A DNA stretch of 64,000 bases from contig NZ_CP010515.1 in NCBI RefSeq assembly GCF_003431325.1, positions 248,001 through 312,000 of the forward strand, given 5' to 3'. The notes below the pieces were generated by a model. It saw nothing but the letters and a program-made list of their open reading frames with translations. It did not search any database and was not told the origin of the DNA. This document shows, piece by piece, positions 1 to 64,000 of this stretch. The first letter of the stretch is position 1; each line of letters starts with the position of its first letter. Source of the stretch: Acidilobus sp. 7A. GTDB taxonomy: Archaea > Thermoproteota > Thermoprotei_A > Sulfolobales > Acidilobaceae. A program made the position numbers and the translations under genes.

Positions 1-364
1 GCGTCTTCTTGGCTGGCATGTCAAGTCTTGAGAGGCCGTAGCCGGCCAGCATCGCAAGCGCTATTGAGAGCAGCGAGGTGGCCGCCGCCAGCATTATGCT
101 GTGAGCCACCCACAGCGGGAAGTCGGGGGCCTTTATCGACGGTATGAACCTGCCGAAGAGCAGCTCCCTGTAGGCCTGCAGGGTCACCTGGGTGGGCACC
201 AGGTCCTTTATCGAGACAGCCAGCAGCCTCGTGACGTGGCTGAAGGACAACATTATAACGTAGTATATTGGCATTATGGCCCATATTGCCACCACTATGA
301 GCACGAGGTACGATATGCCAAGCCTGAGGGCCTTGTATGCCAGCCTCCTTGACCTGCCCTTCAA
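1..364 (-). CDS. Sugar ABC transporter permease, MalG-like (partial)
   Basis: N-terminal part of an inner-membrane permease of the carbohydrate ABC family; the C-terminus lies beyond the window edge. The reverse strand reads LKGRSRRLAYKALRLGISYL and continues into a membrane segment (LVLIVVAIWAIMPIYYV), an extracytoplasmic loop and a second membrane helix rich in Ala/Leu, as in MalG-type subunits. TTG at 364 is preferred because GAGGGGTGG sits about six bases upstream; an in-frame GTG at 373 is the alternative. It begins just after the stop of the MalF-like gene, so the two are probably one transcript. The substrate is not visible; maltose or another oligosaccharide is likely from the family. 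Confidence 0.8.
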   Translation of the reverse strand, partial: MKGRSRRLAYKALRLGISYLVLIVVAIWAIMPIYYVIMLSFSHVTRLLAVSIKDLVPTQVTLQAYRELLFGRFIPSIKAPDFPLWVAHSIMLAAATSLLSIALAMLAGYGLSRLDMPAKKT

Positions 365-376
365 TTCTACCACCCC

Positions 377-1267
377 TCACGTTATGCCCTCCAGGACGCC
401 TGTGAACTTCATGACCACCACCGCCAGCACTATGGTTATCACCGTTGAGATTATTGACAGCGCCGCGGCGACGCCGTAGTTGTTATAAGAGAACGCCTGC
501 TGATAGGCGTAGACTATGAATGTCTCAGTCGATATGCCGGGCCCGCCGCTCGTCAGGACGTATATGGGGTAGAAGTTGTTCCAGGTGAAGACGAAGCTGG
601 TTATGAAGACGAACGCTATGGTCTTCCTCAGCGAGGGCACAGTTATCCTGAGGAACTTGGTGAGGGCGCCGGCCCCGTCCACGTCAGCTATCTCGTAGAG
701 CTCGGCTGGTATGCTCTGGAGCCCCGAGTAGAAGACCGTCATGTAGTAGGGGAAGCTGAGCCAGAGGTTGGTTATTATGAGCTCGGCCCATGCGTCGCCC
801 ACCGACTGAAGCGCGTTAATCGTCGGCAGGTGGAGGGAGGGGAGGACGTACCTGTTCATGAAGCCGTAGGGGTAGACCCACATGCCCTGCCAGACCAGGA
901 GCGATATGAAGCCTGGGAAGGCCCAGGGCAGTATAAGTATGGCGTAAAAGAAGGACTTGCCCCTCAGGTCCCTCTGGTTAAGTATTAGCGCCAGCGCGAA
1001 GCCGAGGGCCATCATTGGGATCAGGCTCCCAAGGGTCCAGATGACCTCGTTTATCAGCAGCGTCGATATGTAGTGCTGCCTCAGCGCAAGCACGTAGTTG
1101 AACGCGCCCACGAACCTGTACGTGTGCCTGAAGAAGTTCACCAGGTTCATGTTAGTGAATGACACGTACGTGGAGTAGAGCAGGGGGTACAGGAACAGGA
1201 AGAGCACGGCAGCGAAGAGGGGCAGAAAATAAATAAAACCCTCAAGTTTGTCGCGAGCGCTTGGCAT
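377..1267 (-). CDS. Sugar ABC transporter permease, MalF-like
   Basis: Membrane permease of a carbohydrate ABC transporter, 296 residues, the usual size for archaeal MalF-type subunits without the extra periplasmic domain. It shows about six hydrophobic segments, the first at roughly residues 10-32. The EAA loop that contacts the ATPase is visible near residues 187-210 (ELYEIADVDGAGALTKFLRI). It starts with ATG 13 bases after the binding-protein gene and is followed within a few bases by the MalG-like gene, giving the order binding protein-MalF-MalG. No ATPase gene is in view; it may lie beyond the window or be shared with another system. Confidence 0.88.
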   Translation of the reverse strand: MPSARDKLEGFIYFLPLFAAVLFLFLYPLLYSTYVSFTNMNLVNFFRHTYRFVGAFNYVLALRQHYISTLLINEVIWTLGSLIPMMALGFALALILNQRDLRGKSFFYAILILPWAFPGFISLLVWQGMWVYPYGFMNRYVLPSLHLPTINALQSVGDAWAELIITNLWLSFPYYMTVFYSGLQSIPAELYEIADVDGAGALTKFLRITVPSLRKTIAFVFITSFVFTWNNFYPIYVLTSGGPGISTETFIVYAYQQAFSYNNYGVAAALSIISTVITIVLAVVVMKFTGVLEGIT

Positions 1268-1280
1268 TAAGCTCCCCGCC

Positions 1281-2708
1281 TCAGTACCTTGAGGCAGGGA
1301 GCTCTGGCACGGTTAAAACTTCACTTGGCGTTATGGGGACAGGGCTTAGGAGGCCGGCGCTCTGCAGCGCGCTTATGAAGGCCTGCTCCATGCCCTGCGC
1401 CGCCTGCTCGGCGTTTATCTTCCCGGCGAAGAACTCGCTGGCGTACTGGTGGAACGAGTTCCAGTAGTAGGACATCTGCGGTATGTTGGGGAACTTCTGG
1501 CCGTGCTGGCTCTGCTCAAGTATCCCCTTTATGACCTGGTGCAGGCAGGCGAGCGTGGTGTTGCTAGTAGGCGCGCTCAGGTTCTGCATGGCGGCGTTGT
1601 AGGCGCTGTTAAGCGCAGGTATGTCGCCTGCGTACTTGAAGAGGTCGTACTCGTTGCTGTAGTTCGTCATGAACTCTATGAAGAGCAGGGCCGCGTGTAG
1701 CGTGGCGTTCCACTGGCTCGCGGGCACGCCGTTGGCCTGCTCAGTAGTTATTGACCAGCCCATGCTCCCTATGAATGGCGTCGCGTAGAGGCCCGTGCTG
1801 CTAACCACGGGCAGCGGGGCAGCCCCCAGGTTGCATCCCAGGGCCTTGAAGTAGGGCATGAGGTCCCAGGGGCCGTCGAATATTATGGCGGCCTTGTTCT
1901 CCATGAACAGCTGGCCCTCGACGCCCCCGGCCCCAGTGCTAGAGGCAAGGTAGTTTACCTTAAGGTCGTAGGTCAGGTTGTACCAGAAGTTGAGGGCGTT
2001 GACCATGGCGCTTGAGTTGAGTGCCGGCACTATCTTGCCGTTCTGGGTTGTGAATATCTGCCCGCCGAAGCCCGCGAACCAGGCGGCGAACCTGTAGCCG
2101 TACTCGTCGCTCGCCCCATAGGCTATGCCCCAGACGCCGCTCTTGTTGACCTGCTCAGCCATCTGTATCATCTGGTCAGTCGTGTTGGGCGGGGCAGTTA
2201 TGAACTTCTTATTGTAGAACATAACTATGTAGTTTATGTTGTCCGGCAGGCCGTAGACTGAGCCGTTGAGGGTCCAGTCCTGTATTGCAGTCGGGTTGAA
2301 CCGGCTGAAGTAGCTGGGCGGCAGGTACTGGGACAGGTTTACAAGTATGCCTGAGGCGAAGAGGGCGCCTGCCGAGTCGCTGCTGTCCCTTATTATTATT
2401 GGCGCGTCGTGCGCCTGGGCCTCAGAGGTGTACGGGCTGGTGCCTACGCTGGCGCCGTACTCGACCTTAACGTGAATCCACGGGTACTTCTGCTCGAAGG
2501 CCGCCAGGCTGGCGTTGAAGGCAATGTTCTCACTGCTGCTGTAGCTGTCAGCCACTGTTAAGGTCACGACCTGCGTCGTAGTTGTGGTAGTAACGTGATG
2601 CCTTGTCGAGACGTAAGCCATGTAGCCTCCGACCGCCGCTACCACTACCACCACAATTATGATGGTCGCCAGGGCAACAGTTGAGATAGACCTCCTACTT
2701 GACTTCAA
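1281..2708 (-). CDS. Extracellular sugar-binding protein of ABC transporter
   Basis: Solute-binding protein of ABC family 1, about 475 residues. Charged N-terminus, one long hydrophobic segment (about residues 10-30), then a Thr-rich linker (TTTTTTQ) and the binding domain (for example KYPWIHVKVEYG, NKAAIIFDGPWDLMP). The layout suggests a membrane-tethered lipid-free anchor or class III signal peptide, common in archaea. TTG at 2708 is chosen because the purine-rich GAGGTGGGTG lies just upstream; GTG at 2717 overlaps that motif and would have no separate ribosome site. It is the first gene of the transporter operon and has its own TATA box about 45 bases upstream. Substrate unknown. Confidence 0.85.
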   Translation of the reverse strand: MKSSRRSISTVALATIIIVVVVVAAVGGYMAYVSTRHHVTTTTTTQVVTLTVADSYSSSENIAFNASLAAFEQKYPWIHVKVEYGASVGTSPYTSEAQAHDAPIIIRDSSDSAGALFASGILVNLSQYLPPSYFSRFNPTAIQDWTLNGSVYGLPDNINYIVMFYNKKFITAPPNTTDQMIQMAEQVNKSGVWGIAYGASDEYGYRFAAWFAGFGGQIFTTQNGKIVPALNSSAMVNALNFWYNLTYDLKVNYLASSTGAGGVEGQLFMENKAAIIFDGPWDLMPYFKALGCNLGAAPLPVVSSTGLYATPFIGSMGWSITTEQANGVPASQWNATLHAALLFIEFMTNYSNEYDLFKYAGDIPALNSAYNAAMQNLSAPTSNTTLACLHQVIKGILEQSQHGQKFPNIPQMSYYWNSFHQYASEFFAGKINAEQAAQGMEQAFISALQSAGLLSPVPITPSEVLTVPELPASRY

Positions 2709-2747
2709 AACACCCACCTCTCAACTTGCCGCTTTCTTTAAGGCGTC

Positions 2748-2766
2748 CAGGTAGTATAAAAGGCTA
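2748..2766 (-). promoter_or_regulatory. Promoter of the sugar transporter operon
   Basis: On the minus strand the sequence reads GCCTTTTATACTACC, a good archaeal TATA box with a purine/C flank. Transcription would begin about 25 bases downstream, leaving a short leader before the start at 2708. The surrounding 2720-2830 is AT-rich compared with the coding sequence. Confidence 0.6.
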
Positions 2767-2837
2767 TACTATTTAGAGAAAAGTTATTTAAAAACATAAA
2801 AATCTAAACGTATAACTTAGAGGAAGCTCAAGGGAGC

Positions 2838-2872
2838 TGACCTCCTCCCCGCCCTAGAAGGGCGAGGCTTTC
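2838..2872 (-). mobile_element. IS200/IS605-type right-end scar
   Basis: On the minus strand: GCCCTTCTAGGGC hairpin followed by GGGGAGGAGGTCA, the shared end motif found at many places in this window, including after a recognisable tnpB C-terminus at 60738-60929. It lies about 35 bases past the stop of the phosphodiesterase gene and before the sugar-transporter promoter. No transposase is left. Confidence 0.6.
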
Positions 2873-2908
2873 TATAATAAGGTAAAGGGTAGGCATGACA
2901 GCAGGAAC

Positions 2909-4362
2909 TCAGCCGACGCGAAGCCTTGACCTGAGCCTCACAGCCACGTCGTATGGGTAGTAGCCCTTCGCGCTCCCCCCAAGGGCCGCGCCGTCGGCTC
3001 CCTTGGGCAGGGGGAGGCCCATGAGTGCTAGGGCTGTGGTGGCCACGTCGTGGGTCTCAGCCCCGTCGCCCTGACCTCCTCGCCAACCACCAGGAGCACC
3101 CCGTTGACCTCGTGGTCTGGCATCAGGTCGCGCCTCAGCTGAGCCATCGACCTGCTTGAGACGGGCCAGTACCTCTCCTCGTCGACAGACTCTACGAAGA
3201 GGGCCGGGTACGGGGGCAGGTAGGCGCCCCTGAACCTCTCCTCGAGCCTCGTCACCTTAAGGTAGCGCGATGCCTTGGAGCTGGCTATGGCTTTAAGCCC
3301 CCTCTCCCTCTCCGCCTCACCCCTGAAGTAGAGGACCCTGTCTATTGAGAGCCCGCCTGCGTCGTATGTGAACGGCTGCCCCGAGAGCTCGCTCTGCTGC
3401 CCGGCGCCCTCGTGCGTTGCCGCCCTTGTCACGGTCACCAGCTCGCCGCCCACGCCCTCCCTCAGCCTCCTCAGCGGCCCCCTCCTCGAGATCTCCCTCG
3501 GCGACAGGCTGGGCGGCAGCACCCTTGAGAGCTCGTCAAGAGCACTGACAAGGCTTAGCGAGAGCCTGCCCCTCAGGCTGCCCGGCAGCCCGACCCTGAA
3601 CTCCCTCATGAGGGGGGCTAGCACGTTGACGCAGGTCCTGTGGACCCCGGCGCCGTGGTCTGAGACTATGACGAGGTACTTGGACCTCCTCATGAGTTCC
3701 CCGGCGAGCTCGTCTATGGACCTCCACACCTCCTCGGACCTGGGGCCCACGGAGAGCACGTCGTAGTGGTCCTTGTGGAAGGCCTGGTCCGGGTACGGGA
3801 GCACCACGAAGTAGGCGTCCGCGTCGACCTCGCTGAGAAGCTTAAGGGTGCCCTCCACCAGCAGCTCAGTCCTCCTGTAGGGGTCAGGCATGGCCTCAAA
3901 TGTCACGAAGTACTTGCCGAGCCTCTCGGCGAGGCCCTGGGGGCTGTACTCAACCCTTGGGGCCAGGAAGGTGTCTCCAACGACTGTCATCCTCTCGTGG
4001 CAGCAGAGGCCCCTGATGGGCCAGGTAAGCGGGTAGTTGACCACAGCCACGTCAAGGCCCATGAGGGCCGCGTCCTCAAAGGCCCTTGGGAACATGACGT
4101 CAAGGGACGTGTAGGGCCTGGAGAGGTGCTCCCCGCTGGGCCCCCTGTAGTACTTTGTGAAGCCCCAGACGCCGTGCTTGGCCGGGTTCACCCCAGCCGC
4201 TATGCTAGTCCACTGCACAGGTGTTATGGGAGGCATCGAGCGCAGCGGTATAGGCCTTGAGCGCGAGAGGGCCTCGCCCAGGTTCCTAAGCTTAAGCTTT
4301 GAGACCGCCCTACCAAGCAGCCACGGCGACAGGGCATCAAGGCCCAGCAGCGATAGCTCCAA
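2909..4362 (-). CDS. Type I phosphodiesterase / alkaline phosphatase superfamily protein, frameshifted near its C-terminus
   Basis: Predicted metal-dependent phosphohydrolase of the alkaline-phosphatase superfamily (COG3379-like). Family signs: a start reading LSLLGLDALSPWLL, the nucleophile region PITPVQWTSIAAGVNPAKHGVWGF split by conserved Thr/Ser, and the metal-binding SDHGAG. The open frame that starts at TTG 4362 ends prematurely at 3028. A neighbouring frame then encodes ETHDVATTALALMGLPLP and more, the expected C-terminal metal-site segment, ending at TGA 2909. Adding one base in the C-run at 3061-3064 joins the two. Either a sequencing error or true decay. A TATA-like CCTTAAAATTT lies about 35 bases upstream. 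Substrate unknown. Confidence 0.75.
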
Positions 4363-4410
4363 TGTCCGCTACCAAGGGGCTTCCTACGGCAGGAAATTTT
4401 AAGGTGAAGG

Positions 4411-4581
4411 TTATGCGCCCTCGGCGAAGGCGCTGGAGAGGTACCAGTCTAGGCGCCCCTCGTCCTCAGCTGTGACCCTGAAGCTTATCCTCCTCCCTGC
4501 GGTCCTCCCCTCCTCAGCAGCCCCCTCTCCTCTACCCTTGCGCTCACTCCTCTCACCAGTCTTGTCTATTGTTGACGAAGC
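4411..4581 (-). pseudogene. Small open frame without a start codon, probably broken
   Basis: In the roughly 400-base gap before the MBL-fold gene, the minus strand holds one frame of about 56 codons ending GCATAA at 4411. Its end reads RISFRVTAEDEGRLDWYLSS, which looks like real protein, but the frame has no ATG, GTG or TTG after its upstream stop at 4582. A TATA-like CCTTTATTAGG lies at its 5' edge. A shifted frame has GTG starts, so an indel may have separated start and body. I do not recognise the family. Confidence 0.3.
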
Positions 4582-4692
4582 CTAATAAAGGGGTGTCCCT
4601 GAGGCCCCCCGACAGCGTCTAAGTAAAAACTGAGCCCCTGTCGCCTGCGCGCAGGCTACCGCCTTTCTCGCTTAGCACAAAACAATAGCGCA

Positions 4693-4708
4693 GGCACCTA
4701 TATACGGT
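4693..4708 (+). promoter_or_regulatory. Promoter of the MBL-fold hydrolase
   Basis: AGGCACCTATATACGG is a strong TATA element with a flanking BRE-like stretch. Transcription would start near 4730, leaving about 30 bases before TTG 4762. Confidence 0.6.
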
Positions 4709-4761
4709 TTCAACTTCTCCCGATGCAGGGACGCCGCTGAAGGAAGGTAGAAAAGGCCCCC

Positions 4762-5754
4762 TTGACAGGTCGCATCGGGATCGACGTGATGATCGCCAGG
4801 CTTAAGGTGGACATCCCTATAAAGGCCCTTGGCCACGTCAACTCCTACGCCATAATTGACGATGAGGGCTTCCTGCTGGTGGACCCCGGCATGTACTGGG
4901 CCGACGGCTTCAGGAGCCTTGCGGCCGAGCTCAGGAGGGCGGGCCTAAGCCTCAGGGGGCTTAGAGCTATTGTGGTCACCCACTTCCACGTGGACCATGC
5001 CACCGCCGCCCCTGTGTTAGCTGAGCTGGCGGGCTCTGAGGTCTTAATGGGCCCCAGGGACCTTGAGGTCGTGAGGAGGGGCTTCAGGGAGTACTTCAGG
5101 GACGTCACTGAGACCTTCCTGCACTACGGCGTCCCGAGGGAGGAGGTTAAGGCCATGGAGGAGGTCCACCCAGTCCCAAGGCTTGGCGACGTCTATGATG
5201 AGCTAGCGGCCGTCGCGAGGCCCGTGGGGGAGGGCGAGTCGATAGGGCTTGGCGACGGCGAGCTTAAGGTCCTTGAGCTGCCCGGCCACACGCCTGGCCA
5301 CATAGCGCTCCTCCAGGGGGTCACAGCAGTTGTCGGCGACGTACTGCTTAACGGCATAACTCCTAACGTTGTGGCAGACTCCCCTGACCCCAGGAGGGAC
5401 CCCCTGGGCGACTACCTGAGGACCCTTGAGAGGGTCTCATCCCTTGGCCTCTCGTCCGCTATGCCCGGCCACGGGGAGCCTATAGGCTCGCCCTCCGCCA
5501 GGGCAAGGGAGTTAATGGCTCACCACGAGGAGAGGCTGAGGCTAGTTAAGTCGCTGCTCGACGCCCCCAGGACCCTATACTACGTTGCGAGGAACCTCAG
5601 GTGGAGGACCTCCGCCGCCTCCTGGGACGACATGAGCCCCTATGAGAGGTACTTCGCCGTCGGCGAGGCCCTGGCGCACCTGAAGCACCTTGAGGCCGTG
5701 GGGGAGGTTGAGGAGATGACAGCTGGCGGCGAGGTGTCCTTCCGCCTGGCTTGA
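4762..5754 (+). CDS. Metallo-beta-lactamase fold hydrolase
   Basis: Cytosolic metallohydrolase, 330 residues. The MBL metal motif THFHVDHAT is at about residues 73-81, a downstream GHTPGH motif carries another metal His, and MPGHGEP supplies the last one. The C-terminal ~90 residues form a helical extension ending with a wHTH-like segment, as in glyoxalase-II/LACTB2-type proteins with an extra domain. The exact substrate (thioester, phosphodiester or RNA) cannot be told. TTG 4762 follows GGAAGGT at some distance; GTG/ATG at about 4786 would trim eight residues and is possible. Single-gene unit with its own promoter. Confidence 0.8.
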   Translation: MTGRIGIDVMIARLKVDIPIKALGHVNSYAIIDDEGFLLVDPGMYWADGFRSLAAELRRAGLSLRGLRAIVVTHFHVDHATAAPVLAELAGSEVLMGPRDLEVVRRGFREYFRDVTETFLHYGVPREEVKAMEEVHPVPRLGDVYDELAAVARPVGEGESIGLGDGELKVLELPGHTPGHIALLQGVTAVVGDVLLNGITPNVVADSPDPRRDPLGDYLRTLERVSSLGLSSAMPGHGEPIGSPSARARELMAHHEERLRLVKSLLDAPRTLYYVARNLRWRTSAASWDDMSPYERYFAVGEALAHLKHLEAVGEVEEMTAGGEVSFRLA

Positions 5755-5827
5755 GCTGCCGGCCTGTAACGCCTCTGCAGGCTAATCACAGCCTCTGACC
5801 CCTTTTGCACTACCAGGCAGACCAAGT

Positions 5828-5996
5828 TGACCTCCTCCCCGCCCTGAGGGGTGAGGCCTTCGGCTGCAAAGCTCGTTTGCTTTGCTGTCAAGTGCAAAGG
5901 AGGGCGCCACCGTGAAGTCGATGAGCAGCCGTGAGGCAAAGGGGCGCCCGGTGAGGCCCCGCGTCCCGAGGGAAGGCGGGCCCCCGCAGGCAACAT
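5828..5996 (-). mobile_element. tnpB C-terminal remnant with IS200/IS605 right end
   Basis: The minus strand keeps the last part of a tnpB-like frame, ending EGLTPQGGEEV, and the element end GCCCTCAGGGC followed by GGGAGGAGGTCA at 5828. The Pro/Gly/Arg-rich tail and the GGEEV ending match the translated ends of TnpB genes when the right-end hairpin is read through. No catalytic domain remains. It fills most of the 279-base gap between the MBL gene and the sirtuin. Confidence 0.5.
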
Positions 5997-6033
5997 GATG
6001 AGAGGCGAAGGATGATGAAGTAGATGCCTAAGG

Positions 6034-6813
6034 TCACGTAGAGTGGCTGCTAGTCGCGGTGAACGTCGAACCCTCCCTGCACGGGCTCCTGGCGGCTAGC
6101 ATGTCCTCCGCCAGGGCGCAGACCATCGGCATGAACTCCTCCGCCGGGGCCTCTACCCTCACATCGGCCAGGTCGTCAAGTGCCGTCTCGCCCACGTTAA
6201 CTATCACCAGCTTGGCACCCCTTGACCTGGCCACCAGGGGCAGCTGGTTGGCCGGGCTGACCGCGAGGCTCGACCCAACCACTATGAAGAGGTCTGAGCT
6301 GCCGGCCAGCGAGAACGCCTCCTCAAGCGCGTCGGGCGGCAGCGGCTCCCCGAAGTAAACAACGTCAGGCTTCAGAAGCCCCCCGCAGACGGGGCACGTG
6401 GGGAGCCTGCCTTCAGACACTGCCCTGAAGGCCTCCCTTATGTCGTACTTCCTCCCGCACTCCGTGCAGACGGCCCTGCCGGCGTTGCCGTGGAGCTCAA
6501 CGACCTTTCTGCTCCCGGCGGCCTGGTGGAGGCCGTCTATGTTCTGGGTTATCACCGCCTTAATGAGTCCCATCTCCTCAAGCCTTGCTATGGCCACGTG
6601 GGCTGGGTTTGGCCTCACCCCGCTAAGCTGGCCGAACCTCTCCATGAAGAGCCTCCACGAGCCCAGCGGGTCTGAGTAGAAGTGGGATATCTCAAAGAGG
6701 GAAGGGTCAAGCCTCCTCCACAGCCCGTTGGGGCCCCTGAAGTCAGGTATGCCGCTGGCTGTGCTGACGCCGGCCCCTGACATCAGAACTGCGCTGTTTG
6801 AAGCTACCAGCAT
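6034..6813 (-). CDS. Sir2-family NAD-dependent protein deacylase (sirtuin)
   Basis: NAD-dependent removal of acyl groups from lysines, 259 residues. Visible motifs: GAGVSTASGIPDFRG (12-27, NAD binding), TQNIDGLH (89-96), catalytic His in VVELHGN (His108), zinc Cys pairs CTEC (116-119) and CPVC (140-143), and GSSLAVSPAN. In Sulfolobus the sirtuin acts on Alba, and an alba gene lies in this window at 43.0 kb; that link here is inference. ATG 6813 is preceded by AAGGAGGT, the best Shine-Dalgarno site in the region, although family members often start about 10 residues earlier. Confidence 0.93.
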   Translation of the reverse strand: MLVASNSAVLMSGAGVSTASGIPDFRGPNGLWRRLDPSLFEISHFYSDPLGSWRLFMERFGQLSGVRPNPAHVAIARLEEMGLIKAVITQNIDGLHQAAGSRKVVELHGNAGRAVCTECGRKYDIREAFRAVSEGRLPTCPVCGGLLKPDVVYFGEPLPPDALEEAFSLAGSSDLFIVVGSSLAVSPANQLPLVARSRGAKLVIVNVGETALDDLADVRVEAPAEEFMPMVCALAEDMLAARSPCREGSTFTATSSHST

Positions 6814-6940
6814 CCCCGCGACCTCCTTGGCCTTAGAGCTCAGCGACGTCCCGCTTCACCTCGAATAAGGCCTGGCGCCGACAGGTTAATAGCTAAAGGC
6901 CCCTGACAAGTTTAATGGCGCAGGAGCGAGGTGTCAGACA

Positions 6941-8095
6941 ATCGTAACAAACCTGCCGGCCGAGGCCATAGCTAAGCTAAACAAGTACAGCGAGGCTAAG
7001 ACAACGGAGGAGAAGATCAGGGCCCTCGAGGAGTTCCTCAGCTCCGTGCCCAAGCACAAGGGCACGGAGAAGCTCAGGCTGTGGGCCACGAGGAGGCTCT
7101 CCGAGCTCAGGGAGGAGGTGGAGAGGGAGAGGGCAAGGAGGTCGGGCGGCGGCAGGCCGGGCATGTTTGTCGAGAAGGCAGGGGCCGGGCAGGTGGTTTT
7201 GATAGGCCCCACGAACTCCGGCAAGAGCTCAATAGTGGCCAGGCTGACTAACGCAAAGGTAACGATAAGCCCCTTGCCCTACGGCACCCAGGCCCCCGTG
7301 CCGGGCATGATGACGTACCTTGACGTCCAGCTCCAGCTCGTCGACACCCCGCCCCTCATAAACCCTGACGGCAGCGTCAACTCAAGGGTTGTGGCCCTAG
7401 CCAGGAACGCTGACGTCATAGCCCTGGTCATAGGCCTTGACTCCCCTGAGCCCAGGCGCGACCTTGACGTCTCCCTTAGGGCCCTCGAGGACAGGGGGGT
7501 TGCATACTCCCTTGAGAAGGGCTTCGTCAGGGTTGAGAGGAGGACCCAGGGAGGGATAGCGTTCACCTACAGGGGGACCCCGAGGTTCACCGAGGAGGAG
7601 GCGAGGAGGCTGCTGAACAGCTACAGGGTGTACAACGCGCTGGTTGAGGTCAGCGGGCCCGCCACCCTGGACGACCTCGAGGAGGCCATATTTAGCGCTA
7701 AGGTCTACAAGCCCGCCTTCGTCATATTCAACAAGGCTGACCTGCCCTCAGCTGAGTCGAGGGCGAGGGAGGCGGCCTCGGCGCTACCCAAGGACGTCCA
7801 GTGGGTGCTGGCGTCAGCTGTAACGGGCGTCGGCCTCAGCAGCGTGGGCCCCGTGGCCTACAGGCTCCTGAACATAAAGAGGATATACACTAAGAAGCCG
7901 GGCCAGCCCCCGAGCCCTGAGCCCCTTGTTGTTAGTGCCGACGCCACCGTCAGGGAGATAGCTGAGAGGATAAGCCCCTCCCTGGCAAGGTCCATGAAGT
8001 ACGCCAAGATATGGGGGAGGGGTGCTAAGTACGGGGGGCAGAGGGTGGGGCCTGACTACGTGCCCCAGGACGGCGACATACTAGAGATAAGGTAG
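6941..8095 (+). CDS. DRG/OBG-family GTPase with TGS domain, non-canonical or damaged start
   Basis: Translation-associated GTPase of the DRG family, about 384 residues. G1 GPTNSGKSS (about 89-97), G3 DTPP, G4 NKAD, and a C-terminal TGS domain ending QDGDILEIR. Coding similarity to DRG proteins begins at (I)VTNLPAEAIAKLNKYSEA, well upstream of the first in-frame GTG at 7046. No ATG/GTG/TTG exists in that frame after the preceding stop. ATC at 6941 sits seven bases after GAGGTG. Alternatively GTG at 6931 reads MSDN and would join the frame if one base were removed near 6943. Both readings are recorded; I give the span from 6941. Confidence 0.85.
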   Translation: MVTNLPAEAIAKLNKYSEAKTTEEKIRALEEFLSSVPKHKGTEKLRLWATRRLSELREEVERERARRSGGGRPGMFVEKAGAGQVVLIGPTNSGKSSIVARLTNAKVTISPLPYGTQAPVPGMMTYLDVQLQLVDTPPLINPDGSVNSRVVALARNADVIALVIGLDSPEPRRDLDVSLRALEDRGVAYSLEKGFVRVERRTQGGIAFTYRGTPRFTEEEARRLLNSYRVYNALVEVSGPATLDDLEEAIFSAKVYKPAFVIFNKADLPSAESRAREAASALPKDVQWVLASAVTGVGLSSVGPVAYRLLNIKRIYTKKPGQPPSPEPLVVSADATVREIAERISPSLARSMKYAKIWGRGAKYGGQRVGPDYVPQDGDILEIR

Positions 8096-8096
8096 C

Positions 8097-8232
8097 TGAC
8101 CTCCTCCCCTCCCAGGGGCTCGGGGATATGTGGGCCCCTGTTGGGACATCCCTTGCGGGGACACCATTTGTTCTGCGATGCTTTCAAGTGCTCAGGTGTT
8201 TTATGCCTTACCCCGCCCCTGGAAGGGGCGGG
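8097..8232 (-). mobile_element. Short non-autonomous IS200/IS605-like element (MITE B)
   Basis: A 136-base element on the minus strand. Its left end is the hairpin CCCGCCCCTTCCAGGGGCGGG followed by GTAAGGCATAAA; its right end is GGGAGGGGAGGAGGTCA. Both ends, and an inner stretch including GGTGTCCCCGCAAGGG and CACATATCCCCGAG, match the longer copy at 33671-33995. Relative to that copy about 190 inner bases are missing. It starts two bases after the stop codon of the DRG gene. Confidence 0.7.
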
Positions 8233-8248
8233 CCTGCCGTTCACTTTG

Positions 8249-9139
8249 TCACTCTATGGGCTCCTCAGGCTCCTGCTCGAGCAGGCTTGGGCACAGCAGC
8301 TTCATCGAGACGCTTATCAGGGCGTCAGCTATTGGAACCACCGCTGCCGCGGGCCCGCCGACGTGCATAGCCATGTTCCTCAGCTCCGATGCCAGCATAG
8401 CAGCGTTAAGCAGCCTCCTGCCGCTGGCGCTGGCGAGGCCCCCCATGAACTCCCCTACGGCCTCCTTAAGCTTCCCAAGCAGGTCGGCCCTGCCCTTCAG
8501 CATGAGGGCCGCGTCCGCGACCATGGAGGGCAGCGACAGCAGCACGCCATATGCCATCGGGTCGATTATGTTGCTCTCCTTGGAGCTCCTTAGGGAGGCC
8601 TCAACGAGCTCGAGGGCCTGAGCCCTCAGCCCCTCGACCTCGGCCTCCTCCGCCCCCCTGGAGGCCTCGTCAAGCATGTCCTGGAGCCTGCTGCTGGCCT
8701 CCTTGATTAGCCTTGTGGCGTCGGCGCTCGGTGACGGAGCTATGGTGACTACCACCCTGTCTGAGCCCCTCTCCACCGACGCCACCTTCTCATTTTCGTT
8801 GAGCTCAGCCATGAGCCTCTTAACGTCAGTCTCCCCGAGGCCCCTCAGAGGTATCTCAACCCTGCTGTAGCCGTGAACAAATGCGCAGTCAACTATTGCG
8901 TCAACGCCAGCTGCCCTTGCGACGCCGTTGTACCTTAATGTGACCGTGCTAGCCCTGTCCTCCGCCCTGCTGTCCCTCGGCCTTACGAGGAGCTTACCGC
9001 CGGCCTCTACAACCTCTATCTCGTCGCCGACCTTTATCCCGAGCCTCCTAGCCCACTGCTTGGGCAGCGTTATTATCAGGCTGGACCCGCCGAGCCTCTG
9101 GACCTTCCTTGTAGTTGCGCTCTCGCTCAACTCACGCAC
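8249..9139 (-). CDS. AbrB-PhoU fusion, predicted phosphate/nutrient-type regulator
   Basis: DNA-binding regulator, 296 residues. An N-terminal AbrB/SpoVT swapped-hairpin domain (about residues 10-55, with VQRLGGSSLIITLPKQWARR) is followed by a PhoU-like helical domain (about 100-290). The same architecture occurs at 40719-41744. Family members are annotated as phosphate uptake regulators, but no phosphate transporter is nearby, so the target is unknown. GTG 9139 lies 27 bases from the centre of a TATA box, implying a leaderless or nearly leaderless message. Confidence 0.82.
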   Translation of the reverse strand: MRELSESATTRKVQRLGGSSLIITLPKQWARRLGIKVGDEIEVVEAGGKLLVRPRDSRAEDRASTVTLRYNGVARAAGVDAIVDCAFVHGYSRVEIPLRGLGETDVKRLMAELNENEKVASVERGSDRVVVTIAPSPSADATRLIKEASSRLQDMLDEASRGAEEAEVEGLRAQALELVEASLRSSKESNIIDPMAYGVLLSLPSMVADAALMLKGRADLLGKLKEAVGEFMGGLASASGRRLLNAAMLASELRNMAMHVGGPAAAVVPIADALISVSMKLLCPSLLEQEPEEPIE

Positions 9140-9159
9140 CCTTGCAACTAGTATTGGCG

Positions 9160-9172
9160 GCGTATATATAAC
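9160..9172 (-). promoter_or_regulatory. Promoter of the AbrB-PhoU gene
   Basis: The minus strand reads GTTATATATACG, a strong TATA element centred near 9166. The start codon at 9139 falls where transcription should begin. Confidence 0.6.
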
Positions 9173-9252
9173 TTTAACGCTGTTAAAGAAAAATGTATAT
9201 TATTCTAAACGAAAAATCTTTCTTATAAACAAGGGACTGCCTCCCTGCACTC

Positions 9253-9266
9253 AGCTTATATTTTAC
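9253..9266 (+). promoter_or_regulatory. Promoter of the por operon
   Basis: GCTTATATTTTACG is a TATA element; transcription would begin near 9286, leaving a short leader carrying AGGAG before ATG 9307. Confidence 0.55.
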
Positions 9267-9306
9267 GAGGCCCGCAGCAAGAGGGGCGAGGCGCAGGAGC
9301 TTGAAC

Positions 9307-9867
9307 ATGCTTGAGATAAGGTGGCACGGCAGGGGCGGCCAGGGGGCAGTCACAGCCAGTGAAATCATAGCGTCAGCCTCCATAATAGAGGGGAAGTACG
9401 CCCTCGCCTTCCCTGAGTTCGGCGCCGAGAGGAGGGGCGCGCCAGTTAGGGCGTACACGAGGATAACTGACAGCCCTCTCATACCCAGGACGCCAATTGA
9501 GCGCCCTGACGTCGTAGTGGTACTTGACAGGAGCCTGCTCAAGCCTACCTACATAGAGGGCCTCAAGGAGGGCGGCACCCTTGTCGCCAACAGCCCGCTG
9601 AAGCCCGCTGAGCTCCTGGAGAAGCTGGGCCTCGGTGGGGGCAAGTACAGGGCGGCGGCCGTCGACGCGAGCTCAATAGCGATGAAGTGGCTCAGGGCCA
9701 ACATAGTGAACACTGCCATACTGGGTGCTTTTGTAAAGTCTACAGAGCTCGTGAAGTTGGACACCGTTTTAGACGTAATAAGGTCCAGGTTCCACGGTAA
9801 GGTGGCTGAGGCGAACGTGATGGCCGTTAAGGAGGCATATGAGTCCACGCAGCTCTCTTGGGGGTGA
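9307..9867 (+). CDS. porG: 2-oxoacid:ferredoxin oxidoreductase, gamma subunit
   Basis: Gamma subunit of a pyruvate/2-oxoacid:ferredoxin oxidoreductase, 186 residues. The N-terminal RWHGRGGQGAVTASEII is the family hallmark, followed by FPEFGAERRGAPVRAYTRI. It helps bind CoA/TPP and assemble the heterotetramer in the cytoplasm. ATG 9307 has AGGAG eight bases upstream; TTG 9301 is nearer and less well placed. First gene of a four-gene operon gamma-delta-alpha-beta with almost no spacers. Confidence 0.93.
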   Translation: MLEIRWHGRGGQGAVTASEIIASASIIEGKYALAFPEFGAERRGAPVRAYTRITDSPLIPRTPIERPDVVVVLDRSLLKPTYIEGLKEGGTLVANSPLKPAELLEKLGLGGGKYRAAAVDASSIAMKWLRANIVNTAILGAFVKSTELVKLDTVLDVIRSRFHGKVAEANVMAVKEAYESTQLSWG

Positions 9868-9872
9868 GGCAG

Positions 9873-10196
9873 GTGTCGGTGAAGCTCCCAGGATGGAAGG
9901 AGATGACGATTGGAGGGGTCATAACAAACCCCGGCAACAGCCTTGAGTACAAGACGGGCGACTGGAAGGTCCTGATGCCGGTCATAAACCAGGAGAAGTG
10001 CATAAGGTGCAGGATATGCTGGTACGTCTGCCCTGACAGCGCTATACTTGAGCTTGACAAGCCCTACACGACCAAGGCTAAGAGGGTATACAAGATATCC
10101 TACGACGTCAACTATGACTTCTGCAAGGGGTGTGGCATGTGTGCCCAGGAGTGCCCAGTCAAGGCGATTGACATGGTCCCCGTGGAGGTGAGCTGA
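9873..10196 (+). CDS. porD: 2-oxoacid:ferredoxin oxidoreductase, delta subunit (2x4Fe-4S)
   Basis: Small electron-transfer subunit, about 107 residues, with two 4Fe-4S motifs: CIRCRICWYVCP and CKGCGMCAQECP. It passes electrons from the TPP site to external ferredoxin. GTG 9873 follows GGGGTGAGG, which includes the stop codon of the gamma gene; earlier GTG/TTG codons would lie inside that site. The N-terminal part (WKEMTIGGVI) is typical for PorD. Confidence 0.93.
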   Translation: MSVKLPGWKEMTIGGVITNPGNSLEYKTGDWKVLMPVINQEKCIRCRICWYVCPDSAILELDKPYTTKAKRVYKISYDVNYDFCKGCGMCAQECPVKAIDMVPVEVS

Positions 10197-10197
10197 G

Positions 10198-11397
10198 GTG
10201 GAGGCAGCGCAGGAGGTTAAGTCGAAGAGGCCCATACCGCTTAGCACTAACTACGCAGTGGCTCACGCTGCAAAGGACCTAGATGTCGACGTGGTGGCAG
10301 CCTACCCAATCACGCCCCAGACAACTGTGGTCGAGAAGCTCTCGGAGTTTGTGGCAAATGGTGAGCTCGACGCTGAGTTCATACACGTCGAGAGCGAGCA
10401 CAGCGCCCTCAGCGCGACCCTGGCAGCGTCACTGACGGGCGCGAGGGCCTTCACTGCGACTGCGAGCCAGGGCCTGGCCCTCATGCACGAGATGCTGCAC
10501 GTGGCCTCGGGCCTCAGGGCACCGATAGTCATGAGCGTGGCAATGAGGGCCCTGAGCGCCCCCATAAGCATCTGGAACGACCAGACGGACCTCTTCAACG
10601 CCAGGGACACGGGCTGGATAATCTACTTCGTCCACACGGCCCAGGAGGCGTATGACACAGTAATACAGGCCTACAGGCTTGCTGAGGACAGGGGCGTTAT
10701 GCTGCCTGTCATGGTCGGCTATGATGGCTACGTGATGAGCCACACGACGGAGCCGGTGGTGGTTGAGGACAGGGCCAGCGTCCTCAAGTTCGCGCCCAAG
10801 AGGCCGTACCCCTACAGGCTTGACCCCGACAAGCCCGTTACGATTGGGCCCATAGTGCCGCCCGAGTACTACTATGAATTAAAGTACCAGCAGGTGAAGG
10901 CCATGGAGGGCGTCCCCGAGAAGGCCGAGGACGTAGATAGGGAGTTCCAGAAGGCCTTCGGCCGCGGCTACGGCATAATGGAGTGCTACATGTGCGAGGG
11001 GGCCGATGCCCTCATAGTTGCAAACGCCAGCTACGCAGCCACGCTCAAGAGCGTCCTGCCGGACGCCTGGAGGGAGGGCCTGAAGGTCGGCCTCCTGAGG
11101 CTCAGGCTCTACAGGCCGTTCCCAGCCAAGCACTTCGTGAACTACACCTCGAACGTCAAGAGCGTCCTGGTGATAGACAGAGCCATAAGCTACGGCGCCC
11201 CGTACCAGGGGCCACTCGCCAACGAGATAGCTGGCCTCAAGGTAAGGGAGGACCTGGGCTTCAACCTGACTAGCGTCGTTGCCGGCATAGGGCAGAGGGC
11301 TATGGAGCCTGAGGACTTCTTGGCCCTGGCCCGCCTCGCGTGGGAGGCGAGGACCAGGAAGTATCCTGAGACCATATTCTACGGGGTGAGGGAGTGA
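10198..11397 (+). CDS. porA: 2-oxoacid:ferredoxin oxidoreductase, alpha subunit
   Basis: Alpha subunit, 399 residues, with the pyrimidine-binding TPP domain (AAYPITPQTTVVEKL near residue 40), SEHSALSATLAAS, and a C-terminal domain II. The length and FNARDTGWI segment fit pyruvate or 2-oxoisovalerate oxidoreductase. GTG 10198 begins one base after the delta stop. Which oxoacid is used cannot be settled from sequence alone. Confidence 0.93.
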   Translation: MEAAQEVKSKRPIPLSTNYAVAHAAKDLDVDVVAAYPITPQTTVVEKLSEFVANGELDAEFIHVESEHSALSATLAASLTGARAFTATASQGLALMHEMLHVASGLRAPIVMSVAMRALSAPISIWNDQTDLFNARDTGWIIYFVHTAQEAYDTVIQAYRLAEDRGVMLPVMVGYDGYVMSHTTEPVVVEDRASVLKFAPKRPYPYRLDPDKPVTIGPIVPPEYYYELKYQQVKAMEGVPEKAEDVDREFQKAFGRGYGIMECYMCEGADALIVANASYAATLKSVLPDAWREGLKVGLLRLRLYRPFPAKHFVNYTSNVKSVLVIDRAISYGAPYQGPLANEIAGLKVREDLGFNLTSVVAGIGQRAMEPEDFLALARLAWEARTRKYPETIFYGVRE

Positions 11398-12368
11398 TGG
11401 CACAGCAGGCGGGCAAGTCGCTCAGGATAAAGAGCCTGTTCGACCTGCCCAGGGAGGAGCTCTTCATAAGCGGCCACGGCCTCTGCGCAGGCTGCACGGC
11501 TGGGACAATAATGAGGATGCTGACCAAGGTAGCCGGCAAGGACACGATAATAGTCAACGCCACGGGCTGCGTCGAGGTAGCAACAACCAGGTACCCGTAC
11601 TCCAACTGGCTGGTGCCGTGGTTCCACTCAGCCTTCGAGAACGCAGGGGCCAGCGCCAGCGGCATAGCCAGGACCATAGAGGTCCTGAAGAGGAAGGGTG
11701 TAATACCAAAGGACAAGCAGGCGAAGGTTGTAGTAGTAGCGGGCGACGGCGGCACTGTTGACATAGGCCTCCAGAGCCTAAGCGGCATGCTCGAGAGGCG
11801 CGACCCCGTAATGTACGTGCTCTACGACAACGAGGCATACATGAACACAGGCATACAGAGGAGCGGCGCCACGCCGTTCCACGCGTGGACCACCACGACG
11901 CCGGCAGGCAAGGTCTGGAGGGGCGAGTGGAGGACGAAGAAGGACATAGCTATGATAGTTGCGGCGCACAGGATACCTTACGTCGCCACAGCTAACCCCG
12001 CCTACCCGCAGGACATGATAAACAAGTTCGCCAGGGGCCTCGAGGTCCTTGACGAGGGGCCGTCATTCATACACGTCCTCATGGCGTGCACCACTGGCTG
12101 GAGGTTTGACCCAGCCCTCGGCATAACCATATCAAGGCTTGCAACGGAGACCGGCGTGTTCCCGCTCTACGAGATAGACCACGGCAACTTCAGGGTCACC
12201 TTCCCGGTAGCCAAGAGGAAGCCCGTCTCGGAGTACCTCAAGCTGCAGGGCAGGTTCGCCCACCTGACGCCTGCTGAGATAGAGGAGATACAGAAGCTCG
12301 TAAACGAGAGGGTGGCAGAGATAAACAAGCTTGCGGGCAAGGAGGTCATAGGCCCCGTAGCCAAGTAG
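11397..12368 (+). CDS. porB: 2-oxoacid:ferredoxin oxidoreductase, beta subunit
   Basis: TPP-binding beta subunit, 323 residues. CAGC near the N-terminus plus a later Cys supply the proximal 4Fe-4S cluster, and the TPP-Mg motif GDGGTVDIG...NEAYMNTG is intact. ATG 11397 overlaps the alpha stop (TGATG), indicating coupled translation. The operon makes acetyl-CoA or branched acyl-CoA plus reduced ferredoxin. Confidence 0.93.
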   Translation: MAQQAGKSLRIKSLFDLPREELFISGHGLCAGCTAGTIMRMLTKVAGKDTIIVNATGCVEVATTRYPYSNWLVPWFHSAFENAGASASGIARTIEVLKRKGVIPKDKQAKVVVVAGDGGTVDIGLQSLSGMLERRDPVMYVLYDNEAYMNTGIQRSGATPFHAWTTTTPAGKVWRGEWRTKKDIAMIVAAHRIPYVATANPAYPQDMINKFARGLEVLDEGPSFIHVLMACTTGWRFDPALGITISRLATETGVFPLYEIDHGNFRVTFPVAKRKPVSEYLKLQGRFAHLTPAEIEEIQKLVNERVAEINKLAGKEVIGPVAK

Positions 12369-12399
12369 CCTTCTTTATACATATCTGTATCCAACTAAT

Positions 12400-12416
12400 C
12401 ACGTCCTTTTTTCCTG
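12400..12416 (+). terminator. Probable terminator of the por operon
   Basis: A six-T run (CGTCCTTTTTTCC) about 40 bases after the porB stop fits the oligo-T termination signals used in archaea. No stable hairpin is seen. Confidence 0.35.
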
Positions 12417-12468
12417 AAACGTTTAAATAGTGGTCCTACCGTAACGCGGGCTGAGGCGACCCACCTTT

Positions 12469-14373
12469 GTGGTGGAGAGGGAGCCCGGCCCTGAGTCCGG
12501 GCAAGGGAGCCCTGACGGTCAGTCCGGCGGGGGTAGCCGCGGCTTTGTATCGCGGTCTCCCCCAGGTCATCTTGTAGAGTCCGACCTAAAGCTGAGCAGG
12601 TCGCTCGGCTTCTGGCACTACGTCGGCTTAAACATTGGTGCCATCATAGGAGCCGGCTGGCTCCTGGCACCTCTGGGCGCAGCCGCCTTCGCTGGTCCGC
12701 TCTCCATAGCCTCCTGGCTCGTAGCAGCCGTCCTGGTGATCTTCATGGCGCTTGCCTACGCCTACCTCGCGGGCTTAGCGCCCAGGACAGGCGGCGTGGT
12801 CAGGTACCCCCAGATGGCCCACGGAGACCTGGCTGGCTTCGTCACCGGCGTCCTCTACCTGCTCTCCATATCATCACTTATGCCGGCCGAGGCCATAGCT
12901 GTCGTCAGCTACGCAAGCTACTACGTTCCTGGCCTCGTGACCAGGGCAACTGTGCTGGGCCAGCCCGTCACTGTGGTCACATGGAAGGGCATGCTGCTGG
13001 CCCTGGCCATAGTTGCGCTCGTGTTCCTCATCAACTACTTCGGAGTTAAGTTAGTTGGTAATGTGAGCCTGGGCCTCATGATCTGGAAGGTGATAGTGCC
13101 GCTCGTTGCAATCGTCGCACTGTTCGCCCTCGCCTTCAACCCCCATAACCTAACCCTCCAGGGCCCGACCCAGGCGTCCTCCATGGGCCTCACCGGGGCG
13201 GCCGCCGTCCTGATGGCCATACCGCTCGCGGGCATAGCCTACGCGATGCTGGGCTTCAGGCAGGCCGTCGACTACGGCGGCGAGGGCAGGAGCTCCTCCA
13301 GGGACGTCCCACTGGCAGTGATAACCTCAGTCCTCATAGCTTCAATAATCTTCATCCTGCTCCAGGTGGCCTTCATAGGCGGCCTCAGGTGGTCTGCCAT
13401 AACCGTCGGCTCGCCTAGCGACGCAGCCCCGCTAACCCCTGGCAACTGGAGCGGGCTGGCGACCTCCAACATAGCCTCAGCCCCGCTGGCCAGCGAGCTA
13501 GCCCTAGCTGGGCTCGGGGCCCTGAGCGTGCTGATGATAATAGACGCCTGGGTGTCGCCTCTGGGCAACTCCATAATACAGATGGGCAACCTGGCCAGGA
13601 TAGTTTATGGCATAGCCGCAAACGGCCACCTGCCCTCCAGGCTGACCTCGCTCAACAGGTACGCCGTGCCGGGCCTGGGCCTCCTAGTGGCCCTAGCCCT
13701 AGGGCTCGCCTTCATGGTCCCGCTGCCCAGCTGGTACGCCATAGGTGGCTACGCCGTGCTCACCACGCTGATGACCTACGTGACGGGCGGCACGGCGCTC
13801 GGGGCCTTCTCAAGGAGAGGCCGCGCGGTCTTCAAGGTAGTTGGTGCCCTGGGGGCCATGGCGGCGGCGCTGCTGGCCTACTGGGCCGGCATGACCCTCA
13901 TGATACCCGTCTTCATGACGTTCATCTCAGGCGTAGCGGCCTACCTAGTGATAAGGGGCGTTACCGGCCAGAGGAGCCTGCTGAGCATCGGGATCCCCTA
14001 CGCGGCCGTCATCGCCTTCGTTGACTACATGCTGGCTGTTAACGTCTTCTACCCCATCAGCTCAGGGTTAACGACCTCAGCCCATGAGGTGACCGCCCTG
14101 GTAACCATCTCGCTGGCGCTCTCGGCCGCCGAGACCGCTGTAGCGCTGGTCTCCTATGCCTTGGTCGGCGGGCCTGAGGAAAGGAAGGCCGTGAGGTCTG
14201 GCGCCTGGTTCGTGACCCTGGCGTTCCTGATATTCCTGATAGACGTGATTGGCCCGTACGGGCTGTCCTCAGTCTACGGGGGCAGCCCGCTCCTGCCCTT
14301 CCCCTACGACCTGGTCACCGTGGCGGCTGGCGCTGTGACCCTTTACGTGGTGGCGGTCCTCACGGCGCCTTAG
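12469..14373 (+). CDS. APC-superfamily amino acid permease
   Basis: Integral membrane transporter, 634 residues, with a 40-residue Gly/Ser/Pro-rich cytosolic N-terminus and then 12 or more hydrophobic helices. The first helix carries NIGAIIGAGWLLAP, the unwound substrate-binding stretch of APC permeases. The C-terminus has extra helices compared with 450-500-residue relatives. GTG 12469 (or GTG 12472) lies about 45 bases downstream of a TATA box, GTTTAAATAG at 12421-12430. It stands alone; the amino acid substrate is unknown. Confidence 0.85.
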   Translation: MVEREPGPESGQGSPDGQSGGGSRGFVSRSPPGHLVESDLKLSRSLGFWHYVGLNIGAIIGAGWLLAPLGAAAFAGPLSIASWLVAAVLVIFMALAYAYLAGLAPRTGGVVRYPQMAHGDLAGFVTGVLYLLSISSLMPAEAIAVVSYASYYVPGLVTRATVLGQPVTVVTWKGMLLALAIVALVFLINYFGVKLVGNVSLGLMIWKVIVPLVAIVALFALAFNPHNLTLQGPTQASSMGLTGAAAVLMAIPLAGIAYAMLGFRQAVDYGGEGRSSSRDVPLAVITSVLIASIIFILLQVAFIGGLRWSAITVGSPSDAAPLTPGNWSGLATSNIASAPLASELALAGLGALSVLMIIDAWVSPLGNSIIQMGNLARIVYGIAANGHLPSRLTSLNRYAVPGLGLLVALALGLAFMVPLPSWYAIGGYAVLTTLMTYVTGGTALGAFSRRGRAVFKVVGALGAMAAALLAYWAGMTLMIPVFMTFISGVAAYLVIRGVTGQRSLLSIGIPYAAVIAFVDYMLAVNVFYPISSGLTTSAHEVTALVTISLALSAAETAVALVSYALVGGPEERKAVRSGAWFVTLAFLIFLIDVIGPYGLSSVYGGSPLLPFPYDLVTVAAGAVTLYVVAVLTAP

Positions 14374-14445
14374 AGTTCCCATAGAACACACCTTCATGTT
14401 TTTCTTGTGTTGACCTCTGCCATAGGCCTTCGTCACAGGAGGTGG

Positions 14446-14550
14446 TGGGCCCGGGGGGATTTGAACCCCCGACCACAGGGACCCGAGTCGGGCGCCATGT
14501 CACCTCGGCACTGGCGTACCCCGCATCCTGCCAGGCTGGACTACGGGCCC
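14446..14550 (-). tRNA. tRNA-Pro(CGG) with a non-canonical intron
   Basis: Minus strand. Acceptor arms GGGCCCG/CGGGCCC, D stem GTCC/GGAT, T arm GGGGG-TTCAAAT-CCCCC, discriminator A and encoded CCA after it. The anticodon stem CGGGG/CCCTG and loop CTCGGGT only form if about 31 bases are removed right after position 31. These begin TACGCCAGTG and end GCGCCCGA and fold as a CGCCA/TGGCG hairpin. The loop then shows anticodon CGG. The spliced length of 74 is normal. Most archaeal introns lie at 37/38; this one is at about 31/32. Exact splice sites are uncertain by a base or two. Confidence 0.88.
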
Positions 14551-14589
14551 ACCAAGGGAGGAGCAGCTGGCCAACATATTTAAGCCTTG

Positions 14590-14800
14590 AGGGGTTCAGC
14601 TCTCACAAGTTCACGTGATACGTTTTCATCGCCTCACCCTTATTTCCCGCGCCCCGCTCGGGTTTCATCGGGCCCGGGGCGCTCAGGGTTACCCCAGGGG
14701 CCCCACATCTTGAGCGTCCTGCTACATACCTCCTGTAGATGTTGACTATAGCGATGACGTCCCCTATCTGCCTCAAAGCCGCACCTTGCTGACATCTCGC
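14590..14800 (-). pseudogene. tnpB C-terminal pseudogene
   Basis: The minus strand encodes the end of a TnpB nuclease: the zinc-finger/RuvC-III stretch RCGFEADR, then after a one-base shift DVIAIVNIYRRYVAG, SRCGAPGVTLSAPGP and VNFVRAEP. The shift lies in a G run near 14772, and bases upstream are scrambled. A homologous fragment is at 43545-43765. The nuclease core is absent, so no activity is expected. Confidence 0.7.
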
Positions 14801-14821
14801 GTTTTGTGCTGTCTTCCCACT

Positions 14822-14989
14822 TTACCTTGAAATAAGGCTTCCAATACTCCCTCCAGACCCCTCGGCAAGCTCGGAGAGGCTCGCGGCCGCTGCCAGAAGC
14901 GCCTTCAACTTCCCCTCGTCAGGCCTCTCGCTGCCCATTACCTTGGTCAGCGTGTAGAGCTTCACAACTAACTCCGCGTAATCCTTCAC
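14822..14989 (-). CDS. Small hypothetical protein or gene fragment
   Basis: A 55-codon frame, GTG 14989 to TAA 14822, reads VKDYAELVVKLYTLTKVMG and ends in an Ala/Gly/Ser-rich helix-like tail. Composition looks like protein. It lies directly downstream of repeat copy R1 (same strand sense as that repeat's promoter), so it may be the 3' part of a gene whose 5' region is in the repeat. Family not recognised. Confidence 0.35.
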   Translation of the reverse strand: MKDYAELVVKLYTLTKVMGSERPDEGKLKALLAAAASLSELAEGSGGSIGSLISR

Positions 14990-15008
14990 GTCTGACCTGT
15001 GGCAGAGG

Positions 15009-15297
15009 GTGTTTACCCGTGGCGTACTTTTCCTTACTTTTAATCTAGTTCCGCCGCGGGCACCCCTCTTAAGGGATCACACGCGGTCACCCTTAAGTCA
15101 CTGGGGCTTGTCGAGGGAAACGCCGCTACCCTCCCGTCCACTTTTATCACTCCCACCCTCGTTGAGCAGCGCCCGTCATCAGGTGGGGGGTCACCAATGA
15201 AAGCTGCCTCGGTAATGCTATATAAAAGTAACTTGTCAAAACAATATTTAGAAGTAATTAAAAATAACTAGTAGTTATGTAGAGGCGTTACAGTCTC
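15009..15297 (-). repeat. 289-bp repeat, copy R1 (inverted relative to R2)
   Basis: Nearly identical, in reverse orientation, to 29234-29521. Shared landmarks read on the minus strand: CATAACTACTAGTTATTTTT, a TATA box TTTTATATAG, GGTGACCCCCCACCTGATGA, GTGATAAAAGT, AAGCCCCAG and CGCCACGGGTAAACAC. Differences are scattered substitutions and two single-base indels. Contains a promoter and a short leader; a GTG with GGGTGGGA in front opens a 37-codon frame in this copy. No transposase or clear terminal repeats. Confidence 0.85.
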
Positions 15298-15360
15298 CTC
15301 GACAGGGTTCTCCAGTGTCCTCCCCACGTCAGCCTCTAAGTGGACGATAGCGTAGATGCT

Positions 15361-15495
15361 GACAATAGAGCTCATGCCTCTGGGCCTCATTCATCACAGC
15401 TGTGACCCTGATGAGACGAAGGGGGAGCCGTGGGTCTGGGCTGCCCTGAGGGGCGGAGCCCCGTGATATGGGCCCCCATGAAAGGGGCCCTGAGG
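15361..15495 (+). other. Structured GC-rich remnant, possibly another tnpB 3' end
   Basis: The gap 15298-15546 holds no gene. Within it the plus strand reads DPDETKGEPWVWAALRGGAP then stop, running into two hairpins: GGGGCGGAGCCCC (15450-15462) and GGGCCCCCATGAAAGGGGCCC split around a seven-base loop (15470-15490). The look is that of a TnpB tail over its guide-RNA scaffold, but no conserved TnpB motif is left, so this is a guess. Confidence 0.3.
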
Positions 15496-15546
15496 GCCGC
15501 GAGGCCAAGGCGGAGGCCCAATAAATGATATCGAGCCCTATGAAAC

Positions 15547-17043
15547 CTAAACCCCCTGGACCAGCTTTGAGCTTACCATAGGGAACGGCAGCGCCTCCTT
15601 TATGCTGTTGACGCCAACTAACATCATTACCAGCCTGTCTATGCCGACGCCCAGGCCGCCCGTTGGTGGCATGCCGTAGCTGAGGGCCCTCACGAAGTCA
15701 ACGTCGTATGGGTGGGCCTCAAGGTCGCCCCTCTTCCTCATCTCCTGCTCCTCCTTGAACAGCTTGTCCTGTAGGACCGGGTCGTTAAGCTCGCTGTATG
15801 CGTTGGCGAGCTCGACTCCCGCCACGTAGAGCTCAAACCTCTCCACGAGCCCAGGCTTTGACCTGTGGGGCTTGCAGAGTGGCGTCGTCTCAATGGGGTA
15901 GTCGAGCACGAACGTCGGCTGTATAAGCTTAGGTGTGACGAGCTTGTCGAAGAGCTTCTCTATCATCAGCCCCCTCGAGTAGACTCCTCCCCTCGGCACC
16001 AGGCCCAGCTGGTCAAGCATGTGCTTCATCTCGTCGTCACTGACGGAGTCTAAGCTCTTACCTATGGCCTCGGAGAGCAGGTCAAACATGGTGGCCCTCC
16101 TGAACCTCTGGCCAACGTCGACCTCGGCGACGCTGCCGTCTGGCATGGGTATCTTTAGCTTGGTGGTGCCCAGGACCCTCTGGGCCACAGCCCTTATCAT
16201 GTCCTCCGTCAGGTCCATGATGTCGTTGTAGTCAGCGTAGGCCCAGTAGAGCTCCATCATGGTGAACTCAGGGTTGTGGGTCACGTCTATGTCCTCGTTC
16301 CTGAAGACCTTGCCTATCTCGAAGACCTTGTCAAAGCCCCCGACTATGAACCTCTTAAGGTAGAGCTCGAGCGATATCCTGAGGTACCAGTCCTCGTCAA
16401 GGGCGTTGACGTGCGTCATAAAGGGCCTTGCCAGGGCCCCGCCGTAGACCGGCTGAAGGACGGGCGTCTCGACCTCGACGAAGCCCCTTGAGTACAGGTA
16501 CTGCCTTATCTCCCTTATGGTGTTGAACCTTATCTCCATGGCCCTTCTGGCCTGGTCGTTGTAGAGGAAGTCCACGTACCTGTGGGCGTACCTGAACTCA
16601 GGCGTCAGCTTTGTCCAGTCCGGGGGCTCTATGAGGGCCTTGGCGAGCAGCTGGTAGTCCTTGACCAGCAGGGACAGCTCGCCCTTCATGGTGTAGAACA
16701 GGTCGCCCGTGACCCCTATTATGTCGCCCCTGCCGACGAAGTGCAGGAAGTCATCATACCTGTCGCCGAGCTCGTTAACTCTGAGGTAGAGCTGAAGCCT
16801 CTCCCCCTCGTCGAAGATGTCAACAAACGACGCCTTGCCGTGCCTCCTTATGTTGGCGACCCTGCCCGCGGTTGACACGCCAGCCACGAAGGGCTCGTGG
16901 GGCTTGTCCGGCCTTGATGCCGCCAGCTCCCTTATCTGCCTGATCGTGTGCGTTACGGGGAACTTGTGGGGGTAGGGGTTTATGCCCCTGGCCTTGAGCT
17001 CGTCAAGCAGCTTGAGCCTCTCCTTGTCCCACTCCACGCTCAA
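15547..17043 (-). CDS. lysS: Lysyl-tRNA synthetase, class II
   Basis: Charges tRNA-Lys, 498 residues. An N-terminal OB-fold (about 60-160) precedes the class II catalytic core. Motif 2 region [17 protein letters not shown] and motif 3 [16 protein letters not shown] are intact. TTG 17043 has a modest leader. Many archaea use the unrelated class I enzyme, so the class II form is worth noting, though it is known from other crenarchaea. Upstream lies a degenerate IS scar rather than another gene of an operon. Confidence 0.95.
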
Positions 17044-17086
17044 GATCGCTGCCCACTGAGCTATACCTTGGGCTAACTTTTAAAGC

Positions 17087-17120
17087 TGGCCCCCTCCCTG
17101 CCCTGAAGGGTTAAGGCTTT
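17087..17120 (-). mobile_element. Degenerate IS200/IS605 right-end scar
   Basis: Minus strand CCTTAACCCTTCAGGGCAGGGAGGGGGCCAGC resembles the shared right end (CCCTTCAGGGC hairpin, GGGAGG) with several mismatches. It fills the space between the CbiX-like stop and the lysS start. Confidence 0.35.
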
Positions 17121-17702
17121 TCAAATGTTAAGGCCTCTGGCCACCTCCTTAAGCCACTCTGAGATCTCCAGCGCCGCCACCTCGGCGAGGGTACCCAGGG
17201 CCCTCGAGCCGCAGGCCTTGGCCGCCTCCTCGGCCTCAGAGGCTATCCTGCCTGGCAGGAGGGCCAGCGGGGCTATGCAGTCTGCGCACCCATCCATTAC
17301 CACGTTAAGCCCCTGGAGGGTCAGCACAGCTGCTATCCTGCCCACGTCGTCCAGCTGCTCCTCGAGGTGCCTCTTGGCGGGCCAGAAGTAGAGCCTGACG
17401 CTCGTGCACCCGGCCTCCCGGGCTGCCCTTGCAATGGCTGCTGCCGTGAGCTCCGTCGGTATGTGACCGACCCACCTGGCGCCCGCGGAGGCGGCCGCAG
17501 CCATGATCTCCCTGGCGTGGCCCCCACCCATTGGCATCAGTAAGGCCACGGCGTCGCCCGAGCCCAGCCTGAGGGAGCCCACCTCTGATACCTTAACTAG
17601 AGCCGCGCCCCTAAAGTGGGCCGCCAGCTCCTTAAGCTTAGAGTCGTCCCCTCCCGGGTCGTGGTAAACTAGGTACAGCAAAAGGACCTCTCCCGCGGCC
17701 AT
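17121..17702 (-). CDS. CbiX-like protein, possible sirohydrochlorin chelatase
   Basis: About 193 residues from ATG 17702. The layout is CbiX-like: an early beta strand (LLLYLVYHDPGG), a middle GGGHAREI that could be the metal-handling His loop, an alternating alpha/beta pattern, and IAPLALLPGRI near the end. Sirohydrochlorin ferro/cobaltochelatases of this family insert metal in siroheme or cobalamin synthesis, and the gene is divergent from hemA, which fits. But the classic GHGSR is not present, so the assignment is tentative; HemD is an alternative. ATG 17702 is chosen from TATA (AGTATATACCG at 17730-17740); a longer open frame would start upstream of transcription. Confidence 0.45.
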   Translation of the reverse strand: MAAGEVLLLYLVYHDPGGDDSKLKELAAHFRGAALVKVSEVGSLRLGSGDAVALLMPMGGGHAREIMAAAASAGARWVGHIPTELTAAAIARAAREAGCTSVRLYFWPAKRHLEEQLDDVGRIAAVLTLQGLNVVMDGCADCIAPLALLPGRIASEAEEAAKACGSRALGTLAEVAALEISEWLKEVARGLNI

Positions 17703-17810
17703 ATGTGTTTCATACAAAAATAAATCGGTATATACTAGCTTAGTTTGAGTGGCGCTGAACATAGGCAACGCCTCTAATAGTGCTAAGGCGCCCTAGGGCC
17801 GGCGCTGCCC

Positions 17811-19021
17811 TTGGAGTCCGAGGACTTCGACATAAATGCACTTGAAGTCTACGGCGTGACGTTCAGGGACTCGTGCTTCCTCAGGCTCTCCCCTGAGGCT
17901 GAAGACCTGGCGGAGAGGGCCTACAGGGAGCTGGCGCCGCTCTCGAGGGGCGTCGTTATCGTATCCACCTGCAACAGGTTTGAGGTCTACCTTGACTCGC
18001 CCGCCCGCGGAAGGGTTGAGGAGGCTATCGGGGGGCTCTTCACGTGCGGCTTCCACCTCTCAGGCGTAGACGCAGCCAGGCACCTGCTCAGGGTGGCCTC
18101 AGGACTTGAGTCAGCCATACTTGGCGAGGACGAGGTCCTCGGGCAGGTCAGGGAGGCCTGGGTCAACGCCAGGAGGCGCGGCTACAGCAGCGAGCTGCTT
18201 GACACGGTCTTTCACAGCGCTATCTCCGCCGGCGCCAGGGCTAGGAACTCAACCAACATATCGAGAGGCGTGCTGGGGTACCCGAGGGCCGCCGTTGAGA
18301 TGGCCGCGGAGAGGCTGGGCGGCCTCGACGACAAGGTAGTCCTTATAGTTGGCGCCGGCATGGCGGCCAGCGAGATGGCCCAGCACCTCTGCTCCAAGTG
18401 GAGGCCCTCAAAGGTCATGGTGGCCGACAGGAACGCTGAAAAGGCTAGGGCGATCCTGTCCCTGTGCCCCTCCGCAGGCGGCGAGTTCATAGAGCTGACC
18501 AAGGTGGCGAACCTAGACGTGGTCGACGCCATGCTGGTTGCCATAAAGGGCGGCATGAGGCCCGAGCTAGGCGTGGCGGCGAGGAGGTCAAAGGTGGTCG
18601 TCGACATATCGACGCCTCAGGCCTCGCCCACAGCGCACGTCACTATAGATGACGTTAAGGACTTCGTTAACCACAACCTGTCGCGCAGGCTGGCCGAGGT
18701 CCCAGCGGCTGAGGGCATAGTGGAGGACGAACTGTCAAGGCTTCAGGCCATGTTGCTGAGGAAGTCCGTGGACAAGGCCATATCCTCTATCATGAGGGTC
18801 ATCAGCGTCATAGTTGACGAGGAGGCCAAGGTGACGGCGAAGAACATAGAGGGGGGCGAGGACCCGTACCAGGCCATAATGACAGCGCTGAACAGCACAG
18901 TGAAGAGGGCCATGTTCCCCATCTTCTCCTACCTCAGGGAGAGGCCGGAGTCAAGGCTGAGCTGGCAAGGGAGCTTATGAACAGGTACGAGTCCATGCTA
19001 AGCCTGAGGGGTAGAAGTTGA
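17811..19021 (+). CDS. hemA: Glutamyl-tRNA reductase, frameshifted at the C-terminus
   Basis: First committed step of tetrapyrrole synthesis from glutamyl-tRNA to glutamate-1-semialdehyde. Catalytic Cys in VIVSTCNRFEVYL (about residue 54), LLRVASGLESAILGEDEVLGQ split as usual, and NADPH motif VLIVGAGMAASEMA. The uninterrupted frame stops at 18980 with an atypical tail. One added base near 18950 instead gives VKAELARELMNRYESMLSL, the expected dimerisation helix, ending TGA 19021. That stop overlaps the hemB start (TTGA), strong support that the longer frame is the true one. Start TTG 17811. Confidence 0.9.
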
Positions 19022-20034
19022 CGGGGTTCCCAAGGATAAGGCCCAGGAGGCTCAGGGGGTCGGGCGCCCTGAGGTCGCTCATAGCGGAGGTCGACCTGAC
19101 GCCCTCAAGGTTCATAATGCCCCTGTTCGTTGACGAGAACCTCAAGTCGCCGGCCCCGACCCCAGGCCTAGACGGCTACACCACTTATCCGCCTGACTCC
19201 AGGGAGCTCGTGAACCTGGTCAACGCGGCCATGGAGGTTGGGGTTAAGTCGTTCCTGCTCTTCGGGGTGCCCTCGGTTAAGGATGAGGTGGGCTCAAGGG
19301 CCTTCGCTGATGACGGCCCAGTGCAGAAGGCCCTGAGGCTTATAAGGTCTGAGGTGGGCTGGGAGCCCGTCCTCATGACAGACCTCTGCATATGCGAGTA
19401 CACCTCCCACGGCCACTGCGGCCTCCCAGTTAACTCAAGGAGGGGTGCGGTGATAGACAATGACTCGACGCTGAAGGTCTACCAGAGGATAGCGGTGTCG
19501 CAGGCCCAGGCGGGGGCCGACTTCGTAGCCCCCTCGGGCATGATGGACGGGCAGGTGAAGGTTATAAGGGAGGCCCTTGATGACGCAGGCCTCACAGACG
19601 TCGGCATAATGGCCTACTCCGTCAAGTACGCCAGCTCCATGTATGGCCCCTTCAGGCAGGCTGTTGACTCAGCGCCAAGGTTTGGTGACAGGAAGAGCTA
19701 CCAGATGGACCCGCGCAACGCCAGGGAGGCGATAAAGGAGGTCAGGCTTGACCTTGAGGAGGGAGCCGACATAGCGATGGTGAAGCCGGCCCTCCTCTAC
19801 CTTGACGTGATAAGCCTCGTGAAGAGGTACTACCCTGACGTGCCGCTGGCCGCCTATAACGTGAGCGGGGAGTACTCCATGATAAGGGCGGCGGCAAGGC
19901 AGGGCCTCATAGATGGAACCGCTGCTATGCTGGAGGCCCTGTATTCGATAAGGAGGGCGGGGGCTGACATGATAATAACTTACTTCGCCCTCGACGCGGC
20001 GAGAGCCATAGCGTCAGGCAAGTACTTCTTCTAA
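19018..20034 (+). CDS. hemB: Porphobilinogen synthase (delta-aminolevulinate dehydratase)
   Basis: Condenses two 5-aminolevulinate to porphobilinogen, 338 residues. Zinc-site cysteines in DLCICEYTSHGHCG, the Schiff-base lysines in YSVKYASSMYGPFR and MVKPALLYLD, and GEYSMI are all visible. TTG 19018 follows GAGGGGTAG and overlaps the corrected hemA stop. hemL (glutamate semialdehyde aminotransferase) and hemC are not adjacent in this window. Confidence 0.95.
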   Translation: MTGFPRIRPRRLRGSGALRSLIAEVDLTPSRFIMPLFVDENLKSPAPTPGLDGYTTYPPDSRELVNLVNAAMEVGVKSFLLFGVPSVKDEVGSRAFADDGPVQKALRLIRSEVGWEPVLMTDLCICEYTSHGHCGLPVNSRRGAVIDNDSTLKVYQRIAVSQAQAGADFVAPSGMMDGQVKVIREALDDAGLTDVGIMAYSVKYASSMYGPFRQAVDSAPRFGDRKSYQMDPRNAREAIKEVRLDLEEGADIAMVKPALLYLDVISLVKRYYPDVPLAAYNVSGEYSMIRAAARQGLIDGTAAMLEALYSIRRAGADMIITYFALDAARAIASGKYFF

Positions 20035-20170
20035 CTCGTGATGAACTGCTTCTCACCCCTTGAAAGCCTTGAGCCGCGCAAGCGCGCCTCAGCCGCGAGT
20101 TTAGTTATGCTATAAGGAACTAATAGAGGCAAGCTAAGAGGGCGCCTATGAGAGAACAGAGCCCCGCCGC

Positions 20171-21307
20171 TCATGGTGCAGCAGGGCACCTTAAGCCCGG
20201 GGCCACGACAGCGCCCAGCCTCACGCCCTGGCCCAGGTAGTCAGCCAGCCACCTGAGCCTCTCTGGTAGCCTCTCAGGGCTGTCCTCAACTAGGTGGGCC
20301 CCAGGCCCTATGGCGGCCCCCTCGCCCACCACGGATCCCCTGACCTCTGAGAGGGAGCCGACCTGGACCCTGGCACCTATGTAGCTCCTCTCGACCACCG
20401 CGTTCTCGCCTATCACGGAGTCGCGCTCTACCGCGGAGAAGTTCTCAACTACCGCCCCGCTCCTGACCCTGACCCCCCTCCCTATGTAGGCTGGCCCCTT
20501 CACTATTGCGCCGTCCTCCACAACCGCGCCGTCGTCTATTATCACATTATCGCCAACGATGGCCGACCTGGAGACGCTGGCCTTGCTTGAGATCACGCTC
20601 CCGCTGCCCTCGAGGAGCATGTCTATCGCCTCAAGCAGATCCCAGGGGTAGCCTATCTCAACCCACCTGCCGGGCCACTGTATGCCCCCTACGACGCCCT
20701 GGCCGGCGAGGCTGCGCATTGACTCGCCGAAGGAAGTCCTCGACGCCTCCTCAAGCTTGCCCACGTCAGCAACCATGACGCCGCCGAACACGTAGCCCCT
20801 CCCAACGCCCCACCTCTTGGCCTCAGGGGACTCCCACATGAACTCCTTGACGACCCCCCTGTAGTCGACTGTGACGAAGCCGTAGGTCTCAAGCCCGGTG
20901 GCCGCCGAGGCCAGGGCAAGCACTATAGGGAAGCCGCTTGACTGGTAGTAGTCGACTGCCAGCTTAGCTATCGTAGGGGGGCTCGCCAGGAAGCCGGTGT
21001 ACACTATCACGGCGTCGCGCTCCTTTGCGGCAGAGGCCTCGTCATAGGCTGTCCTCAGGGCCCCCTGTATGTCGTCCCCACGCTGCTCAACTACCCTGAC
21101 GCCCTCCCTGCCCACCGAGGCCAGGTTAGCGAAGCCCTTGGTTACTACTACAACCACGTCATCAACCTTGGCCTCCCTCAGCGTCTCTATGCTGTAGTCG
21201 AGCAGCTGCCTCCCCATAAGCTGGAGGAACGGCTTGGGCGTGCCCTGTGTTATGGGGAGCAGCCTCTTCCCGTAGCCGCCGGCAAGGACGAAGCCTATCA
21301 TTGTCAC
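20171..21307 (-). CDS. Sugar nucleotidyltransferase with hexapeptide repeats, GlmU-like
   Basis: About 376-378 residues. N-terminal nucleotidyltransferase (FVLAGGYGKRLLPITQGTPK) and C-terminal left-handed beta-helix repeats (SAIVGDNVIIDDGAVVEDG). Being the next gene after glmS with a four-base GTGA overlap, it most likely makes UDP-N-acetylglucosamine (glucosamine-1-P acetylation and uridylylation), but mannose-1-P or glucose-1-P nucleotidyltransfer is possible. Start GTG 21307 overlaps the glmS stop; ATG 21301 is the alternative. Confidence 0.8.
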   Translation of the reverse strand: MTMIGFVLAGGYGKRLLPITQGTPKPFLQLMGRQLLDYSIETLREAKVDDVVVVVTKGFANLASVGREGVRVVEQRGDDIQGALRTAYDEASAAKERDAVIVYTGFLASPPTIAKLAVDYYQSSGFPIVLALASAATGLETYGFVTVDYRGVVKEFMWESPEAKRWGVGRGYVFGGVMVADVGKLEEASRTSFGESMRSLAGQGVVGGIQWPGRWVEIGYPWDLLEAIDMLLEGSGSVISSKASVSRSAIVGDNVIIDDGAVVEDGAIVKGPAYIGRGVRVRSGAVVENFSAVERDSVIGENAVVERSYIGARVQVGSLSEVRGSVVGEGAAIGPGAHLVEDSPERLPERLRWLADYLGQGVRLGAVVAPGLRCPAAP

Positions 21308-23151
21308 TCCACCGTCACGGTCTTGGCGAGGTTCCTGGGCTTGTCAGGGTTGTAGCCCTTGCCCACGGCGAACCTGTAGGCGAAGAGCTGGAAGACAGGC
21401 GTCAGTATGAACGGCTCCAGCTCCAGGGTGCCTGAGGACGGCGGCATGTCTATCCTGGTTATAGTTTCCTTGGCCTCAAGGTCGAGGCTTAGGTCCGCCG
21501 GCTTGACTACGTAGACCCTCGCTCCCCTGGCGGCCATCTCAACGGCGTTGCCAGCCACCTCCCTGGCGTCGGAGGTCGCAGCTATGAAGACCGGGAAGCC
21601 CCTCTCAACTAGGGCTATGGGGCCGTGCTTGCTCTCCCCAGCCGGGTAGGCCTCCGCGTGCAGATACGCTATCTCCTTGACCTTGAGCGCCCCCTCCCTA
21701 GCTATAGCCGAGCCCAGCCCCCTCCCGAGCACGTACATGCTGCCCCCGGCTACGCTCTTTGAGAGCGCCGTGGCGACCGGGTCCGAGGCCTCGAGGGTGT
21801 AAGTTAGGAGCTGCGGTACCTCCCTGAGGGCGTCGAGGAGCTCCTTGGCCTCTGACGGCTTAAGCCTCCCGGAGTCCACCCCGGCCCTTATGGAGAGCAG
21901 TTCGAGAAGCATCACCTGGGAGAGGAACGTCTTCGTCGCGGCCACGCCTATCTCTGGGCCTGCCCTCGTGTAAAGTTTAAGGTCTGAGATCCTGTCAAGG
22001 GCGCTGCCAAGCACGTTGGTGACGCCAACTACGATCGCCCCGAGGTCCTTCGCCATCCTGACGGCCTCAAGGGTGTCGTAAGTCTCGCCGCTCTGGCTTA
22101 CAGCGACCACCAGGTCGCCCTCCTCCACGGCGTTCATGAGGTAAGGCGCCTCCGATGATATTATGGCGTGGGGCAGCAGGCCAGCCCTCCTGGCCAGCAG
22201 GTACGAGAACACGAGCCCGGCATGGTAGCTCGTGCCGGCCGCCACAACTATAACCTTGCTGGCCCCTGCCAGGGCCGAGCTAACCTTGGCCAGGGCAGGA
22301 TCATCAATATTGCCCTCGTAGGTGTCCCTGACAGCCTGGGGCTGCTCGTATATCTCCTTAACCATGAAGTGCGGGTAGCCGCCCTTGCTAGCGGCCTCGG
22401 GGGTGAGGTTGACCCTCCTGACCCTTGAGGCTACCTCCGCGTCTGAGAGCTTTGCATAGCCGTCCTTGGTGAGCCTGTATATGGCCACCTCAGTTGGCGT
22501 CACGTAGCCGAACTCCCCGTCCTCGAGGAATATAACGTCCTTGGCCGCTTCAAGCATAGCCGGCAGGTCGCTGGCCACCACCTTAACCTTGTCGCCGACC
22601 CCCACCAGCAGGGGGCTCCTGTTCTTTGCGAAGTAGACCCTGTCAGGCTCCCTTGAGTTAAGTATGGCAAAGGCGTAGGTCCCCTCAACTCTCATCAGGG
22701 CCCTGGCCAGGGCCTCTACAAAGTCCCTGCCCTCGCCTAGGCCCTCCTCAATGAGGTGAGCGACCAGCTCCGTGTCGGTCTCACTCCTTATTCTGTGCCC
22801 CTTGGCTATAAGCTCCTCCCTGAGGGAGGCGTAGTTCCTTATGACACCGTTGTGAACTATTGCCACTGTGCCCGTGCAGTCGGTGTGGGGGTGCGCGTTG
22901 ACGTCGTTGGGCGGCCCGTGGGTGGCCCACCTAGTGTGCCCTATGCCCGTGGTCCCGCTCATCCCATCTATGGCGAGCCTTCTCCTGACAACCTCAAGCT
23001 CGCCGGCCCCCTTCCTAACAGTGACAAGGCCGCCGCTGACAACGGCGACGCCAACACTGTCATAGCCCCTGTACTCAAGCCGCTGCAGCCCCCTTATCAG
23101 GAGCGGCACAACATCAGAGCAGCTGGAGGTGGCTCCAATTATGCCGCACAA
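21304..23151 (-). CDS. glmS: Glutamine-fructose-6-phosphate aminotransferase (isomerizing)
   Basis: Makes glucosamine-6-phosphate from fructose-6-phosphate and glutamine, 615 residues. Catalytic Cys1 right after Met (MCGIIGATSS), GHTRWATHG in the glutaminase domain, two SIS domains (VVAAGTSYHAG; VLGRGLG), and the C-terminal DKPRNLAKTVTVE. Coupled to the GlmU-like gene downstream; this pair feeds N-glycan and surface sugar synthesis. Confidence 0.96.
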   Translation of the reverse strand: MCGIIGATSSCSDVVPLLIRGLQRLEYRGYDSVGVAVVSGGLVTVRKGAGELEVVRRRLAIDGMSGTTGIGHTRWATHGPPNDVNAHPHTDCTGTVAIVHNGVIRNYASLREELIAKGHRIRSETDTELVAHLIEEGLGEGRDFVEALARALMRVEGTYAFAILNSREPDRVYFAKNRSPLLVGVGDKVKVVASDLPAMLEAAKDVIFLEDGEFGYVTPTEVAIYRLTKDGYAKLSDAEVASRVRRVNLTPEAASKGGYPHFMVKEIYEQPQAVRDTYEGNIDDPALAKVSSALAGASKVIVVAAGTSYHAGLVFSYLLARRAGLLPHAIISSEAPYLMNAVEEGDLVVAVSQSGETYDTLEAVRMAKDLGAIVVGVTNVLGSALDRISDLKLYTRAGPEIGVAATKTFLSQVMLLELLSIRAGVDSGRLKPSEAKELLDALREVPQLLTYTLEASDPVATALSKSVAGGSMYVLGRGLGSAIAREGALKVKEIAYLHAEAYPAGESKHGPIALVERGFPVFIAATSDAREVAGNAVEMAARGARVYVVKPADLSLDLEAKETITRIDMPPSSGTLELEPFILTPVFQLFAYRFAVGKGYNPDKPRNLAKTVTVE

Positions 23152-23249
23152 GGGCCTTCTCCGTGACAGAGGAAGAAGTGCTGTGGGCTAATAAGTGCTC
23201 CGCACACTCTTGGCAGCGCGCAACGCTAATTAGGATCAACAAAACTAGA

Positions 23250-23315
23250 GGGATTGGATGAGGAGGCCACGGGGCTGAGCTGCGCGATGATGCAACCTGT
23301 CTCAGCTGACAGACG
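23250..23315 (+). ncRNA. C/D box sRNA candidate
   Basis: In the glmS-PEBP spacer: C-like box GGATGA (23256-23261), 13-base guide GGAGGCCACGGGG, D' CTGA (23275-23278), a short spacer, C' GCGATGA (23284-23290), 15-base guide, D CTGA (23306-23309). The box order and spacing match archaeal box C/D RNAs that guide 2'-O-methylation. The first C box departs from RUGAUGA. An AT-rich GCTAATTAG lies about 30 bases upstream. Confidence 0.45.
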
Positions 23316-23407
23316 GGGGGGCTATAGTGGTTATCCATGCCGCCTTCAGGCGCCTGGTGCTAAAGTTAAAGCCTTCCTCTTGCATAAATAAAACTAGGTA
23401 AAGAGTC

Positions 23408-23911
23408 TTGGCGAAGGAATATGTGATACGTGAGGGAGCCCAGTTCCAGCTCGCAAGTGACGCCTTCAGCGACGGCGACATAATACCTGTTAAGTTCACG
23501 TGCGACGGCGAGGACGTAAGCCCTCAGCTGAGCTGGAGCGGCCTGCCCCAGGGCACCAGGAGCCTGGCCCTGATAATGTATGACCCCGACGCGCCGGCCG
23601 GCACCTTCATACATTGGGTTATCTACAACATACCACCGACGCTCTCACAGCTTGAGGAGGGCGTCGGATCAAGCGGCGCCAGGGAGATACCGGGCGTTGG
23701 CACCCAGGGTGTTAACGACTTCGGCGACGTCGGCTACGGTGGCCCGTGCCCTCCCAGGGGCCACGGGCCTCACAAATACTACTTCGCTCTTCACGCGCTC
23801 TCGTCCCAGCTCTCCCTCAGGTCGCCTGCGACGGCCTCAGCGCTCCTTAACTCCATGAAGGGCAAGGTGCTGGGCTATTCCCTACTGATGGGGAGGTACT
23901 CAAGGCAGTGA
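23408..23911 (+). CDS. PEBP / YbhB-family protein
   Basis: Phosphatidylethanolamine-binding-protein family (Raf kinase inhibitor-like), 167 residues. Key signs are the ligand-site segments MYDPDAPAGTFIHWVIYNI, GYGGPCPPRGHGPHKYYF and the FTCDGEDVSPQLSW start. Role in archaea is unclear; proposed as small ligand or inhibitor proteins. TTG 23408 lies about 22 bases after the TATA box TAAATAAAA, so the mRNA is probably leaderless. Confidence 0.9.
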   Translation: MAKEYVIREGAQFQLASDAFSDGDIIPVKFTCDGEDVSPQLSWSGLPQGTRSLALIMYDPDAPAGTFIHWVIYNIPPTLSQLEEGVGSSGAREIPGVGTQGVNDFGDVGYGGPCPPRGHGPHKYYFALHALSSQLSLRSPATASALLNSMKGKVLGYSLLMGRYSRQ

Positions 23912-24008
23912 ACGCGTTTGAGTTTTCTATCAACAAAATTATTAAGCCCTCACAAACTTACTTAAAGTTAGAACGCCAAAACGAACAATTAATGCAGAGG
24001 TGAATGAA

Positions 24009-24413
24009 ATGTCGGAGAACAGCAATGACATCGACGAGAGGGCCCTGAGCGTACTTCGCCAGTATAAGGACGGCATGCTGCAGAGCGAGCTGTGGAAGAC
24101 TCTTGGTATATCAAGTAGGGAGGGCTCAAGGCTCGTCCTCAGGCTCATGCGCAGAGGCATGATTAAGAGGGAGGAGGTCACAGTAAACGGCAGGAGGACC
24201 TACAAGCTCTACGCCGTCGAGGTCGGCACCCCGAAGTTCTCCATAAGCGTTGACGCCAGCAGTATCCTTGACATCCCGTGCGCGGCCTGCCCGCGCATCA
24301 ACGAGTGTGGAGCCGGCGGCTTCTATGACCCATCCACGTGCCCCCTCCTTGAGGCCTGGCTGAGGAAGGAGAGCGCTAAGCTCAAGTTGCAGAGGGCCCA
24401 GAGCGCAAGCTAA
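24009..24413 (+). CDS. Transcription factor E beta-like protein (winged helix + Fe-S)
   Basis: About 134 residues. A winged-helix domain (ALSVLRQYKDGMLQSELWK to RRTYKLYAVE) is followed by a Cys cluster, CAACPRINECGAGGF and CPLLEAWL. This matches crenarchaeal TFE-beta (hRPC39/RPC34 homologue), which carries a cubane cluster and helps open promoter DNA together with TFE-alpha. Next to srp19, an arrangement that fits an information-processing unit. ATG 24009 is chosen because GAGGTGA lies seven bases upstream. A MarR-type Fe-S regulator is the alternative. Confidence 0.7.
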   Translation: MSENSNDIDERALSVLRQYKDGMLQSELWKTLGISSREGSRLVLRLMRRGMIKREEVTVNGRRTYKLYAVEVGTPKFSISVDASSILDIPCAACPRINECGAGGFYDPSTCPLLEAWLRKESAKLKLQRAQSAS

Positions 24414-24423
24414 GGTGCCTCCT

Positions 24424-24723
24424 ATGCCAAAGGATGAGCTTGAGGGCAAAATGGTTGTGTGGCCAACTTTTATAGACTGCGACAGGCCGAGGTCTATGGG
24501 GAGGAGGGTCCCCCTGGACGTCTGCGTTAAGTCGCCCAGCCTGCAGGAAATAGAGAGGGCTGCCGCAGGGCTGGGCCTCAACCCGTCCATTGACCAGGGC
24601 GCCAGCTACCCTAGGCTCTGGTACGAGGTTAAGGGCCGTGTTATAGTTGACAAGAGGATGGGGAGGCAAGAGACCCTGAGGGCTATAGCCTCAGCGATAA
24701 AATCCTTCAGGCAGCGCAGCTGA
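24424..24723 (+). CDS. srp19: Signal recognition particle 19 kDa protein
   Basis: About 99 residues. VVWPTFIDCDRPRSMGRRVP is the family signature for binding SRP RNA helices 6/8, followed by the conserved YPRLWYEVKGRV. It starts 10 bases after the TFE-beta stop; ATG 24424 follows AAGGTG, while GTG 24415 overlaps that site. Needed for assembly of Ffh/SRP54 on 7S RNA. Confidence 0.93.
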   Translation: MPKDELEGKMVVWPTFIDCDRPRSMGRRVPLDVCVKSPSLQEIERAAAGLGLNPSIDQGASYPRLWYEVKGRVIVDKRMGRQETLRAIASAIKSFRQRS

Positions 24724-24737
24724 AAGGTGTCAGTGCG

Positions 24738-24750
24738 AGCATATACAAAG
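24738..24750 (+). promoter_or_regulatory. Promoter of the ahb heme cluster
   Basis: GAGCATATACAAAGG is a TATA element just after the srp19 stop. Transcription from about 24766 would give a short leader with GGGGTGA before TTG 24789. Confidence 0.5.
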
Positions 24751-24788
24751 GTTATCAAAAGCAGCTACAATGGCAGCTGGGGTGAAAC

Positions 24789-25952
24789 TTGCCCAGGTGG
24801 CCGTTTGAGGAGAAGCCGCTGCTGGTGTTCTGGGAGACAACGAAGGCCTGTCCCCTGGCCTGCATACACTGTAGGGCCGAGGCCATTACAAGGCCAATGC
24901 CAGGGGAGCTGAGCCACGCCGAGGGTCTTGAGCTTGTGAGGCAGGTAGCGGAGTTCGGTAGGCCCTACCCCGTGCTCGTGCTAAGCGGCGGCGACCCGCT
25001 GTCAAGGGAGGACATATGGGAGCTTATAGATGAGGCCCACTCCCTCGGCGTCCCCGTAGCCATGGCTCCAAGCCCTTCGAAGGTCCTGCTTGATAACATT
25101 GATAACATAGCGGGCGGCAAGGTCTCAGCGGTCTCAATAAGCATAGACCACCCGAGCCCTGAGGTCCACGACAGGGTGAGGAGGTACAGCGGCTCCTGGG
25201 AGGCCGGGGTCACGGCCATAAGGGAGCTGCTGAGAAGGAACGTCAAGGTCCAGGTCAACACGGCTGTGATGAGGTCAACCGTTGACGGCCTCCCAGGCAT
25301 GGTGAGGCTCATAAAGGACCTTGGGGTTGGGGTCTGGGAGGTCTTCTACCTTGTGCCAGTTGGAAGGGCCCGCAGCGAGGAGGACCTGACGCCGGCCGAG
25401 TGGGAGGACGTCAGCGCCTTCCTCTTCGAGGCCAGCAGGTACGGCATAACCGTCAGGACCTCCGAGGGTCCCATGTTCAGGAGGGTCTCGCTGCTGCTCA
25501 GCTACGCCATGGCCAAGGGCCTTGAGCCCTCCAAGTTAGTCAAGGTAGGGGCCCTCTACTCGAGGCTTGTAGGCGACCTGAAGGACCTGCTGGGCGAGCC
25601 GGGCAGGGAGGCCAAGTTTGAGACCTCAGGCACCAGGGACGGGAAGGGCGTCATATTCATATCACACGACGGCATGGTCTACCCGAGCGGCTTCCTGCCG
25701 GTGCCGGTGGGCAGCGTCAGGAGGGACAGGCTGGTCAACATATACAGAAGGTCAAGGCTCCTCGTAGACGTAAGGGAGGCAAAGTTCAAGGGCAGGTGCG
25801 GCGCCTGCGAGTTTAAGGACATATGCGGCGGCAGCAGGGCCAGGGCCTTCGCCTACAGCGGTGACCCTCTTGGGGAGGACCCGGCCTGCCCCTACGTGCC
25901 CGGAAGCCTTGGCGACGCAGTTAAGGAGGTGACGGCCTCTTGGATGGGCTGA
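24789..25952 (+). CDS. ahbD: AhbD-like radical SAM heme synthase
   Basis: Predicted to oxidatively decarboxylate Fe-coproporphyrin III to heme b, the last step of the siroheme-dependent route. 387 residues. Radical SAM motif CPLACIHC (Cys21, 25, 28), LSGGDPL, and a C-terminal SPASM-like region with GRCGACEFKDICGGSRARAF and DPACPYVP. One auxiliary position reads YPSG where other family members have PCG, so the second cluster may be ligated differently. TTG 24789 follows GGGGTGA. First gene of ahbD-ahbAB-ahbC-sirC. A TIGR04053-type SPASM enzyme of other role is the alternative. Confidence 0.75.
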   Translation: MPRWPFEEKPLLVFWETTKACPLACIHCRAEAITRPMPGELSHAEGLELVRQVAEFGRPYPVLVLSGGDPLSREDIWELIDEAHSLGVPVAMAPSPSKVLLDNIDNIAGGKVSAVSISIDHPSPEVHDRVRRYSGSWEAGVTAIRELLRRNVKVQVNTAVMRSTVDGLPGMVRLIKDLGVGVWEVFYLVPVGRARSEEDLTPAEWEDVSAFLFEASRYGITVRTSEGPMFRRVSLLLSYAMAKGLEPSKLVKVGALYSRLVGDLKDLLGEPGREAKFETSGTRDGKGVIFISHDGMVYPSGFLPVPVGSVRRDRLVNIYRRSRLLVDVREAKFKGRCGACEFKDICGGSRARAFAYSGDPLGEDPACPYVPGSLGDAVKEVTASWMG

Positions 25953-26911
25953 GCGACCTCCAGGTAAGGGCCTTCATGGAGCTTCAGTACAACTTCCCGG
26001 TGACTGCTATTGACCCCTACGCCCACGCGGCCTCATCCCTGGGCATCAGCGAGGAGGACCTCCTGGCTGAGCTGAGGCGGCTCAAGTCCGCGGGCGTCCT
26101 GAAGAGGGTTGGCTTCTACTTCAACTTCAGGTCGCAGGGCAAGGACGCGGCCCTTGTAGCTATAAGCACTGATGACGTAGAGTCCGTAGCAAAGGCCACG
26201 CGGGCTGACCCCCTTGTGACTCACTCATACCTAAGGGATGACCCGGAGTACAACGTCTGGATAGTTATAAAGCGCGACAGCCTTGACGAGATAGTCAAGG
26301 CAGCCGAGGAGCTGTCAAGGCTGAGTGGGGCCAGGAGGTACGTGATCCTGACCTCTGTGAGGACCTACAAGCTCAGCGTCAAGTACGACCTTATCAAAGG
26401 CGTCTCAAGGGCTGGTCCCTACGCCATCGTTCCCCCGAGCGCCCCAAGGCCCGAGGCCCTTGGCATACCGAGGACCCTGCCGGAGGCCCTTAGGTCGCTG
26501 CCGCTTGAGCCCTCGCCGTACTCCGCGGCCTCAAGGGTCAGCGGCCTCGGAGTTGAGGAGATCGTTAAGGCGATACCTAAGCTCCTTCAGGTTGGCGTCC
26601 TCCTGGACCCAGGGGCGGCGATAGACGGCGAGCTCGTCGGCTTTAGGGAGAACGGCATGGTGGTCATGGAGCCCTCAGGGGCCCCTGAGGAGCTCTGTGA
26701 GGCCGCGGCCAGGAGCGAGTACTCAACGCACGTGGTGCTGAGGTCCTCGATGCCTGAGGGGGCCTGGAGGTACCCGTGCTACTCCATGGTGCACGCCAGG
26801 AGCAGAGACCTCGTGGAGGAGGTGGCTAAGACTATAGCTAGGGACGCCGGGGCTAAGACGTACAGGGTTATCTACAGCCTGAGGGACCTGAAGCCGGGTG
26901 CAGCAAGATGA
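25940..26911 (+). CDS. Fused siroheme decarboxylase AhbA-AhbB
   Basis: Two Lrp/AsnC-type halves in one 323-residue chain: the first has a wHTH plus SAGVLKRVGFYFNFRSQG, the second starts near residue 175 (LPEALRSLPLEPSPYSAAS) and ends with a similar ferredoxin-like fold. AhbA and AhbB are usually separate subunits that turn siroheme to 12,18-didecarboxysiroheme; here they are fused. TTG 25940 overlaps the ahbD end by 13 bases. Placement between ahbD and ahbC supports the role. Confidence 0.85.
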   Translation: MDGLSDLQVRAFMELQYNFPVTAIDPYAHAASSLGISEEDLLAELRRLKSAGVLKRVGFYFNFRSQGKDAALVAISTDDVESVAKATRADPLVTHSYLRDDPEYNVWIVIKRDSLDEIVKAAEELSRLSGARRYVILTSVRTYKLSVKYDLIKGVSRAGPYAIVPPSAPRPEALGIPRTLPEALRSLPLEPSPYSAASRVSGLGVEEIVKAIPKLLQVGVLLDPGAAIDGELVGFRENGMVVMEPSGAPEELCEAAARSEYSTHVVLRSSMPEGAWRYPCYSMVHARSRDLVEEVAKTIARDAGAKTYRVIYSLRDLKPGAAR

Positions 26912-28080
26912 TACCGGTCAGCGTCATGGTGACAGGCAGGGGAACGGTCTCAACAAAGATAAAGGGCCACTACAGCAAGGGCTCGCCCTCAAGGTTCAGC
27001 GAGGAGCTGAGGCCAGTTGTCTTCTGGAACGTAACGTATGCCTGCAACCTGAGGTGTGAGCACTGCTACATAGACGCAGGCCCAGGGCCGAGGGAGGGCG
27101 AGCTCAGCAGGGGGAGGCTGCTGGAGGTCGCGGAGGAGATGGCAGAGCTCGGGCTCCCCCTCGTCATATTCAGCGGAGGGGAGCCGCTGCTCAAGCCGGA
27201 GTTCTGGGATATCGCCAAGCTACTTGCAGAGAGGGGGAGACCTAAGATGGCCCTGAGCTCAAACGGCACCCTCATAACTAGGAGCGTGGCCAGGAAGCTC
27301 AAGGAGCTCAACTTCAGCTACGTGGGCGTCTCCCTCGACAGCCTGAGGCCTGAGGCCCACGACAAGTTCAGGGGGGTCCAGGGGGCCTTTGACATGACAG
27401 TGAAGGGCATCAGGAACGCAGTCGCCGAGGGTGTAGACGTCGGCATAAGGACAACGGTTACCAGGTGGAACTACCTGGAGGCCCCTAACATGGTTGACCT
27501 GGCGGCCAGCCTCGGGGCCAGCAGGGTCAGCTACTACCTGCTGGACTCTGTAGGAAGGGCCAGGAACATAACCTCTGAGCTCCCGACGCCGTCACAGGTC
27601 AAGGAGTTCGTTGACAGGGCTGTTGGGAAAGCCAGGGAGTACAGCGGCAGGGTCGAGATAGAGCTCGTTAGGTCAAACTTCGCGGGCATCTACATAGCTG
27701 ACGCTCTCTCGAAGAGCGGCGAGGAGTTCCAGGAGTACCTGCACATGATAAGCGCCCAGGGGGACTGCGGGAGGAAGACGATAAGCATATACCCTGACGG
27801 CACTGTCAGGCCGTGCCAGTTCATAGACCAGTACGTCATAGGGGACCTGAGGGGGCAGAGCCTGAGGGAGATACTGAGCTACAACAACCCTGAGCTTGTT
27901 AAGTTCATAAGGCTCTACGAGAACCTGAGGGGGCCCAAGTGCAGCTCATGCCCCTTCAAGCTCATATGCGGCGGTGGGAGCAGGGGCAGGGCAGAGGCGG
28001 CCACAGGTGACTTCTGGGGCGACGACCCGCTCTGCTTCATTAACCCCAAAGAAGTAGCCTCCAGGTGGGGGCTGGCTTGA
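26908..28080 (+). CDS. ahbC: AhbC-like radical SAM enzyme
   Basis: Converts didecarboxysiroheme to Fe-coproporphyrin III by removing acetate side chains. 390 residues. Radical SAM motif CNLRCEHC (Cys46, 50, 53), FSGGEPLL, LSSNGTLI, and auxiliary cysteines in VRPCQFID and KCSSCPFKLICGGGSRGRAEA. Start ATG 26908 overlaps the ahbAB stop (ATGA). Confidence 0.82.
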   Translation: MIPVSVMVTGRGTVSTKIKGHYSKGSPSRFSEELRPVVFWNVTYACNLRCEHCYIDAGPGPREGELSRGRLLEVAEEMAELGLPLVIFSGGEPLLKPEFWDIAKLLAERGRPKMALSSNGTLITRSVARKLKELNFSYVGVSLDSLRPEAHDKFRGVQGAFDMTVKGIRNAVAEGVDVGIRTTVTRWNYLEAPNMVDLAASLGASRVSYYLLDSVGRARNITSELPTPSQVKEFVDRAVGKAREYSGRVEIELVRSNFAGIYIADALSKSGEEFQEYLHMISAQGDCGRKTISIYPDGTVRPCQFIDQYVIGDLRGQSLREILSYNNPELVKFIRLYENLRGPKCSSCPFKLICGGGSRGRAEAATGDFWGDDPLCFINPKEVASRWGLA

Positions 28081-28775
28081 CATTCATACCCCTCTTCATA
28101 GACGTCAGGGGGCTAAAGGTAACCGTGTTTGGCGGGGGCTCCGTGGGCACCAGGAGGGCCCTCGAGTTCTCCTCAGCCGGAGCCAAGGTCGTTGTGGTGG
28201 CCTCCCAGTTCTCCCACGAGCTTGAGGCAGCGGCCAGGGCTGGCCATGTGGAGCTCGTTAGGGAGAGCCTAAGCCCGGGCAGCGACGTTGACAGGTTCAT
28301 AAGGGGCTCATTCCTGGTGGTGATAGCGACCTCCGACAGCTCTCTCAACTCGTACCTGGCCTCAAGGGCCAGGGAGCTCGGGGTTCTTGTAAACAACGCC
28401 ACCGAGGCGTTGGAGGGCAACGCGGTCTACCCGTTCACGGCGGAGCCCATAGAGGGCCTCAAGGTTGCCGTCACGACGCTGGGCCTCTCTGGGGTAGCCG
28501 CAAGGAGGGCCAGGGACAGGATAGCTGAGTGCCTGGGCTCTGACAGGTACCTGGCCTTGCTCCTCTCTGTCATGGCTAAATTTAAGGTTATGCTCAAGGA
28601 GAGCGTGAGCGACCCCAAGGTCAGGGTGCCGCTGTACTTCAAGGTCGCCGAGGACCAGCTGTTTAACCGGCTCATAGAGCAGGGCGACGAGGAGGGGGCC
28701 CTGAGGAGGGCCCTTGAGATAGCTAGGGCAGACGCAGGAGGCACCAGCGCGGGCAGCGCCGCTGGACGTTCATGA
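28077..28775 (+). CDS. Precorrin-2 dehydrogenase / sirohydrochlorin ferrochelatase
   Basis: Met8/CysG-N-type enzyme, about 232 residues. MTFIPLFIDVRGLKVTVFGGG and SVGTRRALEF form the NAD-binding Rossmann loop; NNATE and YPFTAEPIEGLKVAV fit the dimer domain. It oxidises precorrin-2 to sirohydrochlorin and may insert iron, giving siroheme for AhbAB. TTG 28077 overlaps the ahbC stop (TTGA) after GGTGGGGG. The C-terminal 30 residues are low-complexity Ala/Gly/Ser. Confidence 0.88.
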   Translation: MTFIPLFIDVRGLKVTVFGGGSVGTRRALEFSSAGAKVVVVASQFSHELEAAARAGHVELVRESLSPGSDVDRFIRGSFLVVIATSDSSLNSYLASRARELGVLVNNATEALEGNAVYPFTAEPIEGLKVAVTTLGLSGVAARRARDRIAECLGSDRYLALLLSVMAKFKVMLKESVSDPKVRVPLYFKVAEDQLFNRLIEQGDEEGALRRALEIARADAGGTSAGSAAGRS

Positions 28776-28799
28776 GCTCTAGTAACTGCGTAGCGGCTC

Positions 28800-28833
28800 T
28801 GACCTCCTCCCCGCCCTGAGGGGTGAGGCTTGC
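28800..28833 (-). mobile_element. IS200/IS605-type right-end scar
   Basis: Minus strand: CACCCCTCAGGGC followed by GGGGAGGAGGTCA. Closely matches the scar at 5828, including CCTCACCCCTCAGGGCGGGG. The rest of the 28776-29092 gap is featureless apart from this scar; no gene is seen. Confidence 0.6.
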
Positions 28834-29092
28834 CTTTCATTTTGTCATGCTCTAATGCAAACAGCTTAGTGTTGGCCCTAGGACTCGCGATGTCACCTCA
28901 ACTGTACTACGCGCTACGTCTCTCACGCCTTTAAGTGAGGCCGCCGCCCACCCTGCAGCATCAATGTATTCCTATGTAGTATGACGCCAAACTGCACGCT
29001 CGGAATTAGCGTTCCTGCGCTCAAGAGCATAAACTCTTAAGAGTGCAGGAAGTTACAACTGTGCCACGGCCTGAGAGGGCCGGTGACCTGAG

Positions 29093-29140
29093 TTGGCAAA
29101 GAAGAAGAAGACTGAGCAGCAGGGCGAGCAGAAGAAGTAA
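29093..29140 (+). CDS. Possible 15-residue Lys-rich peptide or truncated gene start
   Basis: TTG 29093 with GGTGA six bases upstream opens MAKKKKTEQQGEQKK then TAA. The Lys-rich start resembles small archaeal ribosomal proteins (S25e type), so this may be a gene cut short. A TATA-like GCATAAACTC inside the palindrome CTCTTAAGAG lies about 60 bases upstream. Unproven. Confidence 0.25.
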   Translation: MAKKKKTEQQGEQKK

Positions 29141-29233
29141 GTGCCCTGAGCTTTTAGATTAAATCAACCTTAAACTTAAGCGCTTTTTGAATCCTTCCCG
29201 GTTTGATGCGATGCCCGCTAAAAGGAAAGCTGA

Positions 29234-29521
29234 GAGACTGAACGCTTCTACATAACTACTAGTTATTTTTAATTATCTCTAAATATTGTTTTGACAAGTT
29301 ACTTTTATATAGCATTACCGAGGCAGCTTTCATTGGTGACCCCCCACCTGATGACGGGCGCTGCTCAACGAGGGTGGGAGTGATAAAAGTAGATGGGAGG
29401 GTAGCGGCGTCTCCCTCGACAAGCCCCAGCGAGTTAAGGGTGACCGCGTGTGATCCTTAAGAGGGGTGCCCGCGGCGGAACTAGGTTAAAAGTAAGGAAA
29501 AGGAACGCCACGGGTAAACAC
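29234..29521 (+). repeat. 288-bp repeat, copy R2 (inverted relative to R1)
   Basis: Matches 15009-15297 in reverse orientation at about 95% by eye, from GAGACTG to GTAAACAC. Contains TATA box CTTTTATATAGC (29302-29311) and a leader with GGTGACCCCCCACC. In this copy the small frame after GTGATAAAAGT stops at 27 codons because of one missing base. Flanking sequence differs from R1 on both sides, so the unit has moved or been copied as a block. Confidence 0.85.
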
Positions 29522-29622
29522 TCAGTTGCTTGAGTGGAGCTGCGCACCGGCTGTTGTCGCGCTCGTGCAGATATGGTAATACCTCCAGACTACTGCTAGA
29601 AAATGTATTATGAAAGGGCTAC

Positions 29623-30015
29623 ATGGTATACCTTATTTGCATGTTACCCCTTAATATTAGCGTTAGGGGCAAGGCGGGCCCCAGTTGGCTGATAGCCTTG
29701 AGGTCAAAGGAGCAGGCGGCTAAGCTGATGAATGACGTACTTAAGAGATTCGCCCTGGGCACCCTAGTTAACCTTGACAGCTACTTTTACTCGAACGGCG
29801 GCCGCTCCTTCGTTGAGTCCCTCCTTGAGGACCCGGTTGGCACTTACGTCAAGACGCTCAACGTGCTGCCAGAAAGTATGGCAAAGTCCGTTATAAGAAT
29901 AGCGCTAAGGTCCCTCGGAAACTTCTCAGTGATGGAGCTTGAGAGTGCCTTAAGCTCCCTCAAGGCGGGTGACCCGCGCCCCTTCCTGAACCTAGTCTTC
30001 GGAACCTCTGAGTAA
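29623..30015 (+). CDS. Hypothetical protein, 130 residues
   Basis: Not recognised. It reads MLPLNISVRGKAGPSW after a short start and continues as a mixed, mostly helical soluble protein (LMNDVLKRFALGTLVNL; SVIRIALRSLGNFSVMELE). ATG 29623 has GAAAGGG six bases upstream; ATG 29641 is the alternative. Codon use resembles neighbours. Stands between repeat R2 and tRNA-Arg with no obvious partner. Confidence 0.6.
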   Translation: MVYLICMLPLNISVRGKAGPSWLIALRSKEQAAKLMNDVLKRFALGTLVNLDSYFYSNGGRSFVESLLEDPVGTYVKTLNVLPESMAKSVIRIALRSLGNFSVMELESALSSLKAGDPRPFLNLVFGTSE

Positions 30016-30074
30016 GCTGCTCAATTATAGCCTGGCGCTAAAGGACCTCGATTCCAAGGAGCCCCTCAGCGTGG

Positions 30075-30149
30075 CGGACCCGGGGGGATTTGAACCCCCG
30101 ACCACCGGCTTAGGAGGCCGGCGCTCTGTCCTGGCTGAGCTACGGGTCC
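30075..30149 (-). tRNA. tRNA-Arg(CCT)
   Basis: Minus strand cloverleaf: acceptor GGACCCG/CGGGTCC, D stem GCTC/GAGC, anticodon stem CCGGC/GCCGG with loop CTCCTAA (anticodon CCT, reads AGG), T arm GGGGG-TTCAAAT-CCCCC, discriminator G and encoded CCA. No intron. AGG is the dominant arginine codon in this window, so this is probably a heavily used tRNA. Confidence 0.95.
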
Positions 30150-30237
30150 CCGGCCTCCTGGCGACACTGTGAGGTGACCTCTTTATTAGCTTTAGCTTCC
30201 GCCGCCCAGCCTTATACCATAAGGTAAGCGCCTGCGT

Positions 30238-30396
30238 GTGCATTCTAAGGTAATCGATCGTTTGACCTCTTCCCTAACCTGTTCTATTATTGAAATGAAG
30301 GGCGAAGGGCCTGCTAACCCTCTACTGCAGGACAGAAAGTTCATCGTAGAGACTCTGAAGAGCTTTAGCGTTATGCACGGCAACTGTAAGTGCTGA
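30238..30396 (+). CDS. Small 52-residue protein candidate
   Basis: GTG 30238 opens HSKVIDRLTSSLTCSIIEMK and ends in HGNCKC, TGA 30396. A TATA box CTTATACCATA at 30211-30221 is about 24 bases ahead of the GTG, as expected for a leaderless gene. The Cys pair at the end is notable. No family recognised; some CGT/CGC arginine codons are unlike neighbours. Confidence 0.4.
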   Translation: MHSKVIDRLTSSLTCSIIEMKGEGPANPLLQDRKFIVETLKSFSVMHGNCKC

Positions 30397-30400
30397 GGCT

Positions 30401-31279
30401 TTAGTTCTCCTTTACCGGCTCGCGGCGAAGGACCCCTGTAAGGCAGTGGACACCGCCGCCCCCCTTGAGGACCTCGTCCACGTTAACCTCTATAACGTCC
30501 ATCCCCTCACCCTCCAGGAGCTTCCTTACGGCGTTGCACCCAGAGCCCATGACAACCCTGCCAGGCCTTACGGCGACCATGTTCAGGCAGAGCCTGGCGC
30601 TGACCCCTCCGGGCAGCTGGGAGTACTCAACGGGCACCACGTTAAACCCGAGCCTGCGGAGCCTGTCCATGGCCTCCCAGGGGAACATCTGCCTCACGGC
30701 AACTATCGTCTTAACGTCAACCTGCGCCACGTACTCATCTATGTGTATCACGTTCATAGGCACCTGGACCTCGATGACCTCGCTGACGCCCATTGACTTC
30801 ACGACCTTAGAGAACGCCTCAAGCCCGGCCCTGCTGGTCCTCTCGCCCACGCCAGCCATGGCTACGCTAGGCGACAGCAACATAGCGTTGCCCCCCTCAA
30901 AGACCTCCTCATTGCCCATAACCTTGACTATGGGGTACCCAAGCCCCTTCATGACCTCCATGAAGGCCTGTTCCTCACCCCTCCTAACGTCATACATGAA
31001 ACTTGATATTATTGCGCCCCCTGGTGTCATTAGGAAGGGGTCACGGGCGTACATGGCGTTCGGCTTGTCCTCAAGGCCATCGACCGTCCTGACGACTACC
31101 CCCTCGCGCCTGTAGACATCTATGAGCTCCTCCACCTCCCTCCTGGCCTCCTCCAAGCTCATGGGGGCGCGGAAGAGGTAACGGCGGTAGTTGCTCTCGT
31201 TCACCAACGTGACCTCCTGCCCCGGCACGTGCATGAGGACCTCCCTTAACCTGCCCACCTCTGAGGTCACAAAGCTCAA
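30401..31279 (-). CDS. Arginine deiminase / amidinotransferase-family enzyme
   Basis: Guanidino-modifying enzyme, about 292 residues. Family marks: FVTSEVGRLREVLMH, YARDPF, FEGGN, HIDEYV and the C-terminal catalytic Cys in GGGGVHCLTGVL. Could be arginine deiminase, dimethylarginine hydrolase or a related deiminase; no carbamate kinase or carbamoyltransferase is adjacent. TTG 31279 is chosen over TTG 31318 because a TATA-like GATTTATTGC ends at about 31316 and similarity begins at SFVTSEV. Confidence 0.82.
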   Translation of the reverse strand: MSFVTSEVGRLREVLMHVPGQEVTLVNESNYRRYLFRAPMSLEEARREVEELIDVYRREGVVVRTVDGLEDKPNAMYARDPFLMTPGGAIISSFMYDVRRGEEQAFMEVMKGLGYPIVKVMGNEEVFEGGNAMLLSPSVAMAGVGERTSRAGLEAFSKVVKSMGVSEVIEVQVPMNVIHIDEYVAQVDVKTIVAVRQMFPWEAMDRLRRLGFNVVPVEYSQLPGGVSARLCLNMVAVRPGRVVMGSGCNAVRKLLEGEGMDVIEVNVDEVLKGGGGVHCLTGVLRREPVKEN

Positions 31280-31394
31280 GCTCTCAGCCCAGCTTCGCTG
31301 TAAGGTCAGTCGCAGCAATAAATCTGCGCGAAGCGACCTGCCTGCAAATCCTGGTGGCTAGAGCGCCTGAGCTTCAGGCCTCCGAGAGCCACTG

Positions 31395-31710
31395 TGAACT
31401 GCCCCGCCCTCACGGGCGGGGCACCCCACCTCGCGGTGATGACTTCCTGCCTCCCAGGGCGGCCTCGATCCCCTCACCCACAGCGGAGGCTCCATCGGGC
31501 GGAGCCGCCCCTGTGGCGCCCCGCGCGGAGGAGGGGTTACGGAGGGCCGCCCTCCGCAGGCGTAAGTTCCCCAGTCCAGAGGGCGCGGCCTCAGCCCTTA
31601 CAGCCAGAGGTCTGCACATGTCTTTTTCTTTTTGGTATAAGAACTTTTCTATGGGGGCTATCCACCCCCCACCTCACGGAGGGGACTTTCGCCCCCTTAG
31701 CCCCCATAAA
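31395..31710 (-). mobile_element. TnpB-tail remnant with a different right-end palindrome
   Basis: Fills the gap between the deiminase and uridine phosphorylase genes. The minus strand encodes a Pro/Arg/Gly-rich tail (AAPSGLGNLRLRRAALRN, SSPRGGVPRP) that ends in the palindrome GCCCCGCCCTCACGGGCGGG (31401-31420). An 11-base inverted repeat TATGGGGGCTA/TAGCCCCCATA at 31650-31660 and 31698-31708 marks the other side. This end type differs from the GGAGGTCA family elsewhere in the window. No catalytic domain. Confidence 0.45.
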
Positions 31711-31755
31711 GTTAAACCGAGCAGAGGCCTGAAGGTCGCAGACCTCCTAAGGCCT

Positions 31756-32583
31756 TCATGCCCTCGCGAGGGATGGGTAGTAGAGCCTCTTCCCAGCCCT
31801 TCCCTTCACCTCGTCCCACTCATGAAGGATTCTGACGGCCTCGTCAGCTACCTTTATCAGCTCATCCTCGCCAGCGTGGGCCACGAACTCGTCCTTAACC
31901 CTCTGGGCATAGACGGCGTGCACAGCACCGGCCCTGAAGCCGTAGATGTTGGCCAAAGTGAGCAACGTGGCGCTCTCCATCTCAAAGTTAAGGACCCTCA
32001 TCTGCCTCAGGTCGGCCATTAAGTTCTTGGCCCAGCTCGGTATGTAGCCCCCATGGCCTGGCCTGCCCTGGCCGACGTAGAAGCTGTCGGTCGAGGCCGT
32101 GACGCCGACGTGATATGTTACCCCAAGCTCCTCGGCCGCCTCTATAAGGGCCATCACGACCTCATAGCTCGCTGACGCCGGGTAGCCCGCTGGGGCGTAC
32201 TGGTAGCTGGTGCCGTCCATCCTGACAGCTGCAGTAGTTATGATTATGTCGCCAACGTTTATGTCTTCCTGAATGGCGCCCGTGCTGCCAACCCTTAACA
32301 TAGTGTCCGCCCCAAGCTCCAGGAGCTCCTCAACAGCTATTGCGGTGGCCGGCCCCCCTATGCCTGTTGAAACCACGGCCATGTCAACGCCCCTGTAGAC
32401 GCCCCTGTAGCTCAGGTACTCCCTCCTCTGCGCCAGCTGCCAGCTCCTGTCCCAGGAGGAGGCTATGCGCGAGGCCCTCTCCACATCCCCCGGCATGAGG
32501 ACGTACCTTGGGACGTCACCTCTCCTAAGGCCTATGTGGTAGGCCCTGCCCTGCGAGTCGAAGGGCCTCGAGGCCGACGACAT
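31756..32583 (-). CDS. udp: Uridine phosphorylase-type nucleoside phosphorylase
   Basis: Phosphorolysis of nucleosides, about 275 residues. Marks: YVLMPGDVERA, STGIGGPATAIAVEEL, LRVGSTGAI, and VLNFEMESATLLTLA with the substrate-binding Glu/Met/Glu. The EMES motif and length fit uridine phosphorylase; related archaeal enzymes may accept purines. ATG 32583 follows GGAGGAGCGC, better placed than TTG 32595. Downstream of, and probably cotranscribed with, the nitrilase-like gene. Confidence 0.9.
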   Translation of the reverse strand: MSSASRPFDSQGRAYHIGLRRGDVPRYVLMPGDVERASRIASSWDRSWQLAQRREYLSYRGVYRGVDMAVVSTGIGGPATAIAVEELLELGADTMLRVGSTGAIQEDINVGDIIITTAAVRMDGTSYQYAPAGYPASASYEVVMALIEAAEELGVTYHVGVTASTDSFYVGQGRPGHGGYIPSWAKNLMADLRQMRVLNFEMESATLLTLANIYGFRAGAVHAVYAQRVKDEFVAHAGEDELIKVADEAVRILHEWDEVKGRAGKRLYYPSLARA

Positions 32584-32627
32584 GCGCTCCTCCAAGACTT
32601 ACACCTAGGACGAGGAGAGAGCTTGAG

Positions 32628-33566
32628 CTAAAATTCTTCCTCCTCGCCCGCGCCCCCCTTCTCACCACTAGGCCTGCAGAGGGACCTCAGAAGGGGGAGG
32701 AGGAAGTCCCTGCTCTCCTTAGACGCAGACCTATCCACCTCGACGTAGACCGGTATGTCAAGGTCATCAAAGAGCCTGACCCTATCCTTTATGACACCGC
32801 TCTCGGGCTCAGCTATCATGGTCGGCATGAAGGCCACGTAGCCAAGCCCGTTGGACCCCTCGACTGCACCGCCCACCAGTATGGCGGAGAAGTTGTTCTC
32901 GCGCGTCCTGACGTCAAGGAGCTCCGCCACCTGCTCGTTGTCAAGCGTGAGTATCCCGTTGCCCTGCTCAGACCTCATCCTTATGAAGCCTGACTGGAAG
33001 GGCAGCATGGTTCCTATGACTACGTCCGCCCCCCTGTAGGAGAGCGACCTCAGGACCTCTGGGTAATTTATGTCCTCGTCTATGTAGACCCCAACCCTCA
33101 GGTTAGAGCGCGCGATGTCGAAGACTAGAACATCCTTCCCGGGGGTCAGGCCACTCTCCCTTTCCTTCTTAGTGAGGGCCACCTTCCTGTACTTGCCTAT
33201 GAGCCTCCCGTTGGGCCCAACCACTATTGTTGTAAGGTAAAGCCTTGGGCCCGCCCTCTCCACCAGGGGGCCAGCTATAACGTAGACGCCGTACTCCTCA
33301 CTGACCTTTGAGACTATGGAGAGCGTCGGGCTCAGCTGCATCTCTGACTCCGAGATCCTCTCGGCAAACCCCTTGAGTATGGAGGGGACCTTCTGGTCGG
33401 CGTAGTAGCCCACTATAGGCCCGGTTATGGGGTAGGCCGGCAGCACGAGGACGTCGACCTGGCGCTCCGACAGCGCCTTCGACGCGAGCTCAAGTATATG
33501 CTTTGTGTTGGTCCTCCTAGCGCCAAGTCTTATGCGGGTGTGGAGTACGGTTATCCTCAGCGGCAT
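32628..33566 (-). CDS. Nitrilase-superfamily protein lacking catalytic Cys and Glu
   Basis: Carbon-nitrogen hydrolase fold, about 312 residues. The order of motifs is normal: VLVLPAYPITG, GKYRKVALTKKE, VGVYIDEDINYPEVLRSL. In active members the first reads LPE (Glu) and the third contains a nucleophile Cys where Asp stands here (YIDED). Only the Lys remains. So it likely lost hydrolase activity and may bind or regulate. C-terminus is Gly/Glu-rich. ATG 33566 follows AGGTG; GTG 33575 is possible. Operon with udp. Confidence 0.8.
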   Translation of the reverse strand: MPLRITVLHTRIRLGARRTNTKHILELASKALSERQVDVLVLPAYPITGPIVGYYADQKVPSILKGFAERISESEMQLSPTLSIVSKVSEEYGVYVIAGPLVERAGPRLYLTTIVVGPNGRLIGKYRKVALTKKERESGLTPGKDVLVFDIARSNLRVGVYIDEDINYPEVLRSLSYRGADVVIGTMLPFQSGFIRMRSEQGNGILTLDNEQVAELLDVRTRENNFSAILVGGAVEGSNGLGYVAFMPTMIAEPESGVIKDRVRLFDDLDIPVYVEVDRSASKESRDFLLPLLRSLCRPSGEKGGAGEEEEF

Positions 33567-33670
33567 TGACTGCACCTGGGCTCTCTTAAGCAGTTACTCT
33601 AAGTAGACTTAAAGCCTATGCAACCCTTGATGTCTATAACGGGAAGGCTTGACAAAAAGAACGACAAGCC

Positions 33671-33995
33671 TCGCCCCTTCCAGGGGCGGGGTAAGGCATA
33701 AAGCCTCTGAGCACTTAAAGTTGCGTGGAACAGATGGTGTCCCCGCAAGGGGATGCCCCAACAGGGGCCCCACATATCCCCGAGTCCCTAAGATCCGTGA
33801 GCCGAGGGCAACTCACGGTGAGGGATAGGGGTAATGGGCTGAAGGCCCAGCCCGCGGTCTACCGCTGGACGAGCGGAGCGGGGTGGGCGCTTACCGCGCC
33901 CGCCAGCCATGATACGATGAAGGTGAAGGCGGTAAGCCGCAAACCAGTGAGCCGCCCTAAGGGAGCCCTCGCCCTTTAGGGCGGGGAGGAGGTCA
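33671..33995 (+). mobile_element. Non-autonomous IS200/IS605-like element (MITE A)
   Basis: 325 bases with hairpin ends. Left: CGCCCCTTCCAGGGGCG then GGGTAAGGCATAAA. Right: GCCCTTTAGGGC (33971-33982) then GGGGAGGAGGTCA. The interior is GC-rich with several hairpins (GGGCTGAAGGCCC; GGTGGGCGCTTACCGC) and one weak frame of tnpB-tail style. Same ends as MITE B at 8097-8232, which is an internal deletion. It occupies the 33576-34025 gap. May produce a TnpB-guide-like RNA; no protein is likely. Confidence 0.75.
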
Positions 33996-34025
33996 GCCTA
34001 AACTGCAGGGGACCCTTAGAACTGC

Positions 34026-35033
34026 TCAGAAGCCTGGTGGCCTGACCCTCAGGACACCCTCGTTAACAAGGGTCGGCGGCCTCTGCCGCCTGTAGAATGC
34101 CTCCAGGTTCCTATAGACGATCTCTGCCATCCTGGCCCTGGTCTCTATGGTAGCGCTGCCTATGTGAGGGGCAAGAACCACGTTGCTAAGCTTTGTAATG
34201 GGATGGGAGGGGTCCAAGGGCTCGCTTGGGTACACGTCAAGCCCGGCCCCGGCTATCCAGCCCTCCTTCAGGGCCTTGTAGAGGGCGTCGAGGTCAATTA
34301 TCTTGCCCCTGGCGGTGTTTATAATGAAGGCCGTCCTCTTCATAAGCCTCAGCCTGGACTCGTTAACCAGGTTCTGGGTTTCAGGGGTCAGGGGCGTGTG
34401 TATCGTAAGTATGTCGCTCTCCCTGAACAGGGTCTCAAGGTCGACGTACCTGGCTCCCAGGGCCTCCACCTCTGGCACCCTATGTCTGTTATAGTATATT
34501 ATCTTCATGTCGAAGCCGAGGGCCCTCTTGGCCACCGCACTGCCTATCCTGCCGGCGCCGAGTATGCCCAGGACCTTGCCCTTGAGGTCGTAGCCCAGCA
34601 TCATGGTTGGGTGCCAGGCGGTCCCTGAGCGCTTCCAGCTACCGTCCCTCACGAACCTATCTGCCTCAACAACCCTCCTCGTCACGGCCAGTATCAGGGC
34701 CCACGTGAGGTCCGCAGTGGCGTCAGTCAGCACCTCTGGGGTGTTGGTCACGTAGACGCCATGCCTCGTGGCGCACTCAAGGTCTATGTTATCATAGCCA
34801 ACTGCGTACTGAGCTATTATCCTGAGCTCAGGGCTCAGTGCCTCTATCACGTCGCACGTCACCTTATCCTCAAGCATGGTAACAAGCGCCTGGTGCCCCT
34901 TGGCATTAGCTATGAGCTCCTCCTTGGTGGGCGGCCTGTACTCCTTCCAGACATCAACCCTCTGGAACATGGCCTTGAGCTGGTCAAACGCTGGGAACGG
35001 GACCTCCCTCGTGACGAAGAGGCTCAGCTCCAC
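34026..35033 (-). CDS. D-isomer-specific 2-hydroxyacid dehydrogenase
   Basis: NAD(P)-dependent reduction of a 2-oxoacid (glyoxylate/hydroxypyruvate reductase type), 335 residues. Rossmann motif GILGAGRIGSAVAKRA, catalytic Arg in NTARGKIID, Glu in PLDP region and His in LAPHIGSAT. GTG 35033 is chosen because similarity begins with ELSLFVTREVP and a TATA box (CTTTTATTTTC) lies 30 bases upstream; a longer open frame would start before transcription. Divergent from the HdrDE-like gene. Confidence 0.9.
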   Translation of the reverse strand: MELSLFVTREVPFPAFDQLKAMFQRVDVWKEYRPPTKEELIANAKGHQALVTMLEDKVTCDVIEALSPELRIIAQYAVGYDNIDLECATRHGVYVTNTPEVLTDATADLTWALILAVTRRVVEADRFVRDGSWKRSGTAWHPTMMLGYDLKGKVLGILGAGRIGSAVAKRALGFDMKIIYYNRHRVPEVEALGARYVDLETLFRESDILTIHTPLTPETQNLVNESRLRLMKRTAFIINTARGKIIDLDALYKALKEGWIAGAGLDVYPSEPLDPSHPITKLSNVVLAPHIGSATIETRARMAEIVYRNLEAFYRRQRPPTLVNEGVLRVRPPGF

Positions 35034-35147
35034 GTCCAGCCCTATATCTGACCTTTGTATAGAAAATAAAAGCGCTGCTATCAGGGCGCCCGTAGCAGGC
35101 CTTAAGCCCAGAAGTGCCAAGAGTTAAGGTACGAGCGCTATTCAACA

Positions 35148-35158
35148 CTTTTATATCA
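35148..35158 (+). promoter_or_regulatory. Promoter of the HdrDE-like gene
   Basis: CACTTTTATATCAAGG is a TATA element centred near 35153; transcription near 35178 gives a short leader before TTG 35188. Confidence 0.55.
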
Positions 35159-35187
35159 AGGTTACGGTTCAGGCCGCGGCGCTCAGC

Positions 35188-37296
35188 TTGACGTATATAG
35201 GCATTGTAAACTTTGTGTGGGTAAGAGGCTATGAAGCCATAGTCTATGCAGTAGGCCTCGTCGTGTTTCTATGGCTCCTCTACGCCGCATATGAGGGGTA
35301 CCGCCGCTGGACCCATGGCCTACCGAGATGGAAGCTCATGTGCTGGCCGCCGGGCTACTCCGTGGTCGCCGCCCTCAAGAACTTCGTCAAGTTCGCGCTG
35401 CTCCAGTGGAAGGTCCTCAGGCAGCGCTTCCCAGGCACCATGCACGCGCTCATATTCTATGGCATAAGCTGGCTCTTCATAGCGACGCTTCTCAGGGCCA
35501 TAAACGCGCATATTGTTGTCTTCCTGACAGGCGACGTGTTTTACGGCTATAAGCTGCTCAACAACATAGCGGGGGCTATGGTGATAGTTGGGGTATCGAT
35601 AGCTATAGTCAGGAGAAGCCTGAGGCTGACGCCGAACCTTCCCCAGGACCCCTACTATTACCTTGTGCAGGCGCTCCTGCTCATAATAGTCGTCACGGGC
35701 TTCCTGGTGGACGGCATAGCTGGCGTTGCCTACCGCTACACCTGGGAGAGGCCCTGGTTTGACCCAATTGGCTACCTGGTCTTCATGTGGGCCAGGACGG
35801 TCCCAATACCGACCCTGCAGGAGATCTACAGGGGGCTCTGGCTCTTCCACATGAGCATAGCTATGGCAACCCTTGCGATAATACCGTTCACAAACCTGTG
35901 GCACATATACGCCGCGGCGCTCAACGTCACCTTCCAGAGGCAGGGCCAGGCCCCCCAGGGCGTCAAGCCCGTCACGGACCTTGACCAGAGGATAGAGCAG
36001 GGCAGGCCCCTGGGCGTTGTAAAGCTCTCTGACACCACCTGGAAGCAGCGCCTGGACTTTGACGCCTGCACCTCGTGCATGAGGTGCACTAACGCCTGCC
36101 CGGCCTACGCGTCTGGGAAGCCCCTGAGCCCCAGGGACGTCATAGTTACCCTAGACAAAGCTATGAGGGAGGGCCTCTGGGACCAGCAGGCTTGGGGAAG
36201 CGGGAAGCTTCAGGTCAACCCTGAGGCCATCTGGAGCTGCGTCACCTGCGGCGCCTGCGTGTACGAGTGCCCCGTGACCATACACCACGTCGACACGATA
36301 ATTGACGTGAGGAGGGGCATGGTGAGCATAGGCTCAGAGGACGTGCCCAAGGACGCCCTTGACGCGCTCTACAGGCTTCAGCAGACAGGCAACCCTCTCG
36401 GGGCCAACCCCTATGACAAGGAGCAGTGGCTTAACGAGCTGGCCCAGAGGCTTGGCGACGACATAATAGCAAAGGAGGGCGAGGAGTACGACTACCTATA
36501 CTGGATCGGCTGCACAACATCCTATGACCCAAGGTTAAGGCCTGTCGCCGAGGCGGTTATAGAGCTGCTGAGGACCGCTGGGCTCAAGGTGGCGGTCCCG
36601 GTCGAGCAGGGCTGCTGCGGCGAGCCAGCGAGGTCTGTAGGTGACGAGGCCCTCTACGTGGAGCTCATGAAGCAGGCCCTCGAGGTGCTTAGCAAGTACA
36701 AGTTCAAGAAGCTCCTGGTCAGCTGCCCGCACGGGTTCAACAACTTCAAGAACAACTACAAGCTTTACAGGGGCTACCTTGCCAAGAACCCAGATACGGC
36801 AAAGCTGGCGCAGGTGCTTGACAGCCTGCAGGTGGAGCACCACTCCATTGTCTTAGCAAAGTTAGTTAAGGACGGCAGGCTAAAGCCCACTAAGAAGCTT
36901 AACATGGCCGTGACTTACCATGACCCGTGCTACCTCGGCAGGTGGAACGGGGTATACGAGGAGCCGAGGAGCGTCGTGGAGTCAACAGGGCTCAGGATAA
37001 AGGAGATGCCCAGGAACAGGTCAAGGAGCTTCTGCTGCGGCGGAGGAGGGGGCCAGCTCTTCTATGAGGTGAAGAGGGGGGAGCGCCTCTCAGCCATGAG
37101 GGCTGATGAGGCCTCTAAGACCCTCGGCGAGGGAGCGCAGAGGAGAGTGGTCGCTGTGGCCTGCCCGTTCTGCAACACCATGTTCAGGGCCGAGGCCAAC
37201 AAGTTCAACTTCGAGGTTAAGGACATAGCAGAAATTCTTAAGGAGTCTCTAGACAAGGGGCAGAGCGGCGGAGGCCAGAGCAACGGAAGCTCATGA
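35188..37296 (+). CDS. HdrDE-like membrane iron-sulfur oxidoreductase
   Basis: 702 residues, fusing a membrane cytochrome-b-like domain (five or so helices, residues 1-250) with an HdrD-type part. Two 4Fe-4S motifs, CTSCMRCTNACP (about 294) and CVTCGACVYECP (about 350), then two CCG domains (GCCGEPARS near 475; FCCGGGGG near 614) with CPHG and CPFCN partners. It probably moves electrons between the quinone pool and a cytoplasmic thiol or FAD partner. The physiological substrate is unknown; lactate/glycolate oxidation modules use similar subunits, and a 2-hydroxyacid dehydrogenase is divergently adjacent. Confidence 0.85.
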   Translation: MTYIGIVNFVWVRGYEAIVYAVGLVVFLWLLYAAYEGYRRWTHGLPRWKLMCWPPGYSVVAALKNFVKFALLQWKVLRQRFPGTMHALIFYGISWLFIATLLRAINAHIVVFLTGDVFYGYKLLNNIAGAMVIVGVSIAIVRRSLRLTPNLPQDPYYYLVQALLLIIVVTGFLVDGIAGVAYRYTWERPWFDPIGYLVFMWARTVPIPTLQEIYRGLWLFHMSIAMATLAIIPFTNLWHIYAAALNVTFQRQGQAPQGVKPVTDLDQRIEQGRPLGVVKLSDTTWKQRLDFDACTSCMRCTNACPAYASGKPLSPRDVIVTLDKAMREGLWDQQAWGSGKLQVNPEAIWSCVTCGACVYECPVTIHHVDTIIDVRRGMVSIGSEDVPKDALDALYRLQQTGNPLGANPYDKEQWLNELAQRLGDDIIAKEGEEYDYLYWIGCTTSYDPRLRPVAEAVIELLRTAGLKVAVPVEQGCCGEPARSVGDEALYVELMKQALEVLSKYKFKKLLVSCPHGFNNFKNNYKLYRGYLAKNPDTAKLAQVLDSLQVEHHSIVLAKLVKDGRLKPTKKLNMAVTYHDPCYLGRWNGVYEEPRSVVESTGLRIKEMPRNRSRSFCCGGGGGQLFYEVKRGERLSAMRADEASKTLGEGAQRRVVAVACPFCNTMFRAEANKFNFEVKDIAEILKESLDKGQSGGGQSNGSS

Positions 37297-37764
37297 GGGC
37301 GCTTTCCTGACAGTTATTATAAGCAGGCCCCCCTTCAGCTCTGACTTAGCCGTGCTGGGGTCCACGAGCTCCGGCAGGGTGTACTCGCCGCTGTAGTAGC
37401 TCACCTTCCTCGCCCACGAGGCCTGGCCGAAGGCCCTCCTGACAACCTCACTCCTTATCTGTGCCCTCACGGAGATGCTCTGCCTGCCGAGCCTCACGTC
37501 AACAGTGCGGGGATCTGAGCCCGAGAGGTCAACAACTATGACGAGGCGATCCCCCTTGTCGTGGAAGCTCACGAGCGGCGTGAGGGCCCCCCTGCTGAGC
37601 TCTGACAGCCTGCTGTTGAACAGGTCCTCGGGCCTCACCTGCTCCTCCATGTCATCTATCATCGACCTCATCCACGCCTCCATCTCGTCAAGGTCTGACA
37701 TCATGTCACGCACTATCCTCAGCGCCCTCTTCCGCATGCGCTCAAATATGTCGTCATAGGACAC
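37291..37764 (-). CDS. Hsp20-family small heat shock protein
   Basis: 157 residues. A helical acidic N-terminus (residues 1-50, MRKRALRIVRDMMSDLDEME) is followed by an alpha-crystallin domain (about 60-155) with DRLVIVVDLSG and LKGGLLIITVRK. Binds unfolding proteins as an oligomer. It overlaps the HdrDE-like stop tail-to-tail by six bases and follows the PAC2 gene by 11 bases, so probably shares its promoter. GTG 37764 follows AAGGGG. Confidence 0.75.
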   Translation of the reverse strand: MSYDDIFERMRKRALRIVRDMMSDLDEMEAWMRSMIDDMEEQVRPEDLFNSRLSELSRGALTPLVSFHDKGDRLVIVVDLSGSDPRTVDVRLGRQSISVRAQIRSEVVRRAFGQASWARKVSYYSGEYTLPELVDPSTAKSELKGGLLIITVRKAPS

Positions 37765-37775
37765 GACTGATCCCC

Positions 37776-38561
37776 TTAGCTGTATATTAGCGGCGCCCTG
37801 TACTCATACCCCTTACCTACCTTGGCCAGGGCGTCCTTAGCCTCCTTAGCCATGCCCTGTAACCTGAGCCTCAGGGTCTCGGCCTCCTGAAGGAGCTGGC
37901 TGACGTCGACGCTAACGCCCGTGACCTTTGAGAGCCCCTGGAGGGCCACCGCGGCCGCCTCGGGGTCAGGTATGTCAATGAAGGACTCAGCCATGAGGAG
38001 CAGCGTGTTAACCCCCCTCTTGACGGACTCTTTCAGTATAGTTGCGTAGGGGCCTACTATGAGGCCACCAGGGAAGGGCTTACCCACATCCTTAAGGGAC
38101 GACGCCAGCGACTCGGCCTGGGGCGTCGTGGAGAGCCAGTAGAGCGAGGGCTGCACCTCAGCCCTGTCAGGGTTGCCAAGGCCCGACATGCCAACTATGT
38201 ACTCAATGCCCCTCTTCCTAGCAAACTCCACTATGGCTATTGAGAGGGGCACTATGCCGCTGGCCACTGGCATGATCTCGGTCACGAGGACCGCCATGTC
38301 GTTGCTAACGTATATCCTGAGGGGGTACTTAACGGAGCCGTTGACCACGACGGCTGCTGGGGGCAGGTAGCCGTAGCTCTCTATGCCGACAACGTCGTTC
38401 ATGTTAAGTCTGTTCACCATGTGGCTTGACGCTATGGGGCCCACCAAGCCAGCGTCAGGTATGCCAAGTACCAGGTACTTCGGCCTACCCAGCTCCCCGT
38501 ACTCTATGAAGTTGTAGCCGAGTATCTCCTCCTCATATGCTGCTAGGGGCACGGTCAGCAC
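37776..38561 (-). CDS. PAC2-family protein (proteasome assembly chaperone-like)
   Basis: 261 residues, COG2047/PAC2-like fold: KYLVLGIPDAGLVGPIASSH, VVGIESYGYLPPA, VGMSGLGNP and a C-terminal helix pair. Archaeal members are thought to aid proteasome assembly or bind ligands; function unproven. GTG 38561 lies about 29 bases from a TATA box (CTATAATAG, 38586-38594), giving a leaderless mRNA. Heads a two-gene unit with Hsp20. The 38562-38856 gap holds this promoter and the one for the ferredoxin gene. Confidence 0.75.
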   Translation of the reverse strand: MLTVPLAAYEEEILGYNFIEYGELGRPKYLVLGIPDAGLVGPIASSHMVNRLNMNDVVGIESYGYLPPAAVVVNGSVKYPLRIYVSNDMAVLVTEIMPVASGIVPLSIAIVEFARKRGIEYIVGMSGLGNPDRAEVQPSLYWLSTTPQAESLASSLKDVGKPFPGGLIVGPYATILKESVKRGVNTLLLMAESFIDIPDPEAAAVALQGLSKVTGVSVDVSQLLQEAETLRLRLQGMAKEAKDALAKVGKGYEYRAPLIYS

Positions 38562-38856
38562 CGCGTCTGGCTTTATCTGCAGGGACTATTATAGATGCAT
38601 ACGCGCGCCACTTAATCTTAACAGGCCCTTCAAGGTCACTGAGCGGCCCCTTGTGTGGTACTTAATTAATGCACGCCTTTAGGTCCATCCCTTAGGCGCA
38701 GGCGGCGCCACGCTACCATGCATGTATATTATGTTCACTTCAGGTAGCGCACAGGAAGCCTTACCAAAGATGATGGACAGGTGTTATTAAAGGAGGACTC
38801 TTGATAAGCAAGGCTTTTCTACTGGTTCAATCAGAATGCACGGAGGGTGCGTGCGC

Positions 38857-39093
38857 ATGCTCAAGGTAAGCATAGACCCAAGGGATAACTGCATAGCCGA
38901 CATGGTCTGCGTCAGCCTGTGCGGCGACGTTTTTGAGATGAGCGACGTTGACGGGAAGAGCCAGATAATAGCCAAGTGGAGGACGGACCCCAACGACATA
39001 AACCACGGCCAGATCCCGGATGACATGAAGGACTGTGCCGACGCCGCGGCGCAGAGCTGCCCGACCAGCATAATACACGTGGAGCCTGCTTAA
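38857..39093 (+). CDS. Ferredoxin with Asp in the cluster motif (Pyrococcus type)
   Basis: 78 residues, one Fe-S cluster. The motif CIADMVCVSLC has Asp where most ferredoxins have the second Cys, as in P. furiosus ferredoxin (CIGDAICASLC), so an Asp-ligated 4Fe-4S or a 3Fe-4S cluster is expected. The last ligand is in CADAAAQSCP. The Pro normally after the third Cys is Gly. ATG 38857 has GGAGGGTG seven bases upstream; ATG 38836 lies before that site. A TATA-like GTTATTAAAGG is about 70 bases upstream. Could take electrons from Por. Confidence 0.88.
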   Translation: MLKVSIDPRDNCIADMVCVSLCGDVFEMSDVDGKSQIIAKWRTDPNDINHGQIPDDMKDCADAAAQSCPTSIIHVEPA

Positions 39094-39162
39094 GGCTAGC
39101 AGGCAGCAGAGAAACCGACTAATATAACAAGTTTTAAATAACGTTTTCCTTTATAACTAAGG

Positions 39163-40515
39163 TCAATAGCTCATGTACATGTAGAGCTCCATCGGCGATG
39201 GGTGCATCCTTAAGGTAGCGGCCTCCCTCCTCTTGACCTCAAGGTAGGAGTCTATGAGCTCCTTGCCCATCACCGGGAGAAGGTACTCATGGTCGCTCTC
39301 AAGCTCGTCAAGGGCCTCGTCAAGGCTCCTGGGCAGCGTCCTCAGTTTGCCCTCATCCTTGAACTCATAGACGTTCTCGCTGACCGGGTCGCCTGGCTCT
39401 ATCTTCTTAACTATACCGTCGTAGCCAGCCAGGAAGGTGGCTGAGAGCGCAAGGTAGGGGTTGCAGAGCGGGTCAGGGCTCCTGAACTCAACCCTGGTGA
39501 GGTCCTTGGAGCCGCCCGTGGCTGGCACCCTTATAGCGGTGCTCCTGTTGGAGTACCCCCAGGTCAGGTAAACTGGGGCCTCGTAGCCAGGCACCAGCCT
39601 CCTGTAGCTGTTAACGGTTGGCGCCACGATGGCCGCAAGGCTCCTGCCGTGCTCCAGTATGCCGCCTATGAAGTACCTTGCCAGCTGCGAGAGGCTGCCG
39701 TCCTCGCCGACGAAGAGGTTGCTGCCCTTAGCGTCCCACAGGCTCAGGTGGAAGTGAAGACCGCTCCCGTTGTCACCGAAGAGCGGCTTCGGCAGGAAGA
39801 CGGCAACCATGCCGCTCTCCCTGGCGGCCTGCCTGGCGACCAGCTTAAACGTGACTATCTCGTCGGCCACGAACAGGGGATCGCCAGCCTTGACGCTCAC
39901 CTCCGACTGGGAGACCGCGACCTCGTGGTGGGTGGCGTTGAAGTCATAGCCGAAGGCCCTGAAGTACCTCAGCATTCTCTCCCTGACAGCCTCAAGGGAG
40001 TCCATGGGCTCAGGCAGGTGGTAGGCCCTCTTAGTGACGGCGTGGGGCGACTCCGTGTCCCACGGCTGCTCCTGGCTCACCACTGAGTAGCCCGTCCCCC
40101 TCAGCGGGTTTATGACGTCAACCTTGAGGGACCTGAACAGGAAGAACTCCACCTCCGCGCCCGCAAGCAGCCTGTAGCCCTTGTCCGCCAGGTAGCTCAT
40201 AGCGGCCTCGGCCACGTACCTTGGGTCCTTCTGGTACCTGGCGCCGTCAGGAGAGTATATCTTACCAAGCACCCTCGCCCTCTCGAGCCTCCATGGTATC
40301 CTCGCGAACGTTGAGGCGTCAGCCATCAGCAGCAGGTCGCTTCTGTTAATGGGTTCAAATCCATCAACGCTGCTTCCATCAAAGGCCGCTATGAAGCCGT
40401 CCACCTTCTTCTTATAGCTCTGGTATGGTATTACGACGGACCTGAGAATGCCTGGGATATCTATGTATTGAACCTCAAGGAACTCAGGCTCACCTGACGC
40501 CTCGGCCTCGCCCAT
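39163..40515 (-). CDS. glnA: Glutamine synthetase
   Basis: ATP-dependent ammonium assimilation, 450 residues. Active-site pieces: GAEVEFFLF, NGSGLHFHLSLWD, PGYEAPVYLTWGYSNRST, RVEFRSPDPLCNPYLALSA. A conserved adenylylation Tyr region is not evident. The promoter is AT-rich (TATA on the minus strand near 40553-40565). Divergent from the AbrB-PhoU gene at 40719, which may regulate it. Confidence 0.95.
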   Translation of the reverse strand: MGEAEASGEPEFLEVQYIDIPGILRSVVIPYQSYKKKVDGFIAAFDGSSVDGFEPINRSDLLLMADASTFARIPWRLERARVLGKIYSPDGARYQKDPRYVAEAAMSYLADKGYRLLAGAEVEFFLFRSLKVDVINPLRGTGYSVVSQEQPWDTESPHAVTKRAYHLPEPMDSLEAVRERMLRYFRAFGYDFNATHHEVAVSQSEVSVKAGDPLFVADEIVTFKLVARQAARESGMVAVFLPKPLFGDNGSGLHFHLSLWDAKGSNLFVGEDGSLSQLARYFIGGILEHGRSLAAIVAPTVNSYRRLVPGYEAPVYLTWGYSNRSTAIRVPATGGSKDLTRVEFRSPDPLCNPYLALSATFLAGYDGIVKKIEPGDPVSENVYEFKDEGKLRTLPRSLDEALDELESDHEYLLPVMGKELIDSYLEVKRREAATLRMHPSPMELYMYMSY

Positions 40516-40552
40516 TCTGGCCTCACAGGCAAGGTAACTCTTTGCACACTAG

Positions 40553-40670
40553 GTTAAAAATTTTAGTTAGCATTCTCAGGTAAAAAGATCTTTGTACAAA
40601 TCCCACTGGTTACCATCTCATTAAGTGTATGCATACGTATTTATTATGTCACCTTGGAAGTTTTTAAACC
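40553..40670. promoter_or_regulatory. Divergent glnA / AbrB-PhoU control region
   Basis: AT-rich spacer with a minus-strand TATA (AAAATTTTTAACC, 40553-40565) for glnA and a plus-strand TATA (TTTTTAAACC, 40661-40670) for the regulator. Between them lies the perfect palindrome GTATGCATAC (40627-40636), a candidate operator. Confidence 0.45.
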
Positions 40671-40718
40671 GCTGTACATTTATCTGACCCACTCCCTGTA
40701 TACTTACAAGGGAGCTGC

Positions 40719-41744
40719 TTGAGGTCCGTGTCCTCTGAGGAGGCCCCCTCTGACGGCCGCGTACTCCCGCGCAAGGTCCAGAGGCTCGGCACTTCATCGC
40801 TCATAATTACGCTTCCCCGCAACTGGGCCAGGTCGCACGGGCTTAAGGCGGGCAGCATGGTGACAGTTGTTGAGGACGGCGACAAGCTTGTGGTAATGCC
40901 CTCCGTTAAGGGGAGACTGCTGACCGCGTCGTTCTCCTTAAAGCACGTGAACGTGTGCAAGCACCTCGGCCGCGTTGTCTTCTGCGCGTACCTCTCCGGC
41001 CTCGACGGACTCACGTTCTACTCGAATAGGCCCATAAGGGCTGACATCGTGGAGAAGATAAGCAAGGTCTCCCAGGCCCTCAGCAATGATAGCATAAAGG
41101 TCTATCTCAACAGCGTCTATGAGGTCAACGCCTCCATAGAGGACTATAAGGGCGACGTGGCGAGCTCGCTGGCCAACTACGGCAGGAGCCTGGCAGCCGC
41201 CTTTGAAAGGCTCTCGCAGCACCTGGAGGGGAGCAGGATGACGGAACAGGAGCTTGAGAGCATATATAGGGAACTTAAGGGGCAGGCCTTCAGGATGCTG
41301 AGGTCCGGGGCGAGCGGCGTCGACTACGGTGTCTCCCAGGAGCACCTTAACAGGCTCCTCATGGCTGGCGTCGGCCTCATGATACTTGTTAATGATGCCT
41401 TCTATAAGCTCGCCAAGGATCTAGTGGCCCTTGAGGGACAGCTGTCGCAGAGCGAGAGGGAGAGGGTGAAGTTCCTCTTCCAGGTCCTTGAGGTCTCCTT
41501 GGTGGCAGCATCAATGGGAGTTGAGCCCCCGAGCATAAAGAAGGAGGAGGAGGCATACTCAAAGCTCAGGATGCTCCTTGACATAGAGGGTGAGCTCAGC
41601 GATATAGTTAGCGCCTCAAGCGCAGCCTACGCCTACCTGCTCGCCAAGATCCTTGACGTGGCTAAGATCGTGAGCAACATAGAGGAGACGCTGCTCTGCC
41701 GCTCCCTCTTCAAGAAGTACTCTGACTCCGAGCAAGAGCTATGA
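40719..41744 (+). CDS. AbrB-PhoU fusion regulator, second copy
   Basis: 341 residues. N-terminal AbrB-type domain (KVQRLGTSSLIITLPRNWAR, residues 19-60) and a PhoU-like helical domain. Closely related in its first 60 residues to the protein at 8249-9139. Divergent from glnA, suggesting a nitrogen-related role here; that is inference. TTG 40719 has a leader of about 25 bases after its TATA box. It overlaps the next, convergent gene by 35 bases. Confidence 0.8.
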   Translation: MRSVSSEEAPSDGRVLPRKVQRLGTSSLIITLPRNWARSHGLKAGSMVTVVEDGDKLVVMPSVKGRLLTASFSLKHVNVCKHLGRVVFCAYLSGLDGLTFYSNRPIRADIVEKISKVSQALSNDSIKVYLNSVYEVNASIEDYKGDVASSLANYGRSLAAAFERLSQHLEGSRMTEQELESIYRELKGQAFRMLRSGASGVDYGVSQEHLNRLLMAGVGLMILVNDAFYKLAKDLVALEGQLSQSERERVKFLFQVLEVSLVAASMGVEPPSIKKEEEAYSKLRMLLDIEGELSDIVSASSAAYAYLLAKILDVAKIVSNIEETLLCRSLFKKYSDSEQEL

Positions 41745-42372
41745 TGTACTGCTCGGCCCTGAGCAGTGACTCCAGGAAGGTCGTGGTCAGCTGGGTCAGC
41801 TGACCCTGTAGGCCTGGGTCAGGCCCGTTCTGCAGGGATTCCGCTATGGCTGAGAGGTTCTCAGCGGCACCCTCCGCCTGTGAGACGTATCCCTGGAACG
41901 TGGAGTTGGCCCCCATCTCAGCCCCTATGAAACCTATGGCCTTGACGGCCTCAACCGTCATGTTGGCAGCCTGCGAGGCTGCCCTTGAGAGCTCGTAGCG
42001 CGCAAACGGGCTCACGTTCGCCTCAACCGTTAAGTTTACAGCAACGTCGAAGGTCTTCACAGCTATCAGGTTGAGCTCAAGCGAGGAGTTGACGGCCTGC
42101 AGCGACCTCTCTGCCATTGCTGCGTGGAGCGTGGCGTTCAGGTAGCTCGTGAGGTTCTGGTAGGCCTTCAGCAGCTTCACGGTTGAGTTCAGGAGCTTCG
42201 CGCTTGCTATGGCATAGGATGTCATGTTAGTGAGCCTGCGCTCCTCCTCGTTGTACTTTGACTGCAGTGAGAGGTAGCTGGCGTACCACGCTATGTTAGT
42301 GGCGACCAGTATGACTACCAGGGCGACCGCTATAATAATTAAGTACCTTGACCTCCTGGCCTCCTGAGTCAA
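41710..42372 (-). CDS. Membrane-anchored helical protein of unknown function
   Basis: About 220 residues. A short basic start, one membrane helix (YLIIIAVALVVILVATNIAW), then a long extracytoplasmic helical domain rich in Ala, Leu, Asn and Ser with many N-X-S/T sites (NMTSY, NSTVK, NLTSY, NATLH), so it is likely an N-glycosylated surface protein. TTG 42372 follows GGGAAGGGTG. Tail overlaps the AbrB-PhoU gene. No family recognised. Confidence 0.6.
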   Translation of the reverse strand: MTQEARRSRYLIIIAVALVVILVATNIAWYASYLSLQSKYNEEERRLTNMTSYAIASAKLLNSTVKLLKAYQNLTSYLNATLHAAMAERSLQAVNSSLELNLIAVKTFDVAVNLTVEANVSPFARYELSRAASQAANMTVEAVKAIGFIGAEMGANSTFQGYVSQAEGAAENLSAIAESLQNGPDPGLQGQLTQLTTTFLESLLRAEQYIIALARSQSTS

Positions 42373-42455
42373 GCACCCTTCCCTTTGCACCCCGCGGCTT
42401 AAGAACTATTAAGCTGATATACCAGCCGAGCTAATGATTAAGGAGAGTGTGCAGC

Positions 42456-43016
42456 TTGGCCTCAGCCTGCAGCGAGGGGCGCAGACCCGTAATAGTTATC
42501 TCAGGCCAGCCGGGCTCCGGCAAGTCAACGTACGCGAGGAGGCTCGCCGCTGACCTGGGGCTCAGGTACTACACGACAGGCCATGCCTTCAGGAAGCTAG
42601 CTGAGAAGCTGGGCGTCAGCCTCATGGAGCTTAACAGGATGGCTGAGAAGGACCCCTCGATTGACCTGTCCATAGACATGGACTCCCTGGCCGAGGCCAG
42701 GAGGGGCTGCGTCGTTATAGACAGCCACCTGGCCGGCTGGCTGTTGAGGGACGTCGCGGACGTGACCATATACATCAAGGCTTCGCTGCCCGAGAGGGCT
42801 AGGAGGATAGCCTCAAGGGACTCTAAGGCGGACTCTGAGGCCTTGGCGGAGGCCTCGCAGAGGGAGATAAGCCACTGGGAGAGGTTTGCTAGGTACTATG
42901 GTATAGACGTCAGGGACCTGTCAAGCTATGACCTAGTTATAGACACCACGAGGATAGACATCGAGGGGACGTACCAGGTCATATTGACCTTTGTTAAAAA
43001 CGTTCTTTCCATTTGA
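42456..43016 (+). CDS. cmk: Cytidylate kinase
   Basis: Phosphorylates CMP/dCMP, about 186 residues. P-loop VIVISGQPGSGKSTYAR, LRYYTTGHAFRKLA, VVIDSHLAGWLL and a lid RIASRDSKADSEALAEA. Fits the short archaeal cytidylate kinase (COG1102). TTG 42456 is favoured by AAGGAGAG upstream; GTG 42447 is nearer. Convergent with alba, 19 bases apart. Confidence 0.92.
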   Translation: MASACSEGRRPVIVISGQPGSGKSTYARRLAADLGLRYYTTGHAFRKLAEKLGVSLMELNRMAEKDPSIDLSIDMDSLAEARRGCVVIDSHLAGWLLRDVADVTIYIKASLPERARRIASRDSKADSEALAEASQREISHWERFARYYGIDVRDLSSYDLVIDTTRIDIEGTYQVILTFVKNVLSI

Positions 43017-43035
43017 CCTGTCAGCTTGGCAGCCC

Positions 43036-43359
43036 TCAGCTCTTGCCTATGCAGATCTCTATGCTGCTGACTCTCCTGGTCTTCTGCTGGTTCGTCTGTG
43101 GGTCTGTGACAGTTATGTCGTGGCTCCCTATGTCAATGCCCTTTATGGCGACGTTCTTGGCGAACCTGCTCCTTACTATCTCAACTGTGTCAACGGCCTT
43201 GGTGATGTTCCTTCCTCTGGCCTTTATCACGACCTGGTTAACGTTCTGCTCCATCAGGGTGGTCAGGACTGCCAAAACATAGTTCATTACAGGCTTCTTC
43301 CCTATCCTTACCTCAGGTGCGCCCTCACAGACCATTTGGGACACCTCTAGCCTAGACAT
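43036..43359 (-). CDS. albA: DNA/RNA-binding protein Alba
   Basis: Abundant chromatin protein, 107 residues: [19 protein letters not shown] with the lysine pair that is acetylated in Sulfolobus, [17 protein letters not shown] and RVSSIEICI. Compacts DNA and binds RNA as a dimer. ATG 43359. TATA on the minus strand (AGCTTTTATATGAGC, 43388-43398) lies about 34 bases upstream. Sirtuin at 6.0 kb is the family's known deacylase. Confidence 0.95.
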
Positions 43360-43387
43360 TTGGGCTGATTTGCTATAGGCCTAAAGC

Positions 43388-43402
43388 TCATATAAAAGCT
43401 TT
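43388..43402 (-). promoter_or_regulatory. Promoter of alba
   Basis: Minus strand GCTTTTATATGAGC is a strong TATA element, fitting the high expression expected for Alba. Confidence 0.6.
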
Positions 43403-43544
43403 TCTGAGAGCCCTCGCGGCCTTAAATCAGGCCTACCATAAGGCTCTAGGGCTGCGGTGGGATATGCACTTAGTGCAAGCCTGAGGTCGTCCAGGGCGAC
43501 GCCCTACGTAGCTGTTTCAACTTTCATATAGTATAGTTGTCACG

Positions 43545-43765
43545 CAATCAGCATATACAGGAGGTACGTAACCGAGCACTCAAGGTGTGGGGCCCCTGGG
43601 GTGGCCCTGAACGCCCCCAAGCCCGATGAAATCCCGAGCGGGGTGCGGGGGAACAGGGATGAGGCGATGACCGTAAGGTAACATGAACCTGTATGAGAGC
43701 TGAACCCCCTGCTGATGCGAGGTTCTGAAACACCTCCCAGCTCTAGGACACAGCCCCGGGACATA
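43545..43765 (+). pseudogene. tnpB C-terminal remnant
   Basis: In the 43403-43815 gap. The plus strand encodes ISIYRRYVTEHSRCGAPGVA and LNAPKPDE in one frame, then VRAEPP in another, homologous to the pseudogene at 14590-14800. GC-rich with several small hairpins. No catalytic residues. The bases before 43545 show no feature beyond the alba promoter. Confidence 0.65.
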
Positions 43766-43815
43766 ACAAGGTTTTTAAGCGCTCAATCAAGGGGTTATCT
43801 AGAAGGGACCGCACC

Positions 43816-45057
43816 ATGATAATCTATAGCCCTTTCATGGGGCTCTTCGCCTTCATGATGGCATACTGGTGGCTCCTCATACTGACATCAATAGCGGCCG
43901 GAGGGGCTGTGGCCGCAATGGCAGCCATAGCCCCTAAGGCTATAAAGGGCGAGCCTAAGAGCCTCTCAAGCCTTAGGGCTTCAATGGCTATAACCGCCCT
44001 AGCGATAGTCCTCGCCGGCATCGGCGTCTTCATAGGGGTAGCCTGGCTGTTCGCTTATATCTTCGGCTTCTCCTTCGGCGCCTCCGCGGGCGTGTACCTC
44101 GTAACGTCAGCGGTCATATTCACCTTCTTCATAATACTGATCCAGTGGCTCCTCTCGCCCTTCTTCATAAACTTGGCGTACAGGGCCCATCCGCCGAAGA
44201 CGCCGGAGGAGAAGAGGTACCAGGCCATGCTTGATGAGGTGGCTAAGCGCAGCCACATAAAGGCCCCGAAGCTGAGGATAGCCGAGACCAACATACCTAA
44301 CGCCTTCTCCTACGGGAGCCCTGTCTCCGGGAGCTACGTGGCCGTTACAAGGGGGCTCCTCAACCTGATGCCTGACGAGGAGGTTGAGGCCGTGCTGGGC
44401 CACGAGGTCGGCCACCTGAGGCACAGGGACGTCTCCTGGATACTGGCCCTGAGCGTCATACCTCTGGCGGTCTACTACCTGGGGCAGATGCTTATCTGGA
44501 GCGGGTTCTTCGGCGGCATGGGCGGAGGAGGTGAGGGTAGGGGCAGAAACGGAGGAGGCGGCGGGGGAGCCCTGTTGCTGGCGCTCGTAGGCATAGTACT
44601 TGTTATGGCCGGCGTCGTCTTCAGGTTCCTTGTAGGCAACTTCAACAGGCTGAGGGAGTACTACGCTGACGCAAACAGCGCCATGGTTACCTCGCCGAGG
44701 AGGATACAGAGGGCCCTCGCGCGCCTGCACATAGCTGTTGAAGGCAACTCCTACTTCAAGCACCAGGTCAACTCGAGCACAGGCTCAACCCTTAAGGCCC
44801 TGTTCATAGTGGCGCCCTTCGTCGAGATAAACGGCGGCTTCCTCTACGAGCCAGACGAGGACGCGTGGCCCTGGAGAAGGAGGATGGAGCCTGACCTGAG
44901 CAGGTACAGGAACTACGACGTCGATCAGCTGATAGAGAGGATAAAGAACGAGAAGACGGACCCCGTGCAGGAGATCTTCGCCACTCACCCGCCGATACCA
45001 AAGAGGCTGAGGTTCATAGACAACATAAAGTACACGGTGAACCCTCTAGAGGCCTGA
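43816..45057 (+). CDS. htpX: HtpX-like M48 zinc metalloprotease
   Basis: Membrane protease, 413 residues. Two N-terminal membrane helices, the zinc site LGHEVGHLRHRD (about residues 195-206) with the third ligand in EYYADANSA, two more helices around the Gly-rich loop GGMGGGGEGRGRNGGGGGG. Removes damaged membrane proteins. ATG 43816; TATA-like GTTTTTAAGCG about 45 bases upstream. Confidence 0.92.
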   Translation: MIIYSPFMGLFAFMMAYWWLLILTSIAAGGAVAAMAAIAPKAIKGEPKSLSSLRASMAITALAIVLAGIGVFIGVAWLFAYIFGFSFGASAGVYLVTSAVIFTFFIILIQWLLSPFFINLAYRAHPPKTPEEKRYQAMLDEVAKRSHIKAPKLRIAETNIPNAFSYGSPVSGSYVAVTRGLLNLMPDEEVEAVLGHEVGHLRHRDVSWILALSVIPLAVYYLGQMLIWSGFFGGMGGGGEGRGRNGGGGGGALLLALVGIVLVMAGVVFRFLVGNFNRLREYYADANSAMVTSPRRIQRALARLHIAVEGNSYFKHQVNSSTGSTLKALFIVAPFVEINGGFLYEPDEDAWPWRRRMEPDLSRYRNYDVDQLIERIKNEKTDPVQEIFATHPPIPKRLRFIDNIKYTVNPLEA

Positions 45058-45187
45058 CTTTAAGAGTTCTAAAGGGACTTCGCGACCTTTTTAGGCATTC
45101 TTAACGCTGGCCATTCCTAATTGCAGCGTGGGTTCCTGAGGGATAGGGCCCTTAATAGGCCGCAGCCCTAAAGGTACATCTAAGGGG

Positions 45188-48135
45188 CTGAACCTGACGC
45201 CTGAGGGAGACAGCAAGGGAAAAAGGAAGCCGAACCTAGATGACTTCCTGAAGGAACTTGAGAGGGCGATAAACCAGGAGGGCGCCAGGAGGGAGGAGCC
45301 GGGCAGCGACAGGGGCGAGCAGGCCAAGCGCCAGGAGGAGCCTACGCGGAGCGCTAAGCCAGGCGAGGCGCCCAGCAAGAGGCACAGGAACATCCTTGAC
45401 TTCATGGAGGAGGGCACAACGGCGCAGAGGACGGAGGAGAAGGCAAAGAGCGAGGAGGCGCAAAGAAGGCTGAGCAGCCTCAGAGCGCCGTTGAGAGCCT
45501 GCAGGGCGCCCAGCAGAGGGTGCAGGCCCCTCAGGCTGAGGAGCCGCGGTGGTCCGCCGAGGCGGAGAGGTACAGGTGGTACGAGGAGTCGAGCGACTTC
45601 GCAGTTGAGGCCCCCAAGGGCTCAGGAGCCGTCCCCTGGTGGCTCTACCAGCACGAGATCTACTCCTCCCAGGCGTCAGGCTACCTGATTGAGGTGAGGT
45701 ACGAGGGGGACCTGGGCAGGGCCGTGGCCTTCCTCTACGACCCTGAGAGGGGGCAGGTGGTCAAGTGGGCCGACAGGACTGGCCACAAGCCGTACTTCCT
45801 CACCAACATGTCACTCACTGATGAGGGCAAGGCTCCCATTGACTTAACTAAGTACAAGTCCTTCAGCAACCTGGCGGTCGTAACGAAGAGGGACCCCATA
45901 ACCAACAGGGACGTCAAGCTGCTCAAGATAGTGACGAACGACCCCCTCGCCGTCAAGACCCTAAGGTCCGTGCTAGCTCAGAAGGGCTACAGGGTCTGGG
46001 AGGCCGACATAAAGTACTTCCTCAACTACATCTACGACAACCAGCTGATACCCGGCATGCCATACGACGTCGCTGACTCCTGGAGGCCTAGGTCGTGGAG
46101 GCACAGCGAGGAGCTGGAGAAGCTGATAGAGGGCTCATTCACGGAGGACCTCAAGGAAATAGCGCTTGAGTGGCAGTACATATTCGAGGAGCCTTCGCCA
46201 AAGGTGCCTAAGGTTGCCTTTGACGTGGAGGTCATAGCCCCCGGCGAGGGCCACTTCCCAGACCCTAAGGCTGCTGACATGCCTGTGATGAGCGTCTCCA
46301 TAGTTGACGACGCGGGCAGGAGGTCCGTGCTACTGCTAGCGAGGCCTGGCAGCAAGTTCAGCGGAAAGGTTAACGTTGATGGTGAGGTCGAGCTGTTTGA
46401 CAGCGAGAGGGCAATGCTCCTTGAGCTCCTGAGGAGGCTCAGCCGCTACGCCGTAATCTTCACGTTCAACGGTGACAACTTCGACCTACCCTACGTCTAC
46501 AACAGGCTGATAAACCTGGGCGTGAGCCCGGACGACATACCTATAACCTTCCTTCAGGACTACGTGACCTTCAAGGGAAGGCCTCACGTTGACCTGCACA
46601 GGTTCTTTGACATAAAGGCTCTGCAGACCTATGCGTTTGGCAACAAGTACAGGGAGAAGAGCCTTGAGGCTGTGTCTGAGGCCCTCCTAGGGCAGACCAA
46701 GAAGGAGCTTAGCACTTTCCTCAACTACGTTGACCTTGACGAGCTCGCTGCCTACAACCTGCAGGACTCCGTGCTTACCATGGGCCTCGTCACCTTTAAC
46801 AATGAGCTCGCCTGGAACCTTCTCGTGCTCCTGATGAGAATAAGCAAGTCAGGCCTCGAGGAGGTCTCCCGCTCCCAGGTCTCGGCCTGGGTAAGGAGCA
46901 CCCTCTACTGGGAGCACAGGAAGAGGGGCCTCCTGATACCAAGCAGGGAAGACATAGATGTCATGATAGGGAAGCAGGCGCCGAGGAGCGCGGCTATAAT
47001 AAAGGACAAGAAGTACAGGGGCGCCATAGTGCTCCAGCCCCCACAGGGGGTCTTCTTTAACATAGTCGTGCTAGACTTCGCCAGCCTGTACCCCTCCGTC
47101 ATAAGGAACTGGAACCTCAGCTATGAGACCGTTGACAACCCCTACTGCCAGAAGTACGTTGAGGCGCCAGAGGTTGGGCACCGGATATGCATGGACAGGA
47201 AGGGCATATCAAGTCAGCTGGTGGGCCTTCTGAGGGACTTCAGGGTCAAGGTCTACAAGAGGAGGGCCAAGGACAAGAACCTGAGCGATGCCGAGAAGCT
47301 CTGGTACGACACCGTGCAGGCCGCTATGAAGGTCTACATAAACGCCAGCTACGGCGTCTTTGGCAACGAGTCCTTCGCACTCTACAGCCTCCCCGTGGCT
47401 GAGAGCGTCACTGCAATAGGCAGGGCGACGTTGCTTGAGACCCTGCGCAAGGCCAGCGAGCTGAACCTCCACATACTCTACGGCGACACTGACAGCCTCT
47501 TCGTCTGGGACCCACCCAAGGACGCCCTCAACAATGTCATAAAGTACGCGCAGGAGAAGCTAGGCATGGACCTTGAGATAGACAAGACCTTCAGAATAGT
47601 GCTCTTCAGCGGCCTCAAGAAGAACTACGTTGGCTTTGATAACAGCGGCTACGTTATAAAGGGCATGGTAGCAAAGAAGAGCAACACCCCTGAGTTCATA
47701 AAGTCCGAGACGAGCGACATCATGAAGATACTGAGTTCCATGCAGGGCCCCGAGGACCTGGAGAAGACCCTTGACCTGCTGAGGGGGAAGGTCCAGGAGA
47801 TATACACTAAGCTTAGGAGGAGGGAGTACACGCTCGACCAGCTTACCATATCAGTGATGCTCAGCAAGGACCCGATGGAGTATAAGAAGAACACCCCGCA
47901 GCACGTTAAGGCCGCGCTCCTGCTTATGAACGAGGGCGTGCCCATAAACAAGGGAGACATAATATCGTTCGTGAAGACAAAAGACAAGGTCGGGGTCAAG
48001 CCAGTGAGGCTGGCGAGGCTCTCGGACGTTGACACCTCCAAGTACCTGGAGTACGTCAGATCCGCCTTTGAGCAGTTCCTCCTGGCCTTTGGGGTCAGGT
48101 GGGACGAGATGGCTGGCGTCAAGAAGCTGATATGA
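45188..48135 (+). CDS. polB1: Family B DNA polymerase PolB1, N-terminal tail frameshifted, start unclear
   Basis: Replicative polymerase with proofreading, about 980 residues if read through. Exo motifs FDVEVIAPGEG, TFNGDNFDLPY, YNLQDS; polymerase motifs DFASLYPSV, NASYGVFG, YGDTDSLF, and the uracil-sensing type N-domain (HKPYFLTNM). The uninterrupted frame starts at GTG 45520, but the upstream frame encodes a charged tail with RKPNLDDFLKEL and RHRNILDFMEEG. One added A in the run at 45462-45464 joins it to the polymerase frame. No ATG/GTG/TTG precedes this tail; CTG 45188 is the first plausible codon after a TATA-like TTAATAGG. Confidence 0.92.
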
Positions 48136-48197
48136 GCGTCAGGCCTCACACGGCTCCTCATCCCTGAAGTCAGGCCGAAGTCGCTCCTCATCCGCCT
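48136..48197 (-). ncRNA. C/D box sRNA candidate
   Basis: Immediately past the polB1 stop, minus strand: C-type box GGATGA (48193-48188), 14-base guide GGAGCGACTTCGGC, D' CTGA (48173-48170), spacer, C' GGATGA (48163-48158), 15-base guide GGAGCCGTGTGAGGC, D CTGA (48142-48139). The two halves are almost symmetric, as in archaeal box C/D RNAs bound by L7Ae, Nop5 and fibrillarin. Both C boxes read GGATGA rather than RUGAUGA. Targets not determined. Confidence 0.6.
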
Positions 48198-48282
48198 TGC
48201 CTTTGTTGGCAACGATCGCCTAAAAGTCCTTCCTATAATATATCAAAAATAAATGATATTAATTGAAAAAGCTGTGCTGTCT

Positions 48283-48801
48283 TTACTTGGGGCTCCTTAT
48301 ACCCCACAGCTTCCTGGCCGTGACCTTGAGGCCAGCGCTTATGGCGTCAAGTATCTTGGGGTTGAGCTGCATCCTTGTCCTGGCGGGCGGCGGCGATATC
48401 TTGCTGAGCTGGAGGCCCAGGCTAAGCACCGAGGAGAGGACCTCGCGGGAGCCTGGGTACTTGGCGCCACCTATGAGGCCAGCGAAGTAGGGCGCCCAGG
48501 CCGTCGGGTCCCTGCTCCTCCTAGTTATTACTAGGAAGCCGCCGACAGCGGCGCCGACCTCAGGCTTCAGTCTGTATGAAGTGTAGTTCCCCGTGCTGGA
48601 CTCCTCCTCTATGTAGTTGCCCTGCCTGAGGGCAGACGATATCATGTCAAAGAGCTGCTGGGCCTTCCTGCCGCCTATCCTGACGAGAGTGGCCTCCCTG
48701 CCCTGGGATCCGGGGCCCCTGAACTGAATCACTAGGCCCCTGGCAGTCTTCCTGAGCACTAGCCTGTACGTCACGGGCTTTGAGCTCTCCTCAGCCGCCA
48801 A
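48283..48801 (-). CDS. Hypothetical protein, 172 residues
   Basis: Soluble mixed alpha/beta protein: YRLVLRKTARGLVIQFRG, a conserved-looking PTAWAPYFAGLIGG, and a basic C-terminus (LKVTARKLWGIRSPK). TTG 48801 has GAGGTGAGC upstream. Not recognised; the basic end and position after polB1 would allow nucleic-acid binding, but nothing proves it. Confidence 0.7.
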   Translation of the reverse strand: MAAEESSKPVTYRLVLRKTARGLVIQFRGPGSQGREATLVRIGGRKAQQLFDMISSALRQGNYIEEESSTGNYTSYRLKPEVGAAVGGFLVITRRSRDPTAWAPYFAGLIGGAKYPGSREVLSSVLSLGLQLSKISPPPARTRMQLNPKILDAISAGLKVTARKLWGIRSPK

Positions 48802-48943
48802 CCTAGCTCACCTCTACTACTCAGCAGCACAGTGGTAGCCAGCTAAATTATAGTTTTCCTCCCGGAAGCCAGGAGTATCATTTATGTGAAAAAGCGCCTG
48901 GAAATACCGTTACGTGAGACCTAAAGGCTAAGGCTCTCAGGGT

Positions 48944-50449
48944 TCAGCGGGGCCTCCACCCCACGGCGTAAGCTACAGCCGTGCCGAGACCCACCACGGC
49001 AAGGTTAATGGCAAGCGACGTCATGCCTATGTAGACTTGGTAGCCAAATATCGGGTATGTCGAGCTGACTAGCGGGCCGAAGTGGTTTGCATAGAGGAGC
49101 AGCATGATTCCTGAAAGCATCCCTGCAGCCCAACCTGCTATCAGGGAGTACCTTTCAATCTTCCTGGTGAGAAGCCCAAGGAAAACAGGGGGCAACGTCT
49201 GCAGTATTATGATGCCTCCCGTGAGCTGGAGCTGTATCGCGTAGGTCAGTGGAGTGGCGAAGACGAAGCCCAGGGCCAGGAACTTGAAGACCACCGCCGC
49301 CCACTGGGCTGCCTTTGTCTCGCCCTTCTCGCTCAGCCTGTGAAATGGCTCTATCACGTTTCTTACCAGGAGGTTGGCCTGAGCTATTGCCATTATTGCA
49401 GCAGGTACCATGCCTCCCACAAATATACCTAGAAGCACCAGGCCTGCGAACCATGACGGGAGCAACGTAGCGGAAAGCGCAGGCACCACCAGCAGGCCCC
49501 TCTCCGCTGCCGGGAACTGGGTCAGGAACTTCATTGTGGCGGGCGAGCCGTAGACCAGTATCCCGAGGAGGGCCAGTATGGCCAAACCTATACCATAGAC
49601 TGGAAGCAAGGCAGTGCTGTACCTGAGGGATTTCCTCGACTCGGCGCTCAGCGAGCCGTTGATACTGTGCGGGTAGAGGTAGAGCGCCAGCGCGCTCCCT
49701 ATGAAGAGGCTCTCATACGCTGGCGTGAATGCCGCCTTAAGCGTCTCCACGCCACTTGCAAGCTTGTGCTGGGCCGCTGCGCTGAATGCCGTCGAGAAGC
49801 CCCCCTTTATGGAGAGCGGCACGATCACTATTAGCGATATCACGCCGAGCCAGACTAGGGCGTCCTTAAGCACGGCCCCGAGGGCTGAGCCCCTGAGCCC
49901 GCTGGTGTAAGTGAACGCGGCAAGTATTGCGAAGGCTATTAGCAAAGCTACCTCAGAAACAACCCTTGCGCTTGAGACGCCCGCCATCATGACCTCAAGC
50001 ACGACCCTCATGCCATCTATCTGGAGGGCTATGTAGGGCAGCTCCGCCACTATGCCAGTCAGGGCAACCAGTATAGCAAGGGTCACGGAGTTAAACTGGT
50101 CCTGAACGAAGTCAGCTGCAGTTATGTAGCCCCTCTCCCTTGACTTGTCCCAGAGCATTCCCATGAAGAGCATCGCCAAGGCGAACGTTAGTGAGACGTA
50201 GGGCACCGCGAAGAAAGCTAGGGCCCCCTTAGCGTATTCGAGGGACGGAACGGCAACGAACGTGTAAGCTGTGTATAGGTCAGCGCCTATGAGGAACCAG
50301 GCCAGGAATACCCCGAGCCTCCTCCCAGCCAGAGCCCACTCGTGAAGCTGGGCTAGGTTACCCCTCCTCCATCTGGCCCCATAGAAGCCGAGGAAGACGA
50401 AGAGCGCGAAGACCGTCCAGAAGGTAATCCAGCCCGCCAGGCCCAGCAA
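48944..50449 (-). CDS. Sodium:solute symporter-family transporter
   Basis: Membrane symporter of the SSS family, 501 residues, about 13 helices. Marks: GADLYTAYTFVAVPSLEYAKG, TSGLRGSALGAVLKDALVW and GMVPAAIMAIAQANLLVRN, which includes the sodium-binding helix 8 region. Paired with a DUF3311 protein as in MctP monocarboxylate systems, so a small organic acid is the likely substrate. TTG 50449 follows the DUF3311 stop by six bases. Confidence 0.87.
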   Translation of the reverse strand: MLGLAGWITFWTVFALFVFLGFYGARWRRGNLAQLHEWALAGRRLGVFLAWFLIGADLYTAYTFVAVPSLEYAKGALAFFAVPYVSLTFALAMLFMGMLWDKSRERGYITAADFVQDQFNSVTLAILVALTGIVAELPYIALQIDGMRVVLEVMMAGVSSARVVSEVALLIAFAILAAFTYTSGLRGSALGAVLKDALVWLGVISLIVIVPLSIKGGFSTAFSAAAQHKLASGVETLKAAFTPAYESLFIGSALALYLYPHSINGSLSAESRKSLRYSTALLPVYGIGLAILALLGILVYGSPATMKFLTQFPAAERGLLVVPALSATLLPSWFAGLVLLGIFVGGMVPAAIMAIAQANLLVRNVIEPFHRLSEKGETKAAQWAAVVFKFLALGFVFATPLTYAIQLQLTGGIIILQTLPPVFLGLLTRKIERYSLIAGWAAGMLSGIMLLLYANHFGPLVSSTYPIFGYQVYIGMTSLAINLAVVGLGTAVAYAVGWRPR

Positions 50450-50455
50450 AGCGTC

Positions 50456-50683
50456 TCACCTCTCCCCACTACGGCTTAAGCCGCGCTCCCATATTATGGC
50501 GGCCGCTATGTAGAGAACTGCAGATATTGCCAGCCAGAGGGTCTGGGACCAGTAGAAGAAGGAGACGCCGCCAAGCGATGGGCTCACCATGTTGTAAGCT
50601 GGGTAGGTCATGTAGTACACGAGCGGTATGAGCAGAAGTACAGCTATAGCGACCTTCTCACGCGTGGTAAGCTTACCACCCAT
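50456..50683 (-). CDS. DUF3311 small membrane protein, symporter partner
   Basis: 75 residues with two membrane helices (VAIAVLLLIPLVYYMTYPAY; TLWLAISAVLYIAAAIIWE). DUF3311 proteins sit directly before SSS symporters and probably form a complex with them. ATG 50683 follows GGTGGTGGGC; a TATA-like CAAATATACTG at 50726-50736 serves the pair. Confidence 0.8.
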   Translation of the reverse strand: MGGKLTTREKVAIAVLLLIPLVYYMTYPAYNMVSPSLGGVSFFYWSQTLWLAISAVLYIAAAIIWERGLSRSGER

Positions 50684-50845
50684 AATAAGCCCACCACCCT
50701 ATATTATGCCATTCTAAGCTAACAGTATATTTGCTTTTAGTTTGTAATATATATACTTGATAAAGCACTACAGCGTTTTGCTAAAAATTACCACGTCCAG
50801 GCAAGATTTGACTGAAGGGCCTAGAGCTTAAGGAGAGATTTAAGC

Positions 50846-51094
50846 TTGACGAAGCATCAGACGTGGGGGTTAACTTTGAGCGCTGGTGAGGAGGGCCGCA
50901 GGCGCCTTACAATTAAGGACATAAACGGCCTGTGGATAGAGTATGACAAGCAGAGCGACACCCTTTACATAGGCTTCGGCGAGGGTGAGGCCGAGGAAAG
51001 CTTTATGCTTGACGACGGAACTATAGTCAACGTGAGCGATGATGAGCTGATAAGCATCGTAATTCAGAACGCCAGCGAGAGACTTAATCTCTGA
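50846..51094 (+). CDS. DUF2283-like small protein
   Basis: 82 residues: GLWIEYDKQSDTLYIGFG and SFMLDDGTIVNVSDDELISI, the DUF2283 fold of strands. Function unknown. TTG 50846 or TTG at 50876 could be the start. It overlaps the next, convergent gene by 11 bases. Confidence 0.65.
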   Translation: MTKHQTWGLTLSAGEEGRRRLTIKDINGLWIEYDKQSDTLYIGFGEGEAEESFMLDDGTIVNVSDDELISIVIQNASERLNL

Positions 51095-51536
51095 AGTTCC
51101 CAGCGCTTGAGGAGACTGTTATTAGGGCGTCCTGAAGAGCCCTCACGAGCCTCTCAAGTCTCTCAAAGTCACCCCTGACGTCAACGAACCTGCTGGCCTG
51201 CTCCAGCGTCTCCCTCTCCCTCCTCGAGCCGGCCATGATATAGTAACCTAGCAGCGCCTCAAAGTCCTGGCTCCTGGCGAGGCAGCAGCTGGCAATCATG
51301 CTGTACTCGTCCACCGCCTTCTCAATGCTATCCCTTACGTTCCTGAGCGATACCAGGTACTCGCTGAGCTGTCCCAGGGCCTCCTCCCTGTCCCCCTCGC
51401 GGAGCGCCATGTAGAGGTTAAGCTGCTCCCTTAACCTCTCCACCAGGTCAGCGTGCTCCTGGAGGGCCTGGGCTACCCTAGTGACGCTGAACTGAAGCAG
51501 GCCCTCGACGTTGCTGCACTTTACCTCGCAGCTCAT
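51084..51536 (-). CDS. Helical hypothetical protein downstream of glyS
   Basis: 150 residues, almost fully helical with heptad-like repeats (HADLVERLREQLNLYMAL; REEALGQLSEYLVSLRNV), PhoU-like in feel. Four cysteines, two near the start (CEVKC) and a CC pair. Start ATG overlaps the stop of the preceding gene (TGATG), so it is translationally coupled to it. Not recognised. Confidence 0.65.
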   Translation of the reverse strand: MSCEVKCSNVEGLLQFSVTRVAQALQEHADLVERLREQLNLYMALREGDREEALGQLSEYLVSLRNVRDSIEKAVDEYSMIASCCLARSQDFEALLGYYIMAGSRRERETLEQASRFVDVRGDFERLERLVRALQDALITVSSSAGNFRD

Positions 51537-51883
51537 CAGCGCGGCGCCCTCACCGTGACGGTGCTCCCGTCAGCCACACCGCGCTCCTTCATCTCGTCAG
51601 GGTTAGCCCAGACGGTAGTGTCGTCCCCGATAGAGTCGTCTATGGCAACCTTGAACCTCAGCCTGAGCTTGCCGCCAACGGCAAGCTCGACCTCGTCCAC
51701 TATGCCAAGCTCTGAGGCAAGATTCTTTGAGAGCTTTATGGTGCCCTGCTCCACGCCCTGGTCATGTACGAGCTTCACCCTCTTCTCGCTGATCTTAGAC
51801 TTCTTTGAGTATATGGTCGAGGCTGAAGGTATAAATGAGAGCATCTTATTTACGTCAACCTTCTCCTGGTCGCTCGAACTCAT
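51536..51883 (-). CDS. Hypothetical protein with AbrB/double-psi-like C-terminus
   Basis: 115 residues. A charged N-terminus precedes a small beta domain: TIKLSKNLASELGIVDEVEL, LRLRFKVAIDDS, and VADGSTVTVRAPR, recalling double-psi barrels or AbrB folds. ATG 51883 begins five bases after glyS, so the unit glyS-this gene-helical protein is one operon. Unknown function. Confidence 0.65.
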   Translation of the reverse strand: MSSSDQEKVDVNKMLSFIPSASTIYSKKSKISEKRVKLVHDQGVEQGTIKLSKNLASELGIVDEVELAVGGKLRLRFKVAIDDSIGDDTTVWANPDEMKERGVADGSTVTVRAPR

Positions 51884-51888
51884 GATCT

Positions 51889-53643
51889 CTACCCTTCAGA
51901 CCTTACCGGGGTCCCGAGGCTCTCTATGTCAGCCAAGTTATAAATAAATTTCTTCAAGGCCCCTGGGGCCTCCTCCAGCTTAAGCCTTACCTGCCTCCAC
52001 GTGTCCCTGTCCCTCATAGTTACTGTGTCATCCTCAAGCGACTGGTAGTCCACGGTGAAGGCCGCTGGGACCCCTATCTCGTCAGCCCTGGCGTACCTCT
52101 TGCCTATGCTGCCGCTCTCATCGTAAATGACCGCGAAGCCGGCGGACGCCAGCCTGTCCCTCAACTCAAGCGCCTTCTGCCTGAGCCTCTCATCTCCTTC
52201 TATCAGGGGCAGCACTACGGCGTCCACGGGGGCCAGGTACCTGGGCAGCGAGAGGACCACCCTGCCCTCCCTCTCCCTGTAGGCCCTCTCAAGAGCCACG
52301 TAGAGCAGCCTGTCAGTCCCAAACGAGGGCTCAAACACGTGAGGCACGTAGGTCCTGCCGCTGACCTTCTGCTCAACCTCAACTATCTTTACCGCCGAGG
52401 CTGGGAACTCAAACTCGCCCACGACAAGCTTCCCCCTCTCCTTGAGCTGCCTCTCAGCCTCCTCGGGCGGCACCGACTCAGCAAGCCTGACGGCCTCAGA
52501 AGCCTTTGACCTAAATGTGCGGCCCGCGTACGCCAGGTCAACTATGACCTTCTTCACTTTCTCCACGCGAGGCTCCTTGTACGGCTCAAAGACGCTGAGG
52601 TCCTGTCCGCTGTACTTTATGTGGCGGCTCAGGTCGTAGTCCCCCCTGTAGGCGTACCCTGCGACCTCGACCCAGCCCCACCTCGACGTCTTTACCATCT
52701 GGTCGAAGACCTGGGTCGCGTAGTGGGCCTTCTCCTTCGGCCCCTTCTCCTCGAAGAAGGTCTCGTCCTCGGGGACCCCAATGTACTTGACAAGGTCGAG
52801 GCCAACCGCCATCCAGTAGGCCATGCAGGGGTGGGCCACTATGCCCTTCTCTATGAGCTCCCTCACTGTGAACTCCTGGGGCTCGCCGCCCTCAAGGCGC
52901 ACCTTGTACTGCCTGACCCTCAGCCTGCGGTCCATCACCTTGTCAAGGTTTGGGCACTCCTTTGACTGGGGGTCGAAGAAGAACTCCATCTCCATTATGG
53001 TGAAGTCCCTGAGCCTGATCATGCCCTGCCTTGGGCTTATCTCGTTCCTCCCTACCCTGCCTACCTGGGCTATGCCCAGTGGCATCCTGCCCCTCATAGT
53101 CTCTAGGACCCTCTTGAAGCCCAGGAACATGCCCTGGGCAAGCTCTGGCCTCACATAGCCAACGCTACCCTCATAGGGCCCTATCTGTGTCTTGAAGAGG
53201 AGGTTGAATGTCGTGACCTCCGAGAGCTCGCCGCCGCAGATGGGGCACCTTATGTTGTTCTCCCTTATCTTCCTCGTCAGCTCCTCAGGGCTCAGGCCTT
53301 CAGCGCTTACCTTGAGGGCGTCCTCAACAAGGTGGTCTGCCCTGAATATCCTGCCGCACTTCGTGCACCTGACCACGGGATCCGTGAAGCTCTCGACGTG
53401 GCCGCTGGCCTCGTAAACTATCGAGGGCCCTATGAGGGGCGTCTCTATCTCAACGACGTAGTCCTGGTGACTAAATACGAAGAGCCTCCTCCACGCGTCT
53501 ATTATCTTGCGCTTCACCGCGACCCCGTAGGGGCCTATGTCGTAGAAGCCCGCGAGTCCTCCGTATATCTCGAAGCTTGGCCAGAAGAAGCCCCTCCTCT
53601 TAGCCAGCTCCACCATCTTGTCGTAAATGTCCTGCTCCACCAT
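51889..53643 (-). CDS. glyS: Glycyl-tRNA synthetase (alpha2 type)
   Basis: Charges tRNA-Gly, 584 residues, eukaryote/archaea-type. Motifs: FYDIGPYGVAVKRKI near residue 30, RPELAQGMFLGFK, motif 2 RNEISPRQGMIRLRDFTIME, motif 3 region HVFEPSFGTDRLLYVAL, zinc-like pairs CTKC and CPIC in the insertion, and a C-terminal anticodon domain with GSIGKRYARADEIG. ATG 53643. Confidence 0.96.
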   Translation of the reverse strand: MVEQDIYDKMVELAKRRGFFWPSFEIYGGLAGFYDIGPYGVAVKRKIIDAWRRLFVFSHQDYVVEIETPLIGPSIVYEASGHVESFTDPVVRCTKCGRIFRADHLVEDALKVSAEGLSPEELTRKIRENNIRCPICGGELSEVTTFNLLFKTQIGPYEGSVGYVRPELAQGMFLGFKRVLETMRGRMPLGIAQVGRVGRNEISPRQGMIRLRDFTIMEMEFFFDPQSKECPNLDKVMDRRLRVRQYKVRLEGGEPQEFTVRELIEKGIVAHPCMAYWMAVGLDLVKYIGVPEDETFFEEKGPKEKAHYATQVFDQMVKTSRWGWVEVAGYAYRGDYDLSRHIKYSGQDLSVFEPYKEPRVEKVKKVIVDLAYAGRTFRSKASEAVRLAESVPPEEAERQLKERGKLVVGEFEFPASAVKIVEVEQKVSGRTYVPHVFEPSFGTDRLLYVALERAYREREGRVVLSLPRYLAPVDAVVLPLIEGDERLRQKALELRDRLASAGFAVIYDESGSIGKRYARADEIGVPAAFTVDYQSLEDDTVTMRDRDTWRQVRLKLEEAPGALKKFIYNLADIESLGTPVRSEG

Positions 53644-53717
53644 CTTGGCCGCTACCTCGGCTACACCCTGTGTATGAGGTTTTAATCTATTGTAGTGGCA
53701 ATAGCTGGGAAAGGACC

Positions 53718-54641
53718 TTGGGCCTGGGAAGGCTTTACATAACGTCAGCCAACAGGGTCTTCGCGGGCATTGAGGGGAGCCCTAAGTCTGCCTACAGGGT
53801 GATAGGGGTCCCATATGATTCTACCACAAGCTTCAGGCCAGGCACAAGGTTCGGCCCTGACGCCGTGAGGCTTGCCGCGGCTGGCCTTGAGAGCAACAGC
53901 GCATTCATAAAGGACGTGTTCCTCGAGGACCTGTCCCCCTACGACGAGGGCGACGTTGCTGTATCGATAGGGGACACCAATGAGACCATCTCAAGGGTTG
54001 AGACTGTCATAAGGGAGCTCAGCTCCTCGGGGCTGCCAGTCATGATTGGAGGGGAGCACACGGTGACCCTTGGCGCCCTCAGGGCGTTCGCCGAGAGGAA
54101 CCCCTGCGTAGTCATGTTTGACGCGCACCTTGACCTGAGAAACGAGTACCTTGGCCTTAAGGTGGGGCATGCGACCTTCATGAGGAGGGCCCTTGAGCAG
54201 GTCAGGGTGCCGAAGCTGATCTACGTCGGGGCCAGGGCCCTCTCGAGGGAGGAGCTGGAGTTCGTGAGGACTAGGAGCAACATAGCTGTGTTCAGCCCAA
54301 CCGACATAATGGCCTTGGGGCCCGTGAACGTTGCCTCAAGCATATCATCGCACCTCAAGGACTGCGAGGGCTTCTACCTCACCGTTGACATGGACGCCTT
54401 CGACCCGGCCTACGCCCCGGGCGTCGGAAACCCTGAGCCCCTGGGCCTCACGCCATACGATGGCCTCTACATGGTCTCCCGCATAGTGGATGAAAGGCTC
54501 CTAGGCGTTGATGTCGTTGAGGTCTCGCCCCACTACGACCCAGGGGGCGGCACGGCTGCCCTGGCAGCCAAGGTACTGATAGAGGCCATGATAAAGCACT
54601 ACGTCTCCTCCAAGGACTCTAAACAGCGTAGACCCTCCTAG
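53718..54641 (+). CDS. speB: Agmatinase / arginase-family ureohydrolase
   Basis: Hydrolyses a guanidino substrate, probably agmatine to putrescine, about 307 residues. Mn ligands are visible in GGEHTVT, FDAHLDLRNE and TVDMDAFDPAYAPG. TTG 53718 follows GGGAAAGG and a TATA-like GGTTTTAATC; an upstream ATG would lie before transcription. Arginase and formiminoglutamase are the alternatives. It overlaps the convergent rpo12 end by 23 bases. Confidence 0.9.
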   Translation: MGLGRLYITSANRVFAGIEGSPKSAYRVIGVPYDSTTSFRPGTRFGPDAVRLAAAGLESNSAFIKDVFLEDLSPYDEGDVAVSIGDTNETISRVETVIRELSSSGLPVMIGGEHTVTLGALRAFAERNPCVVMFDAHLDLRNEYLGLKVGHATFMRRALEQVRVPKLIYVGARALSREELEFVRTRSNIAVFSPTDIMALGPVNVASSISSHLKDCEGFYLTVDMDAFDPAYAPGVGNPEPLGLTPYDGLYMVSRIVDERLLGVDVVEVSPHYDPGGGTAALAAKVLIEAMIKHYVSSKDSKQRRPS

Positions 54642-54873
54642 GCGCCACTATAGTAGATGGGGCCCTGACCTTCACAAATATCCTGTAGCCGCAGCGCGGA
54701 CAAACCATGCTGTAGTACTGACTCAGCTCGCTCTTACTTACCTTGTAGCCGCACCTCAGGCACATGTAGTAAACTTCCCTTGGCTTTATCCCATAGAGCT
54801 CCTCCGGCGCCTCAGTCCCCTGGGCCTCAGGCGCCCCAGCCTGCTCCTCAGACAACGCCTGACCCCAGCTCAC
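54619..54873 (-). CDS. rpo12: RNA polymerase subunit Rpo12 (RpoP) with N-terminal extension
   Basis: Zinc-ribbon subunit of archaeal RNA polymerase: YYMCLRCGYKVSKSEL and MVCPRCGYRIFVKVRAPS. Usual length is about 45-50; here 84 from GTG 54873 with a Glu/Ala/Gly-rich extension. The TATA element lies only 18 bases ahead of GTG 54873, so TTG at 54855 (after GGGGTCAGG) is a more likely start. Confidence 0.9.
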   Translation of the reverse strand: MSWGQALSEEQAGAPEAQGTEAPEELYGIKPREVYYMCLRCGYKVSKSELSQYYSMVCPRCGYRIFVKVRAPSTIVAPRRVYAV

Positions 54874-54883
54874 CGCTCCTGCA

Positions 54884-54897
54884 AACGTATATATCCC
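54884..54897. promoter_or_regulatory. Shared TATA element of rpo12 and aIF1
   Basis: ACGTATATATCCC reads as a TATA box on both strands, between the divergent rpo12 and aIF1 genes. Only one such element is seen in the 69-base spacer. Confidence 0.45.
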
Positions 54898-54942
54898 TGT
54901 TAGCTGTACCTTAAGGTGAGCGAGAGGTGGCTGTAAAAGCCC

Positions 54943-55248
54943 ATGTCTGAGAGCCTGGACTGCGGAGGACTTCCTCCTGAGATCTGCGAGCAGCTTAACG
55001 CTGAGCAGCAGGTTATTAAGATAAGGCTTGAGGTCAGGAGGTTCAACAAGCAGGTCACCGTTATCGAGGGCATAGACAGCAAGCAGTTCAACCTTAAGGA
55101 GATAGCCTCAAAGCTTAAGAGTGAGCTAGCAGCAGGCGGCACGTACAAGGACGGCAGGATAGAGATACAGGGAGACCACAGGAGGAAGGTGAAGGAGATC
55201 CTCGTCAAGATGGGCTTCCCTGAGGAGAACATAATGATAATAGAGTAG
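54943..55248 (+). CDS. Translation initiation factor aIF1 (SUI1)
   Basis: 101 residues. SUI1 core: [34 protein letters not shown] and [15 protein letters not shown]. Binds the 30S subunit near the P site and supports start-codon selection. ATG 54943; leader of about 27 bases with GAGGTGG. Notable in a genome that relies on TTG/GTG starts. Confidence 0.95.
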
Positions 55249-55439
55249 AGAGGCAGGTTAGTAATTTAAGCTAAGAATAATTAATTTAAAAACGCCCTTT
55301 TTGATCATCTTACGGCCAGCTCCTGTGCCGGCACGGCTAGACCACGCTCAAAGCCCACCGGACCCTATTTTATTAGACCCTGCGCACATAAGCAACGCAC
55401 TTTTAAATGCATGGCTAGGGTATCCAGGCAGGGTTAGCT

Positions 55440-56456
55440 TTGAGGCCCCTGGCCATATACGTCGGTGGCTCAACTTTGACGTCAACGGTACCTGGCCTCA
55501 GCATAGCCGGCCCCTCGCCGGAAGGGACGCTGTACACGCCCTCCCTTGACCTTGAGTACTTAGTCCTTGGAATGCCAAAGACCCTAAATGTCGTGCCCAT
55601 GACACCGGATGGGTTGCCAACCCCGGCCGTTATAACTAGAGCAGTCCTCGAGCTGATCAAGGTTCCCTACCTAGTAGTTGACGCCGGGACATACTATGGT
55701 ATAAGGGCCCCTCACGTGAAGCTCCCAAGCGCCAAGCATGGGGGTAACGTAGCTGAAGGCCCCGCGCTGCAGCATGGCACTGCATCCCTCCTGCTCCAGG
55801 AGGGCAGGGCTCTCGGCCTGACAGTGTCAAGGAGTCACGACGTTGTACTGATAGGAGAGAGCATACCGGGAGGTACCACCGTGGCAGCCGCTATAATGAG
55901 CGCAAGCGGCATGGACGGCGTCGGCTACGTCAGCAGCGCGTCGCCGGACAACCCGAAGGACCTGAAGAGGCAGGTGGTCTCAAAGGCCCTCAGCAGGCTC
56001 CGCGGTGGCCTGGACGTCCTCTCGATAGTGGACGAGGTGGGGGACCCAGTACACGTGACCATGGCTGGCATAGCGATCGGCGCCTCTGAGGCCGGGGCTT
56101 CTGTAGTGCTGGCCGGCGGCACTCAGATGGGGGCTGTCCTTGCTATACTTAGGGGCCTTGGCTTTGACACCAGCAGGCTATCAGTGTGGACAACAAGGTG
56201 GATAGCGGATGACGGAAGCTCCAACATACAGGCTATAGCTAAGGCCTTTGACGTCCGCGACCTTGAGGTCTCGGAGATCAGCTTCTCCGACGCCCCGTAT
56301 GAGGGCCTCAGGATGTTCGAGGCCGGCTTCGTTAAGGAGGGCGTCGGCGCTGGCGGCACCATGGTTCTGGCGTCTAAAATGGGCTTCTCTAATTCTGAGA
56401 TAAAGTCAGCGATATACTCTGAGTACAAGAGGTTAAAGGACCTTGGTAAGGCTTAA
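55440..56456 (+). CDS. cobT: Nicotinate-nucleotide:benzimidazole phosphoribosyltransferase-like CobT
   Basis: Activates the lower ligand base of cobamides to alpha-ribazole phosphate, 338 residues, archaeal CobT type (UPF0284). Marks: VLGMPKTLNVVPMTPDG, GESIPGGTTVAAA, VVLAGGTQMGAVLA, and FVKEGVGAGG. TTG 55440 lies about 35 bases past a TATA box (CTTTTAAATGC). First gene of the cobamide operon. The 190-base leader shows no cobalamin riboswitch. Confidence 0.85.
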   Translation: MRPLAIYVGGSTLTSTVPGLSIAGPSPEGTLYTPSLDLEYLVLGMPKTLNVVPMTPDGLPTPAVITRAVLELIKVPYLVVDAGTYYGIRAPHVKLPSAKHGGNVAEGPALQHGTASLLLQEGRALGLTVSRSHDVVLIGESIPGGTTVAAAIMSASGMDGVGYVSSASPDNPKDLKRQVVSKALSRLRGGLDVLSIVDEVGDPVHVTMAGIAIGASEAGASVVLAGGTQMGAVLAILRGLGFDTSRLSVWTTRWIADDGSSNIQAIAKAFDVRDLEVSEISFSDAPYEGLRMFEAGFVKEGVGAGGTMVLASKMGFSNSEIKSAIYSEYKRLKDLGKA

Positions 56457-57525
56457 GCTTGAGAGCGGCTACCTGGTAGTTGACCTGGGCTCACCAAGGC
56501 TTATAGCCACCACTGCTCACCCTAAAGGGCTTGTCACCGCCTCAAAGGTGGCCATAGTTCACGTCGACAAGGACGCGGACCTCTCGAGGCCTGATGACTT
56601 TAAGGCCTCCGTCAGAGGCAAGCTGGACCTCAGCGAAGACGATCCAGTGATGTTAACGGCCGTTGACGTAAACAGGTACAGGGAGGCCGTCGAGGGGGAC
56701 TACGGGGTCCTGGCAACCGTAGGCCTTGCAAACGCCGCCTGTCACGGCATGGAGGCGACCTACAGGCCCCTCACTGCATCAACTATCAACATAGTAGCCT
56801 GGGTCCCTGACAGGCTTACAGTATCGGCCATCCTAGACCTATTTAGGGTCGTCGCTGAGACAAAGGCGGCTGCAGTGGCTGACCTAATGTTAAGGTGCGA
56901 CGGCGGCAGGGCGACGGGAACGGTGAGCGACGCCATAGCGGTAGCTGCGGTCCCCAGCAACAACGGCTACCTCTGGGCCGGGCAGGCGACCACGGTGGGC
57001 TCCAAGGTGGCGGCGCTGACCTACAGGGCCCTCACTGCTGAGAGCCCCTCCGTTGATGATGAGCTCCGCTGGGGACTTGGGGTCAGCCTTGAGGAGCTGT
57101 TGGACGACGCCATTAAGCTGTACCAGGCGGCGCCGGTCCCAGGTTTAAACTCCTTAGAGGCGAGGGAGATCATCAGGAGGGAGCTGGAGAAAATCCTCCG
57201 GGACCCAAACGTCTGGCCATTCATAATAGCCGCCAGGGAGAGCGACCTGCGCGGCCAGTCGGGCCTCATACCCGGGCTCAGCAGGGATGAGTTTGAGGCT
57301 GACAGCAAGAGAATAATAGCTGACGAGCTCCTCGCCACGGCCCTCAGCGTTTACATTAATGGCTTCAGGGCGCTCACCGCAACGTACTGGGCTGACACGC
57401 TGAAGGGGAGGCTCGGCCTTAAGCTGTCGGCCCTGCCCATGTTTGAGGACGACATAGCTGCAGCCCTTGTGGCCTCTGCCCTCTCAAGGGTTTACGACAG
57501 GCTGCTAGGTGTTGGCAGTGTTTGA
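56443..57525 (+). CDS. cbiS: CbiS: adenosylcobinamide amidohydrolase fused to alpha-ribazole phosphatase
   Basis: 360 residues in two domains. The N-terminal ~210 are CbiZ-like (LATVGLANAACHG, CDGGRATGTVSDAIAVA), cleaving incoming cobamides so that adenosylcobyric acid can be reused. The C-terminal ~150 are CobZ/PgpA-like (NVWPFIIAARESD, GLIPGLSRDEFEADSKRII, LPMFEDDIAAALVASA), removing phosphate from alpha-ribazole phosphate. This fusion is known as CbiS in Methanopyrus. TTG 56443 overlaps cobT by 14 bases. Confidence 0.88.
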   Translation: MVRLKLESGYLVVDLGSPRLIATTAHPKGLVTASKVAIVHVDKDADLSRPDDFKASVRGKLDLSEDDPVMLTAVDVNRYREAVEGDYGVLATVGLANAACHGMEATYRPLTASTINIVAWVPDRLTVSAILDLFRVVAETKAAAVADLMLRCDGGRATGTVSDAIAVAAVPSNNGYLWAGQATTVGSKVAALTYRALTAESPSVDDELRWGLGVSLEELLDDAIKLYQAAPVPGLNSLEAREIIRRELEKILRDPNVWPFIIAARESDLRGQSGLIPGLSRDEFEADSKRIIADELLATALSVYINGFRALTATYWADTLKGRLGLKLSALPMFEDDIAAALVASALSRVYDRLLGVGSV

Positions 57526-58048
57526 GGTCTCAGCCATAATGGCCGGCGGGGCTGGGTCAAGGATAGGCGGGCCCTGGAAGCCTGCAGTAAGGGTCTGCGG
57601 CAGGCCCCTTATAAGTCACGTGCTTGACGCGGCCCTTCAAGTCTCCAGGCTTGTCATTGTAGTAACCTCACCATTATCATCAAGGTACCTGAGGGGGTTA
57701 GCGGAGGACCCCAGGGCCTCGGAGGTGGTCCTTGACGGCGATGGATATCCAAGCGACTTGGGCAGGCTGGTAAGCATGATGAGGGCCAGGCCCCTTCTCG
57801 TGCTCCCAGCCGACGTGTACGGCCTCACGCCCGAGGTCCTTAGCCATGTCTATAGGCTGAGCACTGAGGCTGGGGAGCCCGTGGTGTCAGTTAAGGTCAA
57901 CGGCAGCTACAGCGGCATCTCCGTCTTCAAGGGCTACCAGTTTGAGCCTTGGACAGACGTCAACATAAGCGCCAACGTAGTTAATGTAAATGACGGTGAT
58001 GCACTTGACAGGGCCAGGAGCATGTGCATGGAGGCGTCACGGGGGTAA
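57518..58048 (+). CDS. cobY: GTP:adenosylcobinamide-phosphate guanylyltransferase CobY
   Basis: About 176 residues, the archaeal non-orthologous replacement for CobU. SAIMAGGAGSRIGGPWKPAV is the nucleotide-binding loop; VLPADVYGLTPEVL follows. Makes adenosylcobinamide-GDP. GTG 57518 after CTAGGTG is preferred to GTG 57509. Overlaps the end of cbiS. Confidence 0.9.
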   Translation: MFEVSAIMAGGAGSRIGGPWKPAVRVCGRPLISHVLDAALQVSRLVIVVTSPLSSRYLRGLAEDPRASEVVLDGDGYPSDLGRLVSMMRARPLLVLPADVYGLTPEVLSHVYRLSTEAGEPVVSVKVNGSYSGISVFKGYQFEPWTDVNISANVVNVNDGDALDRARSMCMEASRG

Positions 58049-59075
58049 CAGCCCGCCCGGGGCTATAGACTTCAGCGCCCCGGCCAACCCACTGGGGCCG
58101 CCGCCAGGGCTGGCAGAGCTTATCATGAGCTGCGCGTCCTCGCGCGTCTACCTGAGTTACCCTTCGCCAGGCCTCCAGTCAAGGCTCGCGTCGGCCGCCT
58201 CGGAGTACCTGGACGTTGATGAGGACCACATAGTGCTCTCCAATGGGTCAGCCGAGCTGCTCTCGCTGATCCCCCTGGCCCTAAAGGCCAGAAGCCTTGT
58301 GGTTGTTGAGCCTAACTTCGGTGACCACGAGCTTCTAGCCAGATCCGTGGGCGTCGACCTCCTAAGGGTCCTCATGCCTGCTGTAGACGACTCCTTCCAG
58401 GTGACCACCGATGACATAATAAGGGTCGCGAGGGCCGCCAGGTCCCCGGCGGTGCTGATTATGTCAAGGCCAAACAACCCGACGGGCTACCTCGCTGATG
58501 AAAGGCTAATTGACGATATATCCTCAAGGTTGCCCAGGGACGTGACCCTCGTCGTTGACGAGGCCTTCATAGGCCTTAGCTCCCTTGGCACGAGCCTTGG
58601 GGACCGCGAGGACCTGATAACGCTTAGGTCCTTCACAAAGGACCTAGCAGCGCCGGGCCTAAGGCTTGGGGCCATGGTAACCTCAAACAGGGCTGCGCTC
58701 AGAGCCGTCTCAGGCTCAATGCAGGCGTGGCCCGTGGACTCAATAACCGCGTGCTCCCTCTCGTCGCTATTAAGCGACAGGTCCGTCAGGGACCACGTGA
58801 GGCGCGGGAAGGACCTAGTCGCCAGGGAGCTCCCGAGGGTCAGCGAGGGCCTCAGGTCGGCAGGCTTCAAAACCTTCAGGTCGGCCGCCCCCTTCGTGTT
58901 GGTAAAGCACAGGAGGCCCAACCCTGACCTGAAGGATGCCCTCCTTGAACACGGCATCTACATAAGGGACGCCTCGAGCTTCTACTCGCTCGACAGGCAC
59001 TACTCGAGAATATCAATAAGGTCGCCCAGGGACAACGACGTCCTTCTAAGCGCCGCGAGGTCGATAGGGCCTTGA
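57990..59075 (+). CDS. cobD: L-threonine-O-3-phosphate decarboxylase-like CobD
   Basis: PLP fold-type I enzyme of the HisC/CobD family, 361 residues. WRRHGGNSPPGAIDFSAPAN is the CobD-type start, IMSRPNNPTGYLAD, VDEAFIGLS and the PLP lysine in SFTKDLAAPGLRLG. Supplies aminopropanol phosphate for the nucleotide loop. ATG 57990 (or 57999) overlaps cobY by about 58 bases, long but consistent with the tight operon. HisC is the alternative, unlikely here. Confidence 0.85.
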   Translation: MTVMHLTGPGACAWRRHGGNSPPGAIDFSAPANPLGPPPGLAELIMSCASSRVYLSYPSPGLQSRLASAASEYLDVDEDHIVLSNGSAELLSLIPLALKARSLVVVEPNFGDHELLARSVGVDLLRVLMPAVDDSFQVTTDDIIRVARAARSPAVLIMSRPNNPTGYLADERLIDDISSRLPRDVTLVVDEAFIGLSSLGTSLGDREDLITLRSFTKDLAAPGLRLGAMVTSNRAALRAVSGSMQAWPVDSITACSLSSLLSDRSVRDHVRRGKDLVARELPRVSEGLRSAGFKTFRSAAPFVLVKHRRPNPDLKDALLEHGIYIRDASSFYSLDRHYSRISIRSPRDNDVLLSAARSIGP

Positions 59076-59791
59076 GCGTTAGGGACCTCCTGGCGCTCTT
59101 CACGAGGCTGCCCGTGGGGTCGGGGAGCGTCGAGGGCGCTGCCTCAAGCTTTTACCTGGTCCCCCTGGTCGGCCTCGTCGAGGGTGCAATAGTCTCCTTA
59201 GTCGGGGTGGCCATCAGTTATCTCAGGCTACAGCTGCTGGCGGCGGCCCTCATGATTGCGGCTCACCTAGCTGTGACGGGAGGCATGCACATTGATGGGC
59301 TCGCTGACTACAGCGACGTGCTCGGCTCAGGGCTGAGGGGCGAGGGGGCCTTAAAGGTGCTCAAGGACCCAAGGAGGGGGTCGTTCGCTGTCGTAGCCGT
59401 GGTAGTTGCTCTCCTTGTAAGGTTCTCAGCCCTCTACTACCTGGCGGCGTCGCCAGTCATAATTATGGCATCGTACATCTCGTCGCTTGAGGCCTCATTT
59501 ATAGTTGCGCGGCTTGGCGTGGAGGAGCCTTATGAGGGCATGGCGCGTCCCTTCACGAGGTCAGCTAAGTTGGCCGAGCAGCTGAGGCTTAACATTATCG
59601 TTTACGTGGCACTCATGGCGGCGCTGGCCCTGTTTGACCCTGTGAGCCTGGTGACGGCCCTCTCCTTGGCTGCTGGCCTCCTCGTCACACTTGACGCGAA
59701 CTCAAGGCTTGGGTTTGTGAACGGCGACGTCATTGGGACGTCAATAGAGCTCGGGGGCCTCGTGGCACTCGTCGCAGGTGCCCTGGCTTGA
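59072..59791 (+). CDS. cobS: Adenosylcobinamide-GDP ribazoletransferase CobS
   Basis: Membrane cobamide synthase, 239 residues, about six helices. HIDGLADYSDVLGSG contains the Asp-rich Mg site of CobS, and FTRLPVGSGSVEGA begins the protein. Joins activated cobinamide and alpha-ribazole. TTG 59072 overlaps the cobD stop (TTGA). Confidence 0.92.
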   Translation: MSVRDLLALFTRLPVGSGSVEGAASSFYLVPLVGLVEGAIVSLVGVAISYLRLQLLAAALMIAAHLAVTGGMHIDGLADYSDVLGSGLRGEGALKVLKDPRRGSFAVVAVVVALLVRFSALYYLAASPVIIMASYISSLEASFIVARLGVEEPYEGMARPFTRSAKLAEQLRLNIIVYVALMAALALFDPVSLVTALSLAAGLLVTLDANSRLGFVNGDVIGTSIELGGLVALVAGALA

Positions 59792-60732
59792 TCCTGCCGG
59801 GCTTCCTTTACCCAGGCCCCCTGGAGGTCGTCTCAGCGCTACTGCTTGCAACGGCCCTTGACATAGTTTACCCCTACCACAGCGGTGTGATGCTTAAGAT
59901 ACATCCCGTTCACACCTCCTACTTCATGGCGCTGAGGCTCTTCAGGCCCTACTCGTCGCGCCTGCGCGGGGCCCTCATATGGCTCGCTGTAATGGCCTCA
60001 CACCTGGCCATCTACTCAGCCCTGCTCTACTTTGCCTACAGGCTGAGCCCCGTGGCCTGGGTTATAGTGGCGGCTTACATAACTAAGGCATCAATGTCTG
60101 CGAGACTGCTCCTAGAGGAGGTCAGCAGTGCCGGGAGGGGGCTACTTGAGGGCGACCTCAACGCTGCCAGGAGGGCCGCCCAGGGCCTGGTGAGGAGGGA
60201 CCTAAGCAAGGAAGACCCAGGCCACGTAGCATCTGCAGCCATTGAGTCCCTCGCTGAGAGCCTCAACGACGGCCTCGTCTCGCCCCTCTTCTGGTACGCT
60301 TTGCTTGGCCCGCTCGGGGCCCTCGCGCAGAGGCTTGTTAACACCATGGACGGCGCCCTCGGCTTCAAGGACCCTGAGCACATAAGGGCTGGGTGGCTCA
60401 GCGCCTGGGCTGACACCATTGTAAATTACATCCCGGCCAGGGTCACGGCGGCCCTTATAGTGATAGCCTCAGCGCCTCACAGGTCCTCCGGAAGGGCCCT
60501 CAGGGCGTGGCTCAGGTGCGGGAGGCTCACTGAGAGCAGGAACGCCGGGAGGCCCATGTCAGCCATGGCGGGCTCCCTGGGCGTCATGCTAGAGAAGAGG
60601 GGCTCCTACACGCTCTGCGGGGAGTTCGGGAGGCTACCTGAGGGCCGTGACGTCGCTGAGGCCGTAAGGGTTGCAGCTATATCGTCAGCTCTGCTGGTCC
60701 TGGCCGAGGTCATTGTCCTCCTGCTTATCTGA
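59788..60732 (+). CDS. cbiB: Adenosylcobinamide-phosphate synthase CbiB
   Basis: Membrane enzyme, 314 residues, attaching aminopropanol phosphate to adenosylcobyric acid. Marks: ALDIVYPYHSGVMLKIHPVH, HVASAAIESLAESLNDGLVS, FWYALLGPLGA, NTMDGALGFKDPEH, GRPMSAMAGSLGV. TTG 59788 overlaps the cobS stop (TTGA). Last gene of the operon; a tnpB remnant starts five bases after its stop. Confidence 0.93.
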   Translation: MILPGFLYPGPLEVVSALLLATALDIVYPYHSGVMLKIHPVHTSYFMALRLFRPYSSRLRGALIWLAVMASHLAIYSALLYFAYRLSPVAWVIVAAYITKASMSARLLLEEVSSAGRGLLEGDLNAARRAAQGLVRRDLSKEDPGHVASAAIESLAESLNDGLVSPLFWYALLGPLGALAQRLVNTMDGALGFKDPEHIRAGWLSAWADTIVNYIPARVTAALIVIASAPHRSSGRALRAWLRCGRLTESRNAGRPMSAMAGSLGVMLEKRGSYTLCGEFGRLPEGRDVAEAVRVAAISSALLVLAEVIVLLLI

Positions 60733-60737
60733 CAGGC

Positions 60738-60929
60738 ATTAAAATCAATGCCGACCTGAACGCGGCAAGAAACATAGCGAAGAAAGCAGGCTACAAAACA
60801 CCGATATCGAGGAGGATACTGAGCTATACAGTCACTGCTAACGGCGTGAAACCGTTAACCCCCAAAGAGGGGGTAACGTTCGAGACCCACGGTAGAAACC
60901 CCGCCCTTAAGGGCGGGGAGGGGTCATAG
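60738..60929 (+). pseudogene. tnpB C-terminal fragment with intact right end
   Basis: Encodes INADLNAARNIAKKAG, the last RuvC motif of TnpB (Asp then Asn), continuing to LSYTVTANGVKP and a tail read through the element end (NPALKGGEGS, TAG 60929). The hairpin GCCCTTAAGGGC (60903-60914) and GGGGAGGGGTCA follow. The first ~350 residues of TnpB are missing, so the protein is dead, but the region that forms the 3' part of the guide RNA is whole. Confidence 0.8.
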
Positions 60930-60989
60930 GCCGCCAGCAATGAGAAGAAGCTACTTAACCTCCCTCAGCGCGCGGCCGCTCGAGAAGGC

Positions 60990-62012
60990 ATGAGGTGCGA
61001 GGACCTAGGGGCTGCCCTGCTTGACTCCGTAAAGGAGTTGGTTGCCAGCGAGGGGTGTGACTGCGTGCTCTTCAGCGGCGGCATAGACACCACATTCGTC
61101 ACCCTGGCCGCCGTCGAGGGCGGCCTAAGGCCTAAGCTCATATCAGTGCTCTTCCCCGGCTCGGCTGACGAGGAGTACGTAGACTACGTGTCAAGGGAGC
61201 TTGGCCTGGAGCTAATCAAGGTCAGGCCAACCGCCGAGGAGGCCCTTGCATGCGCTGACGAGGCGCTAAGGTCAATGGTGACGATAGACCCCATAGAGGT
61301 CATCTCAGGTGCCGCAGTCTGCCTGGGCCTCAGGAAGGCCAAGGAGCTTGGCTGCAGGTGCGTTGCGACAGGCGACGGAGGGGATGAGCTCTTCATAGGC
61401 TACGACTTCCTCTTTCCTGAAGGCCGCGATGAGCTTGAGAGGTGGCTAAGCAAGGTCACGCGTGGGGCTTTCTTCAACTCAGTTCCCATATCGGGCCGCC
61501 TGGGGGTCAAGGTGCTGCTACCCCTCTACAGCGACAAGGCCAAGGAGCTCTCCTGGGAGGCCCTGAGGCTCGGCTGCGACCTGAGGGAGCTCAACGGGGT
61601 CAAGTACGGCAAGTACCTAATGAGGAGGGTCATAGAGGCCAGGGGGCTCAGCAAGGTGGCCTGGAGGCCCAAGGACCCCATAACAAGGGGAAGCGGCTCA
61701 CAGTCGCTGCTGGACGTAATGAGCAGCCTCACCTCTAACGATGAAATAATTGAACTCTCCAGGGAGACGGGCGTGCTGTTGCCTTCAAGGCCCCACGCCT
61801 ACCTACTTAAGAGGAGGCTGTCCCTTGAACTTCAGATGCCGCAGAGGGCGACCTCCAACAGCTGCCCCATATGTGGCTCAGAGATGAGGGACGGCTTCTG
61901 CAGGTTCTGCGGGGCCTACATAGATAGGTCGGACTCGCTCTCTGTATACTCCGACGACGCTGCCAGCCTCACGGGCGCCTCAAGGCTGCTTGGAAACCTC
62001 AAGAAGTCTTGA
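60990..62012 (+). CDS. Asparagine-synthase-like PP-loop protein with zinc ribbon
   Basis: 340 residues. ATP-pyrophosphatase core with PP-loop VLFSGGIDTTF (about 26-36), VATGDGGDELFIGYDFLF as in asparagine synthetase, and a C-terminal zinc ribbon CPICGSEMRDGFCRFCG. It lacks the N-terminal glutaminase domain, so it must use free ammonia or act on another amide or RNA substrate. ATG 60990. Position after the cobamide genes may be chance. Confidence 0.75.
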   Translation: MRCEDLGAALLDSVKELVASEGCDCVLFSGGIDTTFVTLAAVEGGLRPKLISVLFPGSADEEYVDYVSRELGLELIKVRPTAEEALACADEALRSMVTIDPIEVISGAAVCLGLRKAKELGCRCVATGDGGDELFIGYDFLFPEGRDELERWLSKVTRGAFFNSVPISGRLGVKVLLPLYSDKAKELSWEALRLGCDLRELNGVKYGKYLMRRVIEARGLSKVAWRPKDPITRGSGSQSLLDVMSSLTSNDEIIELSRETGVLLPSRPHAYLLKRRLSLELQMPQRATSNSCPICGSEMRDGFCRFCGAYIDRSDSLSVYSDDAASLTGASRLLGNLKKS

Positions 62013-62687
62013 AAGCGTGAACCTAGCATTCCCAAGCATCCAGTGATCGTTGTTAAAAAAGACGTAGGCCCTGCTCGGCCTGAGCGCTACTATCTCGTTC
62101 ACGTCGCTGAGGAGCTCCTCCTCGCTGTACTCATAGGCGTACCACGAGGCCCTTCCGTGCATCCTGAGGTAGACGACGCCGTTGGTGCTCCTTATAAATA
62201 CCCCCATGGGCGAGTCAACAGACACGAAGGTCACGCCAAGCCTTCTCAGGGCCTCAACGGCATCGTCCGAGAACCATGAGGGGTGCCTGAACTCCAGCGC
62301 CGCCCTCTGTCCAAGGCCTGACCTCATCACAAATGTCTCAACCCTGGACAGGTTCTCCTCAGTGTAGGCGAAGTTGGGCGGCATCTGAAAGAGGTAGAAG
62401 TCTATGAGATTGTTCATTGGCTCGAAGAGCCTCCTGAACTTGGCCCACGTGTCCGCTGCCTTATCATTAAGCCTGTGAACATGTGTTATCAGCCTGTTCA
62501 CCTTAATTGACCACCTGAGACCTGAGCCCCTCCTGGACCACGAGGTCACCTGCGAGGGGAAGGGGAACCTGTAGAACGAGGCGTTCAGCTCCACGGCGTT
62601 TAGCCCGCTGTTCTCAGCGTACCAGCCGAGGCTACCATCCTCGTTCCAGTCGTAGAGCCAGCCTGATGTACCGACGTAGACCTCCAA
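61980..62687 (-). CDS. DUF72-family protein
   Basis: TIM-barrel-like DUF72 protein, about 236 residues: VYVGTSGWLYDWNEDGS, NAVELNASFYRFP, EFRHPSWF and VYLRMHGRASWY. Function unknown; related to endonuclease IV-like folds. TTG 62687 is chosen because similarity begins there; further upstream the frame runs through an IS scar. That scar's GGGGAGGAGGTC ends four bases before the TTG and forms the ribosome binding site. Tail overlaps the PP-loop gene by 33 bases. Confidence 0.85.
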   Translation of the reverse strand: MEVYVGTSGWLYDWNEDGSLGWYAENSGLNAVELNASFYRFPFPSQVTSWSRRGSGLRWSIKVNRLITHVHRLNDKAADTWAKFRRLFEPMNNLIDFYLFQMPPNFAYTEENLSRVETFVMRSGLGQRAALEFRHPSWFSDDAVEALRRLGVTFVSVDSPMGVFIRSTNGVVYLRMHGRASWYAYEYSEEELLSDVNEIVALRPSRAYVFFNNDHWMLGNARFTLSRLLEVSKQP

Positions 62688-62752
62688 CCGACCTCCTCCC
62701 CGCCCTAAAGGGCGGGCTTTCAGCTGTAAGGCCCCTAGCTGTAGGGGGCCAG
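62688..62752 (-). mobile_element. IS200/IS605-type right-end scar before DUF72
   Basis: Minus strand: GCCCTTTAGGGC hairpin then GGGGAGGAGGTCGG, running straight into the DUF72 start. A second hairpin, GCCCCTA/TAGGGGGC (62731-62749), lies beyond it. No coding remains. Confidence 0.6.
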
Positions 62753-62765
62753 CGAGCTTATAGGA

Positions 62766-63455
62766 ATGGCGAAACTCCCTAATATTGGTGGACACGCCGC
62801 GGAGGGCGAGAAGGGCTCTGACATTGAGGCGAAGCTGACGCAGCTGAGCCCCCTGTCGCTCTACATACTCTTCCACCTTAAGAGGGCCAACGCTGACTAC
62901 GCGGGCTCGATATCTAAGGTTATCGAGGTGCCAATAGAGAAGGTTGTTGACGAGCTTGACAGGCTTGAGTCGACAGGCCTGATACAGAGGCGCGTCGGGG
63001 GCTCATCAATAAAGCGCAGTGAGGCTAGATTTAAGCTCTCCGACGAGGTACATAAGCATCACGTCTACTATGAGCTTAGCAGGGAGGGCGAGGCACTGGT
63101 CAGGGAGCTCGTGAGGGACCCCCGGAAGCTCTCAGAGTACTTTGACAGACTTGCAGGCCACAGGAACGCCCTCAAGCTGCTCCTCTTCCTCTTTGAGGCC
63201 AAGAACGAGCACGCCGGGACCCTGGCCAAGGTGGTTAATGACACGCCCTGCAACACCGTTGACCTCCTCGACAGGCTCGAGTCCCTGGGCCTTGTGGTTA
63301 AGGTCAAGGAGAAGGTCATAAAGGCCTCCCACAGGAGGGCCAAGCCGAAGCCCGAGACCAGGACGCACCACGTCTACTACAGGGTCAGCGAGATGACTAA
63401 GATGCTAATAAGGTACAGCGACCTCAGGAGAGCCTCACAGGGGGCCTACGCTTGA
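62766..63455 (+). CDS. Tandem winged-helix protein (DUF2250-like)
   Basis: 229 residues in two similar halves, each a wHTH: LYILFHLKRANADYAGSISK...LDRLESTGLIQRRV and LLLFLFEAKNEHAGTLAKV...LDRLESLGLVVKV, each followed by a segment with HHVYY. Fits DUF2250-type archaeal regulators that bind DNA; target unknown. ATG 62766 lies very close to a TATA-like GCTTATAGG, so the true start may be downstream. It overlaps ribC tail-to-tail by 21 bases. Confidence 0.7.
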   Translation: MAKLPNIGGHAAEGEKGSDIEAKLTQLSPLSLYILFHLKRANADYAGSISKVIEVPIEKVVDELDRLESTGLIQRRVGGSSIKRSEARFKLSDEVHKHHVYYELSREGEALVRELVRDPRKLSEYFDRLAGHRNALKLLLFLFEAKNEHAGTLAKVVNDTPCNTVDLLDRLESLGLVVKVKEKVIKASHRRAKPKPETRTHHVYYRVSEMTKMLIRYSDLRRASQGAYA

Positions 63456-63905
63456 TCTTCCCTGCCTGACGCCCTGGCCTGCCAGGGGCCTGAGGGCCTC
63501 CAGGCCGCCCGTGAGGAGCTTGACTAGGTTCTCAGCGTGCGCCCTGGCCCTGTTTACGGCTATCTCCCTGAGTTCCCTTGGGTCCTCAGTCTCGTCCTCG
63601 TGGACTGTGACGTCGACAACTACCTTGCCCGTAAGCACGGAGAGCATGACGAGGCCTACGCTCATAGCTATGTAGCTGTACTTGTCCACCTGGGTGGCGC
63701 CGACCCAGCCAAGCGTTATCACGCCGTCGCAACCCATGTCTATAAGCCTGCGGGCGGCGCCGGGGAGGTCCTTTATGCCGGGCACTGTGTACCTGACTAC
63801 CCTGTAGTCAGGTAGCTCCTCCCTCAGCACCTCCTCGGCGACGGAGCCCATGTCGACCCTTGAGAAGGTCGTGTCAATCACTCCAACACATCTCGACTCC
63901 GTCAC
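63435..63905 (-). CDS. ribC: Archaeal riboflavin synthase
   Basis: 156 residues, the archaeal type related to lumazine synthase. GVIDTTFSRVDMGSVAEEVL, RYTVPGIKDLPGAARRLI, CDGVITLGWVG and VDVTVHEDETEDP are diagnostic. Dismutates two lumazines to riboflavin. GTG 63905 overlaps the end of the upstream ribB-like gene by about 32 bases. C-terminus has a short Gly/Arg/Gln tail. Confidence 0.9.
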   Translation of the reverse strand: MTESRCVGVIDTTFSRVDMGSVAEEVLREELPDYRVVRYTVPGIKDLPGAARRLIDMGCDGVITLGWVGATQVDKYSYIAMSVGLVMLSVLTGKVVVDVTVHEDETEDPRELREIAVNRARAHAENLVKLLTGGLEALRPLAGQGVRQGRSSVGPL

Positions 63906-64000
63906 AGGCGTCTATCACCTCCCTGCCGCTCACCAAGGCCAGGCCCTCCCTCTCGGCTATAGCCTTAGCCTTCTCAAGGCTCAGCGAGGGGCCGCGGTCA
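63874..64000 (-). CDS. Probable 3,4-dihydroxy-2-butanone-4-phosphate synthase, C-terminal end (partial)
   Basis: The last 41 codons of a gene entering from the right edge, ending TGA 63874: SLSLEKAKAIAEREGLALVS then GREVIDAC. This resembles the C-terminus of archaeal RibB, and its overlap with ribC suggests a riboflavin operon. Too short for certainty. Confidence 0.5.
   Translation of the reverse strand, partial: DRGPSLSLEKAKAIAEREGLALVSGREVIDACDGVEMCWSD

Follow-up and report, generated by a model that had tools for sequence, protein, structure and literature searches.

Terminal-only forms of IS605-type elements have been described in Haloquadratum walsbyi, where IS605-type elements and PATEs of 1500 or 390 bp were reduced to 52 bp by deletion between palindromes lying as direct repeats (PMC3119063). 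Dyall-Smith and colleagues considered that the short form may itself move (PMC3119063). The element IS608 inserts 3' of the tetranucleotide TTAC, carries the left guide sequence AAAG before its left hairpin and has TCAA as right cleavage site (PMC5934647). The locus described here lies in a window of 64,000 nt (the whole stretch of DNA analysed), corresponding to positions 248001-312000 of a complete genome of 1,539,049 bp (G000), and consists of a single hairpin with short flanks located directly before a DUF72 gene.

On the minus strand, positions 62729-62688 read TTACAGCTGAAAGCCCGCCCTTTAGGGCGGGGAGGAGGTCGG and are followed immediately by the DUF72 start codon TTG (62687-62685). This stretch of 42 nt, TTAC included, has the layout TTAC-AGCTGAAAG-CCCGCCC-TTTA-GGGCGGG-GAGGAGGTCGG (see Table 1). 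Its hairpin has one T fewer than the family consensus and scored 61.9 bits (E 2.8e-15) against a covariance model which had been built with the DUF72 copy included, and its terminus is TCGG where the family has TCAG. The sequence GGGGAGGAGGTC was found at 62701-62690 (minus strand), beside the hairpin of the repeat family and immediately before the TTG, as the earlier note had reported; the distance of four bases given there is that from GGAGG to the TTG, with only two bases (62689-62688) lying between the end of GGGGAGGAGGTC and the start codon.

Table 1. Features at the DUF72 locus (window coordinates)
Feature	Position	Strand	Remarks
DUF72 gene	61980..62687	-	TTG start, 235 aa; PF01904, E 3.6e-48
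Right-end suffix GAGGAGGTCGG (family: GAGGAGGTCAG)	62688..62698	-	Ends one base before start codon; right boundary placed by analogy with sister empty site
Candidate Shine-Dalgarno site GGAGGAGGT	62691..62699	-	GAGGT complementary to ACCTC of 16S 3' end
Hairpin CCCGCCC-TTTA-GGGCGGG	62699..62716	-	7-bp perfect stem, read directly from the sequence
Left-end prefix AGCTGAAAG	62717..62725	-	Includes AAAG (IS608 left guide sequence); same layout as left ends of full TnpB copies and of the tnpA+tnpB element in G034
TTAC tetranucleotide	62726..62729	-	Marks the left boundary; stays in the flank as target/left cleavage site; conserved in family alignment
Best TATA-like site CCTATAAG	62757..62764	-	Centre ~73 nt before TTG; highest crude TATA score (5.58) over 110 nt
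DUF2250 gene	62766..63455	+	Divergent neighbour of DUF72, synteny anchor; PF10007, E 1.1e-48

The start of DUF72 is well placed, because the protein read from this TTG matches PF01904 and because, in 68 ortholog upstream stretches, most starts coincide with this residue or lie only a few codons away from it. The syntenic ortholog in the nearest syntenic genome (G003), which also has the DUF2250 neighbour sequence upstream, is 71% identical, with an alignment that begins at TTG 62687, and this similarity also supports the start. One in-frame TGA was flagged by the search in this ortholog.

A 26-nt pattern representing the hairpin and its end gave 48 matches in the 1.54 Mb genome and none for the reversed control, so that the repeat family is far above chance. 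The copies fall into three classes: some form the right end of TnpB elements, others the right end of a 347-bp element that lacks tnpB, and others again are short solo units. In full TnpB copies the left end has the form TTAC-AACTGAAAGCC-hairpin-GGGGATGG and the right end the form ...CCC-hairpin-GGAGGAGGTCAG, with near-identical hairpins at the two ends. In all 15 aligned solo units, the DUF72 unit included, a left prefix is joined to a right suffix around one hairpin, and the arrangement TTAC-N5-AAAG-hairpin is shared by left ends and solo units; the point of switching from left to right varies among the solo units. Since these units start like a left end and finish like a right end, the DUF72 scar is a terminal-only IS605-type relic comprising left prefix, one hairpin and right suffix, from which a core of about 1.5 kb has been lost. 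The transposon origin proposed in the earlier note is thus upheld, but the 42 nt are a fusion of left and right ends and not a bare right end of an IS. Fusions of the same kind occur in a second family, whose left end has TGAC.

The terminal-only identity is further based on full TnpB copies, a tnpA-bearing relative and a clean empty site elsewhere. Fifteen PF07282 (tnpB) matches were found in G000, several of them directly before right ends, and intact tnpB frames exist, while no Y1 transposase (PF01797) was detected in this genome. A Y1 transposase does follow this left end in G034, and a further reading frame starting after the transposase is read here as tnpB. For a sister solo unit (G000 12639-12682) an empty site is present in G003, with flanks that align and with TTAC kept; relative to this site (TTAC followed by CTCGTG...), the unit has an extra 40 nt (AACTG...GGTCAG). 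This is insertion 3' to a fixed tetranucleotide without target duplication, as in IS200/IS605 elements, and the tetranucleotide is the same as that of IS608 (PMC5934647). By analogy with this sister site, the insert before DUF72 would span 62725-62688, and native sequence would resume with the T of the TTG. Aligned units end in TCAG, and a right guide sequence for this putative cleavage site was not identified among them. The unit at 806834 was also considered for an empty-site comparison and was discarded as unusable because a larger insert distinguishes the two regions. The identity of the relic, its chimeric make-up, its position before DUF72 and, by analogy with the sister copy, its boundaries are established.

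Elsewhere in the window, further units with one hairpin, or hairpin ends, lie at 2837-2880, 5827-5869, 17086-17130 and 28799-28847 (minus strand) and at 60899-60926 (plus strand). An Rfam search of the window returned only a tRNA. The 347-bp element, with a TGAC left end, is located at 33650-33996 (plus strand) with a partial copy at 8251-8098 (minus strand), and shares its last ~55 nt with the TnpB elements. Besides shorter copies, six more match it over at least 330 of its 347 nt with 83-89% identity, and its predicted RNA fold has a z of -5.8; it may be a non-autonomous element with an RNA that resembles omegaRNA. One TnpB element contains a perfect 86-bp tandem duplication close to its 3' end (G000:C1 8910-9081). 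Genome G030 (35% G+C in the stretches fetched) holds approximately 30 single-hairpin units of 41-44 nt with few tnpB remnants and no Y1 transposase detected. They may be what remains of numerous IS copies, or they may represent a tiny element that is moved in trans; their large number is compatible both with formation in place and with spread as short units. In a different genus, a single-hairpin unit (L104 1126-1168, minus strand) lies ~35 nt upstream of a DUF72 ortholog in the opposite orientation, its GGAGGT facing away from the gene.

The bases of the relic before the TTG are GGAGGAGGTCGG, with GGAGGAGG as the GGAGG-bearing motif in the presumed leader, and the suffix of the right end is inherently GGAGGAGGTC. 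The 3' end of the 16S rRNA in G000 reads GGATCACCTCTC, and its ACCTC can pair with the GAGGT that lies 3 nt before the TTG; a GAGG is also present at 7 nt. The usual continuation of the 16S 3' end is CACCTCCT; in G000, near G000:C1 329921, it continues GGATCACCTCTCGACGG, and only one copy was found. From its position and this complementarity, the motif of the relic is plausibly predicted to be a Shine-Dalgarno site serving DUF72. To this extent the suggestion that the scar supplies the ribosome binding site of the gene is plausible, but the creation of a new site is unproven. The genes of this host do use Shine-Dalgarno motifs: 16 of the 55 in the window have one at -16 to -4, whereas a control stretch gave 3 of 55.

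The region of the best TATA-like site matches the TATA region of G003 at 13 of 15 positions (p 0.025), in promoter DNA too diverged across the genus for firm alignment. Transcription starting ~26 nt downstream of CCTATAAG would place the whole relic in the mRNA leader.

The upstream regions of relatives bear on whether a site of this kind was already there. In G003, which has no hairpin, GTGGAGGCTCAGGGC lies directly before the TTG, with GGAGG before the same TTG at a different spacing than the motif of the relic, while in G001 there is no SD-like motif before DUF72. The proposal that relatives with the same motif but no hairpin would make the site native therefore has a divided outcome: G003 has a GGAGG at another distance and G001 has none. 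Because G003 has GGAGG without the hairpin, a site may not have been created by the relic but exchanged, an earlier SD-like GGAGG having been displaced. Alignment of the G003 upstream DNA, too diverged for a firm alignment, gave p=0.13 for the emptied allele and p=0.03 for the occupied allele. From a GGGCC motif to the TTG there are 42 nt in both G000 and G003, which is not predicted by simple insertion. An ancient, decayed relic was considered for the 42 nt of G003 and was rejected, its resemblance to the unit not being beyond chance (p 0.10-0.18).

It is probable, taking the explanation as a whole, that the DUF72 scar is a terminal-only relic whose suffix serves this gene as an SD-like site. 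An IS200/IS605-family element would have entered on the 3' side of TTAC, at the very start of DUF72, in a pre-insertion allele expected to read ...GGGGCCTTAC joined directly to TTGGAGGTC. Deletion between its two hairpins, which are almost identical, would then have removed its core, unless the element arrived already short. The suffix GGAGGAGGTC would have left bases before the TTG ending in an SD-like site, probably for this one gene, with transcription presumably starting upstream of the motif and ribosomes presumably using it.

The more general suggestion that downstream genes could be turned on by such insertions finds no support. Of 59 single-hairpin units (37 in G000 and 22 in G030), the one before DUF72 is alone in being followed within 0-8 nt by a start on its own strand. 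By chance 1.0 such unit is expected, given a probability of 0.017 for an intergenic position and strand picked at random in the window, with the G000 figure used for G030 too and with simple codon-usage gene calls. Several units lie just past stop codons or between convergent genes. Nor is the GGAGGT present in every copy, as had been stated, being intact in 24 of the 37 single-hairpin units of G000. The placement before DUF72 looks like one chance event rather than a gene-switching mechanism.

Placement at chance level is also what would be expected of a neutral passenger, with the mRNA starting too near the TTG or with initiation independent of the motif, and DUF72 translated as in its SD-less relatives. 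This reading is a real possibility, if on balance a doubtful one. It is favoured by the presence of a Shine-Dalgarno motif before only 17 of 68 distinct ortholog upstream stretches and by the low proportion of window genes with such a motif. However, the leader predicted from the best TATA-like site would include the relic, and even a TATA box at TTACAG (-40) would give a start near -14, upstream of most of the motif.

In a modelled 46-nt presumed leader, with an assumed 5' end and energies extrapolated to 80 °C, GGAGG is unpaired, which favours its use as a Shine-Dalgarno site, and the UUG start is paired with the left prefix of the relic; the start codon is in a pair at 37 °C and for the most part also with the 80 °C parameters, with a fold z of -2.3 against shuffles. 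It is unlikely that the entire initiation region of DUF72 is a co-opted relic, its GC hairpin, exposed SD and paired start setting output under selection. In this model the pairing of the start with the left prefix could lower translation, which counts against the main explanation, and it is quite unlikely that the relic reduces DUF72 expression in this way, CAGCTGA of the prefix pairing with UCGGUUG and hiding the start beside a strong hairpin: the paired start, the open GGAGG and the z value argue for it, and the assumed 5' end and extrapolated energies against it. The nuclease TnpB is directed by a guide RNA that derives from the right end of the TnpB element, and intact tnpB frames are present, but it is highly improbable that the hairpin is a functional RNA (an omegaRNA end) with downstream bases guiding TnpB to DUF72 DNA, because the unit is without all that full copies carry upstream of the last hairpin and so retains no scaffold.

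If the motif is used, the locus would be a testable archaeal case of a transposon end turned ribosome binding site; a limited literature search found nothing relevant on Shine-Dalgarno sites supplied by an IS. The wider value lies in cataloguing these IS605 relics, with one hairpin and 42-44 nt each, which occur by the dozen per genome in some members of the order and of which a limited literature search found no description in this archaeal order.

The units, like REP/REPIN sequences, are short hairpins that occur dispersed and have a relationship to Y1 transposases. However, the aligned units lack GTAG before the hairpin, G000 has no PF01797 match, and they are clearly derived from IS605 ends. 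With IS608 they share insertion at TTAC, AAAG before the left hairpin and a putative right cleavage site of the form TCAN, but this site is TCAG, or TCGG at DUF72, instead of TCAA, and no Y1 transposase was detected in G000. Like the terminal-only PATEs of Haloquadratum, they are non-coding, fused IS605-type ends around one palindrome with the core lost, and differ in lineage and sequence, in the unit length of 42-44 nt and in having one copy which abuts a start codon. The units are of the same kind as the Haloquadratum terminal-only forms, in another archaeal lineage.
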